From: a virus
Reading direction: 5' to 3' (one strand)
Length of the DNA: 35,799 nt
Virus record (IMG/VR): IMGVR_UViG_3300011116_000395
Coordinates: 1-35,799 of that record
In this document: positions 1 through 35,799 of the stretch, one piece after another
How positions within the stretch are numbered: position 1 is the first letter of the stretch
Layout: every line of letters begins with the position of its first letter
Notes under the pieces: generated by a model
Database searches by the model: none
What the model saw: only the letters and a program-made list of their open reading frames with translations
What the model was told of the DNA's origin: nothing
Position numbers and translations under genes: made by a program

Positions 1-44
1 ACTCCGTAGATGACGACTTCGGCCCCAAGTTTAATATATTCCAT
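1..44 (-). CDS. Start of an unidentified gene cut by the window edge
   Basis: An ATG at 44 opens a frame that leaves the window after 14 codons (MEYIKLGAEVVIYG). It is preceded by AAAGGAAG about six bases upstream, a good ribosome-binding site, which is the main reason for calling it. It lies inside the 3' part of the preceding frame (1-346), as expected if that gene ends just outside the window and the two overlap. Too little protein is visible to assign a family. Confidence 0.45.
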   Translation of the reverse strand, partial: MEYIKLGAEVVIYG

Positions 45-346
45 TTGTTCTTCCTTTCGATTACCCGGTTGAGGGTGCGCTGGTCGATGTCAACACCGGC
101 CACGCGGCACCAGAAGAGTATGGTTCCGTCCATGAAGTCAGAGACAAGTCCCTCGATGGAACCAGGCTCGGAGTACTCGTAGCAATCCTTAAGTTTACCT
201 TCTTGGTAGCCGGTGATCCTCGTTCCATCCAGCATACCTCGCCTTTGTAGAAGGCGTATGTCCTGAATGGCCCGGATGACGATCTCTCCGGCCAGTTGGC
301 GGATGCGTTCATCCTCGTCCCACTTGGTTAGCTGCGTCGAGACCAT
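1..346 (-). CDS. Hypothetical protein, 3' end outside window
   Basis: This frame opens at ATG 346 (MVSTQLTKWDEDERIRQLAG) and stays open to the window edge, giving at least 115 residues. It overlaps the 3' end of the upstream gene (328-564) by 19 bases, in keeping with the packed style of this run. The N-terminal half is charged and probably helical; a more hydrophobic stretch (GLVSDFMDGTILFWCRV) lies around residues 67-83. I recognise no family. The last 14 codons overlap another good start at 44, so the true stop is probably just beyond the edge. Existence is supported by the long open frame and synteny; function is unknown. Confidence 0.6.
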   Translation of the reverse strand, partial: MVSTQLTKWDEDERIRQLAGEIVIRAIQDIRLLQRRGMLDGTRITGYQEGKLKDCYEYSEPGSIEGLVSDFMDGTILFWCRVAGVDIDQRTLNRVIERKNKWNILNLGPKSSSTE

Positions 347-564
347 TTCTTCTTCATCTTTCCAGAACGCTCACGGCACCATAGGGCGTACATATTCCAG
401 AGTTCGGCAGCGTCCCTGGCCTTCTCTTTGGTGTCGAAGATGTCATTGATTGGCGGCAACCCGTTGGGCGGCTCGGTACCCCACAGGCGCGGACCGATGG
501 GGTTTCCAAACAAGGTTTGCAGGACGTACTTGCCGTCGCGCTCTACCACTTTAACAGGCGTCAT
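328..564 (-). CDS. Small hypothetical phage protein (78 aa)
   Basis: Its ATG overlaps the TGA of the glycosyltransferase gene upstream in the ATGA arrangement, so it is probably translated by coupling. The first 55 residues look like a compact beta-rich domain (VKVVERDGKYVLQTLFGNP, then a Gly/Pro-rich LWGTEPPNGLPP). A helix (DTKEKARDAAELWNMYALWC) and a very basic tail follow. I do not recognise a family. The basic tail could bind nucleic acid, but that is only a composition-based guess. Confidence 0.7.
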   Translation of the reverse strand: MTPVKVVERDGKYVLQTLFGNPIGPRLWGTEPPNGLPPINDIFDTKEKARDAAELWNMYALWCRERSGKMKKKWSRRS

Positions 565-1232
565 CGACCCATCTCCTTCAGCTTGGCGTCATCATACTGG
601 ATGCTGGTCTTTAATTGGATCATGTCATTCGATTGCCCTGCGTAATGGATAACCATCGCATCCCTGTATCGGTCCAGCCCGAAGTGCGACTCCACGCTGG
701 TCATGCAGTTATAGGCTGGGTCAAGATCCTGCGTCTTGGTTCCCCATAGGTGCAGGTTCAAGTTAAGCCAGGTCTGTTCGGCAAAGTGATTCGGAAACAG
801 ACCCATCGGAGGTTGCGACAACGCACCAATGGCCCCCTTGTTCATGGCAAAGACGCCGGTGTTGAAATAGAACTTAGGCTCAATATCCGCGCCGAAGGTC
901 TTGGCCAGATCCTTCAATCCCTTCTTTCGGTCAAGGTACTCGCCCTCGTTAAACCCAAGGAAAGCGTAGTCGTCACCCTGTGCAGCAATGTCCTCGCAAT
1001 CCTGCGCGATCAAGACATCGCAGTCAAAGAACGTGACCTGCTCATACCCACGGGTGACCATGATGTTTGCGATGACCAGCTTGGTGTACTGCACAGGCTC
1101 GACCAGCGGTTTCTCGATCGAGATAAAATCATTCTGGGTGCGCTTGCAGTAATCCTCCATGCGCGGCTTGGTCAATGCCAGTACCTCCATCCACTTATCC
1201 CCGAAAGCTTGGGTTACGACGACCTTCTTCAT
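561..1232 (-). CDS. GT8-type (glycogenin-like) glycosyltransferase
   Basis: A 223-residue GT-A-fold sugar transferase that should move a sugar from a nucleotide-sugar donor in a metal-dependent reaction. The GT8 signatures are visible in order: N-terminal strand KKVVVTQAFG, the DxD metal site FFDCD at residues 68-72, the FNTGVFAM segment at 123-130, the EQ/LN segment near 152-158 and IHYAGQ at 195-200. The start is ATG 1232, which overlaps the TGA of the upstream gene (ATGA); the frame extends further upstream but that part lies inside the upstream gene. The acceptor is unknown. With a GT9-type transferase and a DNA methyltransferase in the same genome, candidates are modified phage DNA, host surface glycan or a virion protein. 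Confidence 0.82.
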   Translation of the reverse strand: MKKVVVTQAFGDKWMEVLALTKPRMEDYCKRTQNDFISIEKPLVEPVQYTKLVIANIMVTRGYEQVTFFDCDVLIAQDCEDIAAQGDDYAFLGFNEGEYLDRKKGLKDLAKTFGADIEPKFYFNTGVFAMNKGAIGALSQPPMGLFPNHFAEQTWLNLNLHLWGTKTQDLDPAYNCMTSVESHFGLDRYRDAMVIHYAGQSNDMIQLKTSIQYDDAKLKEMGR

Positions 1233-1504
1233 GCCTTCTCCATCAGAATCTCGTCGGCCTCTTCCATGAGTAGCTCCTCGGCAAACGTGACCAGATCCTG
1301 CTCCGGCTCGATAACCTTGTTGCCGCCGATTAGAATCTCCATGCGCTCGATCTGCATCTCGCAGGGACAATCACACCAGACGTGTTCCCGGTGGCCTTCC
1401 GGCCCCAGGTCCACTTTCTCTGTCTGGTACACCGCATCACCGAACACGGTGGCTTCCTGGCCATCCCATATAAACCTGACCTCAACGTCCTCTAATTTTT
1501 TCAT
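1229..1504 (-). CDS. Small acidic hypothetical protein with a DCPC motif (91 aa)
   Basis: Starts at ATG 1504, overlapping the TGA of the gene upstream, and ends overlapping the start of the glycosyltransferase gene. The N-terminal half reads as beta-strands (VEVRFIWDGQEATVFGDAV), followed by WCDCPCEMQIERMEILIGG and an acidic helical tail rich in Glu. The two close cysteines (CDCPC) could bind a metal or be redox-active, but no second cysteine pair is present, so a zinc finger is unlikely. No family recognised. Confidence 0.7.
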   Translation of the reverse strand: MKKLEDVEVRFIWDGQEATVFGDAVYQTEKVDLGPEGHREHVWCDCPCEMQIERMEILIGGNKVIEPEQDLVTFAEELLMEEADEILMEKA

Positions 1505-1797
1505 AGTCGTGGTACTTCCTTTTTTACCTGCGCCCAGACGAACAGCGCACGGACCACAGCTCTTTCGAGATGATCCGCCGCCGTTTCGCCGTTGTTATCC
1601 GGGCAAGGCGTTGACTTCTGCAACTGCAACATGGCCGTGGATAGGTGACGCATAGCGCGACCTATATGATAGTCGTGGACCGGCTTGTCAACATGAAACC
1701 ATTCTCCATAGCTTGACTTGTCCGAGCCTTTGCCCATCACCCGCCAGACGATGTCGGCGGCGGCTTCTCCAAGTTCTCCTATGGTGGGAGGATTCAT
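1501..1797 (-). CDS. Hypothetical protein, weakly like phage DUF5664 proteins
   Basis: 98 residues from ATG 1797, which overlaps the stop of the nuclease gene upstream (ATGA); an earlier in-frame start at 1839 would lie inside that nuclease gene and is less likely. It is largely helical. The pattern YGEWFHVDKPVHDYHIGRAM, then RHL, then after a gap DHLERAVVRALFVWA recalls the phage DUF5664 (dATP/dGTP-diphosphohydrolase N-terminal) layout, where an RHL helix is followed by an H-x3-A helix. The match is by eye only, and the metal-binding HD residues of a true phosphohydrolase are not evident. Function open. Confidence 0.65.
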   Translation of the reverse strand: MNPPTIGELGEAAADIVWRVMGKGSDKSSYGEWFHVDKPVHDYHIGRAMRHLSTAMLQLQKSTPCPDNNGETAADHLERAVVRALFVWAQVKKEVPRL

Positions 1798-2612
1798 ATC
1801 TTCATGCCCGGAGGTACGTATTGCTTGGACCAAGACCATACCTTGAGCATTGCGCTAAAGGCAATGCCAGCCTGATAGAGTTCCTCCTCGTCCCACACAT
1901 GGTGCTGGATTGATTCCGGTTCGTTGGACGCCAGCACCACCGACACGCACGCTGCCTTGGGATTCTCCGAGGCGATTCGATAGGCCCAAAGCTGGGCGCA
2001 GTCCGTATCGTAGAATGGGTCGTACTTGGGATTTACCTTGCGGTTCTTCAGGTCGATGATGGCGTCGCCAATTCCCTTGAGGCGGACATAGGCGTCGCAC
2101 CTTCCAGCGTAACCAGCACCGACCAATGCCTTTTCGCACCAATACGTTTTCTCGATATTGTAACTTGCCCATTTTTCAAATGTTTTGATGTAAGGCCCAA
2201 GTGCTTCGTCCTTGGAGCAAGCACGTCCCAAAAGGATATTTTCCATTTCGGTATGCATTTTTGTCCCATGCTCCGCCGCCTTGGTGGTTGACTGCTTGGA
2301 GTCCTTGACGACTCTCTTTGCATATTCTTCAAGCGTTTCATTTTCCTCCTTTGGAAGAGTCAGTGACGACATGATGGCCTGCTCGATCTTCCATGATGTA
2401 AGCTGCGGCTTGTCCATGATGCCAAGCACGCTGGTAACCGATGGAAGCAATCCCATCTTACGTGCGTCAGCAACCGTGGTGTTGCGCTCGTTGCCATTCT
2501 TTCCAATGACAACGTGCGCCGACTCGCCTTGTTCCGTATACCAATGTCCCGCCTGGTCCGTTTGGACCAGACGGGATTGGCTAGGCTCTTTTTGGGTTAG
2601 GGTAAGAGCCAC
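1794..2612 (-). CDS. RecB/Exo-type PD-(D/E)XK nuclease
   Basis: 272 residues. The core of a RecB-like (Cas4/lambda-exonuclease type) nuclease is readable: LPSVTSVLG at 56-64 as in phage exonucleases, GTKMH with the metal-linked His at 116-120, CE at 159-160, GRCDAY (Asp173), IIDLKNRK (Asp187, Lys189) and the QLWAYR helix at 207-212. Such enzymes resect DNA ends for recombination or process replication intermediates. The start is GTG 2612, three bases after the stop of the SSB-like gene, without a strong ribosome site, so translation is probably coupled. The neighbouring SSB-like protein and resolvase support a recombination role. Whether it prefers 5' or 3' ends cannot be read from the sequence. 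Confidence 0.85.
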   Translation of the reverse strand: MALTLTQKEPSQSRLVQTDQAGHWYTEQGESAHVVIGKNGNERNTTVADARKMGLLPSVTSVLGIMDKPQLTSWKIEQAIMSSLTLPKEENETLEEYAKRVVKDSKQSTTKAAEHGTKMHTEMENILLGRACSKDEALGPYIKTFEKWASYNIEKTYWCEKALVGAGYAGRCDAYVRLKGIGDAIIDLKNRKVNPKYDPFYDTDCAQLWAYRIASENPKAACVSVVLASNEPESIQHHVWDEEELYQAGIAFSAMLKVWSWSKQYVPPGMKI

Positions 2613-2615
2613 TGC

Positions 2616-3257
2616 TTAGAACGGCACCTGGTTGCCGTCTCCGTCAACAGCCTTTGCCTGCGGTGCCGAAGACGCACCATCGGAAAGCTCCTTGCTGGAG
2701 CGGATCTTCTCCTGCAACCACTCCGGCAGCTCGCTGAACTGGCCGCCGGTTTCCTGCTCGATCTCGTAGAACACCTGGCCATTCTGCGTGGTCGTCGGTG
2801 CCTTCATGCCTTTTGGCAGTTTGGCCATTCCCTGAATGGCGCAGTACTGCCGTCCGGCTTGGCTGGTCTTGTGGACCAGAGTTAGCAGGCAGGCTTTGCC
2901 GAGGAGGTTCTTCAGGCTGAAGGACGCAAGCTCCTTGCTTGTGAACGCCGCGCCGCGCCACTGCTCAAGCAGCTTGCGAAGGGTCGCACGCTCGCCAAGG
3001 CTGCGGGTCAGCTCGATGGAAACCACCATCGGTTTGGTCACCTTGGTCGTCTTGCCGTTTTCGGTGACCTCTCCCTCGAGAACCTGGTCGGGCAACTCAA
3101 ATGCCAGACGGAGTTTCGGGGTCCACTTCTCCTCGCCGTCCCAGGTCACCTTCTGGGTGCCGAGATCGACCAGGCTGAAGAGAACGCCGGTGGTTGCTCC
3201 GGCCTCGGGCAACTGGCGTTCCGTGTTTTTCGATGTTTCACTTAGGGTTAGTGCCAT
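2616..3257 (-). CDS. Single-stranded-DNA-binding-like replication protein
   Basis: 213 residues from ATG 3257, preceded by AGGAG at good spacing (3266-3270). It has the look of phage SSB-like proteins annotated beside RecB-type nucleases: an N-terminal MALTLSETSKN, a strand pair around VTWDGEEKWTPKLRLAFELP, the SIELTRSLGERATLRKLLEQ block, then the conserved SLKNLLGKACLLTLVHKTS stretch and AIQGMAKLPKG. The last residues (DGDGNQVPF) form an acidic tail ending in Phe, the hallmark of SSB C-termini that recruit partner proteins. It probably coats single-stranded DNA and works with the adjacent nuclease and the primase-helicase. The family assignment is from memory of similar phage proteins. Confidence 0.72.
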   Translation of the reverse strand: MALTLSETSKNTERQLPEAGATTGVLFSLVDLGTQKVTWDGEEKWTPKLRLAFELPDQVLEGEVTENGKTTKVTKPMVVSIELTRSLGERATLRKLLEQWRGAAFTSKELASFSLKNLLGKACLLTLVHKTSQAGRQYCAIQGMAKLPKGMKAPTTTQNGQVFYEIEQETGGQFSELPEWLQEKIRSSKELSDGASSAPQAKAVDGDGNQVPF

Positions 3258-3268
3258 ATATGTATCTC

Positions 3269-3706
3269 CTATATTTGGTTTGGGTTTTGTATTGGGGTTG
3301 AAGGCATGACAAATCCTTGCGCCACGGTGGTGGCCACGGGTGCGGTCTGGATGACATTGACCGTTAAATTTGGAGGGGCGATGTGGCGGGCAATCTCGCA
3401 AAGGTCGTCGGCCTCGACGATGGCCAGCCACTTCTTCTCGCCGTTGCGCCGAAAGAACACCGCCGGGATCTTGCCATCGGGCGCATCGCCCTTGGCCTGT
3501 GCCATCCATTGTTCGGGCTTGATCTGCTGACACCGCTTTACTTCGCAGTGAAATGGAAAATTAGCGCAGACGACATCACCGCTTCCGCCTTCTGGATCGC
3601 CAGCGTATTGCTGGGTGCGCCGAGCTTTCTGCCAACCCTGTTCGCGCAGGTAAGACGCAAACTCCCGCTCTCCCGCCGCCCCTTTGCGCCTTGAGTTGAT
3701 CGCCAT
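3269..3706 (-). CDS. Holliday-junction-resolvase-like PD-(D/E)XK nuclease
   Basis: 145 residues from ATG 3706. The sequence follows the Hjc-like phage resolvase pattern: SRRKGAAGEREFA with the first acidic residue at Glu13, TQQYAGDPEGGSGDVV with Asp44, FHCEVKRCQ with Glu55 and Lys57, then PAVFFRRNGEKKWLAIVEAD. It should cut branched DNA, resolving recombination or replication intermediates before packaging. A TTG at 3730 would add eight residues, but neither start has a clear ribosome site and the family's RKG motif sits right after the ATG, so I prefer 3706. The C-terminal 25 residues (TVNVIQTAPVATTVAQG and on) are an extra extension not needed for the fold. Confidence 0.8.
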   Translation of the reverse strand: MAINSRRKGAAGEREFASYLREQGWQKARRTQQYAGDPEGGSGDVVCANFPFHCEVKRCQQIKPEQWMAQAKGDAPDGKIPAVFFRRNGEKKWLAIVEADDLCEIARHIAPPNLTVNVIQTAPVATTVAQGFVMPSTPIQNPNQI

Positions 3707-3744
3707 GCCCAACGCTAGGGCAGGTGTCAAAGGCGGGTCAATAC

Positions 3745-3930
3745 TTATTTTTCGTGCTTCAGATCCTCGTCGAAACAGGCAAGCAACCCGGCCCCGGTCA
3801 TCTTACGGGCAATCTCCGGGTGCCTGTGCAACCAATCGGCGGCCTCTTTGATACCATCAAAATCCTTGACCGCATCCTCAAAGATGCGCCATGCCTGCTT
3901 GGAATTTAGAGGTCGCTTAGAATACGCCAT
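3745..3930 (-). CDS. Small hypothetical protein (61 aa)
   Basis: ATG 3930 opens MAYSKRPLNSKQAWRIFEDA, with the start inside the last 25 bases of the upstream nuclease gene. It looks fully helical with a basic N-terminus and an acidic C-terminus (LLACFDEDLKHEK). No family recognised. It sits between two nucleases, so an accessory role in recombination is possible, but there is no direct support. Confidence 0.6.
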   Translation of the reverse strand: MAYSKRPLNSKQAWRIFEDAVKDFDGIKEAADWLHRHPEIARKMTGAGLLACFDEDLKHEK

Positions 3931-4283
3931 GATGAGCCGGTTCTTATGGTTGCCTTGTAGTTTTTGGATTTGCAGTTCTTGGCCTTGACGATCCAAAACA
4001 TATCATCGTCCAGGCCATATAAAACAAACACATCCACGCCACCCTTGTAAAGGTCTTTTCCGCTTGCGCCTTTCGATGTCATAAATCCATACCTGTTGCA
4101 ACGCGGGTCTTTTCGCTCGGAGGTTTTTACCTGGATGCGGATAAATCTTCCGCGCTTTTCGGCCACAAGATCGTAGCCGGAATAATCTTCAATCGGCGTG
4201 AGAACGGAATAACCCAATCTCATAAGTGCGGATGCAACCCTGGTAACCCCCACGGCTCCTATCTGGCGATTTGATAATTTCAT
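3906..4283 (-). CDS. PD-(D/E)XK endonuclease-like protein
   Basis: 125 residues. The layout fits the PD-(D/E)XK family resembling archaeal resolvases: an N-terminal helix (NRQIGAVGVTRVASALMRLG), GYDLVAEKRGRFIRIQVKTS with Asp38 and the Q51-V-K53 half of the active site, and then VDVFVLYGLDDDMFWIVKAK. It is the first gene of the leftward run and starts 40 bases from the divergent gene at 4324. Related proteins occur free-standing in phages and near restriction systems. Its DNA target is unknown. It is one of four PD-(D/E)XK-type proteins in the window. Confidence 0.75.
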   Translation of the reverse strand: MKLSNRQIGAVGVTRVASALMRLGYSVLTPIEDYSGYDLVAEKRGRFIRIQVKTSERKDPRCNRYGFMTSKGASGKDLYKGGVDVFVLYGLDDDMFWIVKAKNCKSKNYKATIRTGSSWRILSDL

Positions 4284-4285
4284 GG

Positions 4286-4315
4286 TTGACAGCTTGGGCG
4301 CGGTTACTCTACTTT
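4286..4315 (+). promoter_or_regulatory. Putative sigma70-type promoter ending at the ATG of the gene at 4324
   Basis: TTGACA at 4286-4291 and TACTTT at 4310-4315 are separated by 18 bases. A transcript would begin near 4322, only about two bases before the ATG at 4324, so the mRNA would be leaderless or nearly so; no Shine-Dalgarno sequence is present. The -35 box is perfect, the -10 box weak (3/6). Activity is inferred. Confidence 0.5.
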
Positions 4316-4323
4316 TTACTTAA

Positions 4324-4689
4324 ATGAAAGCAACAATAATGCTGATGGCTCTGCTAGTGGCAGGGGTGCATGGCGAGGAGGATGGAGATGATTTTGTTGG
4401 CGGGGCATATAAACGCCCAGGAACATACGCCAAGGCAATAGTATCTTGGGTTGGCGCAAACGGTGTAATCACAAAAGTTGGCAACACCTACCTGACGCCA
4501 GACGGGGCGTATGTGAAATGCGGGAATACATACCTGTCGCCAGACGGAGAGAATACGGTTGTTCGATCTGGCTCTGCTTTTCTGTCTTCATCCGGGGCAA
4601 GGTTCAGGACCGGCAATACATATTCTGGCAACGGCGGCGTTTCGGTTGTGTCTGGAAACACAATTTCAAATTTTGACGAGAACGATTAA
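4324..4689 (+). CDS. Secreted repeat protein on the opposite strand (121 aa, moron-like)
   Basis: The only rightward gene within 27 kb of leftward genes. Residues 1-17 look like a Sec signal peptide (basic MK, hydrophobic IMLMALLVAGV, then HG before an acidic EEDGDD), so the mature protein is probably exported. The rest consists of short repeats spaced 14-16 residues apart: GNTYLTPDG (53), GNTYLSPDG (67), GSAFLSSSG (83), GNTYSGNGG (97) and GNTISNF (111), suggesting stacked beta-hairpins or a small beta-solenoid. It has its own promoter-like sequence. Its stop shares the TTAA at 4686-4689 with the stop of the convergent muramidase gene. These traits fit a moron expressed independently of the lytic programme, perhaps altering the host surface; function is not known. 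Confidence 0.75.
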   Translation: MKATIMLMALLVAGVHGEEDGDDFVGGAYKRPGTYAKAIVSWVGANGVITKVGNTYLTPDGAYVKCGNTYLSPDGENTVVRSGSAFLSSSGARFRTGNTYSGNGGVSVVSGNTISNFDEND

Positions 4690-5444
4690 GCCGACCCGAA
4701 GATTGCCAGCCTGTTTCTGATCCTGTTTTCAAGCCCGCGAATCAGTGGCTTTCTGGAAGGATTGCGTTGAGCCATCCTGTATTCATCATTTAACTGTGCG
4801 TTACTTGCCGCACGCATCAGAGCGGATGGTTGCACGCCTTGGATAGCCTGAAGGGTTTGAGGGCCAAGCTTGCCGTCCACCGCCACCCTTACCCCAAGCT
4901 CGTTTAATCCCTGCTGGATGTACTTCGTTGCGCCGCCCATCCCTCGATTAAACGCGAGATCCTGCGCGAACGGCTGGATTTGCTGTGGCAACTTTGAGAC
5001 GAGAGGGGCAGTGTATTCTTTGATATATTGTGCTGCTGCTTCCGCTCTTGCCTCCGGCGGGAGCGACGCGATTCTTTTGAAGGCTTCAGGATGATAACGG
5101 TCGTTAATTCCGGCCACTTCAAATTTACCACCCATGTCACCACTGGGCAAACGATATACCTCCAGATTTCCGGCTTTATCTTTTCTCGCCTCAAAATCAA
5201 CTGTCTTGAGCGCGGCTGTTTGTAGCGGGTCTTGGGGTGTTTCTGTTTTCATGTCTTGTGGTTCCGGCACAAACTCAAATTCAGGTTCGACCTGAATCTT
5301 TTGTTGTGGCTCCTGTTGTTTTTGTATCGGGTAGGTCTGCATAACCTCTTCAGGCACCTTTGAGTATGGCGCACCCGTCAGCTCGCGTGAAATCATGTCC
5401 TTACGAAGCTCGCGGCTTGAGGCTGGATTTACTTCAAATCTCAT
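4686..5444 (-). CDS. GH108-type muramidase with virion-protein N-terminus
   Basis: 252 residues. The C-terminal two-thirds resembles GH108 N-acetylmuramidases with the attached peptidoglycan-binding segment: TVDFEARKD with the candidate catalytic Glu85, DMGGKFEVAGINDRYHPEAF (103-122), a helix ending QPFAQDLAFNRGMGGATKYI (157-176), and VDGKLGPQTLQAI at 189-201. The first about 75 residues are low-complexity, rich in Gln, Glu and Pro, and carry EPEFEFVPE at 53-61, nearly the same as repeats in the adjacent 1,180-residue protein. It overlaps that gene's stop in an ATGA arrangement. I infer a virion-associated wall-degrading enzyme used at DNA entry; it could also serve as the lysis endolysin because no other is seen. 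Confidence 0.7.
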   Translation of the reverse strand: MRFEVNPASSRELRKDMISRELTGAPYSKVPEEVMQTYPIQKQQEPQQKIQVEPEFEFVPEPQDMKTETPQDPLQTAALKTVDFEARKDKAGNLEVYRLPSGDMGGKFEVAGINDRYHPEAFKRIASLPPEARAEAAAQYIKEYTAPLVSKLPQQIQPFAQDLAFNRGMGGATKYIQQGLNELGVRVAVDGKLGPQTLQAIQGVQPSALMRAASNAQLNDEYRMAQRNPSRKPLIRGLENRIRNRLAIFGSA

Positions 5445-8400
5445 TGCACCTCACCCCGCATAATCTTGCGCTGGTTCTTGGCAAGAAACCTTCTCCTAGC
5501 CTCTTCTCCGATCTGATTATACGCACTGCGGATTGCCACAACCTTATCTTCTTTTGTCATCCTTCTAAATCCTGGGTTTTTGATTAACTGCTCTGCCGCC
5601 TGACGGTTGGCTCTGCCTCGTGCAATCGAGTATTCCTCGTAAAGTTCCGGCGACAGCCTGTACTTTACATTGTTGATGGTGAAGTTTCTCTGCGGCTTTG
5701 GCGGAACAACATCGCCATCCTCGGTGTCCCTGAACAGCTTGTAAATCTCAAGCGTGATGGGATCATAAGTTACATCGCGCCCCTTTGTCACATCAAAGAA
5801 GTTATAGGCAATGGGGTCGGCACCCTCCGGGGTCTGCGGAACTTCCCTGCCCCATACGTCGATTCTGCGAGGGATGTCCTCATCTAGTCCGGGGAGCCTG
5901 CGTCGCAACACTTCCCCGAATAAGTTAATTGTTCTTTCAACGCCCTCACCCTCAACATCCTTGATCTGAACCTTGTCAGGCATCGACTCGCGCATGGATC
6001 TGGATACAGCCGAAAGTGTGTTTGGGAATGGGATGGCTGAGATGGTTCCAAAATAACCCTCAATCCATTTGTCCATTGTCGCGCCCTGCCCGTCCAACAT
6101 AGCGGACAGAAGGCTGTTGGTTCCCTTGAGGAAGCTTTGATTCATGGCGAACGAGAGCGTCTCAGGCACAAGGGCTGTAACAAATTCTGGGCTGATAAAA
6201 TCACCTCCCTCGGTTGCCTTGCTTGCGGCATCCCAGGTGGCCAACATCCCGCCCACAATCCCAAGCTTCTCAAGGTTAATAACCCTATCACCAGGCTGAA
6301 GCTCGGTTGATTCGCCTTCGGCCATCCTGTTTAGTGCGCTTATGTTAATTGTTCTTGGCGGCAATGCCTTGTATTGTATATCTCGTGCTTTTTCGCTTTC
6401 CTCGGCGCGACCACCAATAACCCCAGCATCCGAAAGCGTCTTGGCCACGGCTCCAATGGTAAGGCTTGTAATTGTCTTTCCAATCGCAAGTTGTGCATCC
6501 CTTGTTCTACCAGCCTTCATTGCTGGTATCCCCTTAAAAAAGAACGCATATCCCGGCAGGGAATAATCCAGCATTTCGTCAATAACATTGGCTGGTGTCT
6601 TGGCGTATGGAATAATTGTTTTGGCTAATGCCCTTGCGGGTCCAAACTTTGTTCCCAGTCCAAACATATTGGCCGCGCTCAAAGCCGCCCTAGCAAGCGG
6701 TGTATCTTGCTGGAACACGGCCTGCGCCGCTTCTTCTTCTATCTTTGCCAACTCCTTCTTGCCCGGAAGTCTAGCCGCAACCGATATTGCCTTGCCTGTT
6801 TTGCCAGCCAGTTGCGCCTGCTCCGCAAGTAATCTGGCCTGCGCCATTCTGCGGAACGGCGTGTCGCCAAGCTGAAGCAATCGAAGCATGGTTTCTGGTG
6901 GTGCGCCCAATGCGCCTTCTGCCGCAAGTCTTGCGCGATCCAGAACATTTGCACCAAGCCCCCGCCATCCCTGCTGTACAGGCTTTGCCAATCCACTCCC
7001 TGTCCAGAATTGCCTCCAAGCCTGAAGGGGCTGGAAGCCACGGATCTTCTCTCCAGCCAATAATCCCTCCGTGCTTATTCCGCGACGAAGTCCTCCAATT
7101 CCCTCTGCCAATCCGCGACCAAATGCCTTTACGCTTTCGCCAACCCTTCTTGCGCCAGCCAATGAAATTGGGGATGAAATAACGCGATCTTTTACCTTTA
7201 GCCCAAATATCCTTTGAAATGCCCTTGTTACTTCTTGGCTTACAAATGCGCCCTGTCTGGACATTGCCCTTGGCAATGCGCTTACGGCATTACTCCATAA
7301 GTTTGTTGCGATAGAAAGCGGGGCAAGAAGATTGCCCTGAATAACCGTAGGCAATGTTTCACCGAAAAACTTTTTAGGCAACAACCTTGATTCAAAGTTT
7401 TGTAGCCTAAATGCACTTTCGGTAAACAATTTCTCGGCACGGATGGCCTTGGCTATGTCTGCATCATCAAGTGTTCTGTTGGCAACCTCGGCAAGTCTTT
7501 CGTAGGTCTTTCTTGTTCTATTCTGGACATCAAAAAGCCTTCTGGCATTTGACAATAACTCCGGCGTGAATTGTCTTCCAGCCCTATCCAGAAGCGTGTT
7601 TAGCGAATAAAGATATCCCTGCGGTGTTGCCGATGAGAGGGTTCTCATTGCAGCCACAACCTGCGCCCCTTCAGTTGGTAATTTGATTATGCTTTTGGCA
7701 ACATCTGTTAGTGCCTTAACATCGCCTGTTTTTGAAATTCTGTTTATTAGTTCAGCCTGTGCCACAACCTTCTGGGCGGTTGTTCCTGTGGCTGCAAGAT
7801 TTCTGACAACATCATCCGATTCCGTGGCAAGCGCATCCTGCAGGGCTTTTTGACCAAACTTTGCGTATTGAATATCTTCGCTTTTTGCCAGTTGCTCGCG
7901 CATTTCCCTGCTTAAAAGCGGGTCTTCAACGATACGTTTTCCAGCCCTTCTTATACCCATGCCAGCACCAGGCTGCGGTATAACTGGAGGTTCCGCCTTG
8001 GCCGCAACTTCCGCAACTTCAGCAGCAGGTTTGACGGCAGCAGGCGCAGCCGGAGCGACCTCGCGTGCCGCAACCGCTGGAACAGCCTCGGCAACTTCTC
8101 TTGCCGCAGTAGGAGCAAACGCACCACGGATTCCGGCCACAGCCTGCCTTCCAAGGCCAGTCACACCGGCTGCCGTTGGCGTAAGGATTGCTGCGGCTGT
8201 CGTGGATACCGGGTAAGTCTCAATGTCACGCTGTAAAACTTCTTCAATCCTAGCCATTCTCTCAGGCCCAAGTGCGGCCCCAAGAGCGGCCTGCTGTGCC
8301 TTCTGCGCCCCTAGATAGGCTGCCGTTCCTGCCGCCAATCCGCCCACAATTTTTGCTGGGAGTGGCCCAGGTGTCGCAGCAAATCCGGCCCTAGTGGCGG

Positions 8401-8983
8401 CACCAGCAGCCGTGCTTGGTAGAAATTCCTTTGCCAATGTGCGTGCAACTGCCCCAAGGCGTGAGGGTTGTTCCTCAATTTCAAACACATCAACCTCTCC
8501 CTGCGGCGATGCCTCGACTCGGACCAGCTTTCCTTCCTTGGTCTTGCCTATGGCAAACCCGCCGCCCGTATCTTTGTCTGTGCCTGACGATACGGTTTCG
8601 ATCCCAAGCCTCTGCGCTTCTTTTACGGCAGGGATTGCGGGTTGCTCAATGATGCTCTCGCGCAACGCCTGATCGGTCGGTTTGAATCCTTCGGCAATCG
8701 TTCCGTCCGGCCTGCGGATTGTACCCATCTGATCGACAGCTTGGCCAGCAACAACTGCTGCCTGTTCCGGCGTTGCGCCAGCCTGTACCTGTCTTTGGGT
8801 TTCGGCCTGAAGCACGGCCTCTCGTTCAGGTGAGATGACATCCTCCGGCCTTCCGCCGGATGCGATGTATTGCGCCTTGGTTAGATTTCCGTCCTGCGCC
8901 TCTGGTACAAACTCAAGCTCTTGTTCCTCTGGAACGAACTCAAGCTCAGGCTCATTGGCCGGTTGCCTCAAGCCCCGTGCCAT
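5441..8983 (-). CDS. Large internal virion / DNA-ejection-like protein (1180 aa)
   Basis: The largest gene in the window. The N-terminus carries two EFVPE units (EPELEFVPE at 11-19, ELEFVPE at 22-28). An Ala/Gly-rich, partly hydrophobic stretch around residues 190-245 (PAKIVGGLAAGTAAYLGAQK) could insert in a membrane, and a Pro/Ala/Val/Glu-rich linker lies near 290-335. The remainder is mostly helical, with a second apolar area near DYSLPGYAFFFKGIPA. Size, position downstream of the nozzle gene and composition resemble internal core or ejection proteins of short-tailed phages (T7 gp15/gp16-like by role, not by visible homology). No transglycosylase or protease motif was found. Structural role likely; detailed function inferred. 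Confidence 0.7.
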   Translation of the reverse strand: MARGLRQPANEPELEFVPEEQELEFVPEAQDGNLTKAQYIASGGRPEDVISPEREAVLQAETQRQVQAGATPEQAAVVAGQAVDQMGTIRRPDGTIAEGFKPTDQALRESIIEQPAIPAVKEAQRLGIETVSSGTDKDTGGGFAIGKTKEGKLVRVEASPQGEVDVFEIEEQPSRLGAVARTLAKEFLPSTAAGAATRAGFAATPGPLPAKIVGGLAAGTAAYLGAQKAQQAALGAALGPERMARIEEVLQRDIETYPVSTTAAAILTPTAAGVTGLGRQAVAGIRGAFAPTAAREVAEAVPAVAAREVAPAAPAAVKPAAEVAEVAAKAEPPVIPQPGAGMGIRRAGKRIVEDPLLSREMREQLAKSEDIQYAKFGQKALQDALATESDDVVRNLAATGTTAQKVVAQAELINRISKTGDVKALTDVAKSIIKLPTEGAQVVAAMRTLSSATPQGYLYSLNTLLDRAGRQFTPELLSNARRLFDVQNRTRKTYERLAEVANRTLDDADIAKAIRAEKLFTESAFRLQNFESRLLPKKFFGETLPTVIQGNLLAPLSIATNLWSNAVSALPRAMSRQGAFVSQEVTRAFQRIFGLKVKDRVISSPISLAGARRVGESVKAFGRGLAEGIGGLRRGISTEGLLAGEKIRGFQPLQAWRQFWTGSGLAKPVQQGWRGLGANVLDRARLAAEGALGAPPETMLRLLQLGDTPFRRMAQARLLAEQAQLAGKTGKAISVAARLPGKKELAKIEEEAAQAVFQQDTPLARAALSAANMFGLGTKFGPARALAKTIIPYAKTPANVIDEMLDYSLPGYAFFFKGIPAMKAGRTRDAQLAIGKTITSLTIGAVAKTLSDAGVIGGRAEESEKARDIQYKALPPRTINISALNRMAEGESTELQPGDRVINLEKLGIVGGMLATWDAASKATEGGDFISPEFVTALVPETLSFAMNQSFLKGTNSLLSAMLDGQGATMDKWIEGYFGTISAIPFPNTLSAVSRSMRESMPDKVQIKDVEGEGVERTINLFGEVLRRRLPGLDEDIPRRIDVWGREVPQTPEGADPIAYNFFDVTKGRDVTYDPITLEIYKLFRDTEDGDVVPPKPQRNFTINNVKYRLSPELYEEYSIARGRANRQAAEQLIKNPGFRRMTKEDKVVAIRSAYNQIGEEARRRFLAKNQRKIMRGEVQ

Positions 8984-8986
8984 TGC

Positions 8987-9658
8987 TTATCGCTTCGGCT
9001 GAAGCGTCCCCCGCTGACCTTTGATGATTACGGTTTGTCCGGGCTGGATGCCTGCGGCTCTGGCTTCGGCGGCGGAATTAAATGAAGGTATTTCCTCTTG
9101 CGCTGGTTGTGTCTGCACCTGCTGCGCCGCTTGGGCAACAGGCTCCTCTTCCATTGTCGGCTGGGTCATCTGGCCAGCCTGACGATCAAATGAAAGTTCT
9201 GCAAGTTTTCCTTGGACAACCTTTCGTTCGGCCTCAAGTTCTTTCTTGATACCCTCCCTGCTTTTCAAGCCTAGTATTCCCAATCCAATCTCCGGCCTAA
9301 ACGCACGGGTGTCACCCTTGGCAATTTCAAGCTCCTGTTTCATGCGCTCGCGAGAAATCTTGCCAAGCCTTTCAGTCAATTCTTCTCTTTGCGCGGCAAT
9401 TTCCTCGTTTTCAAAAGCCTGTTCGTTTGTGATTGTATCACCGATTCCCTGAAGATACGGAGCAAAGGCAGGATCTTGGCTAAGTCTTGGAAGATCCTTC
9501 AGCTTTCCCTTGACCCTCAATCCTCCCTTTTCAAACGTGAAATCTACATCAGGCTCTTGTTGCTGCGCTGCAAGTCTCTGCGCCTCGGCTTGGCGTTGCT
9601 TGTCAAGCTCACCCTGCCTCATCATTTCCATCATTGCTGGTAAATCAAATACTGCCAT
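8987..9658 (-). CDS. Predicted virion protein, coiled-coil (223 aa)
   Basis: Starts at ATG 9658 with a strong AAGGAG just upstream. The N-terminus is Gln/Ala/Arg-rich helix, then EPDVDFTFEKGGLRVKGKLK forms a strand-rich patch at 35-54, followed by a long charged coiled coil (EEIAAQREELTERLGKISRE). The C-terminal segment (FNSAAEARAAGIQPGQTVII) ends in a small beta-turn motif. EPDVDFTFE resembles, loosely, the EFVPE motif of the next two genes. It lies among the internal virion protein genes and is probably a small core or tail-interior protein. No family recognised. Confidence 0.65.
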   Translation of the reverse strand: MAVFDLPAMMEMMRQGELDKQRQAEAQRLAAQQQEPDVDFTFEKGGLRVKGKLKDLPRLSQDPAFAPYLQGIGDTITNEQAFENEEIAAQREELTERLGKISRERMKQELEIAKGDTRAFRPEIGLGILGLKSREGIKKELEAERKVVQGKLAELSFDRQAGQMTQPTMEEEPVAQAAQQVQTQPAQEEIPSFNSAAEARAAGIQPGQTVIIKGQRGTLQPKR

Positions 9659-9666
9659 AAATCTCC

Positions 9667-11538
9667 TTATATCTTTATAAGATTGGAAAGACCGCCTGCA
9701 ATTTCACCGAACATTTGCGCTCCGCTTGGTTGTCTTGATATTGCCCCAATCTGTGCGCCATAAGTATCGGCCTGGTATCTTGCCAAATCCCCATAAATCT
9801 GAGCCGCATTTTGCGCCCCACGGAATCCGGCCATCGGGTCGGTGTAGGCATAGGGCACCATTGCGGACGGCGTGGCCTGGAATGGTTGGGTTGCCTGCGG
9901 CTGCGCGGCGGCCATGTAGTTCTGGAGGAGTCCCTGTTGCTGGGCAAACCGCTGGGTGGCCAGGTTGTAGGGTGACGGACCGGCGGCAGCAAACTCGGCA
10001 GCCGCACCCAGGCGGGACTGCTGAAGCGCATTACGCAGGCTGACATCGCGGGCAAGCGCATCGCTGACGGATTGTCCGGAAGACAGGAAGCCTTGGGCTG
10101 CACCAAGGCGGGCTTGCAGCCTCTGTTCACCGGCAAGCCCGGTGGTGACCGCCTCCTCGACCGCAGGCGCAACGCCAAAGACGTTGCCACGGGCGGTCTG
10201 GGCGGCACGGGCGGCCTGCTGGTATTGACGCTGTTCCTCGGCACCAAGCTGGGAACCTAGCGCAACCTGACCGGCAATTCTGGCCTCAGTCTCACGGCGC
10301 AACGCCTCGGTGCTTTCCGCCGTGGTCGGTCCGATTGGCTGGGCTGCAAGCTCGCCGTACTGCTTGGACAACTGCGTGATCGTGTTGAAAAGGTTGGGAT
10401 CAATCTCGCGGATCTGGTCAAGCGTGCGCTGTTCCGGCAGGCGAAGGGATTCGCGGAACTGGGACAAGGCGGTCGTTGCCTGGGTGCCGGAGATGGGCTG
10501 ATAATTCTCGTAAAGATTCTTTGCCTCCAGAGTGTCTTTCTGCGCCTCGGCAAGTTCCGTGTTGAGGGAATCAATCGTTTTCTGTGCGTCGGCACGGCGA
10601 CGATCTCCGGCTGGCAGATCAGCAAGGAATTGGTTTGCAACAGAAAGCTGGCTTTGCAGGTCGGTGACTGCGGCAGTGCCGATGTCGTAAAGACCCTTGT
10701 ATTCGTTGCGCCGTGCCGTGTTGATGTCGGAAAGAATCTGATCGTCGGTAACCTGTGAGCCAAGCTTCCCAAGAAGGTTGCCGGTCTGGAAGATCCTGTC
10801 TCCGCGCAAAGCCTCAAGGCCTGTGTCAACGCGGCGGAGAGACTCTGGTACTCTGCCAATTCCGGCGGCAATATCGGAAAGGCCAAAGCGTGTGAGGGAC
10901 TCCTCAAGCTTCGGAGCTGTGTTTACAAGCGTATCCTGAAGGCGACGAAGCGTATCCTGCTCGGTAACCAGCCTTCCACGGGCAGCTTCAAGTTCTTTTC
11001 CTGATAACCGTATCTTTGTGACACCGTCAACATCAAGTCCCTGCCTTCTGAAATTTTGTATTTCAACAGCCCTACGTTGGCTGTTGAGGGTATCAATGGC
11101 GTTGGTCGCCTCGGTAATGTTTGCGATAACCTGCTTTGCACCTTCACCAAGGGTTTTTGAATCAAAATCCCTTACAGACCTTGCGGCGGCCTTTAGGGTT
11201 GCCTGATCTTTTGTGTTAAGATTATCAATTCCTGCTGTTTGTGCAGATTTTACCAAATTTGCAAAATTCGACACAGCCTGCGTGAAGCTTGTCGGGTCTG
11301 CGGCCGGAACCGTTAATTTAGGCTGTTCAAACTGGTATTTCTGCTGCGCTGCCGCAACATTATATGTCCCGCCTTTTTGTGTGTATTTTGCTGGATCTAA
11401 ATTATAGACATTCTGAATCAGAGCCTTTTCAAGTTCAGGCAATGTTTTATAGTCTGCGGCATTGGTAAGACCAAGCTCAGTATATTGGGCTTGCCTTTGC
11501 GTTACGGCAACTGGAAGTGGTTTTGTTTTGGCTGCCAT
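9667..11538 (-). CDS. Predicted internal virion protein, long coiled coil (623 aa)
   Basis: A mostly helical protein rich in Ala, Gln, Arg and Leu. The first 110 residues include TQRQAQYTELGLTNAADY and a lysine-poor helical part; residues about 180-350 form heptad-like coiled coil (DTLRRLQDTLVNTAPKLEES). The C-terminal 200 residues are Ala/Gln/Tyr-rich (EEQRQYQQAARAAQTARGN). Such composition is common in ejection or core proteins of short-tailed phages. The gene just upstream shares the same Gln/Arg/Ala-rich, FARLYGQ/ RFAQQQG type sequence style, so the two may form one assembly. No catalytic motif seen. Confidence 0.65.
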   Translation of the reverse strand: MAAKTKPLPVAVTQRQAQYTELGLTNAADYKTLPELEKALIQNVYNLDPAKYTQKGGTYNVAAAQQKYQFEQPKLTVPAADPTSFTQAVSNFANLVKSAQTAGIDNLNTKDQATLKAAARSVRDFDSKTLGEGAKQVIANITEATNAIDTLNSQRRAVEIQNFRRQGLDVDGVTKIRLSGKELEAARGRLVTEQDTLRRLQDTLVNTAPKLEESLTRFGLSDIAAGIGRVPESLRRVDTGLEALRGDRIFQTGNLLGKLGSQVTDDQILSDINTARRNEYKGLYDIGTAAVTDLQSQLSVANQFLADLPAGDRRRADAQKTIDSLNTELAEAQKDTLEAKNLYENYQPISGTQATTALSQFRESLRLPEQRTLDQIREIDPNLFNTITQLSKQYGELAAQPIGPTTAESTEALRRETEARIAGQVALGSQLGAEEQRQYQQAARAAQTARGNVFGVAPAVEEAVTTGLAGEQRLQARLGAAQGFLSSGQSVSDALARDVSLRNALQQSRLGAAAEFAAAGPSPYNLATQRFAQQQGLLQNYMAAAQPQATQPFQATPSAMVPYAYTDPMAGFRGAQNAAQIYGDLARYQADTYGAQIGAISRQPSGAQMFGEIAGGLSNLIKI

Positions 11539-11539
11539 A

Positions 11540-12001
11540 TTATGTCAATCCTGTCCTTGGAAGACCTGTAAGATAATCAACCGGCGGAACTCCGGCACCC
11601 TGCTGGACATTCTGCGGAACCGCACCCATCGGGCTTTGGCCGTAGAGTCGGGCAAACTGCATAGCGGCCTGCTGACCCAATCCGCGCTGGGTGGCAAAAG
11701 CCTCCGGGGCCATCTCAAACTGGCGGCGCATTGCCTCTAGGGAGCGTTGCGGACCAAGCTCGCGCTCGACCTGCAACTGGGCCTGTGCGGAACGCTGTAA
11801 ATCCAAGGCCGACATCTGGCGTTCAAGCTCACGTTGACGCGGGCCGTATTTCTCGCGCAGACGTTGTTCCAGAGCCGCAACGTCGGGTTGCTTCTGGATG
11901 TAGGTCTCAAGGCTTGAGCGATAGAAAAGATCGTTTGCCCTCGCGGCTTCCAAGGGATTCGGAGGGGGAGGAGGTGCCGGAATGGATGGTCCGCCGCCCA
12001 T
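11540..12001 (-). CDS. Predicted small virion protein, Pro-rich N-terminus and coiled coil (153 aa)
   Basis: The start MGGGPSIPAPPPPPNPLEAA gives a short Gly/Pro-rich arm typical of small phage structural proteins that dock on a larger partner. Residues about 40-115 are a strongly charged helix (LEQRLREKYGPRQRELERQM), and the end is Gly/Pro/Gln-rich. It is separated from its neighbours by only one base on each side, within the cluster of nozzle and internal virion genes. No family recognised; role inferred from position and composition. Confidence 0.62.
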   Translation of the reverse strand: MGGGPSIPAPPPPPNPLEAARANDLFYRSSLETYIQKQPDVAALEQRLREKYGPRQRELERQMSALDLQRSAQAQLQVERELGPQRSLEAMRRQFEMAPEAFATQRGLGQQAAMQFARLYGQSPMGAVPQNVQQGAGVPPVDYLTGLPRTGLT

Positions 12002-12002
12002 G

Positions 12003-12392
12003 TTAGTTCAGTGCCTTTCGCATAAATTTGTAGTAATCGTACTCCTTGTAAATACCGTTGCGCTTGAAGGTGATCCTCCTGCGCGGACCAAAACGATCCC
12101 AAAGGATCGACAGCAGGCATTTAAGAGCCTTGCGACTCGAGGCATTAGTCTTACCACCAAGTGACGTGACAGTCAAGTCCACGAACACGGTGTCGCCATT
12201 CTCGCTATGTTCATAATGTTCAGCCTCTTGCCCAAGGCAAATACACCTGGCAACGGCCACTCCGGCCACCTCGTCTCCGTCCTTGGCAACCCCTACCAAT
12301 CCCCGCTCCTGGTGCCAGTTAAACCATTCCCGAAAGTTGGGCCACATGGACTCAGGCACGCCGGAAGCCTCAATAAACTCAACTGCGCTCAT
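12003..12392 (-). CDS. GNAT-like or hypothetical protein (129 aa)
   Basis: Alternating helix and strand order (SMWPNFREWFNWHQERGLVG, VAGVAVARCI, DTVFVDLTVTSL, SRKALKCLLSILWDRFG, RRITFKRNGIYKEYDYYKF) resembles small acetyltransferase-fold proteins found between virion genes. In that reading VFVDLTVTS would be the central strand, followed by the helix that binds acetyl-CoA, but the usual R/Q-x-x-G-x-G/A loop is not clear (GGKTNASS is the nearest). The start overlaps the stop of the nozzle gene by one base. It could be an assembly factor or a protein-modifying enzyme; call tentative. Confidence 0.6.
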   Translation of the reverse strand: MSAVEFIEASGVPESMWPNFREWFNWHQERGLVGVAKDGDEVAGVAVARCICLGQEAEHYEHSENGDTVFVDLTVTSLGGKTNASSRKALKCLLSILWDRFGPRRRITFKRNGIYKEYDYYKFMRKALN

Positions 12393-14209
12393 TAGATGTT
12401 CTTCTGAACCTCGATAGTATCGGGGTTGGCGGCAAGCAAAATCGAACGGATGGAAAGCTTCTTGGATGGTGCGGAAACCTTCATTTTAAGGTTACGCCAC
12501 TTCTGATAGGATCGCAGGCTGTCGGCACGTCGGTTGGCGGTCTGGGCAGACAAGGTTGCCGGAAGGGTGAATGGGAGGGTAAGCCCTCCTGGGGTGGCCG
12601 TATCCACGCTTGTCCCAATGGTGACATATTGGGAATCGGTATCGCGCTTGATTGAAATTGTGCAACCTGTCGATGTGGAATAATAAAACTCAAGCTCGTA
12701 GTGCGAGCCGTATTTCTGGGAAAGTCGGTCGTCAAAATCATACGCCTTGGTGACCACATAACTTTCGTAGGAAGATCCAAAATCCTTGAACTGCGTGTCG
12801 CCATCCCCGCCTGTATCAGGGTCAATATAATCAAAGCTGTGGCCGACCTTGCCCGTAGGGCTTCCAATCGCAAGCTTGATTCCAGTTGTGCTATACCCAG
12901 ATGAAAAGTTCGTTGTGGTCATCTTGGTAGCAGGCACCGCCCACAAGCCCTCAAAGCTGTTGAACAGCGCATTATAGACAAGGATGTGGCTTGGCGTGGT
13001 GGCCGAGTCCAGCGGAAGGGCAAGGTAGTATCGGTTGTTATGGAAGGCCGCGTTGCACTCGGACACGAAGTTCTTGTTGATTCTTGCAATAATATCCTTG
13101 ACCGGCTCGGACAGAGGAAGCCCCACCGTGTAGAAATCGTCGGCCAGCGACCTTGCCACCGTCCTGATGCCGTCATCGGACAAAAAGAACACATCCTTGT
13201 TGACGAACGCCACGGTGCGTCCGGCCTGACAGCCTGTCTTGTCGTTGATAAGCCTGACCGTCCACCCGGCAGCCGTTGTGGCGGTTGGGTCAACCGTGAC
13301 CAGATAGGTCTTGTTCGGCTTGAAAACAAGAAGCTCGTAGTCAAAGTATGGCTGGATGGAAACAATATCCTCGCCGTCATTCCCCCCGACGATGATTGAA
13401 TTGGTTGTTTTCCATATTTCAGCATCAAGGATGTCGGATGCGTAAAGCGTGTTTCGGTTTGTGCCAGTACCGACGGCAAACAGACGGTTGGTGAACTGGC
13501 GAACTATGCGTAAAGCGGATGGGGCAAGGGCAGACACGGAGGCGGTGGCTGTGGCACCAGATCCTCCACCACCAGTAATAGTAACGGTTGGTGCTGATGT
13601 GTATCCAGACCCAGCAAATGTAACTGTGATGGAGCTTACCTTGTTTGAAACAACCGTGGCAACCGCGCTTGCGGTTGTTCCGTAGGCAAGACTTGGAGCA
13701 GAGATTGTGACAGTAGGTGTCGATGTATATCCAGATCCATCATTGGTAACCGCGATGGAAAGCACGCTGGTTCCCTGCCTGTAGGTGTTGGTTCCATCCG
13801 TGAAGTGAAGCTCGCTCGCACCGTCGGTGTAATAAAGACGGTTGTTGAACTGGGAGAAGTCAACCTTGACCGCGCTGCTGGCAACTGTTCCGCCGGTGGT
13901 TGAGAAACTGGTTGCACTGGTTGTCCTGAAGATCGACCCGTTGGTGGCCACAACCAGTTCCTCAAGGTTGGGCGTGTCAAAATAGTGCATCCCCTGAATG
14001 GCCGACCCAGACGAAAAACTTGTCGAGATTGTTTCAATGCCCATGCGGGTTTGCAGGTTCCCGCTTGGGCTGATGGTCATGTTGTAAAGCTCGCTGGCCT
14101 GGTTGTTTCCGATCAGGCTTGGCGTGATGCCGGAAACCTGTCCACCCTCAAAGCTGGTCGAGCCAGCTATGGCCAGCACATCATCAATCGAGTCGATGTA
14201 GTAGGGCAT
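12392..14209 (-). CDS. Tail nozzle protein, T7 gp12-like (tail tubular B role)
   Basis: 605 residues, beta-rich, following the adaptor gene exactly as gp12 follows gp11 in T7-like tails. Typical features are the early [20 protein letters not shown] and [19 protein letters not shown], repeated beta-propeller-like blades ([56 protein letters not shown]), [14 protein letters not shown] and the Tyr-rich [14 protein letters not shown]. Inserted between blades are two copies of a GSGYTS-x-PTVTI unit (158-169 and 200-211), probably Ig-like or beta-sandwich decorations. Ribosome site GGAGG lies upstream of ATG 14209. It should form the distal nozzle of the short tail. Family by pattern; the placement strengthens it. 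Confidence 0.75.
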
Positions 14210-14224
14210 CGCCTTGGCCCTCCG

Positions 14225-14923
14225 TTAGGCCGCCGTGATTTCTTCGATGGAAAGATCGCCCAAGCCAACTGGGGTGATCTGCTTGATCCCGCCGACCTGA
14301 CTCAACTCGTAGTTGGCCATCGCCGCAAGATCCGCATTGGCGGTCTGCACGATCTGGGCAGCCTTGGCATATTGCCGTTCACGCTCCAAGGCATCGGCAT
14401 GGGTAAGGGAGAGGACAACCTGATGGACGTGTGGAAGTCGAAGCTCGTCATCCAGGGCATCGGTGGACGGCGGGAAGTCAACAACCCAGTTGTTTCTGGT
14501 GATGCACTTCAGCTTTTCAATGACCCGCAAAGTCTCGGTGCCAGCCGTTTCAAGGCGTGGATACAAATCAAGCTGGGCAACGCCGGAGGTGTTGCGCCCG
14601 GTGAAGTGATAGACCTGGGGTGTGCCGGTGCGGGTTTCCTCAAGCAGGTCAGCGTCTTGGCTGACGATGGTGGCGAGATCAATCGGGGTAACCTCGTTCA
14701 GGTCATAGGCCACCGACAGCGGTGTTTCCACATTGGTGCCTAGCGTGATGGTGCGGCTGGTTCCGACGGAATAGGTCGAAGACGTTACGCTTTCCCGCCA
14801 AGGGGCAAAGTTCCAGACGCGGCGATAGTTAAGCGACGCCGACTTCTTTAGGAACGTGACGGTGTCTGCGTCGGTCTTTCCGATCTTTTCTCCGGCGAAT
14901 GTTGCAATTTCAGATAAGGTCAT
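14225..14923 (-). CDS. Head-tail adaptor, T7 gp11-like (tail tubular A role)
   Basis: 232 residues. The start MTLSEIATFAGEKIGK and helix LKKSASLNYRRVWNFAPWRE, followed by beta-strands and the conserved-looking GTPQVYHFTGRNTSG and LDLYPRLETAGTETLRVIEK, match the style of gp11/gp4-like adaptor proteins that dock on the portal ring. The C-terminal half is helical (HADALERERQYAKAAQIVQT), as in adaptor rings. GAGGAACC lies upstream of ATG 14923. It is followed directly by the nozzle gene, the standard order. It joins portal and nozzle during tail assembly. Confidence 0.75.
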   Translation of the reverse strand: MTLSEIATFAGEKIGKTDADTVTFLKKSASLNYRRVWNFAPWRESVTSSTYSVGTSRTITLGTNVETPLSVAYDLNEVTPIDLATIVSQDADLLEETRTGTPQVYHFTGRNTSGVAQLDLYPRLETAGTETLRVIEKLKCITRNNWVVDFPPSTDALDDELRLPHVHQVVLSLTHADALERERQYAKAAQIVQTANADLAAMANYELSQVGGIKQITPVGLGDLSIEEITAA

Positions 14924-15179
14924 TTGATGGTTCCTCGTTTACGATTTGTGAAACAAAAATATCATTTACTGGATCGTATATGTCTCCAACCCCAGCATAT
15001 TTTCCACGAAAATTTGAATTATATGAGGTTTGAATCCAGCTCCCTCCAAGTAAGCGGTTGCAAAAATCACGACCGATCTGCTCCACTTCGTTTCCGTTCT
15101 CGTCAGAGGTGTTCTTGTTGGCCACGACAACTACACGCAAAACGCGGTTGTCTTGATCGATTTGAGCGAAGTGGGCCAT
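14910..15179 (-). CDS. Conserved phage hypothetical protein (89 aa)
   Basis: This small protein belongs to a pattern I know from many phages, especially aquatic ones: MAHFAQIDQDNRVLRVVVV, a DENGNE loop, then FCNRLLGGSWIQTSYNSNFR and GKYAGVGDIYDPVNDIF. It is usually unannotated, and lies among tail or structural genes. It is short, single-domain and beta-rich, with a highly conserved W-I-Q-T-S-Y core. The 3' end overlaps the adaptor gene by 14 bases. Probably a small virion component or tail-fibre-associated protein. Confidence 0.75.
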   Translation of the reverse strand: MAHFAQIDQDNRVLRVVVVANKNTSDENGNEVEQIGRDFCNRLLGGSWIQTSYNSNFRGKYAGVGDIYDPVNDIFVSQIVNEEPSNDLI

Positions 15180-15182
15180 AAA

Positions 15183-16061
15183 TTAACTCAATAAATATCT
15201 AATAATGACGATTCCAGAACCGCCATTGCCTGCCGCATATAAGGTTGAGCTAAATGTCCCACCACCACCACCTCCTCCTCCAGTATTCGTGTCACCATTT
15301 TCTGCTGCTATTCCTCCGCCAGAATATCCTCCGCCATTTCCACCGCCGCCAGATCCACCTATTCCATAGTTTGAGCTATTATTTACTCCTCCTCCTCCTC
15401 CTCCAGAATAATACACATTTGATCCGTTGATATCGCTTAATGAACCATCACCGCCCTCTCCGCCATCGTTATGAACGGTGGTGCTTCCTCCAACGGCTGT
15501 TGCACCTCCACCTCCGGCTCCAGACCCCGGTCCGCTTCCAGATGATCCGGCACCAGTTCCACCAGTATTTCCCTGGCCAGAAACTCCTGTCCCACCAGTT
15601 CTTCTGACAGTTGTTCCGCTTGAACCACCGCCTCCTCCTCCAGATCCTCCAGCACTTCCGTTTGTATTTCCTCCTCCTCCACCGCCTCCTCCAGTTCCTA
15701 TTGAAATTGACCCAATAGATGAATTAGACCCATTTACACCAGAATTGCTTGAGGCTCCAGCGCTACCTCCGCCGCCGACTGTTATTACATAATTTGATCC
15801 AGATGTAACCGAAAGAGATGATGAATACAAAAATCCACCAGCCCCGCCTCCGCCGCCCCTGCCTGATCCGCCTCCTCCTCCTCCAGCAATAACAAGAGCC
15901 TCTACTGTCTGTCCACCTGGAGCCTGCTCCACAGAGAAAGTTCCAAGACTTGTGAATGTGTGAATCCTGTATCCGCCAACATCTGTTTCAACGCCGCCAG
16001 ATGCGACAATCCCGCGCCTAGTCCCGACAAACCCAAGATTTCTTAATCCAAGCGTGTTCAC
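15183..16061 (-). CDS. Glycine-rich tail adhesin-like protein (292 aa)
   Basis: After a short head (NTLGLRNLGFVGTRRGI) and the YRIHTFTSLGTFSVE strand motif typical of phage glycine-rich tail proteins, ALVIAGGGGGGSG begins a long run of poly-glycine blocks broken by Ser, Asn and Thr segments, ending in GGSGIVIIRYLLS. In T4-like S16 gp38, similar glycine tracts stack as a polyglycine sandwich with receptor-binding loops between them, so I infer a host-recognition adhesin; the fold is by analogy only. The start is GTG 16061, overlapping the TGA of the fibre gene (GTGA). The loops between Gly tracts would be the variable contact surface. Confidence 0.72.
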   Translation of the reverse strand: MNTLGLRNLGFVGTRRGIVASGGVETDVGGYRIHTFTSLGTFSVEQAPGGQTVEALVIAGGGGGGSGRGGGGGAGGFLYSSSLSVTSGSNYVITVGGGGSAGASSNSGVNGSNSSIGSISIGTGGGGGGGGNTNGSAGGSGGGGGGSSGTTVRRTGGTGVSGQGNTGGTGAGSSGSGPGSGAGGGGATAVGGSTTVHNDGGEGGDGSLSDINGSNVYYSGGGGGGVNNSSNYGIGGSGGGGNGGGYSGGGIAAENGDTNTGGGGGGGGTFSSTLYAAGNGGSGIVIIRYLLS

Positions 16062-16951
16062 GTCTGCACGGCGTAAGCCGCCACCGAGTTTGCCTCGGTC
16101 GCGCCGAACGACGTGACCGACAGAACGGCAGTCTTGCTGGCGGCAATGGATGTTGGTTTGGCTCCAACAAAAACCCAGCTTGCCGGGAAGGTTAGATTTC
16201 TGGCCGTGCCATCCGATGTGATTCTGATGGTAAGGCTTTTTCCTTCGGCATAATTTTGCGCCGTGTAGGTGATATTGCCGGTAATTGCGTGGGTCAGATA
16301 GCCTTGGCTGGTAAAGTCAAGCAACTGTGTTCCGCTTGAAGTTGAAAGGGTTGCCACATTGATCGCAATGTTCTTTGAGGTGGCAATACCGCTGACCGTG
16401 GCGGTCGATGAAGTCAGGGTCTGCACCGTGCCGGTTGTGGAATTCAAAGCCCCAGAATAGGTTCCGCCAGTAAGATTCGAAGCCAGCGTGGAGGAGGTTA
16501 GAGTCTGAATGGTGCCGGACGTTGCGTTGATTGACCCGTTGAAAAGCCCGCCAAATGTCCCGGTGGTGGAATTGATAACGCCGGAATAGGTTCCACCCGT
16601 AAGCGTGGATGCCAACGTGGACGAGGTTAGTGTCTGGATCGTTCCAGAGGTGATGTCAGCCGCAGTTGACGTGGTTGTTCCAAATGTGCCAGTCTCAATC
16701 GTGCCGGTGGTGATCTTTGCGGTGGGCAGGGTTTGGGCAAAGTTGGCAACCGTGATGCGTTTGAGCGCATTAGAATCGGATGAATCGCCAATCAAAAGTG
16801 TGTCGCTGGCAGCCGTGGAGGTTTCAGCAGTGCGATCCTGAATCAGGCCGGAGGTCGGGGTGGCATTGTTGACCAAAGCACCAAGCTTGGCCGCCGTAAC
16901 GTCATTGGCCACGCCATCGGTGAAAGTCGTTCCTGCTGAGAATGATGCCAT
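16058..16951 (-). CDS. Tail fibre-like protein with internal repeats (297 aa)
   Basis: A Thr/Ser/Gly-rich beta protein. The head (SFSAGTTFTDGVANDVTAAK) is like virion-attachment ends of phage fibres; residues 101-134 and 144-175 are near copies of a unit (SGTIQTLTSSTLAS, TGGTYSG, NSTTGT) with a 43-residue period, and a third partial copy starts at 172. A C-terminal globular beta domain follows (YLTHAITGNITYTAQNYAEG, then LTFPASWVFVGAKPTS). AGGAGG precedes ATG 16951, though 11 bases away. It probably forms a trimeric fibre next to the glycine-rich adhesin, which it overlaps by 4 bases. Confidence 0.72.
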   Translation of the reverse strand: MASFSAGTTFTDGVANDVTAAKLGALVNNATPTSGLIQDRTAETSTAASDTLLIGDSSDSNALKRITVANFAQTLPTAKITTGTIETGTFGTTTSTAADITSGTIQTLTSSTLASTLTGGTYSGVINSTTGTFGGLFNGSINATSGTIQTLTSSTLASNLTGGTYSGALNSTTGTVQTLTSSTATVSGIATSKNIAINVATLSTSSGTQLLDFTSQGYLTHAITGNITYTAQNYAEGKSLTIRITSDGTARNLTFPASWVFVGAKPTSIAASKTAVLSVTSFGATEANSVAAYAVQT

Positions 16952-16957
16952 TGTAAA

Positions 16958-17209
16958 TTAACCTCCTGAAAAGCGGGACTTGAGAGCGTCCCAAGCCAGA
17001 CTGACTATAGCACCTATGGCACCCGCCACAAGGAGCATCTTGGTTTTTAGATGTTCCAGGGCGGTCACCCGGTTGGCCAGGTCGCCAAAGCTTGCTAGGG
17101 CTGTCTCAATCATTTTATACAGAGTTACTTGTCTTTCCTCTATGCGGATCAGCCTGCGATCCACATCTTCAATCTTGGCTCTAAGATCGTGTACCTCATC
17201 AAGACTCAC
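16958..17209 (-). CDS. Small coiled-coil plus membrane-anchor protein (83 aa; XhlA/holin-like)
   Basis: Residues 1-55 form a charged coiled coil (EDVDRRLIRIEERQVTLYKM) and residues 57-73 form one membrane segment (KMLLVAGAIGAIVSLAW), followed by a short basic C-terminus. This layout is that of XhlA-type hemolysin/holin-accessory proteins, which work with a holin in lysis. It overlaps the next gene upstream by 11 bases, and sits between fibre and tail genes. An alternative is a tail-associated membrane protein; a second lysis-like cluster lies at 25250-25745. Confidence 0.6.
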   Translation of the reverse strand: MSLDEVHDLRAKIEDVDRRLIRIEERQVTLYKMIETALASFGDLANRVTALEHLKTKMLLVAGAIGAIVSLAWDALKSRFSGG

Positions 17210-17480
17210 GACCCCGACCCTCCAGATACTTTAGAGCCACGGCAAGATGCACAACGGCCTCGGTCACCTCGTCCCGGTTGCGACCTTCCTCGACAATCCT
17301 TTTGATCGAGCGGTTGACACTGAGGAGGTGCTTCACCTTCCCGATGTACTTGGTCTCCTTGGCCATCAGGTTGTTTTCCGTGGCAAACTTGAGTGCCTCC
17401 CGAAAACAATCGTATTCCGCTCGCGTCATTAAGAAACGCAAACTCAAACTGGTCAGCCAGATGGCGAGGCGTTTGCACAT
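17199..17480 (-). CDS. Small hypothetical helical protein (93 aa)
   Basis: The start is ATG 17480 in TAAGATG, directly after the stop of the upstream gene. A longer frame to 17525 would run into the preceding gene and is less likely. An apolar, basic N-terminus (CKRLAIWLTSLSLRF) may touch a membrane; the rest is charged helix (MTRAEYDCFREALKFATENN, IVEEGRNRDEVTEAVVHLAV). No family is recognised. It could be a lysis accessory or a small structural protein; position is the only hint. Confidence 0.6.
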   Translation of the reverse strand: MCKRLAIWLTSLSLRFLMTRAEYDCFREALKFATENNLMAKETKYIGKVKHLLSVNRSIKRIVEEGRNRDEVTEAVVHLAVALKYLEGRGRES

Positions 17481-17481
17481 C

Positions 17482-17799
17482 TTAGAGATTCTCCGGCGCG
17501 CTCGGCGGGATGAACTGCACCGCATCGGCCTCGTCGTTGGAAGTGGCGGCGAGGATCAATCCCTTGCACCGCAGATATTCGTTACGGCAGGCGGCGATGT
17601 AGTTCTTGATGGCCTCGCAACGGGCGGGTTCGTAGATGCCAAGGGCGGCGTTTTGCTGGGTGGATTGCGGACAAGTTTGATCTATGTATTGCGTTGTAAT
17701 TTCACGCAGAAACTCAATTCCCTCCGCTTTGGCTTGCGATAAAGTTCTGTCATCAAAAATCTCAACCGTTCCATCAATTTTGGAAACAACTGTTTTCAT
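17482..17799 (-). CDS. Hypothetical protein, tail region (105 aa)
   Basis: Begins KTVVSKIDGTVEIFDDRTLS, then a helix with LREITTQYIDQTCPQSTQQN and three more cysteines (EPARCEAIKNYIAACRNEYL, RCKG). The QQNAALGIY segment resembles conserved small proteins located with phage fibre genes. It could help fibre folding or assembly. Its ATG overlaps the preceding gene's stop (ATGA) and its own stop adjoins the next start. No family is certain. Confidence 0.65.
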   Translation of the reverse strand: MKTVVSKIDGTVEIFDDRTLSQAKAEGIEFLREITTQYIDQTCPQSTQQNAALGIYEPARCEAIKNYIAACRNEYLRCKGLILAATSNDEADAVQFIPPSAPENL

Positions 17800-18518
17800 A
17801 CCTTCCTAACTCCAAGAGCAATCATGTTTGTTACCGCTTGGATTGTAATATCTGAGGAAGAAATTAGTGTTGGAAAATCGGTAACGGACGATCTGGCGTT
17901 TGTTAATTTTGCGTTTGTTGCCTTGCCCCTTGCCCTACCTCCCCATGGATCAATGTTTCCATAAAAAGGAAAATCATAATCAGAGATTTGCCTGAAACTT
18001 AGAGTAGTACTAGTTGATGGAATTAAAGCCGCATGATACCAACCAACCGAAAGGGTTTGTGATATGGTTTGCTCAAAAGTTGCCGCCGAATCAGTAGCAA
18101 TTCCTGTAGTGCTTTTTTGAAGAAGGTTTTTAGGAAGATTGTTTGTTTCGTCATTATCATATAACGCGAGGCCAATGGTTGATCCTGCCGCACCAGCATT
18201 TACTGTTACACCGATTCGCGTGTATGTGTCTTGTTTTGGAATCAATATGGGGCAGAAAAAGCAATTTAGCGTCGTCATGCTTGCTGTTGATCCACCTCCT
18301 AAAAATGGAAATGTCCAATATGTTGCATTTGAGCCTACCAAATATGAAGATTGCGGCCCATACATTATGGGTTGTGATGGATAAAAAGTAGCATCTCCCC
18401 GAAGTGTTAGCTTATGATCCCCAGCCGCTGGAGCAGGCACCAGCCCCGCCGTGCCTGCCACGGAACTGGTCGCCCCGACCATGTTGGCCACGCTCGCCCC
18501 GCCGCCGAAGAAGCCCAT
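17796..18518 (-). CDS. Predicted tail/fibre structural protein (240 aa)
   Basis: Gly/Ser/Thr-rich, mainly beta. The head MGFFGGGASVANMVGATSSV could attach to the virion. Residues 95-190 alternate strands with turns (YTRIGVTVNAGAAGSTIGLA, LYDNDETNNLPKNLL, then TLSVGWYHAALIPSTSTTLS), the texture of a jelly-roll receptor-binding domain. Its base composition is more AT-rich in the middle than its neighbours, as often seen in exchanged fibre domains. Overlaps the next gene by 4 bases. Exact role inferred from position in the fibre cluster. Confidence 0.62.
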   Translation of the reverse strand: MGFFGGGASVANMVGATSSVAGTAGLVPAPAAGDHKLTLRGDATFYPSQPIMYGPQSSYLVGSNATYWTFPFLGGGSTASMTTLNCFFCPILIPKQDTYTRIGVTVNAGAAGSTIGLALYDNDETNNLPKNLLQKSTTGIATDSAATFEQTISQTLSVGWYHAALIPSTSTTLSFRQISDYDFPFYGNIDPWGGRARGKATNAKLTNARSSVTDFPTLISSSDITIQAVTNMIALGVRKV

Positions 18519-18521
18519 ATA

Positions 18522-18926
18522 TTAACCCTGAATCCCGATGATTCTGGCCGTGCCAGTTGATGTGATGGCTGCGATTGCGCCTGTTGGGATAAAAGATCCC
18601 TCCCAAGTAATACCCTGTCCGCTGGTCAACTGGATGTCATCGGTTGCACTGGCGGTGCCGTTGGTGTCAATAAACACCGTACCGCTGGTGCATTGCACCA
18701 AGAGGTAGTTGCGATTTGCTTTGGCCGCGAACAAGGTTCCGTTGGTTGTGCCAGCGGTTAATGTCCCGGTGGTTGTCGTTCCTTTGGTGGACTGAATACC
18801 ATCGGCAATGTCAGCCTGAATGGTCGTAAGCAACGCCTCGATCTCGCCCAAGTTGGCGTTGATCGACATGGTCCCGCCGGTAAGCGGGCCAAGGCTAGAT
18901 ATGATCTGATTCCACTGGCGACCCAT
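18522..18926 (-). CDS. Predicted small tail protein, beta-rich (134 aa)
   Basis: ATG 18926 has a strong AAAGGAGG upstream. A short helix (EIEALLTTIQADIADGI) follows an N-terminal attachment-like region; residues 48-134 are beta-strands rich in Thr and Gly (LTAGTTNGTLFAAKANRNYL, LVQCTSGTVFIDTNGTASAT). The C-terminus resembles small sandwich domains found on phage decoration or fibre-tip proteins. No family recognised. It lies between the head genes and fibre genes. Confidence 0.62.
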   Translation of the reverse strand: MGRQWNQIISSLGPLTGGTMSINANLGEIEALLTTIQADIADGIQSTKGTTTTGTLTAGTTNGTLFAAKANRNYLLVQCTSGTVFIDTNGTASATDDIQLTSGQGITWEGSFIPTGAIAAITSTGTARIIGIQG

Positions 18927-18938
18927 GACGGGCCTCCT

Positions 18939-19178
18939 TTAGTCCTTGCGGACGTAGATGGCAACCTGACCGCCAGAAGAATTCACCACTCTGGCGATGT
19001 CGCCATAGATGGTAACTCCTTGGCCAATCGTCGCCGTGGTGGTTGATCCGCTGATCGTCAATGTCGCCGTGGCCTGCGTAAGAGCGGTCACCGCATCGTA
19101 GCTTCCAGTGTTCGTGGAAGCCGACGATGCGATGATCGTCCCGGCATCACCAAGGGTGAGTCGAGATAAGAGACGCAT
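18939..19178 (-). CDS. Small predicted virion protein (79 aa)
   Basis: Begins MRLLSRLTLGDAGTIIASSA in a TAAGATG junction right after the upstream gene. Composition is Thr/Ser/Ala/Gly with strands TATLTISGSTTTATIGQGVT and VAIYVRKD. It is similar in texture to the genes on both sides, which suggests a group of small beta-sandwich virion proteins. No family recognised. Confidence 0.6.
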   Translation of the reverse strand: MRLLSRLTLGDAGTIIASSASTNTGSYDAVTALTQATATLTISGSTTTATIGQGVTIYGDIARVVNSSGGQVAIYVRKD

Positions 19179-19179
19179 C

Positions 19180-19374
19180 TTAGCTGTGGAGCGCGATGCG
19201 GTAGCTCGTGCCGTTGAGGGTCACATTGAGCGAAGCCGGAGAGGTCGCCACGGTGTTGACCGTGCCACCACTGCTGGACGCCGTGAACTCAATCACATTG
19301 GCAAAGCCCTGTGAATTGATGCGGACGGCCTTCCCCTTCGCCTTGATCGGACTGCGCTGGAATTCGTTAGCCAT
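19180..19374 (-). CDS. Small predicted virion protein (64 aa)
   Basis: The start at ATG 19374 (MANEFQRSPIKAKGKAVRIN) is fixed by AAGGAGT seven bases upstream; the longer frame to 19449 lies in the neighbouring gene. The rest is beta-rich (GFANVIEFTASSSGGTVNTV, LNVTLNGTSYRIALHS). It overlaps the next gene upstream by 8 bases. It probably belongs to the same set of small head or tail-decorating proteins. No family recognised. Confidence 0.65.
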   Translation of the reverse strand: MANEFQRSPIKAKGKAVRINSQGFANVIEFTASSSGGTVNTVATSPASLNVTLNGTSYRIALHS

Positions 19375-19660
19375 TTTGTTTACTCCTTTGCAAGGCCGCC
19401 GCACGTTTGATCTTATCTGGCGTGTATTGGCTCTTGAACCTGCTCCCAAGCTTTTGTTCCTGGGAGTAATACCCCTTCATTAAGTTTGTCATGTTGACGC
19501 CTTCGGGGTTTTCGCGGGGTTCTCCAACTCCTACGAGCGTCAATTTTTGAGGCACGCTGAATCTTTTAAGGTAACGAGGGACTGAGTCCCTGTCCGCCAC
19601 CGGCTTTTCCAGTTCGACGACTGACCCATTTCTGGTGTCTTCGTACTGGTAAACAGGCAT
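19367..19660 (-). CDS. FmdB-like small protein without zinc cysteines (97 aa)
   Basis: The opening MPVYQYEDTRNGSVVELEKP and VADRDSVPRYLKRFSVP follow the FmdB zinc-ribbon family pattern (MPxYxYxC..CG..E...), but the four zinc-binding cysteines are absent; the protein contains no Cys. It may retain only the fold. The second half is basic and helical (QYTPDKIKRAAALQRSKQ). FmdB-like genes do occur near phage head genes. The start forms TAATG with the stop of the acidic gene upstream. Confidence 0.6.
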   Translation of the reverse strand: MPVYQYEDTRNGSVVELEKPVADRDSVPRYLKRFSVPQKLTLVGVGEPRENPEGVNMTNLMKGYYSQEQKLGSRFKSQYTPDKIKRAAALQRSKQNG

Positions 19661-20004
19661 TAGGCGTAGTTCTCCTTGTCGGATTCCTCGGCCATCTTCA
19701 TCATGCGGTCTTCCTCGGACATCTCGGGCTTGTTGTTTTCCTCGGATTCGGATTCCTCGGCCATCGCGTTATTCACGCGGACCATGGCAACACCGTTCTC
19801 GATGGACTCAACCGTGCCTTCAAGTTCCACCATGTCGCCCACTTCGGGAGATGCGTTTTCCTCGCCCTCCCCAAGTTCAAACATGGAGACGGGAAGTTTC
19901 ACCATTCCTGATTTCATGGACTTCTCCTTGGTGGAAGGAGCGGGGGAGGTTTTATCCTCCCCCGCCTTCCGGGGACCCATACCAATAATTAGCATGGCTC
20001 CCAT
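19660..20004 (-). CDS. Acidic head-region protein (114 aa)
   Basis: Lies directly after the capsid gene. The central part (EVGDMVELEGTVESIENGVA) looks like a small beta-barrel; the C-terminus is very acidic and Met-rich (AEESESEENNKPEMSEEDRM). The start at 20004 has no ribosome site; an internal ATG at 19995 has GGGAG just upstream and is a real alternative, removing three residues. It could be a capsid decoration or assembly factor. No family certain. Confidence 0.62.
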   Translation of the reverse strand: MGAMLIIGMGPRKAGEDKTSPAPSTKEKSMKSGMVKLPVSMFELGEGEENASPEVGDMVELEGTVESIENGVAMVRVNNAMAEESESEENNKPEMSEEDRMMKMAEESDKENYA

Positions 20005-20011
20005 TTAACTA

Positions 20012-21031
20012 TTACGAGTAGTTGGACTTGCTGAACAACACGCGGAAGAACCGGGTGTCGAGCTGCTTGGCCGCGTAGAACGTCTTGAACGAGCAGACGA
20101 TCCGCTGTCCATAGGGGTCGCTCTTGTCAGCCGCGTCGAGGATCGTGACCTTCGGGGAGAAGGGCGAGCCGGAAGCCGCAACGGCGGACAGGTGAGGAAC
20201 TCCGAACGCCTGACCACCGAGCAACACGTTGCCGTAAACGGCGGCGTTGGCAGTGGCAGCGTTGGCCACGCCGTCAGCGGCGGTGGCAAACGTCTGGACG
20301 TTGGTGCTGGAGATGACGGACACGCCGAAGAGTTTGCCAACCTCGCCACGGAAGATTTGATCCGGGGCGGAGTAGCTGGAAACCTTCAGCCAATCGTCGT
20401 CCTGCTGGAGGTCGCGAACGACCGCCGGGTGCGCCACGAGGGCGTAGCCGTCCTTGATCTTGGGGGCGCGGCTGATGAACAGCGCGGTCGCTCCGTCGAG
20501 CAGGTCGGTGGCGGTGATGCTGGAGTTGGGGGTCGTGCTGGTCGCGAAGGTCGTGCCGTTGGTGCCGTTTTGGGCATAACGGGCATAGGACTTCGTGGCC
20601 ACGCCGGTACCAGTGCTGGTGGAAGAATCCTGCACCAACGCACGGTGACACAGGGTGTCGGCGTGGAGGGCGGCGTCTTCGCCAAGCTGCTTGGTGGCCT
20701 GGGCGAGGTGGCTGAACAGCTCGGTGGCGAGCAACACGTCGGTCAACACGATCTTGGAACCGTACTGAACGAGGGTGGCTTCGACCGAAGAGAGAGTCAG
20801 ATCGCGTTCGTCACCGCTGGCCGGGGTCGTGCCTTCGGACAGGTTGGCAATCGCGCTGATGCTCGGGTCGTCAAAGCGGAAGAAACGAATCGTTTTGTTT
20901 CCGCCAGTTTTGGTGGGGTAAGGCACCTTGTTCGCAAACTGCTCCATCTGAAGGAGGGGCAGCGCACGCTCCAGCAATTGCTTGCTGAAATACGTCTGGA
21001 ACTGTGCCGTGACTGAACCAGTAGTAACCAT
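20012..21031 (-). CDS. Major capsid protein, N4-gp56-like
   Basis: 339 residues, the usual size for HK97-fold capsid proteins of this family. Characteristic stretches include the N-terminal FQTYFSKQLLERALPLLQME, VPYPTKTGGNKTIRFFRFDD, LSEGTTPASGDERDLTLSSV, YGSKIVLTDVLLATELFSHL and later KDGYALVAHPAVVRDLQQDD. These match the layout of N4-gp56-family major capsid proteins. It is preceded by the scaffold gene, the standard order, and followed by small decorating proteins. It forms the icosahedral shell. The ribosome site is modest (AAAGGAT, 12 bases from the ATG), which is unexpected for a highly expressed protein. Confidence 0.88.
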   Translation of the reverse strand: MVTTGSVTAQFQTYFSKQLLERALPLLQMEQFANKVPYPTKTGGNKTIRFFRFDDPSISAIANLSEGTTPASGDERDLTLSSVEATLVQYGSKIVLTDVLLATELFSHLAQATKQLGEDAALHADTLCHRALVQDSSTSTGTGVATKSYARYAQNGTNGTTFATSTTPNSSITATDLLDGATALFISRAPKIKDGYALVAHPAVVRDLQQDDDWLKVSSYSAPDQIFRGEVGKLFGVSVISSTNVQTFATAADGVANAATANAAVYGNVLLGGQAFGVPHLSAVAASGSPFSPKVTILDAADKSDPYGQRIVCSFKTFYAAKQLDTRFFRVLFSKSNYS

Positions 21032-21052
21032 TTTGTTTAGTATCCTTTATTG

Positions 21053-22030
21053 CTACACGTTGGCTCGGTCAGCTTCCATCGCCATGCGGAGAAGTTCTTT
21101 CTCCTGGTCGGCAGAGGACATTTCGTGAAATGACTTCTGCTTGGCTGGCGCGGACGGCTGGCCGGAGGCCGGTGTCGTAGCTTTTCTGAGTTGAGCGATT
21201 TCACGCTCATACTCTTGAACCCTCTTTTCCAAATCGGAAGCGGACTCCGCTTTCAGCCTGTCCTTGGCTATCGCAACGGCATCGCTGATGCCATTGGGAT
21301 AGTTGCGGAGAATGGCGTGCTTTTGGAGCATCTCGGATACGGTCTTGTAAAGCTTCGTTGAGGAATCCTTTAGCTCAGGATTGGCCTCAACTTCGCGATA
21401 CAGGTTTTCGTCCCACGCCTTCTTCAGCTCGCCTTGGATCTTTTCCTGGGCAAGTTTTTGGTCCTCAGTCTCGATTTCAGTGGCTTTTTGTTCAGCGAGC
21501 TTTGCAAGATCGTCGCGGCCTTCCTCACGATAGCTCTTTGCCGCCTCCCGGTAATCTTCCGGGCTATACTTTCGACTTCCAGCCTTCGGCGTTTCAGGAC
21601 TAGGCTGTGCAGCCTCCCTTTGCGCTTTGGCCGATTCGATGGCTTCCCGTTCGGCTTTGAGTCTTGCTTTCTCTGCTCGGACATCTTCCCACTCTTTCTC
21701 AAGACGAGACTTGGCCTTCTCGTATCGGGACGGCTTCTTTTCGGAGGCCGATTCCGACTTGGTTTCTGAAGGTTCAGTTGTTAGAGAACTTTTCGCTTCC
21801 TTGGATTTCTCCTCGGTTGCGGGTGCCTCACTCGAGGCATCCTGTTTTGTTTCGGCTTCTTCAGCAGGCGCGGGTTTCTGCTCGATATCTCCGCTGGCCT
21901 TTTCGGTTGCTGTCTGTTCGACTTTGGCTTCCTCTTCCTTCTTGGGTTCGGGGCTATAATCCCTACCTTCGTCGGCTGCGGCTGCCATGGCTAACAAGTC
22001 AACTTCCGTCAGGTTATTTGAATCCGCCAT
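21053..22030 (-). CDS. Capsid scaffolding/assembly protein
   Basis: 325 residues, very rich in Glu, Lys, Ala and Ser, with an unstructured acidic N-terminal half (EKASGDIEQKPAPAEEAETK) and long charged helices in the middle (RLEKEWEDVRAEKARLKAER). The C-terminus is a short basic-acidic helix (MSSADQEKELLRMAMEADRA), which in scaffolds contacts the capsid protein. Position immediately before the capsid gene and composition support the assignment, although scaffolds show little sequence conservation. It would direct procapsid assembly and then leave. Confidence 0.78.
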   Translation of the reverse strand: MADSNNLTEVDLLAMAAAADEGRDYSPEPKKEEEAKVEQTATEKASGDIEQKPAPAEEAETKQDASSEAPATEEKSKEAKSSLTTEPSETKSESASEKKPSRYEKAKSRLEKEWEDVRAEKARLKAEREAIESAKAQREAAQPSPETPKAGSRKYSPEDYREAAKSYREEGRDDLAKLAEQKATEIETEDQKLAQEKIQGELKKAWDENLYREVEANPELKDSSTKLYKTVSEMLQKHAILRNYPNGISDAVAIAKDRLKAESASDLEKRVQEYEREIAQLRKATTPASGQPSAPAKQKSFHEMSSADQEKELLRMAMEADRANV

Positions 22031-22080
22031 TTTGACCCTTTCTTACACTCAATCGCAGGGGAGTCATTCCCGCGACCAGG

Positions 22081-22407
22081 TTAGTCGGCTACTGGTTCAT
22101 CGGCGTCATCCCCGTAGCCAGGGATGGCCGAGTTTAGTTTTGCGGTCGCAAGCGACTCTAGGGTCGCCACACAACCTCTATAACCTTTAGCCCATCCGCA
22201 CGCCTCTGCAAGTCTATCCCCATTTTTCATCACTGCGGAGGCATTGTGGCGCAAAGTAAGATTGAGTAAGATAAGGCTGAGTTTCTTGCCGGTGGGGGTT
22301 CCAAGGAACGCTGTCCACGCCTTTTCGTCCTCCTCAAGCCATGCGGGTTCGTTTACCCAGTTATAGTTTCTACAGAAACAAATCAAAGCCTTTAACTTGT
22401 TTATCAT
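22081..22407 (-). CDS. Hypothetical protein (108 aa)
   Basis: Begins MINKLKALICFCRNYNWVNE and continues as a compact helical domain (EEDEKAWTAFLGTPTGKKLS, LILLNLTLRHNASAVMKNGD) ending in an acidic tail (YGDDADEPVAD). Similar short proteins occur between portal and scaffold genes of some podovirus-like phages, but I cannot name the family. The next gene upstream is an HNH endonuclease ending 8 bases away. Confidence 0.62.
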   Translation of the reverse strand: MINKLKALICFCRNYNWVNEPAWLEEDEKAWTAFLGTPTGKKLSLILLNLTLRHNASAVMKNGDRLAEACGWAKGYRGCVATLESLATAKLNSAIPGYGDDADEPVAD

Positions 22408-22414
22408 AAATATC

Positions 22415-22861
22415 TTATATAGAAAATAATTTTGTTGACCTGTTTAGTTTTGATATATTCCATTTGCTTGGAACCCACTGAAGATTTGATTGGTGGTGAC
22501 TTCCTCCAATAGATAGTGGAATTATATGGTCAACATGAAATTTAATTCCAAGGCAGCTTCCCACTCTTTTTGCTGCCTCGTAAAAAACTTTTATGCAATT
22601 TATATCCCCTATTTCTGTGCATGAATTTCTTTTTAGTGCCTGATATTTTCTAACTCTAGCAAGTTTTCTTGAGTAGTTTTTAACCGTCCATTCTTTAACA
22701 TTTTTCCTGTTTTGTTGATGATTTATATTTTTTCTTTGCCACTCAAGTTTCTTTTTATGCCTGAGTTCAAAACTTTCTCTTGTAAGCCATATTTCATCAC
22801 CATATCTATACGACCAAAACAACTTTCCATCTTTATTTATGTCACCCCTGCGATATCTCAT
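22415..22861 (-). CDS. HNH homing-type endonuclease, AT-rich insertion
   Basis: 148 residues from ATG 22861, which overlaps the TGA of the methyltransferase gene (ATGA). The HNH core is clear: FHVDHIIPLSIGGSHHQSNL at about 108-127 followed by QWVPSKWN, with the two His and Asn of the beta-beta-alpha-metal site. The N-terminal half is basic and probably binds DNA (RYRRGDINKDGKLFWSYRYG, KVEW-type repeats of Lys/Arg/Asn). The gene is visibly richer in A and T than its neighbours, a sign of separate origin. No intron or intein was noticed around it, so it looks like a free-standing HNH element between methyltransferase and scaffold. Confidence 0.82.
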   Translation of the reverse strand: MRYRRGDINKDGKLFWSYRYGDEIWLTRESFELRHKKKLEWQRKNINHQQNRKNVKEWTVKNYSRKLARVRKYQALKRNSCTEIGDINCIKVFYEAAKRVGSCLGIKFHVDHIIPLSIGGSHHQSNLQWVPSKWNISKLNRSTKLFSI

Positions 22862-23388
22862 GGTATCAACGCCCAACTGTCACCTTGGAAAAGAACGGCT
22901 TCCTTGCCGACAAACACCTCGGCCAGAGCCTTCTGTACATCCTTGAAACTCCAATCGTGGCCAGCCATGATCCCTCCGGCTCGCAACTTCGGGAGCCAGC
23001 CCTTGAGGTCCGCCAGAACCGCCTCGTACCGATGGTCGCCGTCCACATAGACCAAGTCTAGGCTACCATCCTTAACAAATTCAAGAGCATCCAGACTTTT
23101 GCTCTGACTGTAATTCACGTTACCAAGCCCCTTGGTATTTTCATGGAACTTGGCCAGAACGAACTTCATCGGGCATTGCGAGCTTGCCACGTCGTTAATG
23201 TCGTAGCCGTTGAGCCAGGGATCGACCGCCAACACTTCCTTGAAATACTTCGCCAGTACAATCGTACCCTCACCGCTATATGCACCGATCTCGACGGCCT
23301 TTCCAGTGGCACCTTTCTCGTTGGCCCACTTGCACAGGTTGGCCAAGCCTTCCTGCTGGAAGGCGTCTCGCATTACTGGAACTTTCAA
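22858..23388 (-). CDS. SAM-dependent methyltransferase (class I, Methyltransf_24-like)
   Basis: 176 residues. Motif I VEIGAYSGEGT at 32-42 binds SAM, LAVDPW (Asp56) is the ribose-binding acidic residue, DLVYVDGDHRYE at 111-122 forms the next acidic strand, and GGIMAGHDW at 138-146 is typical of this family, which acts on small molecules, sugars or peptides. The enzyme starts within the portal gene's stop (ATGA). Its substrate is unknown; given two glycosyltransferases in the window, a sugar methylation role is possible. A second start at residue 6 (Met) is available but less likely. Confidence 0.8.
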   Translation of the reverse strand: MKVPVMRDAFQQEGLANLCKWANEKGATGKAVEIGAYSGEGTIVLAKYFKEVLAVDPWLNGYDINDVASSQCPMKFVLAKFHENTKGLGNVNYSQSKSLDALEFVKDGSLDLVYVDGDHRYEAVLADLKGWLPKLRAGGIMAGHDWSFKDVQKALAEVFVGKEAVLFQGDSWALIP

Positions 23389-25253
23389 GCCGCCAATGGT
23401 GCGGGCTGGGCTTGGGCTGTCAAGGCTTGTTCTTGGGCGCGGACTTCCTGCTTGGCGGCATCCCTGAGTTGCTTCTGGATGGCGCGGGAGGTGTTGGGAT
23501 CAACCTGCTCCAGAGCGGCAAGGTGCTGTTGCAGGTGCGCCATGAGTGCCTGCATGGCAATCTGGTCAACCTGCTGGCCCCTCTGCTGTGCGGCCTGATT
23601 AAACTGGAACAACACCTGAATGTGCGCCTTGTGGTCGTCGGAAGGCTTGATCTGAACCGGGAAGCCGGTGGCAAGCATGGTCGCAATCTCGGTCGCCTGA
23701 TCCTCGGATTGGCTGCCCATTCCGGCCTGCGGATCTTGATAGAGTCGGCGCACCAGGCTGGGATCGTCCTGCTCGATGACAGACTTGACCAGTTCGCCCT
23801 GGTTGACGAACGGGTTGCCGTTAAACATCTGCATCCGGGCCACCGCCTTCTGGAGCGAGAACTGGCGGTTGATGAAATCCAATCCACCCTTCGGTTCAAT
23901 CGAATACTCCTCATGGATACCCTCGGGCGGCATGGTGCCGGTCTCCTCGGCGTAGCGGAACATCAGATCCTTGTTGTTGTACTGGGTATAAAGCGACCAG
24001 CACTGCTTGAAGAGGTGCGCCAAGCCCATTCGGAAGATGCGGTTACGAAGGTCGCCGGAAGCGGCGGCTTGCGCCTGCACGGCGGCGATCTCGGTGGCAG
24101 TCTTACGGTCGCTGATCTGGTACTGCGATCCGGCTCCGAAGTCGGGGTTACCCATCCGCTGCTCGGCCAGCATCCGCTCCTCCAGCATCAAACGCTGGAA
24201 GTCGAAGGGAGGTTGGCTGAACTGGACTGGCTTGAGGCCCTGGGGAAGGATCTGGCCGGGTTGCATCTTCAGATTCGCTGTGTTGAGCGAGATCGGATTC
24301 TGTGCCTCAAAAACGGGTCGGTTGGCCAGCTCAACGTAATCGCTCAGGCTATTCTTCAGCTTGTTGAGCAGATTCTCTCCGGGGAGGAGAATTTCTGCGA
24401 CTCCCCGTGGGCTGTACCAACCGCCCCCTGTGACTTCATAGGGGAAATCGACAAAGGGAGGTTCGCCGTGCTTGTACGGCAGAATGAAAGGCTTTCTTAC
24501 GTCGGTCGTGACCTGAAGAGGGCTGTAAGTCTCGACCTTCCAGCCGTCCTCAGAAGGAGTGTACATTTCCCAAAGAATGATGCGATCATTGTCAGCCTCG
24601 TCGGTGATACCTTCACGGCGGTAGATTTCGTCCTGAATCTCGGAACGAAGACCGAGCGAATCACTGGGCTTGCCGGTGATTGTCTTGATGAAGTTCTCGT
24701 CCTGCTTGTATAGAGGGTTGGCCTTATAGGAGTCCACCGAGACAGAGAGAATGTGGACGATGAAGTCGGCGTCCTTAAACTCCTTCGTGTAGGAAGGGAC
24801 AATAATGTGGAAAGGGTCAATGGCTTCAAAGTCGATCCTCTTCTTATCCTCATTCCAGATTACCTTGGCCACGCCGCGCCCGTAAAGGAGAATGTGGTCG
24901 ATGACGGAAACGATCTCCTTCTGGAAGTTGGTCTTCTCGCGCATCTGATAATCGAACCAACGTTCGGCGGATGCCGTAATCGGGGTCAACTGCTGGCGCA
25001 TCGGTACAAAGCTGGAGAGGATGTCGTTGCCGATGGCGGAATTGACGAAGGAGGGTTTAAGCTTCTCGATGGCCGTGTCGATCAACTGGACGTGCAGGTC
25101 GGCGGCGGTCGGCCAGGGCTTGACTTTGCGACGCACACCGAAGTAACGGGCCTGGTAAAACAACCGCTGGCGGTTCTCCCAGCTTTCACGCTGGTTGAGC
25201 GATTCTATGATCCTTACGTAGTAATCTTGGCGGCGGTTGTCCTTGGGTGTCAT
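23385..25253 (-). CDS. Portal protein
   Basis: 622 residues with the head-tail connector pattern of short-tailed phages: early YYVRIIESLNQRESWENRQR and YFGVRRKVKPWPTAADLHVQ, the stem-like RIDFEAIDPFHIIVPSYTKE region, YSPRGVAEILLPGENLLNKL, and a long C-terminal helical, Gln/Ala-rich barrel (LMAHLQQHLAALEQVDPNTS). AAGGGAGAA sits just before ATG 25253, and the spanin-like gene upstream overlaps it by four bases. It forms the dodecameric ring through which DNA is packaged and to which the adaptor binds. It sits downstream of both terminase genes, separated from them by the small lysis-like genes. Confidence 0.85.
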   Translation of the reverse strand: MTPKDNRRQDYYVRIIESLNQRESWENRQRLFYQARYFGVRRKVKPWPTAADLHVQLIDTAIEKLKPSFVNSAIGNDILSSFVPMRQQLTPITASAERWFDYQMREKTNFQKEIVSVIDHILLYGRGVAKVIWNEDKKRIDFEAIDPFHIIVPSYTKEFKDADFIVHILSVSVDSYKANPLYKQDENFIKTITGKPSDSLGLRSEIQDEIYRREGITDEADNDRIILWEMYTPSEDGWKVETYSPLQVTTDVRKPFILPYKHGEPPFVDFPYEVTGGGWYSPRGVAEILLPGENLLNKLKNSLSDYVELANRPVFEAQNPISLNTANLKMQPGQILPQGLKPVQFSQPPFDFQRLMLEERMLAEQRMGNPDFGAGSQYQISDRKTATEIAAVQAQAAASGDLRNRIFRMGLAHLFKQCWSLYTQYNNKDLMFRYAEETGTMPPEGIHEEYSIEPKGGLDFINRQFSLQKAVARMQMFNGNPFVNQGELVKSVIEQDDPSLVRRLYQDPQAGMGSQSEDQATEIATMLATGFPVQIKPSDDHKAHIQVLFQFNQAAQQRGQQVDQIAMQALMAHLQQHLAALEQVDPNTSRAIQKQLRDAAKQEVRAQEQALTAQAQPAPLAA

Positions 25254-25462
25254 TTCTCCCTTTCCCTGTTCAATTCAAATGAAAGATCGTTGACATAATG
25301 CAAAGCGCGTTTTGCCCATGCACGGACGGCAGGATCAGAGTTGCGAACAGCCGGATAATTTTCATCTCGCATCAACGCCTCAACGGCCCCGGTCGTATTC
25401 GTTGTCGGGGTCGTTGTGGCGCATCCACCAAGGCTGAGGGCCAAGATCGCGATCAATGGCAT
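25250..25462 (-). CDS. Outer-membrane-spanin-like lipoprotein (70 aa), nested
   Basis: Opens at ATG 25462 (MPLIAILALSLGGCATTTPT) with a signal peptide and lipobox LGGC, so residue Cys14 would be lipidated. The mature part is small and polar with a helix (DPAVRAWAKRALHYVNDLSF). It begins inside the preceding small gene (25380-25568) in another frame, the Rz/Rz1 arrangement of overlapping spanins. That arrangement and the lipobox are the evidence; sequence homology was not tested. A longer frame to 25561 lacks a good start. It overlaps the portal start by 4 bases. Spanins fuse inner and outer membranes at lysis of Gram-negative hosts. Confidence 0.62.
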   Translation of the reverse strand: MPLIAILALSLGGCATTTPTTNTTGAVEALMRDENYPAVRNSDPAVRAWAKRALHYVNDLSFELNREREK

Positions 25463-25568
25463 CGCGGTTGTTTTTCCAATCACCCTCAAGCCGGTCAACA
25501 CGCTTTTCTTTCCAACCCGGAATGAGGCGAAGGATCGACGCGATGATGTTAAGTATCGCACCGATCAC
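25380..25568 (-). CDS. Inner-membrane-spanin-like small protein (62 aa)
   Basis: Opens at GTG 25568, the first possible start after an in-frame stop. The N-terminus IGAILNIIASILRLIPGW is a membrane anchor; a charged helix follows (KEKRVDRLEGDWKNNRDAID), ending RHNDPDNEYDRGR. Type II inner-membrane proteins of this design pair with the overlapping lipoprotein (25250-25462) in spanin systems. It is shorter than classical Rz (about 150 residues), so a simpler holin-like role is an alternative. No good ribosome site is seen; coupling to the gene upstream is likely. Confidence 0.55.
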   Translation of the reverse strand: MIGAILNIIASILRLIPGWKEKRVDRLEGDWKNNRDAIDRDLGPQPWWMRHNDPDNEYDRGR

Positions 25569-25574
25569 TTAAAG

Positions 25575-25745
25575 TTATTTAATATTGAGACCGACGCCCT
25601 TGAGGAAATTGATTACCTTTTCTAGGAAGGAATCATCAGCGGGGGTCGGGGTCAATTTAACAATGATGCGGGCGGCAAGCACGATGCCACCAACGGCGGC
25701 AACGATCTCGGTCCAATTTGCGGTAATCCAGTTCCAGATGTTCAT
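25575..25745 (-). CDS. Small membrane protein, holin candidate (56 aa)
   Basis: Opens at ATG 25745, with AGGAGG five bases upstream, one of the best ribosome sites in the window. The sequence has an N-terminal amphipathic stretch (NIWNWITANWTEIV), one membrane segment (VAAVGGIVLAARIIV), a TPTPADDSF linker and a short helical tail (LEKVINFLKGVGLNIK). This NWxEI-TM-LTPTPxDD layout is common in small phage membrane proteins of unclear role that sit with lysis genes. Being beside the spanin-like pair makes a holin the best guess. Confidence 0.65.
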   Translation of the reverse strand: MNIWNWITANWTEIVAAVGGIVLAARIIVKLTPTPADDSFLEKVINFLKGVGLNIK

Positions 25746-25746
25746 A

Positions 25747-27183
25747 TTAACCTCCTGCGTCGAAGCCAGCCATCACGGGGTCGCTCGACTCCATCATAGC
25801 TTGCAATGACCTCCACGTTGGCTTTTCAACGGGGAAAGTCAAGTCGAACCGAAGATTACCACCATCCAGACACAGGGCAAGGGCATCAGCCTTGTCGGGT
25901 GAGGCGAGTCCCCTGGACCTCATTGAGTCCTTGGACTCGACTCCGAGTTTGCCCTTGGAATTGGTGATGGTGCGCCGACAGGTCAGTTGCGCCGTCAGTT
26001 CATCGTCTTCCGGCAGGATGATTTCGGCATCGCCAATCTTCTTGGCCATGCCGTACCACATCTCGGCGGAGCGGTTGGTATAGGCATCGTTATCGTAGGC
26101 GGAAGACCCGAAGTTGACCCGGTTGACCTCCCAGCCTGCCTCGGCCAAAGCATCGCACATGACCATGCCAAGACCGCTGGCGTCGGCGTAGATGTTGTCG
26201 GCCTGTAGCCCAGCCTTCTTGAACTCGACAATAAACCTGCCCACGGCGGCCATCGTATCCCTTTCACGCCATGAGATGAATGGCAATACCTTGTTGCCAT
26301 CCCTTACGCAAAGCACGTTGGCGTCACCACCTGCCGCAAAGTCCACGCCTGCCACCCTAGTTCCTGGCTTGAAGTCTGGCGGGCTGGTCAGGCACGCCTG
26401 AAGCTGGGTCAGGTTAATAACCAAGCTTTCGTTGCCTATGTCCACAAACTCGCCATAGATCATGGAGCGGGTCAAAGGGTGTTTCTCGCCATACCGCTGG
26501 ATGACCTCGTCGATCTGGGCTTGGGTGATATGGGGGCAGTCAAACGCCGTTACGGCGTGCTTTTGCCACATACTCGCCTCCTTGGTGAAGGCGCGATAGA
26601 AGGCACCGCTGCTACCCCCCGGGGATGAGGCGATTAACAGCCGGGTGGGTTGACACCGGCTGATGGCCTCGAAGAGGGGGTCGGCAACGGTCTTGGCCTC
26701 GTCCACGACCATAAGCAGGGGCGCAATATCGTGGTCCTCTGCGTGCCAGCCTTCAGCACGCCCTGGGTCGGTCGCAGAGTACCCTATAATGCGCGATGTG
26801 TTGCCGTTAGGGTGCAGGTAGCGGATCTCGCCAGAAGTGACCTCCCAGGGGCCGCCAAGCTTGGCAATGTGGGAGCGAAGGCTAGGCCAGAGTTGGGACT
26901 CGACTTGACGGAAAACGCCTGCGGTTGTGACGGCTATGGAACGCTGAAATGTGAGAGCGTGCCATATAAGAATGGCTGAAATTACCGTCGAAGTCTTGCC
27001 GGAACCGTTAGCGGCACGCAGAGCCACTCGGCAGTCTCTTGGCTCCAAATCAGCAAGAACCTTTCTTTGCCAATCATAAAGATTGATTCCCAACACCTTA
27101 CTTGCGAAAGGCGCAGGTCGAAGCAGGTCTTCGATTATCTCGTCAGGAGCCTTCTGCGCTGCCTTGGGAAGTCTCTTGGGCAT
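25747..27183 (-). CDS. Terminase large subunit
   Basis: 478 residues with ATPase and nuclease domains. Walker A is AANGSGKT at 57-64, Walker B LLMVVDEA at 156-163 and the coupling segment ASSPGG at 185-190. The RNase-H-fold nuclease has Asp281 (GVDFAAGGDANV), Asp334 (IYADASGLG) and Asp433 (SPDKADALAL). It cuts and pumps phage DNA into the prohead. The start ATG 27183 lies 41 bases inside the small subunit's 3' end. Its family type (T4/P22-like headful versus T7-like) cannot be read directly. Confidence 0.9.
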   Translation of the reverse strand: MPKRLPKAAQKAPDEIIEDLLRPAPFASKVLGINLYDWQRKVLADLEPRDCRVALRAANGSGKTSTVISAILIWHALTFQRSIAVTTAGVFRQVESQLWPSLRSHIAKLGGPWEVTSGEIRYLHPNGNTSRIIGYSATDPGRAEGWHAEDHDIAPLLMVVDEAKTVADPLFEAISRCQPTRLLIASSPGGSSGAFYRAFTKEASMWQKHAVTAFDCPHITQAQIDEVIQRYGEKHPLTRSMIYGEFVDIGNESLVINLTQLQACLTSPPDFKPGTRVAGVDFAAGGDANVLCVRDGNKVLPFISWRERDTMAAVGRFIVEFKKAGLQADNIYADASGLGMVMCDALAEAGWEVNRVNFGSSAYDNDAYTNRSAEMWYGMAKKIGDAEIILPEDDELTAQLTCRRTITNSKGKLGVESKDSMRSRGLASPDKADALALCLDGGNLRFDLTFPVEKPTWRSLQAMMESSDPVMAGFDAGG

Positions 27184-27865
27184 GATCCTCTTTTTGTTTT
27201 GTGTCGCAATTATTTAGGGGGGTATTACGTGTAGAATCGGTGGCGGGGGGCGTGGCAGGGGGGGTGTCGTGTAGGGGCCATTTCTTAAGGCTTTCTTGCC
27301 TTGGTTTGCGTTTCCTCATCCTCAAAGGACGAGGCTTACCAGGATTTTTTGGTGTTGTAGTGACAATAGGTTGCAAGTTATCTGTCGCACAATAGCTATT
27401 GTATTTATCTTTAGGATCTGGTAATGCTTTAACTTCCTGGGCCTCAATAACTTGTGCTTTCTTTTCAGCTCTGCGGGATGCAAGGCCAGCGAGCAGTTGA
27501 GCGAAGCCGCCGGTCGCTGTATGTTGCACATCTCCAGATACTTGCAACCTGGCTGATGGCTGGGCATAGGAATAGGTTCGCTCTAAAATCCAAGCCTTCG
27601 CCTGCCAACTCTTTTCGCCTGCTTGCTCTACGGATTTCAAAAGAGACAATTCGTGGTTTTTCCTTGCTGTCTCCACCTTCTCGGCAAATTTCGGTTTACG
27701 CTGGCACCAAGTGCGAATGGTGGACGGATTCACACCAACCAAGGCTCCCGCTTTCTCGATGGTAAAACCAGATCCGCAGGCATCGAGGATCTTTGCCTCG
27801 ATCTCGGGGGTAAATTGATGCTTTCCGTTTTTCGCTTTTGGGGCAGTTCCGGGCGATTCGCTCAC
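27143..27865 (-). CDS. Terminase small subunit
   Basis: 240 residues from GTG 27865, ending inside the large-subunit gene. Residues about 17-60 form a helix-turn-helix (FTPEIEAKILDACGSGFTIE, then KAGALVGVNPSTIRTWCQRK), the DNA-recognition domain. A helical oligomerisation segment follows (ETARKNHELSLLKSVEQAGE, then ILERTYSYAQPSARL), and the last about 100 residues are a basic, Pro/Thr-rich tail unlike the family core. It recognises the packaging site and starts cutting with the large subunit. The unusually long basic tail is a notable difference. Confidence 0.85.
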   Translation of the reverse strand: MSESPGTAPKAKNGKHQFTPEIEAKILDACGSGFTIEKAGALVGVNPSTIRTWCQRKPKFAEKVETARKNHELSLLKSVEQAGEKSWQAKAWILERTYSYAQPSARLQVSGDVQHTATGGFAQLLAGLASRRAEKKAQVIEAQEVKALPDPKDKYNSYCATDNLQPIVTTTPKNPGKPRPLRMRKRKPRQESLKKWPLHDTPPATPPATDSTRNTPLNNCDTKQKEDHAQETSQGSAEGS

Positions 27866-27904
27866 GGCGACAATTTACCACAACGCACCGCAAAAAATAA
27901 TCCC

Positions 27905-27934
27905 TTGACACATTCAACCCGCTTGCAGTAGTCT
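27905..27934 (+). promoter_or_regulatory. Putative promoter of the rightward small-gene region
   Basis: TTGACA at 27905-27910 and TAGTCT at 27929-27934 are 18 bases apart. Transcription would start near 27941, the A of the ATG of the first rightward gene, giving a leaderless mRNA. The -35 box is perfect and the -10 box weak (3/6). It lies in the 75-base divergent gap between terminase small subunit and the rightward genes. ACCGCAA at 27887-27893, just upstream, matches the site repeated near the primase gene. Confidence 0.5.
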
Positions 27935-27940
27935 GCGTTT

Positions 27941-28153
27941 ATGCAAAGCAACACAACCAACGCCGAGGCGATGACGGCCAAAGATCTTCGCATTAAAGAA
28001 CTGCTGGAAACCATCTCCACGCTTCGTGCTGCTCTCGAAAAAAGTTTTGAGTATGTGCAAGCGGAGGAGTTCAACAATCCCAGAAACAAAACCGCTCGCT
28101 TGGTTGAGCAAATTGATGAGGCGATGTGGCAAGCTGACGAGGTTCTGAAATGA
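27941..28153 (+). CDS. Small coiled-coil protein, first gene of the rightward region (70 aa)
   Basis: Reads MQSNTTNAEAMTAKDLRIKE followed by a long helix (LLETISTLRAALEKSFEYVQ) and an acidic end (EQIDEAMWQADEVLK). No ribosome site precedes the ATG; the promoter-like sequence ends about where the ATG begins. A Met at residue 11 is a possible internal start with GAGGCG upstream. Its stop overlaps the next tiny gene. No family recognised; an early regulatory protein or inhibitor is possible, but this is a guess. Confidence 0.6.
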   Translation: MQSNTTNAEAMTAKDLRIKELLETISTLRAALEKSFEYVQAEEFNNPRNKTARLVEQIDEAMWQADEVLK

Positions 28154-28230
28154 TCGAAATCCTCCTCATCCTCCCCATCATTATCACATCCTCACTTTTC
28201 TACGCCCTCCATTACTGGGGCGGGAAATAA
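28150..28230 (+). CDS. Tiny membrane peptide (26 aa)
   Basis: ATG 28150 overlaps the TGA of the preceding gene (ATGA). The peptide is one hydrophobic helix (IEILLILPIIITSSLFYALH) with a short C-terminal YWGGK. Tiny one-helix membrane proteins are common in phage early regions and may bind host membrane enzymes. The coupled start supports it; length is the main doubt. Confidence 0.5.
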   Translation: MIEILLILPIIITSSLFYALHYWGGK

Positions 28231-28232
28231 AC

Positions 28233-28264
28233 AAACCAAAAGAAAGGAAACACATACAATGAAA
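28233..28264 (+). repeat. 32-bp perfect direct repeat, copy 1 (leader and ribosome site)
   Basis: This segment begins AAACCAAAAGAAAGGAAAC and runs through the ATG and the next codon of the gene at 28259. An identical copy lies exactly 370 bases downstream at 28603-28634, over the start of the gene at 28629. It contains AAAGGAAA, a ribosome site. The duplication of a leader but not of the protein suggests gene recruitment by recombination or shared post-transcriptional control. Confidence 0.85.
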
Positions 28265-28543
28265 ACAATAAGGAAAACAATTAAAAAATTTATAGAGCCA
28301 TCAGTTGACGGACTAGGCAGAGAGATTACTGCAATTTGCTATGGAAAGGTATGGCACGAAACTGATTTATACGGAAATATCCACATAGAAGATGCTGGAG
28401 AGGATTACGATCCCCCCTATGAGAGATATATGCTCACGATAGGCAATCAAGGGTATGTGAGCGGAAATCTTGAGAAGCTTGAAAAGATATTGTTTGAATG
28501 GGCAAAAGATGAGGAGGTATTTACGGAGGAAGATTACGAATAA
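28259..28543 (+). CDS. Hypothetical small protein with a duplicated leader (94 aa)
   Basis: Starts at ATG 28259 with AAAGGAAA upstream in the 32-bp repeat. A basic N-terminus (KTIRKTIKKFIEPS) is followed by beta-strands (REITAICYGKVWHETDLYGN, ERYMLTIGNQGYVSGNL) and a strongly acidic C-terminus (FEWAKDEEVFTEEDYE). The gene is followed by two hairpins that may end transcription. No family recognised. Confidence 0.65.
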   Translation: MKTIRKTIKKFIEPSVDGLGREITAICYGKVWHETDLYGNIHIEDAGEDYDPPYERYMLTIGNQGYVSGNLEKLEKILFEWAKDEEVFTEEDYE

Positions 28544-28548
28544 AGTCG

Positions 28549-28586
28549 AAACCCCTTTGGGGGTCTTTGCGGTTGGCTACCGCAAA
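28549..28586 (+). terminator. Two hairpins between small rightward genes
   Basis: The first hairpin pairs ACCCC (28551-28555) with GGGGT and is followed by CTTT, like a short intrinsic terminator. The second pairs TTTGCGGT (28566-28573) perfectly with ACCGCAAA (28579-28586) around the loop TGGCT. The stem contains the TTGCGGT sequence found repeatedly near the primase gene. It could limit read-through or be an attenuator or processing site between the genes at 28259 and 28629. Confidence 0.55.
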
Positions 28587-28602
28587 CTGATGAGACAGCC
28601 AA

Positions 28603-28634
28603 AAACCAAAAGAAAGGAAACACATACAATGAAA
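28603..28634 (+). repeat. 32-bp perfect direct repeat, copy 2
   Basis: Identical to 28233-28264, over the leader and first codons of the gene at 28629. The two genes' proteins are not alike beyond the first two residues (Met-Lys), so the identity is in the DNA or RNA rather than inherited through protein similarity. Confidence 0.85.
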
Positions 28635-29015
28635 CGCACAATCGAAATAGACGACACGCTTGAAAGCCGAGTCCAATCGGCCATCAATGATGTGAAGGCA
28701 GAGTTGGAGAACTATTTGAACAATAATCCAGACACGGATTCGCTTCCGTGTATCGGTAATGATCTGGATTATGATGGAGCCATCCACTCGATAGTTGATT
28801 CGAGCGTTCCAGTTTACACGCACGAAATCAAGACGGTTTGGTATCTGCACGGATCGGAACTTGAGCAAGCATACGAAAACGCGGGAGTGGGCGAAAATCC
28901 GATGGAGAATTATGGCATGGCTGCCATTTATTTTTACATTATGGAAAAGGTGCAGGAGTGGTATCACAACGAGGCAGAGGAAATCTTTGAGAATTGGAAG
29001 GAAAGCCAATCGTGA
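28629..29015 (+). CDS. Acidic hypothetical protein (128 aa)
   Basis: Opens at ATG 28629 in the second 32-bp leader copy; a longer frame upstream to 28470 is a shadow of the preceding gene. The sequence MKRTIEIDDTLESRVQSAIN is followed by an acidic helix and YDGAIHSIVDSSVPVYTHEI, then the Glu-rich VQEWYHNEAEEIFENWKESQ. Overall negative charge and small size resemble early phage inhibitors or DNA mimics, but no family is recognised. Its stop overlaps the next start (GTGA). Confidence 0.68.
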   Translation: MKRTIEIDDTLESRVQSAINDVKAELENYLNNNPDTDSLPCIGNDLDYDGAIHSIVDSSVPVYTHEIKTVWYLHGSELEQAYENAGVGENPMENYGMAAIYFYIMEKVQEWYHNEAEEIFENWKESQS

Positions 29016-29143
29016 TTTGCTTCTCCATCTACACCCGAGCCGGTTCCTTCGCCTGCCGTTTCGAAAGCCTAGAGGCTGCGGAACGCTGGCGGGGGATGAA
29101 TGGGCGGACGATCTACACAATCAGAAAGGAGGCGTGGCGATGA
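29012..29143 (+). CDS. Tiny protein with coupled start (43 aa)
   Basis: GTG 29012 overlaps the preceding TGA (GTGA). The sequence ICFSIYTRAGSFACRFESLE, then AAERWRGMNGRTIYTIRKEA and WR, has strand, strand, helix, strand order like a small alpha/beta domain. Its 3' end carries AAAGGAGG, which serves the next gene. Coupling at both ends supports it. No family recognised. Confidence 0.58.
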   Translation: MICFSIYTRAGSFACRFESLEAAERWRGMNGRTIYTIRKEAWR

Positions 29144-29223
29144 ATGGAGCGGTCTATTTCGCACACGGCCTGATTTTAGGCGGAATCCTGGTCGGCTTCG
29201 CTTGGATCGTATTAAGGAAATAA
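29140..29223 (+). CDS. Tiny single-pass membrane protein (27 aa)
   Basis: ATG 29140 overlaps the preceding stop (ATGA), with AAAGGAGG about 11 bases before it. The peptide NGAVYFAHGLILGGILVGFA continues with WIVLRK: one Gly-rich membrane helix with a basic end. It is the second one-helix membrane peptide in this region. Confidence 0.55.
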   Translation: MNGAVYFAHGLILGGILVGFAWIVLRK

Positions 29224-29232
29224 GGAGGAAAT

Positions 29233-29439
29233 ATGGAAACATACATAACAAGAAAAGATGAAGGGGTAGGCGTTGGATCATTTGATTCGATTGCCTGGGC
29301 CTTTGAAAAATACGGAATAGAAGATGATAAAAATATAAATTATGGGGTTATCCATGGAAATGAGGATTCCCCCATAATGATCTGTCTTTGGGAGAAAGAG
29401 CCATCCTATATGCAAAAGCCGGATCTTATCTTGGAATAG
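29233..29439 (+). CDS. Small hypothetical protein (68 aa)
   Basis: Starts METYITRKDEGVGVGSFDSI, with AAGGAGGAAAT directly upstream, an excellent ribosome site. It has alpha/beta order and an acidic middle (YGIEDDKNINYGVIHGNEDS), then IMICLWEKEPSYMQKPDL. No family recognised. It is followed by a hairpin at 29457-29481. Confidence 0.66.
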   Translation: METYITRKDEGVGVGSFDSIAWAFEKYGIEDDKNINYGVIHGNEDSPIMICLWEKEPSYMQKPDLILE

Positions 29440-29456
29440 CTAAACGCTTTCCCTCG

Positions 29457-29481
29457 TCCCCTTTCGTCACGGAAGGGGGGA
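29457..29481 (+). terminator. Hairpin between small genes
   Basis: TCCCCTTTCG (29457-29466) pairs with CGGAAGGGGGG around a three-base loop. There is no following T-run, so it is not a classical intrinsic terminator; it could protect or process the mRNA. Confidence 0.45.
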
Positions 29482-29530
29482 GAGGTTGAGCCGATAGGTG
29501 AGACCTAAAAACAAATAAAGAAAGGGAACC

Positions 29531-29707
29531 ATGACAAAAGAAAGAGAATTACAGTGGAAGGTGGATTACTTGAAAGAAAGCCTAAAACAAATAAAAGGCA
29601 CGATCTGGGCTTCAAAAATGGGGCATCTTCAAAAAGATTGGGTTGAAGATAAAATGTTGGATTCATTTTGTAATTTAATTGATAATGCATTGTATAATTC
29701 TGAATAA
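29531..29707 (+). CDS. Small AT-rich hypothetical protein (58 aa)
   Basis: Starts MTKERELQWKVDYLKESLKQ with AAAGGGAACC upstream in a leader (AAAAACAAATAAAGAAAGGG) loosely like the 32-bp repeat. The protein is a charged helix, then KMGHLQKDWVEDKMLDSFCN. It is richer in A and T than neighbouring genes. No family recognised. Confidence 0.6.
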   Translation: MTKERELQWKVDYLKESLKQIKGTIWASKMGHLQKDWVEDKMLDSFCNLIDNALYNSE

Positions 29708-29720
29708 ATAATTATTCATA

Positions 29721-29747
29721 CCGCCCCAAGTTCCACCCTTGGGCGGG
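29721..29747 (+). terminator. GC-rich hairpin after the gene at 29531
   Basis: CCGCCC-C-AAG (29721-29730) pairs with CTTGGGCGG (29738-29746) with a one-base bulge and eight-base loop. It follows the gene's stop by 13 bases, so it may terminate or stabilise the transcript; no long T-run follows. Confidence 0.5.
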
Positions 29748-29763
29748 ACCAAATAGCATCGCA

Positions 29764-29866
29764 CCTGGCAGCCGCCTAATAAACGGCAGCCTGGAGCATA
29801 AATCGGGAGCGTCCTGGTATCCGCTAATAAACGGAGGCTTGGCGCACCTATAAGGAGTCTATAAAA
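29764..29866 (+). repeat. Tandem imperfect repeat of about 49 bases with TAATAAA-loop hairpins
   Basis: Unit 1 starts at 29764 and unit 2 at 29813. Both begin CCTGG and contain TAATAAACGG (29777-29786 and 29825-29834). Each forms a small hairpin with the loop TAATAAA: GCCG/CGGC in unit 1 and TCCG/CGGA in unit 2, a compensating change at the stem base. Unit 2 ends with AAGGAGT, the ribosome site of the gene at 29867, while unit 1 has CGGGAGCG in the equivalent place. Confidence 0.7.
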
Positions 29867-30031
29867 ATGACAAAGGAACAGATCGTTAAGGAATACCTAG
29901 CCGGTATCGGCAGGAAAGGCGGGAGCGTTAAGGGTCCGAGTAAGGCTCGGAAACTATCGCGGGAGCATTATCAAATGGTAGCGCAGAGGCAGCGGGAGCG
30001 TTGGGATTCCTGGCGCAAAGAGCGGGAGCGT
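29804..30031 (+). repeat. Recurring CGGGAGCGT 9-mer
   Basis: Four exact copies lie at 29804-29812, 29920-29928, 29993-30001 and 30023-30031, plus CGGGAGCAT at 29960-29968. The first is outside any gene; the others are in the gene at 29867 but in two reading frames (Gly-Ser-Val and Arg-Glu-Arg), so protein repetition alone does not explain them. Spacing is 116, 40, 33 and 30 bases. Confidence 0.6.
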
Positions 30032-30061
30032 CAGGATAAACGGTACTTCAGCGTCCGATAG
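29867..30061 (+). CDS. Small basic protein of the GGKxRA...ARW type (64 aa)
   Basis: AAGGAGT lies upstream of ATG 29867. The core IGRKGGSVKGPSKARKLSRE, then HYQMVAQRQRERW, follows a widespread small phage and plasmid pattern (a GG-K-x-R-A motif, a Ser/Thr-Pro/Arg-Glu turn, then a basic helix ending in RW) whose role is unclear. The strongly basic C-terminus (RKERERQDKRYFSVR) suggests nucleic-acid binding. It is the last rightward gene, and a large imperfect hairpin follows. Confidence 0.66.
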   Translation: MTKEQIVKEYLAGIGRKGGSVKGPSKARKLSREHYQMVAQRQRERWDSWRKERERQDKRYFSVR

Positions 30062-30069
30062 AGACGCAG

Positions 30070-30116
30070 CAGGCTTTATTGCCCAAGGATTCTGGTATTT
30101 TGGGCTTTATAGCCTG
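30070..30116. terminator. Imperfect hairpin between convergent genes
   Basis: CAGGCT (30070-30075) pairs with AGCCTG (30111-30116), and GCCCAA (30081-30086) with TTGGGC (30100-30105), around internal loops. It lies in the gap between the last rightward gene (ending 30061) and the convergent leftward gene (ending 30212), where a two-way terminator is expected. Further on, GATTGG/CCAATC near 30123-30168 makes another weaker stem. Otherwise nothing coding is seen at 30062-30211. Confidence 0.5.
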
Positions 30117-30211
30117 TATCTTTGATTGGGAGGTACAATCTACCTGCTTGCCGCCAATCCTCGCTTCTGGGGGCATTTCTGCTCGATTAAACGGTATCCT
30201 GGTGCCTTTCT

Positions 30212-30448
30212 TTACCACTTTCGGCAGCTCCAGTAGCGTGCAGTCATCTTGCTAGGCGGGTTGGAATCGCACCGATGCCTAGCCCTAAAGCTCTTCCTGC
30301 GCCCAGGGATGGATTTCTTGATGGTCATCTTGGGGTCACCAAAGCGGATGGTCTTGGATTGCCCGCCGGAGCAGGCCCTAACCACAAACTTCTTATTGGC
30401 ACCGGGCGTCCGGCGCGGGCTATTGCAGGGTAGTTTACGCGGGTTCAT
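30212..30448 (-). CDS. Conserved basic phage protein with the RARHRC...YWSC motif (78 aa)
   Basis: The C-terminal half (IRFGDPKMTIKKSIPGRRKS followed by FRARHRCDSN, then ARYWSCRKW) matches a small protein I know from many phages, in which FGDP..M...K..P.R...FRARHxC and a final YWSCxxW are conserved. The Cys and His residues suggest metal binding. Its function has not, to my knowledge, been established. The N-terminus is basic and variable (NPRKLPCNSPRRTPGANKK). It ends the leftward small-gene group. Confidence 0.75.
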   Translation of the reverse strand: MNPRKLPCNSPRRTPGANKKFVVRACSGGQSKTIRFGDPKMTIKKSIPGRRKSFRARHRCDSNPPSKMTARYWSCRKW

Positions 30449-30698
30449 TTAAGACGCTGGCAAGCAGTTTAATCTTTTCCTGGTGGACTTCAAGGAAGTT
30501 TGCCAGATCCTCCAGGTCTCTGGTCAGGTCATTCATATTGGCCTCGTACACCTCGCGGGAGCAGTCAGCCAGGATGTCACCGCACAGCCGGTCAACCTTG
30601 CCTATTGTCTGGTGGAGCCTTGAGTTCTCGGTAAGGAGAAGTTCAATGTAGGCCCAAGCCAGCCCTACCCTATCCCTTCCTGCCTTCACTAAAGCCAC
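30435..30698 (-). CDS. Small helical hypothetical protein (87 aa)
   Basis: Reads MALVKAGRDRVGLAWAYIEL, LLTENSRLHQTIGKVDRLCG and then an acidic helix (LTRDLEDLANFLEVHQEKIK). It overlaps the genes on both sides by short stretches. Probably an all-helical oligomeric protein. No family recognised; existence is supported by its tight fit between two conserved small genes. Confidence 0.6.
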   Translation of the reverse strand: MALVKAGRDRVGLAWAYIELLLTENSRLHQTIGKVDRLCGDILADCSREVYEANMNDLTRDLEDLANFLEVHQEKIKLLASVLNEPA

Positions 30699-30816
30699 CC
30701 TTCTTGGCCTTCATCAGCCGCCAGGTTCTGGGGCTAATGGTGGATTGGCTCTTGGGTCGGCTGGTCCCGGCCTTGCGTCGGGCGTTGATATTGGCATAGA
30801 GTCCTGGGCGTTTCAT
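30670..30816 (-). CDS. Conserved MK(R/K)PGLYANI small basic protein (48 aa)
   Basis: Starts at ATG 30816. The sequence MKRPGLYANINARRKAGTSR, then PKSQSTISPRTWRLMKAKKG, closely follows a small basic phage protein often seen in marine and aquatic phages (KPGLYANIHAKR...). A longer frame to 30921 runs into the non-coding control region and is not supported. The -10-like TATACT at 30823-30828 would place the transcript start at the ATG. Function unknown; possibly DNA or RNA binding given its charge. Confidence 0.72.
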   Translation of the reverse strand: MKRPGLYANINARRKAGTSRPKSQSTISPRTWRLMKAKKGGFSEGRKG

Positions 30817-30822
30817 TCCCCT

Positions 30823-30850
30823 AGTATAGCACGACCTTTCCAACCCCCAA
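30823..30850 (-). promoter_or_regulatory. Putative promoter for the leftward genes at 30816
   Basis: Read on the minus strand, TTGGGG (weak -35) and TATACT (30823-30828, 5 of 6 consensus bases) are about 16 bases apart. The predicted start is at about 30816, the A of the ATG, so the mRNA would be leaderless. It borders the inverted-repeat region. Confidence 0.45.
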
Positions 30851-30873
30851 CCCCACGATTTCAATTCCAAAAC

Positions 30874-31062
30874 ACTTACGCAAGATTTCTCGATCAAGTT
30901 TTCACCCCACCACCGCAACAAATAATTTCAACCGCCGCAGCAATACCGCAGAAATACCCCTATAAGGGGTATTTCTTGCGGTAGTTGCGGTATGCGGGCA
31001 AAAGCTCATTTCTGCGGTACCGCAACTTGAATTGTTGCGGTAGTCCCAAATCTTGCGTAAGT
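30874..31062. repeat. Nested inverted repeats and TTGCGGTA sites; candidate replication origin or control region
   Basis: A perfect 15-bp inverted repeat, ACTTACGCAAGATTT at 30874-30888 and its complement at 31048-31062, brackets the region. Inside is a hairpin with about 17-bp arms at 30944-30983 (TACCGCA/GAAATACCCC pairing with GGGGTATTTC/TTGCGGTA, one bulge), and the 12-bp palindrome TGCGGTACCGCA at 31013-31024. TTGCGGTA occurs exactly at 30976-30983, 30985-30992, 31018-31025 (minus) and 31035-31042, and again at 31152-31159 in the adjacent gene; CTGCGGTA occurs at 31012-31019 and 30944-30951 (minus). A third partial copy ACTTACGAAAG begins at 31091. It directly follows the primase-helicase gene. 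Confidence 0.7.
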
Positions 31063-31092
31063 CGCATTTCTGCAAAAACCATTATCAACGAC

Positions 31093-33024
31093 TTACGAAA
31101 GCTCGGTGATCTTCCAACCATCCCCATCCTTGGAGATCGTGCCATCAGATTTTGCGGTAGCAAACAACTCCTGTGCCTTCCGTTGGGAACACCCAACGCA
31201 AGCCACAATATGCTCCAGACAGGCGGTGTACCCACTCCCTTTCGGCCAATCGGGCAGGGCCGGTTCTATGGTCATTTCCTTGCGCCCCCTGCCCGTGTTC
31301 TCTGGCCCATTTGACTCCTCCCAGGCCATCCACTCCTCGGCATGGCGTAGCCATACATGGGTGGCGTACTTGCTGGCGTGTACATCGGTATCGCCCTGGG
31401 GCCAAGGGATAGCTGCCCGTGTTCCGCGCTTGGGGAACGACAGCTTAAAATGCCCTTCCTTGACCGCCTGAAGGTACACCACGGCCCTTGCCCAGTTGGT
31501 TAGCTCGCTTGACCCTAGCCCAGCGTAGGCGAGATCGTAGAGCGTTTGTGAGCCACCACCTTCCTTCGGCGGCTTTGGCGTGTGGTGCATTACCATCCAT
31601 GTCACCCCGGTGGCCACGCTGATTGGGTTCAGGCAGTGGCGCAGGAACATGGTCATGTTCTCCTGGGCAAGGGCATCCCCTCCCATAAAGGATAGGAGCG
31701 GATCAATCCAGCACAGGTCCGGGCGATGTAGGCCAATCAGGGCAGCCGTCATCTTTGCGAAGTCCGGCCCCGTTTTGGTCGTGTCCCTGATGATCGTGAC
31801 ATTGGCAAGCATCAATGCAGACTGCTCCTCGGTCAGGTTCAGCTTTCCCTTGAGGTGTCGAAGCACACCTTGGGCCATCTCCGCAACATCACCCAGATCG
31901 TTCTCGGCCTGTACCAACAGGCTTCGTAGCGGCTTCTTGGGCGTGATCCCAAGGAACGGTAGGCCGATGGCCCAGGTCATCATGGCTTGCAGGCAGAGCG
32001 TGGACTTTCCCAACCCCGATCCTCCGATCCATACGCATGACCCGCCCTTGCACAACCAGCGATTGCCAAGCAAACAATCGCCATCCTCGTCCGCCTTGAA
32101 CCCCAGGATGTCCTGCCACGGCGTAGGTTGCGGCAGGTTCATCGCCTCCATGTGCGCCCGCCACTCGCTCCACCCTTGCCGCCCGATGTTCGTTGCGAGC
32201 AACGCCTGGTGGGCATTGGCGAGTTTCCTCGGCGCACCGGGGAGGCGCGACAACCTTGAGGCATCCTTGTTCTTGGGGTCGATGTCGAACTGCGCCATCT
32301 TGGAATAGAGGTAGGCCACCCGATCCTCATATTCCTTGGCATCTTTGGCATCCACCTTGACCCAGGCATGGACCGAGCGGGAGCCGGAGTGGATGACCAC
32401 CGAGCAGGGCAGCTCAAGTGCGCGGATGACATTCCACTGCTCATCCATCGTGCCGCTGTCGAACTCGATCAGCGCATGACGGAAGGCTTGGACATCATCG
32501 GACTTGCGCGACTCGCCAACGGGATTGATGCAGACATAAGCCCCGACATAGCTTTCGGGCAACTCGACCCCGGCATGGAACTGCTTGAGCCAATCCTCGC
32601 GGGTCTTGATGGTTCCCTTTCCTGACGGCCTCTCGCTGTCGTCCTGGTGGATTGCGCCCACGATGCATACCCGGTCGCCCTCATTGAAGGCGGTGAGCAA
32701 AAACTTCCTGACATCATCGGCGTGGTGGCTTGGCTTTGGGCATGGCTCAAGCTCGATCCGCACAGGTTCTTGGATCTTGAATGGGTTGAGCGATTCCCCG
32801 ATGGGCTGGCGGGCAGCCTTGCGATAGGCTGACTTGATCGCCGCCTCGATCTCGCGGTCCTTCAGCCCGCTCGATGTAGCCCCCGGCCACAGGCGATCCA
32901 AGGCATCCGACTCCGCAATGCCCGCGTCCCTGAGTTGCTGTGCGGCCAGAAACAACTCCTGGTTACGCTCGCCCTCCTTGGCTCCGTTGCTGATGAAGTT
33001 CTCGGTTCGTTTGGGTAGTCTCAC
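31093..33024 (-). CDS. Primase-helicase fusion (AEP-type primase plus RepA/AAA helicase)
   Basis: 643 residues from GTG 33024, which overlaps the upstream TGA (GTGA) with AAGGAAGG just before it; a longer frame to 33075 lies in the upstream gene. An N-terminal polymerase-type primase domain shows FRHALIEFDSG with candidate metal residues Glu187 and Asp189, SGSRSVHAWVKV near 213-224 and SRLSRLPGAPRK near 256-267. A RecA-like helicase follows: Walker A GGSGLGKST at 334-342, the VQAENDLGD segment, Walker B LCWIDPLLSFMGG (Asp441) and a C-terminal winged-helix-like tail. It would prime and unwind DNA at the phage origin. The inverted-repeat region at its 3' side may be its target. Confidence 0.82.
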   Translation of the reverse strand: MRLPKRTENFISNGAKEGERNQELFLAAQQLRDAGIAESDALDRLWPGATSSGLKDREIEAAIKSAYRKAARQPIGESLNPFKIQEPVRIELEPCPKPSHHADDVRKFLLTAFNEGDRVCIVGAIHQDDSERPSGKGTIKTREDWLKQFHAGVELPESYVGAYVCINPVGESRKSDDVQAFRHALIEFDSGTMDEQWNVIRALELPCSVVIHSGSRSVHAWVKVDAKDAKEYEDRVAYLYSKMAQFDIDPKNKDASRLSRLPGAPRKLANAHQALLATNIGRQGWSEWRAHMEAMNLPQPTPWQDILGFKADEDGDCLLGNRWLCKGGSCVWIGGSGLGKSTLCLQAMMTWAIGLPFLGITPKKPLRSLLVQAENDLGDVAEMAQGVLRHLKGKLNLTEEQSALMLANVTIIRDTTKTGPDFAKMTAALIGLHRPDLCWIDPLLSFMGGDALAQENMTMFLRHCLNPISVATGVTWMVMHHTPKPPKEGGGSQTLYDLAYAGLGSSELTNWARAVVYLQAVKEGHFKLSFPKRGTRAAIPWPQGDTDVHASKYATHVWLRHAEEWMAWEESNGPENTGRGRKEMTIEPALPDWPKGSGYTACLEHIVACVGCSQRKAQELFATAKSDGTISKDGDGWKITELS

Positions 33025-33587
33025 GCCTTCCTTTCCATGATTGCCTTCATGCATTTGATCGCCTGATCCACGCATGACTTGGCATCATCCATGACTTCTT
33101 TTGCTGCGAATCTCAAAACAGTCCAGCCATTTTCCGTGCAATCCCTATCTCTGGCCCGATCTCTTGTGAATGATTCTTTGCTGTTATGGTATGCGTAGCC
33201 GTCGATCTCAATGGCCAACTTGATTTCTGGATTTGCGAAATCAAACCTATACGATCTGCCATTGCACTCCACGCAATGCTGGATTATTAGATAATCTAAT
33301 GCTTCATCGTTCCATGCCTTATGGAACATCCGCTCGACTTCGCTTTCGTATGAGTGGGCAAAGGCGCAGGCAACAAGTTCAAGCGCATCGGTTCTGCTTA
33401 TTCTATTTGATGTGAGTGGACCACCCTTGGCCTTGAATATTCTTATGGCTCCATCTTGTCCGGCGTTCCACACGCGACAGTACATGGCAATGGCCGCGCA
33501 GGATGCGTAAAATTCGCTGGCGGGTGCGTCATCGCTAACCCCGCAAAGCCTTTTGATAATAGGACGGAAGTCTTGATCGAAACTCAT
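33021..33587 (-). CDS. DUF559/Vsr-like endonuclease domain protein (188 aa)
   Basis: The second half has the DUF559 restriction-endonuclease-like layout: YRFDFANPEIKLAIEIDGYA with Asp116, Glu127 and Asp129, HNSKESFTRDRARDRDCTEN, and GWTVLRFAAKEV at 154-165. The first about 80 residues are a separate helical domain (IIKRLCGVSDDAPASEFYAS) of unknown type. The family includes Vsr-like nicking enzymes and mobile or repair-linked nucleases. The gene begins shortly after the repeated stem-loops at 33612-33830 and is followed by the primase-helicase with a GTGA overlap. Confidence 0.75.
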   Translation of the reverse strand: MSFDQDFRPIIKRLCGVSDDAPASEFYASCAAIAMYCRVWNAGQDGAIRIFKAKGGPLTSNRISRTDALELVACAFAHSYESEVERMFHKAWNDEALDYLIIQHCVECNGRSYRFDFANPEIKLAIEIDGYAYHNSKESFTRDRARDRDCTENGWTVLRFAAKEVMDDAKSCVDQAIKCMKAIMERKA

Positions 33588-33611
33588 TTATTAACCTCGG
33601 ATCATGCCCGC

Positions 33612-33749
33612 CTAAAGCACCCGCGCAAGTAACTGTCGCATGATATAAGTCATGCTTATATGGAAGATCATGCCCCTTTGTTTCAAATGGCTGAGTTTGT
33701 CGGCCAGCCGCATGATCTCCATGCGTACCATTCGGGGCATCGGGTTCAT
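33612..33749 (-). CDS. Small ORF 1 with a repeated stem-loop near its start (45 aa)
   Basis: From ATG 33749 the frame reads MNPMPRMVRMEIMRLADKLS and then HLKQRGMIFHIS and so on. ATGs at 33731 and others in the same frame give shorter versions. The codons MVRMEIMRL lie over an inverted repeat (CGCATG-ATCTC-CATGCG) that also occurs, with changes, in the next small ORF. No ribosome site is evident. Whether it is translated is uncertain; it may be an RNA element rather than a gene. Confidence 0.35.
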   Translation of the reverse strand: MNPMPRMVRMEIMRLADKLSHLKQRGMIFHISMTYIMRQLLARVL

Positions 33750-33824
33750 AAATCAAACCGGCTCTGTTTCAAGAGGCGTACACACTAGGAGGACAGCCCG
33801 CCGCAGGATCTCCCTGCGTACCAT
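33703..33824 (-). repeat. Duplicated stem-loop with a compensating base-pair change
   Basis: Two copies (about 33709-33731 and 33801-33825) share the order stem, ATCTC loop, stem, GTACCAT (plus strand). Copy 1 has the arms CGCATG/CATGCG, copy 2 has CGCAGG/CCTGCG. The single difference in the stem is balanced on both arms, so pairing is kept. On the minus strand the loop is GAGAT and each copy carries an ATG followed by GTACGCA. This is what a duplicated RNA or DNA structure under pairing constraint looks like. Confidence 0.65.
33753..33824 (-). CDS. Small ORF 2, start related to ORF 1 (23 aa)
   Basis: From ATG 33824 the frame reads MVRREILRRAVLLVCTPLET then EPV. Its first eight residues parallel MVRMEIMRL of the other small ORF because the DNA is duplicated there. 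Length, absence of a ribosome site and the hairpin make coding uncertain; listed because it may be a leader peptide. Confidence 0.3.
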   Translation of the reverse strand: MVRREILRRAVLLVCTPLETEPV

Positions 33825-33834
33825 GCGCCGGAGT

Positions 33835-34005
33835 TTAGATATCCTTCCTCACCTCCCTGACGATAAAGGTGTAGGCAAGAATGAACAGTGCATCCCACCA
33901 ATCAATCTGGCTATACCCAGAGGCGCACAGGATAATCTTTAGCGTAAAGAACCACGGGCAGACTATGACCGCAATGTCTGCGGCCCTGTTCATGGCTTTG
34001 TTCAT
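33835..34005 (-). CDS. Small membrane protein (56 aa)
   Basis: ATG 34005 overlaps the TGA of the GT9-type gene (ATGA). The frame reads MNKAMNRAADIAVIVCPWFF, TLKIILCASGYSQIDWWDAL, FILAYTFIVREVRKDI: two membrane helices (about 9-27 and 33-48) with a charged end. Small two-helix proteins may be holin-like or bind host membrane enzymes. Its position after the glycosyltransferase suggests a joint surface role, but nothing direct supports this. Confidence 0.6.
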   Translation of the reverse strand: MNKAMNRAADIAVIVCPWFFTLKIILCASGYSQIDWWDALFILAYTFIVREVRKDI

Positions 34006-35114
34006 TTGCTCTTCTCCTCCAACTCCATCGCTTTCGCCGCCGCATCTACAATATCCTTGGCGGTGATGTTGCGTAGGGCATTGCACCAGTACTGGGTGCC
34101 TTTGGTCTTGTTGGTCGCATCCTTACACTTCTGTTGCGGCAAGCCCGCATGAGGGCGGCACGGAGCGTGCGGGCAGGTGTCAGGCTTGTAGACTGACACG
34201 TTCTTTGGGTAGAACTGAACTCGATCTTCTGGCGAATATGATCCCCACAAGCTGACGCAAGCCGTGTCCAAGCCCGCCGCCATGTGGTTGACACTGCTGT
34301 CGGGCGCCACGACAAAGTCCGCGTTGGCTATGATCGGGAACAGCGACCGCACCTGCTTGGTGCAGTTGAAGAGGTCGATGACCCTGGGGTGATTCACCTC
34401 GAAGTTGTTGGAGTTGTCCAGCCCGATGATAACCGCGTGATGTTTGGGGTACGCTTCAAGCAATGCCAGCACCGCCTCCTGCCCCATCTTGGGCGGGTAG
34501 GTGCGGGTCGGACCAGAGCTGCTTACATGGTAAGCAAAGAAAGGCGTTGGTAGCGGCCACTTGCCAAGTTCCTTTAGCTCGTTGTGATCTGGGTCGATTA
34601 GGTACAGCTTTGGCCTACAATACTTGGCCATCTTCTCCTCATCCCATGCGTTCATCCATTCGTAGATGCGCTTGTAGGCGTTGCCTGCGCCTGTCCCAAG
34701 CTTGGTGTTGCCAACCTGGCCGGAGAACAAATCATCCAGTGGAACATGGGCATCGTATGATTCCCAAGCTTCCAGCGTTGGCGGTAGTGGGAGCAGCCTT
34801 GCGCCTAGCCCAGCGTAGAGCGTCATGTTGCGGGCTGGAGTGTAAACATCCACTACCCCTCCAGATTCCTGTACCAGGTAGTTGACGATTGCGGTTGCGA
34901 TGACGCTATCACCGATAGCACCAGCCCTGTACACGGCGGTCGCTCCGCCCGTTGCCCGCCCCGGATAGTACGGCTTGATCTTGTGCGGCACCGGCACGGC
35001 ATCGTCCCAGAGTGGTCCAGTAAGTTCGTCTGGGATCATGTAGGTCGTCCTCGGCCACAGATTGTTATCGTCCACCTTGTGGACTGAGTTGGTTTGATTG
35101 GTCCAGGTTTTCAT
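34002..35114 (-). CDS. GT9-type (heptosyltransferase-like) glycosyltransferase
   Basis: 370 residues with GT-B fold signs: YRAGAIGDSVIATAIVNYLV near 62-81 (the Gly-Asp donor-loop motif of GT9), PTPFFAYHVSSSGPTRTYPP, HAVIIGLDNSNNFEVNHPRV, and the family signature NADFVVAPDSSVNHMAAGLD at 264-283 followed by CVSLWGSYSPEDRVQFY. The C-terminus has four cysteines (314, 319, 330, 344), perhaps a zinc site. GT9 enzymes transfer heptose or other sugars to lipopolysaccharide cores, but phage versions are also known to act on DNA or virion proteins. It is preceded by a cytosine methyltransferase with an ATGA overlap. Confidence 0.82.
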   Translation of the reverse strand: MKTWTNQTNSVHKVDDNNLWPRTTYMIPDELTGPLWDDAVPVPHKIKPYYPGRATGGATAVYRAGAIGDSVIATAIVNYLVQESGGVVDVYTPARNMTLYAGLGARLLPLPPTLEAWESYDAHVPLDDLFSGQVGNTKLGTGAGNAYKRIYEWMNAWDEEKMAKYCRPKLYLIDPDHNELKELGKWPLPTPFFAYHVSSSGPTRTYPPKMGQEAVLALLEAYPKHHAVIIGLDNSNNFEVNHPRVIDLFNCTKQVRSLFPIIANADFVVAPDSSVNHMAAGLDTACVSLWGSYSPEDRVQFYPKNVSVYKPDTCPHAPCRPHAGLPQQKCKDATNKTKGTQYWCNALRNITAKDIVDAAAKAMELEEKSK

Positions 35115-35799
35115 TTGTTCTCCATGACTAGGTTGATGTTTCTGATGATTTCCGCCGCGACCTGCGGGACGATGGCGTTGCCAAGTCCTTTAATTCTGTC
35201 CACCCGATTCGGTAGCCCATTAACCACTCGACCCACGTTGGGTTCAGGGAGCCACGTTGCCACTCCTGCGGTGTTGTGCCACGGATGGCTGGATGATTTC
35301 CCAGCATCCTCTGCATATTTCCCTTCGGTGTTCCCGCCGCATCTTCGTTGGCTGACGGGGTCGGCCACATTGCTGGCGCATGATTTTCCAGATAATCCAC
35401 TCGTGATTCGAGATAGCTGATCGCAATCTTGTGACCCTTTCGCGCTGCCCTTGTCTTGTAGCCTTCCTCGCTTCCCTCCCTTGGCGTGGGCCATAATCCA
35501 GACTCGATCTCTTCTGTGCGGGGCATCGACACCGCAAGCTGGAATAATGAGCGATTCGACTTCGTAACCTTCTGCTTCCAAGTCAATATGCACCTGGTCG
35601 AGTGCCATGTTGACGATGCCAGCAACATTTTCACCAATGATCCAAACTGGCCTTGCCTCGCGTATGACTCGCAGCATTTCCGGCCAGAGATAGCGGTCAT
35701 CTGTCTTGCCTCGCTGCTTCCCGGCAACACTGAATGGCTGGCAGGGGAATCCGCCTGTGAGAAGAGTGACTCCTGCGTATAGGTCGCCTCGTATTTCCC
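35111..35799 (-). CDS. Cytosine-5 DNA methyltransferase, N-terminus outside window
   Basis: The frame is open to the window edge; at least 229 residues are visible. The catalytic motif GGFPCQPFS (PCQ) and GENVAGIV (ENV) are present, followed by DAPHRRDRVWIMAHAK (motif VIII) and the C-terminal GLGNAIVPQVAAEIIRNI (motif X). The SAM-binding motif I lies beyond the edge. Between them is a target-recognition region (residues varying, with a Ser/Gly/Lys-rich segment). It should methylate C5 of cytosine in a specific sequence, for protection from host restriction or to mark phage DNA. Overlaps the GT9 gene by 4 bases. Confidence 0.88.
   Translation of the reverse strand, partial: EIRGDLYAGVTLLTGGFPCQPFSVAGKQRGKTDDRYLWPEMLRVIREARPVWIIGENVAGIVNMALDQVHIDLEAEGYEVESLIIPACGVDAPHRRDRVWIMAHAKGGKRGRLQDKGSAKGSQDCDQLSRITSGLSGKSCASNVADPVSQRRCGGNTEGKYAEDAGKSSSHPWHNTAGVATWLPEPNVGRVVNGLPNRVDRIKGLGNAIVPQVAAEIIRNINLVMENK

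Follow-up and report, generated by a model that had tools for sequence, protein, structure and literature searches.

A putative replication origin beside a phage primase-helicase gene and its apparent co-exchange with the enzyme's C-terminal winged helix

The primase-helicase gene and the array beside it

The window, meaning the whole stretch of DNA analysed here, is a linear virus record in IMG/VR, 35.8 kb long; it carries terminase, SU10-type portal and capsid genes, and its 25-35.8 kb part has no nucleotide match among the cultured phages of INPHARED. It encodes a primase-helicase of 660 amino acids. What kind of enzyme is this? The N-terminal half is of the AEP/BT4734-like primase type and matches the phage DNA primases of phrog_2597, an assignment based on that family together with a sub-threshold match to BT4734. 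The helicase is a RecA-fold AAA_25 domain (Pfam, residues 337-502); besides it and the weak BT4734-like match, Pfam gave no TOPRIM or SF3 model in the protein. A sequence search of solved structures with the enzyme body returned nothing significant, and homology to the solved RSF1010 RepA went undetected. The AlphaFold2 model of the whole protein is poor (pLDDT 40), and that of the C-terminal 75 residues (pLDDT 77) is a winged helix with a helix-helix-beta-hairpin arrangement (in the numbering of these 75 residues, helices 31-42 and 46-59, strands 62-65 and 68-71). Foldseek matched this tail model to the winged helices of MarR, Rrf2, MotA and SelB, with a best E of 0.04 and none below 0.001; these matches include DNA binders as well as the RNA-binding domain of SelB.

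The start of the primase-helicase gene is overlapped by a minus-strand gene (33021-33587) with a C-terminal endonuclease-type domain (MTES_1575/DUF559), and glycosyltransferase-like genes of families 9 and 8 lie at 34002-35114 and 561-1370, both also on the minus strand. According to the layout of open reading frames, the sole plus-strand gene block of the window is found at 28259-30061; its genes mostly lack family matches and its base skew is opposite to that of the surroundings. Within this block, directly after a small ORF (28259-28543), there is a type II hammerhead ribozyme (Table 1), which was not found in the 12 related records searched, mostly fragments.

Downstream of the primase-helicase stop codon (31093) there are about 220 bp of non-coding DNA that hold the array. 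The elements named in the original prediction are all where it placed them, including the perfect 15-bp inverted repeat, the hairpin, the 12-bp palindrome TGCGGTACCGCA, the copies of TTGCGGTA (30976, 30985, 31018 on the minus strand, 31035 and 31152, spanning 184 bases) and of CTGCGGTA (31012, and 30944 on the minus strand), and the recurrence of ACTTACG at 31091. Read in gene sense, a forward box, a reverse box and three further forward boxes lead up to the hairpin and two reverse boxes follow it, with ACTTACGCAAG variants on the outside. The boxes (TACCGCAA and its variants) face inwards from both sides of the central hairpin.

Table 1. Features of the array, the adjoining gene and other elements of the window; box sequences are in gene sense and distances are from the hairpin centre
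Feature	Position	Strand	Remarks
Primase-helicase gene	31093..33075	-	660 aa; primase-type N-half, RecA-fold helicase, C-terminal winged helix
C-terminal winged-helix domain, residues 601-660	31096..31275	-	Predicted; counterpart swapped with array in sister clade
Putative replication origin, box array and central hairpin	30870..31092	-	Directly 3' of primase-helicase stop
Perfect 15-bp inverted repeat	30874-30888/31048-31062
Outer variant box ACTTACGCAAG	31052..31062	-
Box TACCGCAA	31035..31042	-	Centre -75
Reverse box TTGCGGTA	31018..31025	+	Centre -59; abuts next box, forming the palindrome at 31013-31024
Box TACCGCAG	31012..31019	-	Centre -52
Box TACCGCAA	30985..30992	-	Centre -25
Box TACCGCAA	30976..30983	-	Centre -16; abuts hairpin
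Central hairpin AGAAATACCCCT-TAT-AGGGGTATTTCT	30950..30976	.	12-bp arms, 3-nt loop
Reverse box CTGCGGTA	30944..30951	+	Centre +15
Reverse box TTGCGGTG	30911..30918	+	Centre +48
Outer reverse variant box CTTGCGTAAGT	30874..30884	+
-10-like TATACT	30823..30828	-	Read from sequence; 6 bases before ATG (30816) of small gene
Small basic protein gene (MKRPGLYANINARRKAG...)	30670-30816	-	Conserved in type-A relatives
Type II hammerhead ribozyme	28544-28604	+	Rfam RF02276, 45.1 bits (cut-off 37)

This density is far from what chance would give. The excess of TTGCGGTA that had been expected over shuffled sequence is borne out, as the window has seven copies against 0.80 expected and none of 100 shuffles reaches seven. 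No other 7-mer of the window clusters as densely as TACCGCA, which reaches six copies in 200 nt, the best cluster of any 7-mer in 60 dinucleotide shuffles being four copies. Repeat pairs in the 230 nt past the stop number 65, against 3.4 +/- 2.5 in shuffles, none of which (0/500) is as high. The GC content of the array is 40-52%, and no pronounced AT-rich stretch is found in or beside it, only the AT loop of the central palindrome. There is no match to the DnaA box (TTWTNCACA) in the window; such boxes occur in many, not all, iteron-type origins and are dispensable where the replicon supplies its own helicase. A turning point of GC skew had also been anticipated here. The skew does peak locally at about 30.5 kb, though not globally, and this says little, since the only plus-strand gene block ends at the same point.

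At the downstream edge of the non-coding stretch lies the TATACT hexamer, which a consensus scan missed and which is conserved in the type-A relatives described below. Its position just 6 bases ahead of the ATG suggests that the transcript of the small gene may be leaderless.

Conservation of the array and coupling of tail type to box type

Type-A relatives comprise 40 loci whose primases are 74-98% identical to that of the window, nearly all of these and the other loci being metagenomic contigs, mostly fragments. The array stands 3' of the gene in every type-A relative whose contig runs past the stop, in line with the expectation that it would be found beside homologous primase-helicase genes, and where checked there is one cluster per genome, always adjoining the primase-helicase. 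Which parts of the array are kept? The boxes and the central AAATACCCC-TTATA-GGGGTATTT palindrome are almost invariant, and the central hairpin keeps 98% of its pairs (28 type-A sequences). The outer 15-bp and the second 13-bp inverted repeats keep 86% and 76% of theirs; the 15-bp repeat encloses the hairpin as described but is not maintained as a helix in relatives, and neither is the second. One subgroup (L014) has lost half of the 12-bp palindrome and retained the other box. All five clustered copies of TTGCGGTA exist, but the one at 31152 lies within coding sequence and is missing even from a 98%-identical relative (L021). With boxes and central hairpin kept, outer repeats not, and half a palindrome dispensed with in one subgroup, the array appears to behave as individual binding sites around a hairpin and not as one large folded molecule. 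A single long hairpin or RNA element was considered and rejected, as the consensus fold brings no gain in covariation and the long-range helices are not kept.

A sister clade, with primase-helicases 44-47% identical to that of the window, is more instructive about the tail. Between these phages the enzyme bodies are 68-99% identical and the last ~85 residues can be sorted into distinct types, each with its own kind of box: AGTGCAGTA for type B, CCCTCAAG for C, CCCCCAAG for C', CCCTATCA for D, CCTTCAAG shared by E and E2, and CAGACAAAT for G, next to TACCGCAA for type A, that of the window. With type A included there are eight tail clusters and seven box families, and the tail type predicts the box in 154 of 154 loci, a count for which the box letters were chosen after inspection. 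For this reason the arrays were clustered without labels too, and 6-mer clustering recovered the tail types with an adjusted Rand index of 0.95-0.99 at five to eight clusters (body against tail gives about 0.70-0.75). The partial correlation between array and tail given the body is 0.83, that between array and body given the tail 0.19; none of 999 permutations attains the former. Between pairs with bodies within 5% of each other the mean array distance is 0.28 for the same type and 0.95 for different types, with no overlap. Tails C and C' are related, and a single base separates their boxes (CCCTCAA/CCCCCAA).

The letters of the boxes change from type to type; their layout changes much less. 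Boxes of types B, C, E and G stand at about -61, -49, -39 and -15 on one side and +14 and +45 on the other side of the hairpin centre, in the same orientations; each type misses at most a few positions, and agreement is within 2 bp. E matches B at six of six positions within 2 bp (as in 9 of 20000 random layouts) and C matches E at five of six (21 of 20000). Type A follows this plan in that its boxes point inwards, two of them stand head to head on the left, and others abut the hairpin; its exact spacing agrees with the other types at two of seven positions, which is not above chance. The type-B hairpin has 22 cells with changes on both sides, where shuffles give 6.1; four pairs are affected, with no one-sided change and no G-U intermediates.

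Exchange of tail and array is best seen in pairs with nearly identical bodies. The last ~85 codons and the ~160-bp array are replaced together while bodies are up to 98.8% identical, and pairs with 94-99% identical bodies diverge from about -300/-250 to +165/+170 around the stop codon. In three of them (L225/L247, with bodies 98.6% identical, L228/L246 and L175/L221) the DNA is mostly 80-98% identical before the divergent part, falls to about 28-60% through tail and array, and recovers past the array to about 90-98%, with values mostly within 85-100%. L102/L133 follows the same pattern, the recovery extending over several hundred bases. Two further pairs, L269/L272 and L065/L066, remain divergent downstream with no clear return of identity. 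By parsimony the tail type changed at least 13 times on the body tree, 12 of these changes falling within the sister clade; this is more than the 7 needed if each type had arisen once. Assembly chimeras are an unlikely source of the exchange, as the exchanged loci come from different metagenomes. In the sister clade the tail and the adjoining array have thus been exchanged as one cassette, many times. No type-A tail was found on another body, all of them sitting on type-A bodies; type A itself shows no swap, so that the cassette argument is carried over to it from the sister clade.

Behind its arrays the sister clade has a gene (MIDQ/MMDQ..., HTH-like in L065) that exists in several divergent versions independent of tail type, as seen in L102, L133, L147, L153 and L225. 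Since it varies without following the tail, the region downstream of these arrays may be a wider exchange hotspot.

Does the arrangement extend beyond these phages? Five cultured phages with primases about 30% identical have repeat-rich stretches right after the gene (repeat pairs: Faecalibacterium phage FP_Lugh 42, Javan74 48, EFC-1 31, Castelnaud 16, Hayley 23, numbers equalled by no more than 1 of 500 shuffles), and an array 3' of the primase may therefore be general to this primase family. A search of bacterial genomes gave one weak partial match and one 43%-identical relative, on a contig (L237) of a Planctomycetota MAG that is possibly a provirus. Here nine CTGCCAC boxes surround a hairpin, CACCCC-GTA-GGGGTG; this adds one more box type, from outside the viral contigs.

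Readings of the array

What is the function of the array? As in an iteron-type origin, several short repeats are clustered in non-coding DNA beside an initiator gene, and it is probable that the array is the replication origin of the phage and that the adjoining primase-helicase binds its boxes with the C-terminal winged helix. Strong, if indirect, support for binding of the initiator to the repeats comes from the joint exchange: since tail and box types are exchanged together, the tail is the part likely to recognize the boxes, presumably as duplex DNA. Copies of the primase-helicase would bind TACCGCAA-type boxes through their winged helices and assemble to either side of the central palindrome, with its GC stem and AT loop, each copy oriented towards it. 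The assembled enzyme would then open or extrude the palindrome, where the RecA-fold helicase would be loaded and DNA synthesis primed, so that replication would start at the array with the hairpin as its opening or priming site.

Could the array act as RNA instead, as a structured element within the 3' portion of the primase-helicase transcript that is bound by the protein's own winged helix and serves autoregulation or mRNA stability? Folding of either strand is much more favourable than that of shuffled sequence (z -8.1 and -11.1), the central hairpin covaries, and the fold matches include the SelB winged helix in complex with SECIS RNA. But any array of inverted boxes should fold stably, and here both strands do; the consensus fold gains nothing in covariation, long-range helices are lost, the L014 group keeps one box without the other half of the palindrome, and compensatory pairs come without G-U intermediates. 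Nor does the array match an Rfam family, Hammerhead_II (28544-28604) being the only one in the window. We regard an RNA element as improbable. An operator or terminator that controls the replication operon or the small downstream gene, without origin function, is hardly to be expected either: the partner of the array is the replicative enzyme itself, types B to E have a different next gene and yet an array of the same plan, and at the hairpin, which is not T-tailed, no terminator was reported. This holds even though the array is intergenic and, in type A, followed by TATACT near the ATG of the small gene; a bound initiator might repress as well. A dyad layout with a palindromic centre also resembles recombination or mobile-repeat sites (attachment, telomere-resolution or REP/MITE-like). 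Such a site is most improbable here, with a single cluster per genome where checked, in a fixed place by the primase-helicase and coupled to its tail, and with none of the neighbouring genes that were tested coding for a recombinase.

Of the original prediction, the iteron-type origin next to the primase-helicase is thus the better supported half; the prediction had offered a master regulatory site as the other possibility, and one protein acting at several control points. The hairpin at 28566-28586, taken for one such point, is stem II of the hammerhead ribozyme, an isolated copy of the 8-mer at 25718 is at chance level, and the copy at 31152 is the non-conserved one; regulation at multiple sites is unsupported.

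Known systems and meaning

How does this compare with known initiators and origins, among them phage P4, the stem-loop origin of pRN1 ORF904 and phage BIP-1? The helicase of P4 alpha belongs to SF3. P4 alpha unites primase, helicase and a C-terminal winged helix in one protein and binds short repeats at ori and crr (PMC4234260). The window protein has the same three parts in one chain, its winged helix being predicted; it differs in its AEP-type primase half (TOPRIM in P4 alpha) and its RecA-fold AAA_25 helicase, and its array abuts the 3' end of the gene around a hairpin, whereas the P4 repeats are laid out otherwise. In pRN1, ORF904 likewise combines an AEP primase, a helicase and a winged helix, and an essential element lies directly 3' of the gene, with a hairpin whose sequence varies while pairing is kept (PMC4234260). 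That system has an SF3 helicase and a single stem-loop of ~100 bp without iterons, in contrast to the boxes, short hairpin and RecA-fold helicase of the window; the window array is not a single long stem-loop of the pRN1 type, and its long-range pairing is not conserved. At RSF1010 oriV a helicase, a primase and a repeat-binding initiator act on iterons and hairpins (PMC4234260), as three separate proteins (RepA, RepB' and RepC) where the window has one chain. By its described architecture the window protein resembles PrimQH, with an AEP primase, in some members a RepA/DnaB-type helicase, and a winged helix at the C-terminus that is proposed to recognize the origin; the portion of the source consulted describes no matching origins (PMC5862659).

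The record of Streptococcus phage Sfi21 has a 302-bp non-coding origin with inverted short repeats at the 3' end of a primase-type gene. The window array has the same place at the 3' end of a primase gene; the proteins of Sfi21 differ, with a helicase part that we take to be SF3-type. Joint exchange itself has a precedent in the PLE satellites, where the DNA-binding domain of the initiator and the iteron origin were exchanged together at least two times and only cognate pairs work (PMC8263062). There the exchange concerns an N-terminal RepA_N domain and a separate non-coding region of satellites, here a C-terminal winged helix and the adjoining array of phages, with at least 13 type changes. 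A limited search of the open-access literature found no report of a tail and an adjoining origin swapped as one cassette in such phages.

Why would an origin be exchanged so often? Tentatively, and with some doubt on our side, the whole family may repeatedly exchange the origin-binding domain with its matching origin while keeping the enzyme, driven by diversifying selection; origin-directed nucleases, satellites that copy the origin and incompatibility of co-infecting phages are candidate drivers in such a scenario, and share its doubt. A system of this kind would offer a natural library of at least seven pairs of winged helix and DNA site.

If the origin reading is true, it predicts the replication start site in a large group of uncultivated phages. 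These loci would also provide natural domain swaps that tie a protein domain of ~80 residues to its DNA box without laboratory work, and the matched tail and box pairs would be material for learning by what rules small winged helices select their target sequences. From the recurrence of the exchange, selection seems to act on the identity of phage origins, as has been shown for PLE satellites (PMC8263062).

Follow-up and report, generated by a model that had tools for sequence, protein, structure and literature searches.

A 35.8 kb record of a tailed phage (the window, 35,799 nucleotides in all; its genes include terminase, major head protein and portal-like genes) contains two tandem copies of a small three-way-junction RNA, which belong to a structured RNA class carried by phages. 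The existence of this class is practically certain, and the effect size of the covariation described below, an independent sample and the wholesale replacement of stems leave little room for chance. At least 119 viral-contig stretches contain the exact repeat pattern GGTACGCAnGGAGATCnTGCG. No match listed for Rfam 15 overlaps the element; the class lacks a counterpart there and is rated new as an RNA family, and its function may prove to be of a known kind.

In the window, the pair occupies 33836–33754 and then 33743–33668 on the minus strand (76–83 nt each), and both of its hairpins lie between the end of a small ORF (33835) and the start of a DUF559/MTES_1575 gene (33587). A first-pass annotation had reported two near-identical stem-loops with a balanced stem change at 33703–33825, and had read them as a conserved minus-strand structure, its pairing kept by a compensatory change, in front of a DUF559-like gene; all of this is present as described. 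The repeat copies (33703–33734 and 33796–33827) are 88% identical at a spacing of 93 nt, with stems CGCATG/CATGCG and CGCAGG/CCTGCG and the loop GAGAT on the minus strand (ATCTC on the plus strand). Their minus-strand core, ATGGTACGCAnGGAGATCnTGCGGC, has two exact matches in the window and no others with up to three mismatches, and is absent from 100 of 100 dinucleotide shuffles of the window. The bare 17-nt stem-loop, with three mismatches allowed, matches at least twice in 39 of 100 shuffles and is not rare; it is therefore the identity of the flanks that carries the local statistics. The hairpins are real but do not constitute the unit: each is P2, the middle arm of a larger three-way junction.

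Copy 1 (33754–33836, minus strand) matches the covariance model R1 with 79.7 bits, and its start falls within the stop codon (33837–33835) of the small ORF ending at 33835. In alignment A6, its P1 strands CCGGC (33827–33831) and GCCGG (33758–33762) pair with one another, its P2 hairpin CGCAGG-GAGAU-CCUGCG spans 33802–33818, as the stem-loop match also indicates, and the conserved GAAAC of junction J3/1 (A6 columns 133–137) lies at 33766–33770. Copy 2 (33668–33743, minus strand; R1 match 78.9 bits) pairs AUGCCCC (33734–33740) with GGGGCAU (33670–33676) to form P1, and has a P2 hairpin CGCAUG-GAGAU-CAUGCG at 33709–33725 and a P3 hairpin UGGC...GCCA at 33688–33706; all three helices appear in A6 and in the minimum-energy fold, and P2 also as a stem-loop match. 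R1 was built from 22 sequences, including copy 1 of the window and excluding copy 2. Folding-energy z-scores are +0.38 for copy 1 and −2.55 for copy 2, so thermodynamics alone would have rejected copy 1. Downstream of the pair, the DUF559/MTES_1575 restriction-endonuclease-like gene (33021–33587, minus strand) matches Pfam PF18741 (40.6 bits), PF04480 (39.6 bits) and phrog_503. Upstream lies a glycosyltransferase family 9 gene (34002–35114, minus strand; PF01075), which often neighbours the element on that side in this phage group. No tRNA was called in the window.

The order of the unit is P1-[aUGGUA]-P2(loop GAGAU)-[nC]-P3-[UGAAACa]-P1'. It is recognised as a three-way junction because a constant second half, GAA(A/U)C, lies 19–64 nt downstream of the first (50 representatives) and is followed by the complement of the bases that precede the first half. 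Members are roughly 70–115 nt long; the stems P1, P2 and P3 vary in sequence, and P1 and P3 also vary in length. The unpaired bases UGGU(A/G), GAGA(U), C and UGAA(A/U)CA are almost fixed: J1/2 ends in UGGU(A/G), the short J2/3 carries the C, and J3/1 carries UGAA(A/U)CA. Across 74 rows, A6 columns 133–137 hold G in 73, A in 72, A in 74, A in 60 (U in 14) and C in 74. The base before UGGU is A with GAAAC in 58 of these rows and G with GAAUC or GUAUC in 14; of the two rows outside this count, L143 on rereading has A with GAAAC, in agreement, and L203 is degenerate. This covariation outside the helices points to a tertiary fold, as judged from the alignment. Separately, one copy (L119, 8544–8624) is chimeric, with P1 and GAAUC from one subtype and P2–P3 from another, which would be a sign of recombination inside the element.

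Pairing was assessed in several overlapping sets, and the counts rest on related sequences and a model-fitted alignment. L004, L124–L126 and near-identical copies were removed before the model set was made, and further loci were excluded by hand from A3 and A6 (22 sequences and 60 sources used, respectively). The R1 search returned 130 matches in 98 sources, and 130 copies, 92 of them distinct, were lined up with both flanks. In 83 distinct R1 rows, in which P2 is constrained by the search pattern, 96.7% of pair cells are paired versus 75.6% when shuffled, with a covariation score of 0.527 versus 0.146. Because of that constraint on P2, an independent sample was drawn of 53 loci found solely through the upstream glycosyltransferase protein, with two weak distinct rows (L235 and L238, 14–18 bits) kept. 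There, P2 is 100% paired, two-sided changes occur in five of six P2 pairs, and the score is 0.635 versus 0.200. In the joint set of 74 matches (73 distinct), two-sided changes are seen at all 16 of 16 base pairs, a count that shuffles reach in 3 of 500 trials; 96.0% of pair cells are paired versus 68.5% shuffled, and covariation is 0.710 versus 0.197 (reached in 0 of 500 shuffles) and at most 0.152 when the pairing is slid. G·U cells outnumber A·C cells by 59 to 8, so the gene-sense strand is the structured strand.

Copies with a P2 that begins in a base other than C were sought by a scan, and the 71 loci it found split cleanly into 11 and 60. All 11 true loci have six P2 pairs; ten of them, including two pairs of near-duplicates, also have a P1 of 7–12 bp, and the eleventh, L187, has a P1 of 4. 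The other 60 have at most five P2 pairs and at most six P1 pairs. The true copies carry unrelated P2 stems (UCUGGG/CCCAGA, UCUAGG/CCUAGA and UGCAGG/CCUGCA), and P2 is paired in 100% of cells across the 73 distinct copies, so that further copies and their covariation, the check proposed in the first-pass annotation, bore out the pairing. A second model, R2, matched 25 of 25 element records, with a best match of at least 41.5 bits in each, and 0 of 10 other records (nine rejected non-C loci and the record of L003). Among 50 records from 50 of the 60 rejected loci, R2 gave two matches, both of 20.6 bits.

Searches beyond viral contigs were negative within their scope. An exact scan of bacterial contigs, which detects just the copies with the common P2, gave three matches in what appears by eye to be coding-like sequence, with the rest of the unit not in place and R1 scores of 17–27 bits. 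R2 found nothing in the three bacterial genomes with these matches, a weak negative given that they hold no known positive. Weak in the same way, for want of a positive control, are its 0 of 369 genomes of one bacterial class (stricter filters, 12 candidates scored per listed genome) and the 0 of 398 genomes of that class's phylum in which the pattern occurred. BLAST of the element against named phages and plasmids returned no place covering 80% of the query. The flanks of L143, L171 and L156 matched named phages or plasmids over at most 5% of the query (best 12 of 169, best 12 of 105 and 9 of 9 matches), and these matches fell in tRNAs, single genes and unannotated stretches. Searches of open-access papers listed no title or abstract start that describes this motif, an absence that proves little.

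The element recurs at gene boundaries. Contexts were counted for 165 distinct cases, with L235 and L238 dropped and the matches in L124 and L126 also below the cut. In 102 of the 165 the element starts within 14 nt of the upstream stop codon, and in 63 it does not: 41 have a larger gap, 29 of them of 85–110 nt (second tandem copies plus single copies such as those in L028 and L095), and 22 lack an ORF in the 150 nt upstream. Among the genes found on the upstream side are the glycosyltransferase, RusA resolvase (L037, L033), an endonuclease (L185) and unknown genes. At loci of glycosyltransferase relatives the element lies downstream in 48 of 53, and the remaining five (L225, L228, L247, L248, L251) end before its site would be visible. 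Mechanically called ORFs within 2.5 kb lie mostly on the element strand in 18 of 20 contexts, with a nearly even balance in L017 and L143; in the exceptions, L112 and L157, both direct neighbours are co-directional. In L148 and L156 a co-directional run ends at the element, and the next called ORF is on the opposite strand. The whole-record search covered 39 element records, many of them fragments, and 38 had one site, either single or a tandem pair. Two sites were found in G028, the second weak and degenerate, and a separate search gave two unlinked sites in G048.

Some copies have other surroundings. In L143, the element sits between tRNA-Pro and tRNA-Met, 4 and 11 nt from them, and in L171 between tRNA-Met and tRNA-Gly, 112 and 672 nt away; only these two copies sit among tRNAs in the contexts examined, and a tRNA lies ~690 nt from the element in L028. 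Neither ARAGORN nor RF00005 called a tRNA at the element positions in L143 and L171. The L143 array (647–3259) is a phage array of 17 ARAGORN tRNA genes, in which the element fills one tRNA-sized slot. In L185/L155 the element has a stop codon on one side and, on the other, an intrinsic terminator with no bases in common with P1'. L255 has a degenerate copy (1795–1869; J1/2 = AUGAUU) directly before a strong terminator, in the same stop codon–terminator placement, and an in-frame copy elsewhere in the record. In 10 of 165 contexts the element is enclosed by a frame on its own strand that is at least 100 aa long; six of these (L010, L029, L056, L075, L076, L254) are, by resemblance, one kind of open frame of 268–343 aa, and L187 has the element inside a 1432-aa frame. 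The six frames of one kind, read by eye, encode NGTQGDPAAG at the element or, in L254, NGVQGDPATG; compared with L010, the first P2 pair of L254 has gone from C-G to U-A and so stays paired, one of the two substitutions falling in a codon changed from T to V. Ro-like (TROVE) genes were seen in 3 of 32 element records (G007/L028, G040/L143 and G044/L171) and in 0 of 50 controls; a Ro partner was set aside (Fisher p 0.056), and the Ro-like genes may go with phages that carry tRNAs.

The position immediately after the element would, in one phage group, be a slot into which exchangeable genes land, and a good many of these genes encode endonucleases. Loci were collected by way of a 310-aa protein encoded behind the element (80 of 242 were kept), and the element lies upstream in 78 of the 80, the other two, L281 and L288, having just 260 and 65 nt of upstream sequence. 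Short motifs were used to class the ORF that comes first behind the element, and one or two members of every class were checked; this ORF is the 310-aa gene in 27 loci, a phrog_5018 protein in 18, an HNH gene in 10, phrog_21138 (PD-(D/E)XK-like by eye) in eight, a PAPS reductase-like gene in eight, T5orf172 in three and another gene in three, with none in one. Whichever gene follows, its start codon lies 4–10 nt past the element in 74 of 77 loci. Outside the 310-aa group, an HNH gene adjoins the element in L156 and an endonuclease in L185; the element of L010 is followed by a phrog_503 gene, the family matched by the window's DUF559 gene, which fits the pattern of the exchange slot. From the family names, we infer that the endonucleases among these genes are homing endonucleases.

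These surroundings also bear on what the hairpins had been taken for, namely twin leader peptides, or a switch or protein-binding site in front of the DUF559 gene. The AUG of the first small ORF lies in the RNA core and is GUG in one subtype, and the reading frame behind it shifts as P3 changes in length. The second small ORF keeps its 45-aa frame in the close relatives L001 and L002 (by eye) and ends elsewhere in tandem relatives (L009: 21 codons to TGA, by eye). A device dedicated to the DUF559 gene is not supported as the general function, since the element stands beside many unrelated genes. The hairpin-switch and twin-leader-peptide reading is thus superseded, and the observation behind it was right.

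The window also contains a hammerhead type II ribozyme (28544–28604, plus strand; RF02276, 45.1 bits against a gathering threshold of 37) that is not part of the element. It starts directly after the stop codon of a 94-aa ORF (28259–28543) and its end lies 24 nt short of the next ATG, which shows a self-cleaving type of RNA in the stop-codon niche of this phage. Like it, the element is a small three-way junction whose core is fixed and whose stems vary, and it too follows a stop codon and precedes the next gene. A hammerhead core consists of CUGAnGA plus GAAA in fixed order. The element, unlike the hammerhead, has a conserved GAGAU loop and no CUGAnGA, the core sequence also given in excerpts of PMC10085705, in its consensus columns. 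Over 50 element-bearing records, the sole RF02276 match is the window's own hammerhead, with none at an element, and Hammerhead_1 (RF00163) matched 0 of 41 element records and was silent in the control genomes too. An identity with the hammerhead was therefore rejected.

Other known systems share single features with the element. Theta ribozymes, described in the excerpted text of PMC10879173 as minimal HDV-like ribozymes beside phage tRNAs, are likewise small phage RNAs; the element, unlike these, matches no ribozyme family in Rfam and is seldom among tRNAs. The HK022 putRNA is, according to excerpts of PMC9378689, ~70 nt long and works as an RNA in a phage with two copies per genome, much as found here, but it comprises two stem-loops downstream of early promoters, whereas the element is a three-way junction mostly after stop codons and was not assigned to putRNA for this reason. 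Leader RNA structure controls phage homing endonucleases in the T4-type cases of PMC2988022, where it directly precedes the endonuclease gene. Such leaders hide a ribosome binding site; the element, by contrast, is kept whichever gene follows and lacks a Shine–Dalgarno (SD)-like tetramer, with AGGA, GGAG or GAGG at 0 of 52 close downstream ATGs (20 nt before the ATG, up to 12 nt into the element). CsrA and RegB sites contain a GGA or GGAG motif. Copies with an A-U-closed loop read AGAGAGAU, without GGA (for example L204, L207 and the second copies of L201 and L206), and readings as an SD in a loop, a CsrA site or a RegB site were rejected on that basis.

It is proposed, as a leading but tentative guess, that the RNA acts in cis in the processing or bounding of transcripts. 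The element would be transcribed together with its neighbouring genes and would act on the carrying transcript as a cistron-boundary module. After transcription this module would be bound or cut, perhaps by its own activity, and flanking messages or tRNAs would thereby be separated or protected, independently of the following gene. The cis-processing reading draws on the covariation, the stop-codon adjacency and the co-directional genes, on the copies between tRNAs (L143, L171) and before terminators (L185/L155, L255), and on the hammerhead in the same niche of the same genome, with tRNA-adjacent phage ribozymes known from the portion of PMC10879173 cited above; it is weakened by the 63 of 165 contexts in which no upstream stop codon lies within 14 nt. 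Context-independence and stop-codon adjacency also argue against a leader serving one gene. True self-cleavage, counted within the cis-acting role, is rather doubtful. By its size, its multistem junction and its fixed bases, the element agrees with the ribozyme-discovery criteria stated in excerpts of PMC10085705; the candidates tested there, hammerheads apart, did not cleave, which weakens a ribozyme reading, as does the presence of a hammerhead in just 1 of 50 element records. Cleavage everywhere is argued against by the copies inside open frames, where cutting would destroy the message. More doubtful again is the composite picture of a new self-cleaving ribozyme class across very different phages, whose edge would form a landing slot for homing endonucleases of several unrelated folds.

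Of the rivals to a cis-acting boundary role, a trans-acting small noncoding RNA is the one with the most to recommend it, and is possible if somewhat doubtful. A stable RNA of ~75 nt would be released from transcripts and would use its fixed loops to bind a factor of the host or the phage, as might be expected from one site in 38 of 39 records (a set with many fragments) regardless of the neighbouring gene, from the tRNA-size slot in L143, the stop-to-terminator position in L185/L155 and the run ends in L148 and L156. Copies within long open frames count against it, as do the two unlinked sites in G048 (and in G028, one of them degenerate) and a search of 33000–34200 in the window, in which no sigma-70-like promoter was found on the element strand. 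The short distance to the next ATG in 74 of 77 loci of one phage group instead suggests a translational lock, in which P1 lies between the stop and the next ATG and is opened by the terminating ribosome so that the next gene starts; the T4-type leaders offer a precedent (excerpts of PMC2988022). The 52 ATGs at most 25 nt from the element, which are mutually related, all lack an SD-like tetramer; such tetramers occur at 88 (first ATG) to 109 (any of the first three) of 253 other ORFs. However, the 310-aa gene has one in 3 of 51 element-distant and 0 of 27 element-adjacent loci; because this gene mostly lacks the tetramer elsewhere too, SD absence hardly tracks the element, and the idea that the element substitutes for the SD of the next gene was weakened by that figure and by the 88–109 of 253 baseline. 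With the tRNA-array and pre-terminator copies lacking a close ATG and the in-frame copies lying inside a gene, the lock is unlikely.

Placement directly before intrinsic terminators (L185/L155, and likewise the degenerate L255 copy), a range of contexts that extends to the inside of a frame, and a length near the ~70 nt of putRNA (PMC9378689, in part) would suit a nascent RNA of the put type, by which RNA polymerase is modified to read through pauses and terminators. This is quite unlikely given the two stem-loops after early promoters described for putRNA in that source, against a three-way junction that often has genes of one run on both sides, and given the opposite-strand ORF that comes next in L148 and L156. 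A ligand-binding riboswitch is very unlikely: the junction has an aptamer-like pattern of fixed unpaired bases and tandem copies, but the genes behind it are of many kinds, the L185 and L255 terminators lie clear of P1', and the bacterial genomes searched held no real copy. Least likely of all is a DNA signal, such as a replication origin, a priming hairpin or the target of a homing endonuclease, rather than an RNA. The single site in most records, the helicase genes beside the element in L157 and L095, a primase-like gene two genes further along in the window and the adjoining endonuclease genes would accord with such a signal; P1 and P2, however, change in sequence while their pairing stays, which a DNA target would not need, and the element is mostly co-directional with genes and near stop codons.

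A widespread, conserved phage RNA that lies outside Rfam 15, and that was not found in the bacterial genomes searched, points to an unknown RNA job in phages. Its fixed core, UGGUA, GAGAU and UGAAACA, provides exact mutation targets for cleavage, binding and processing. Unrelated genes, endonucleases included, replace one another at the site that the element marks, and this bears on gene exchange among phages.
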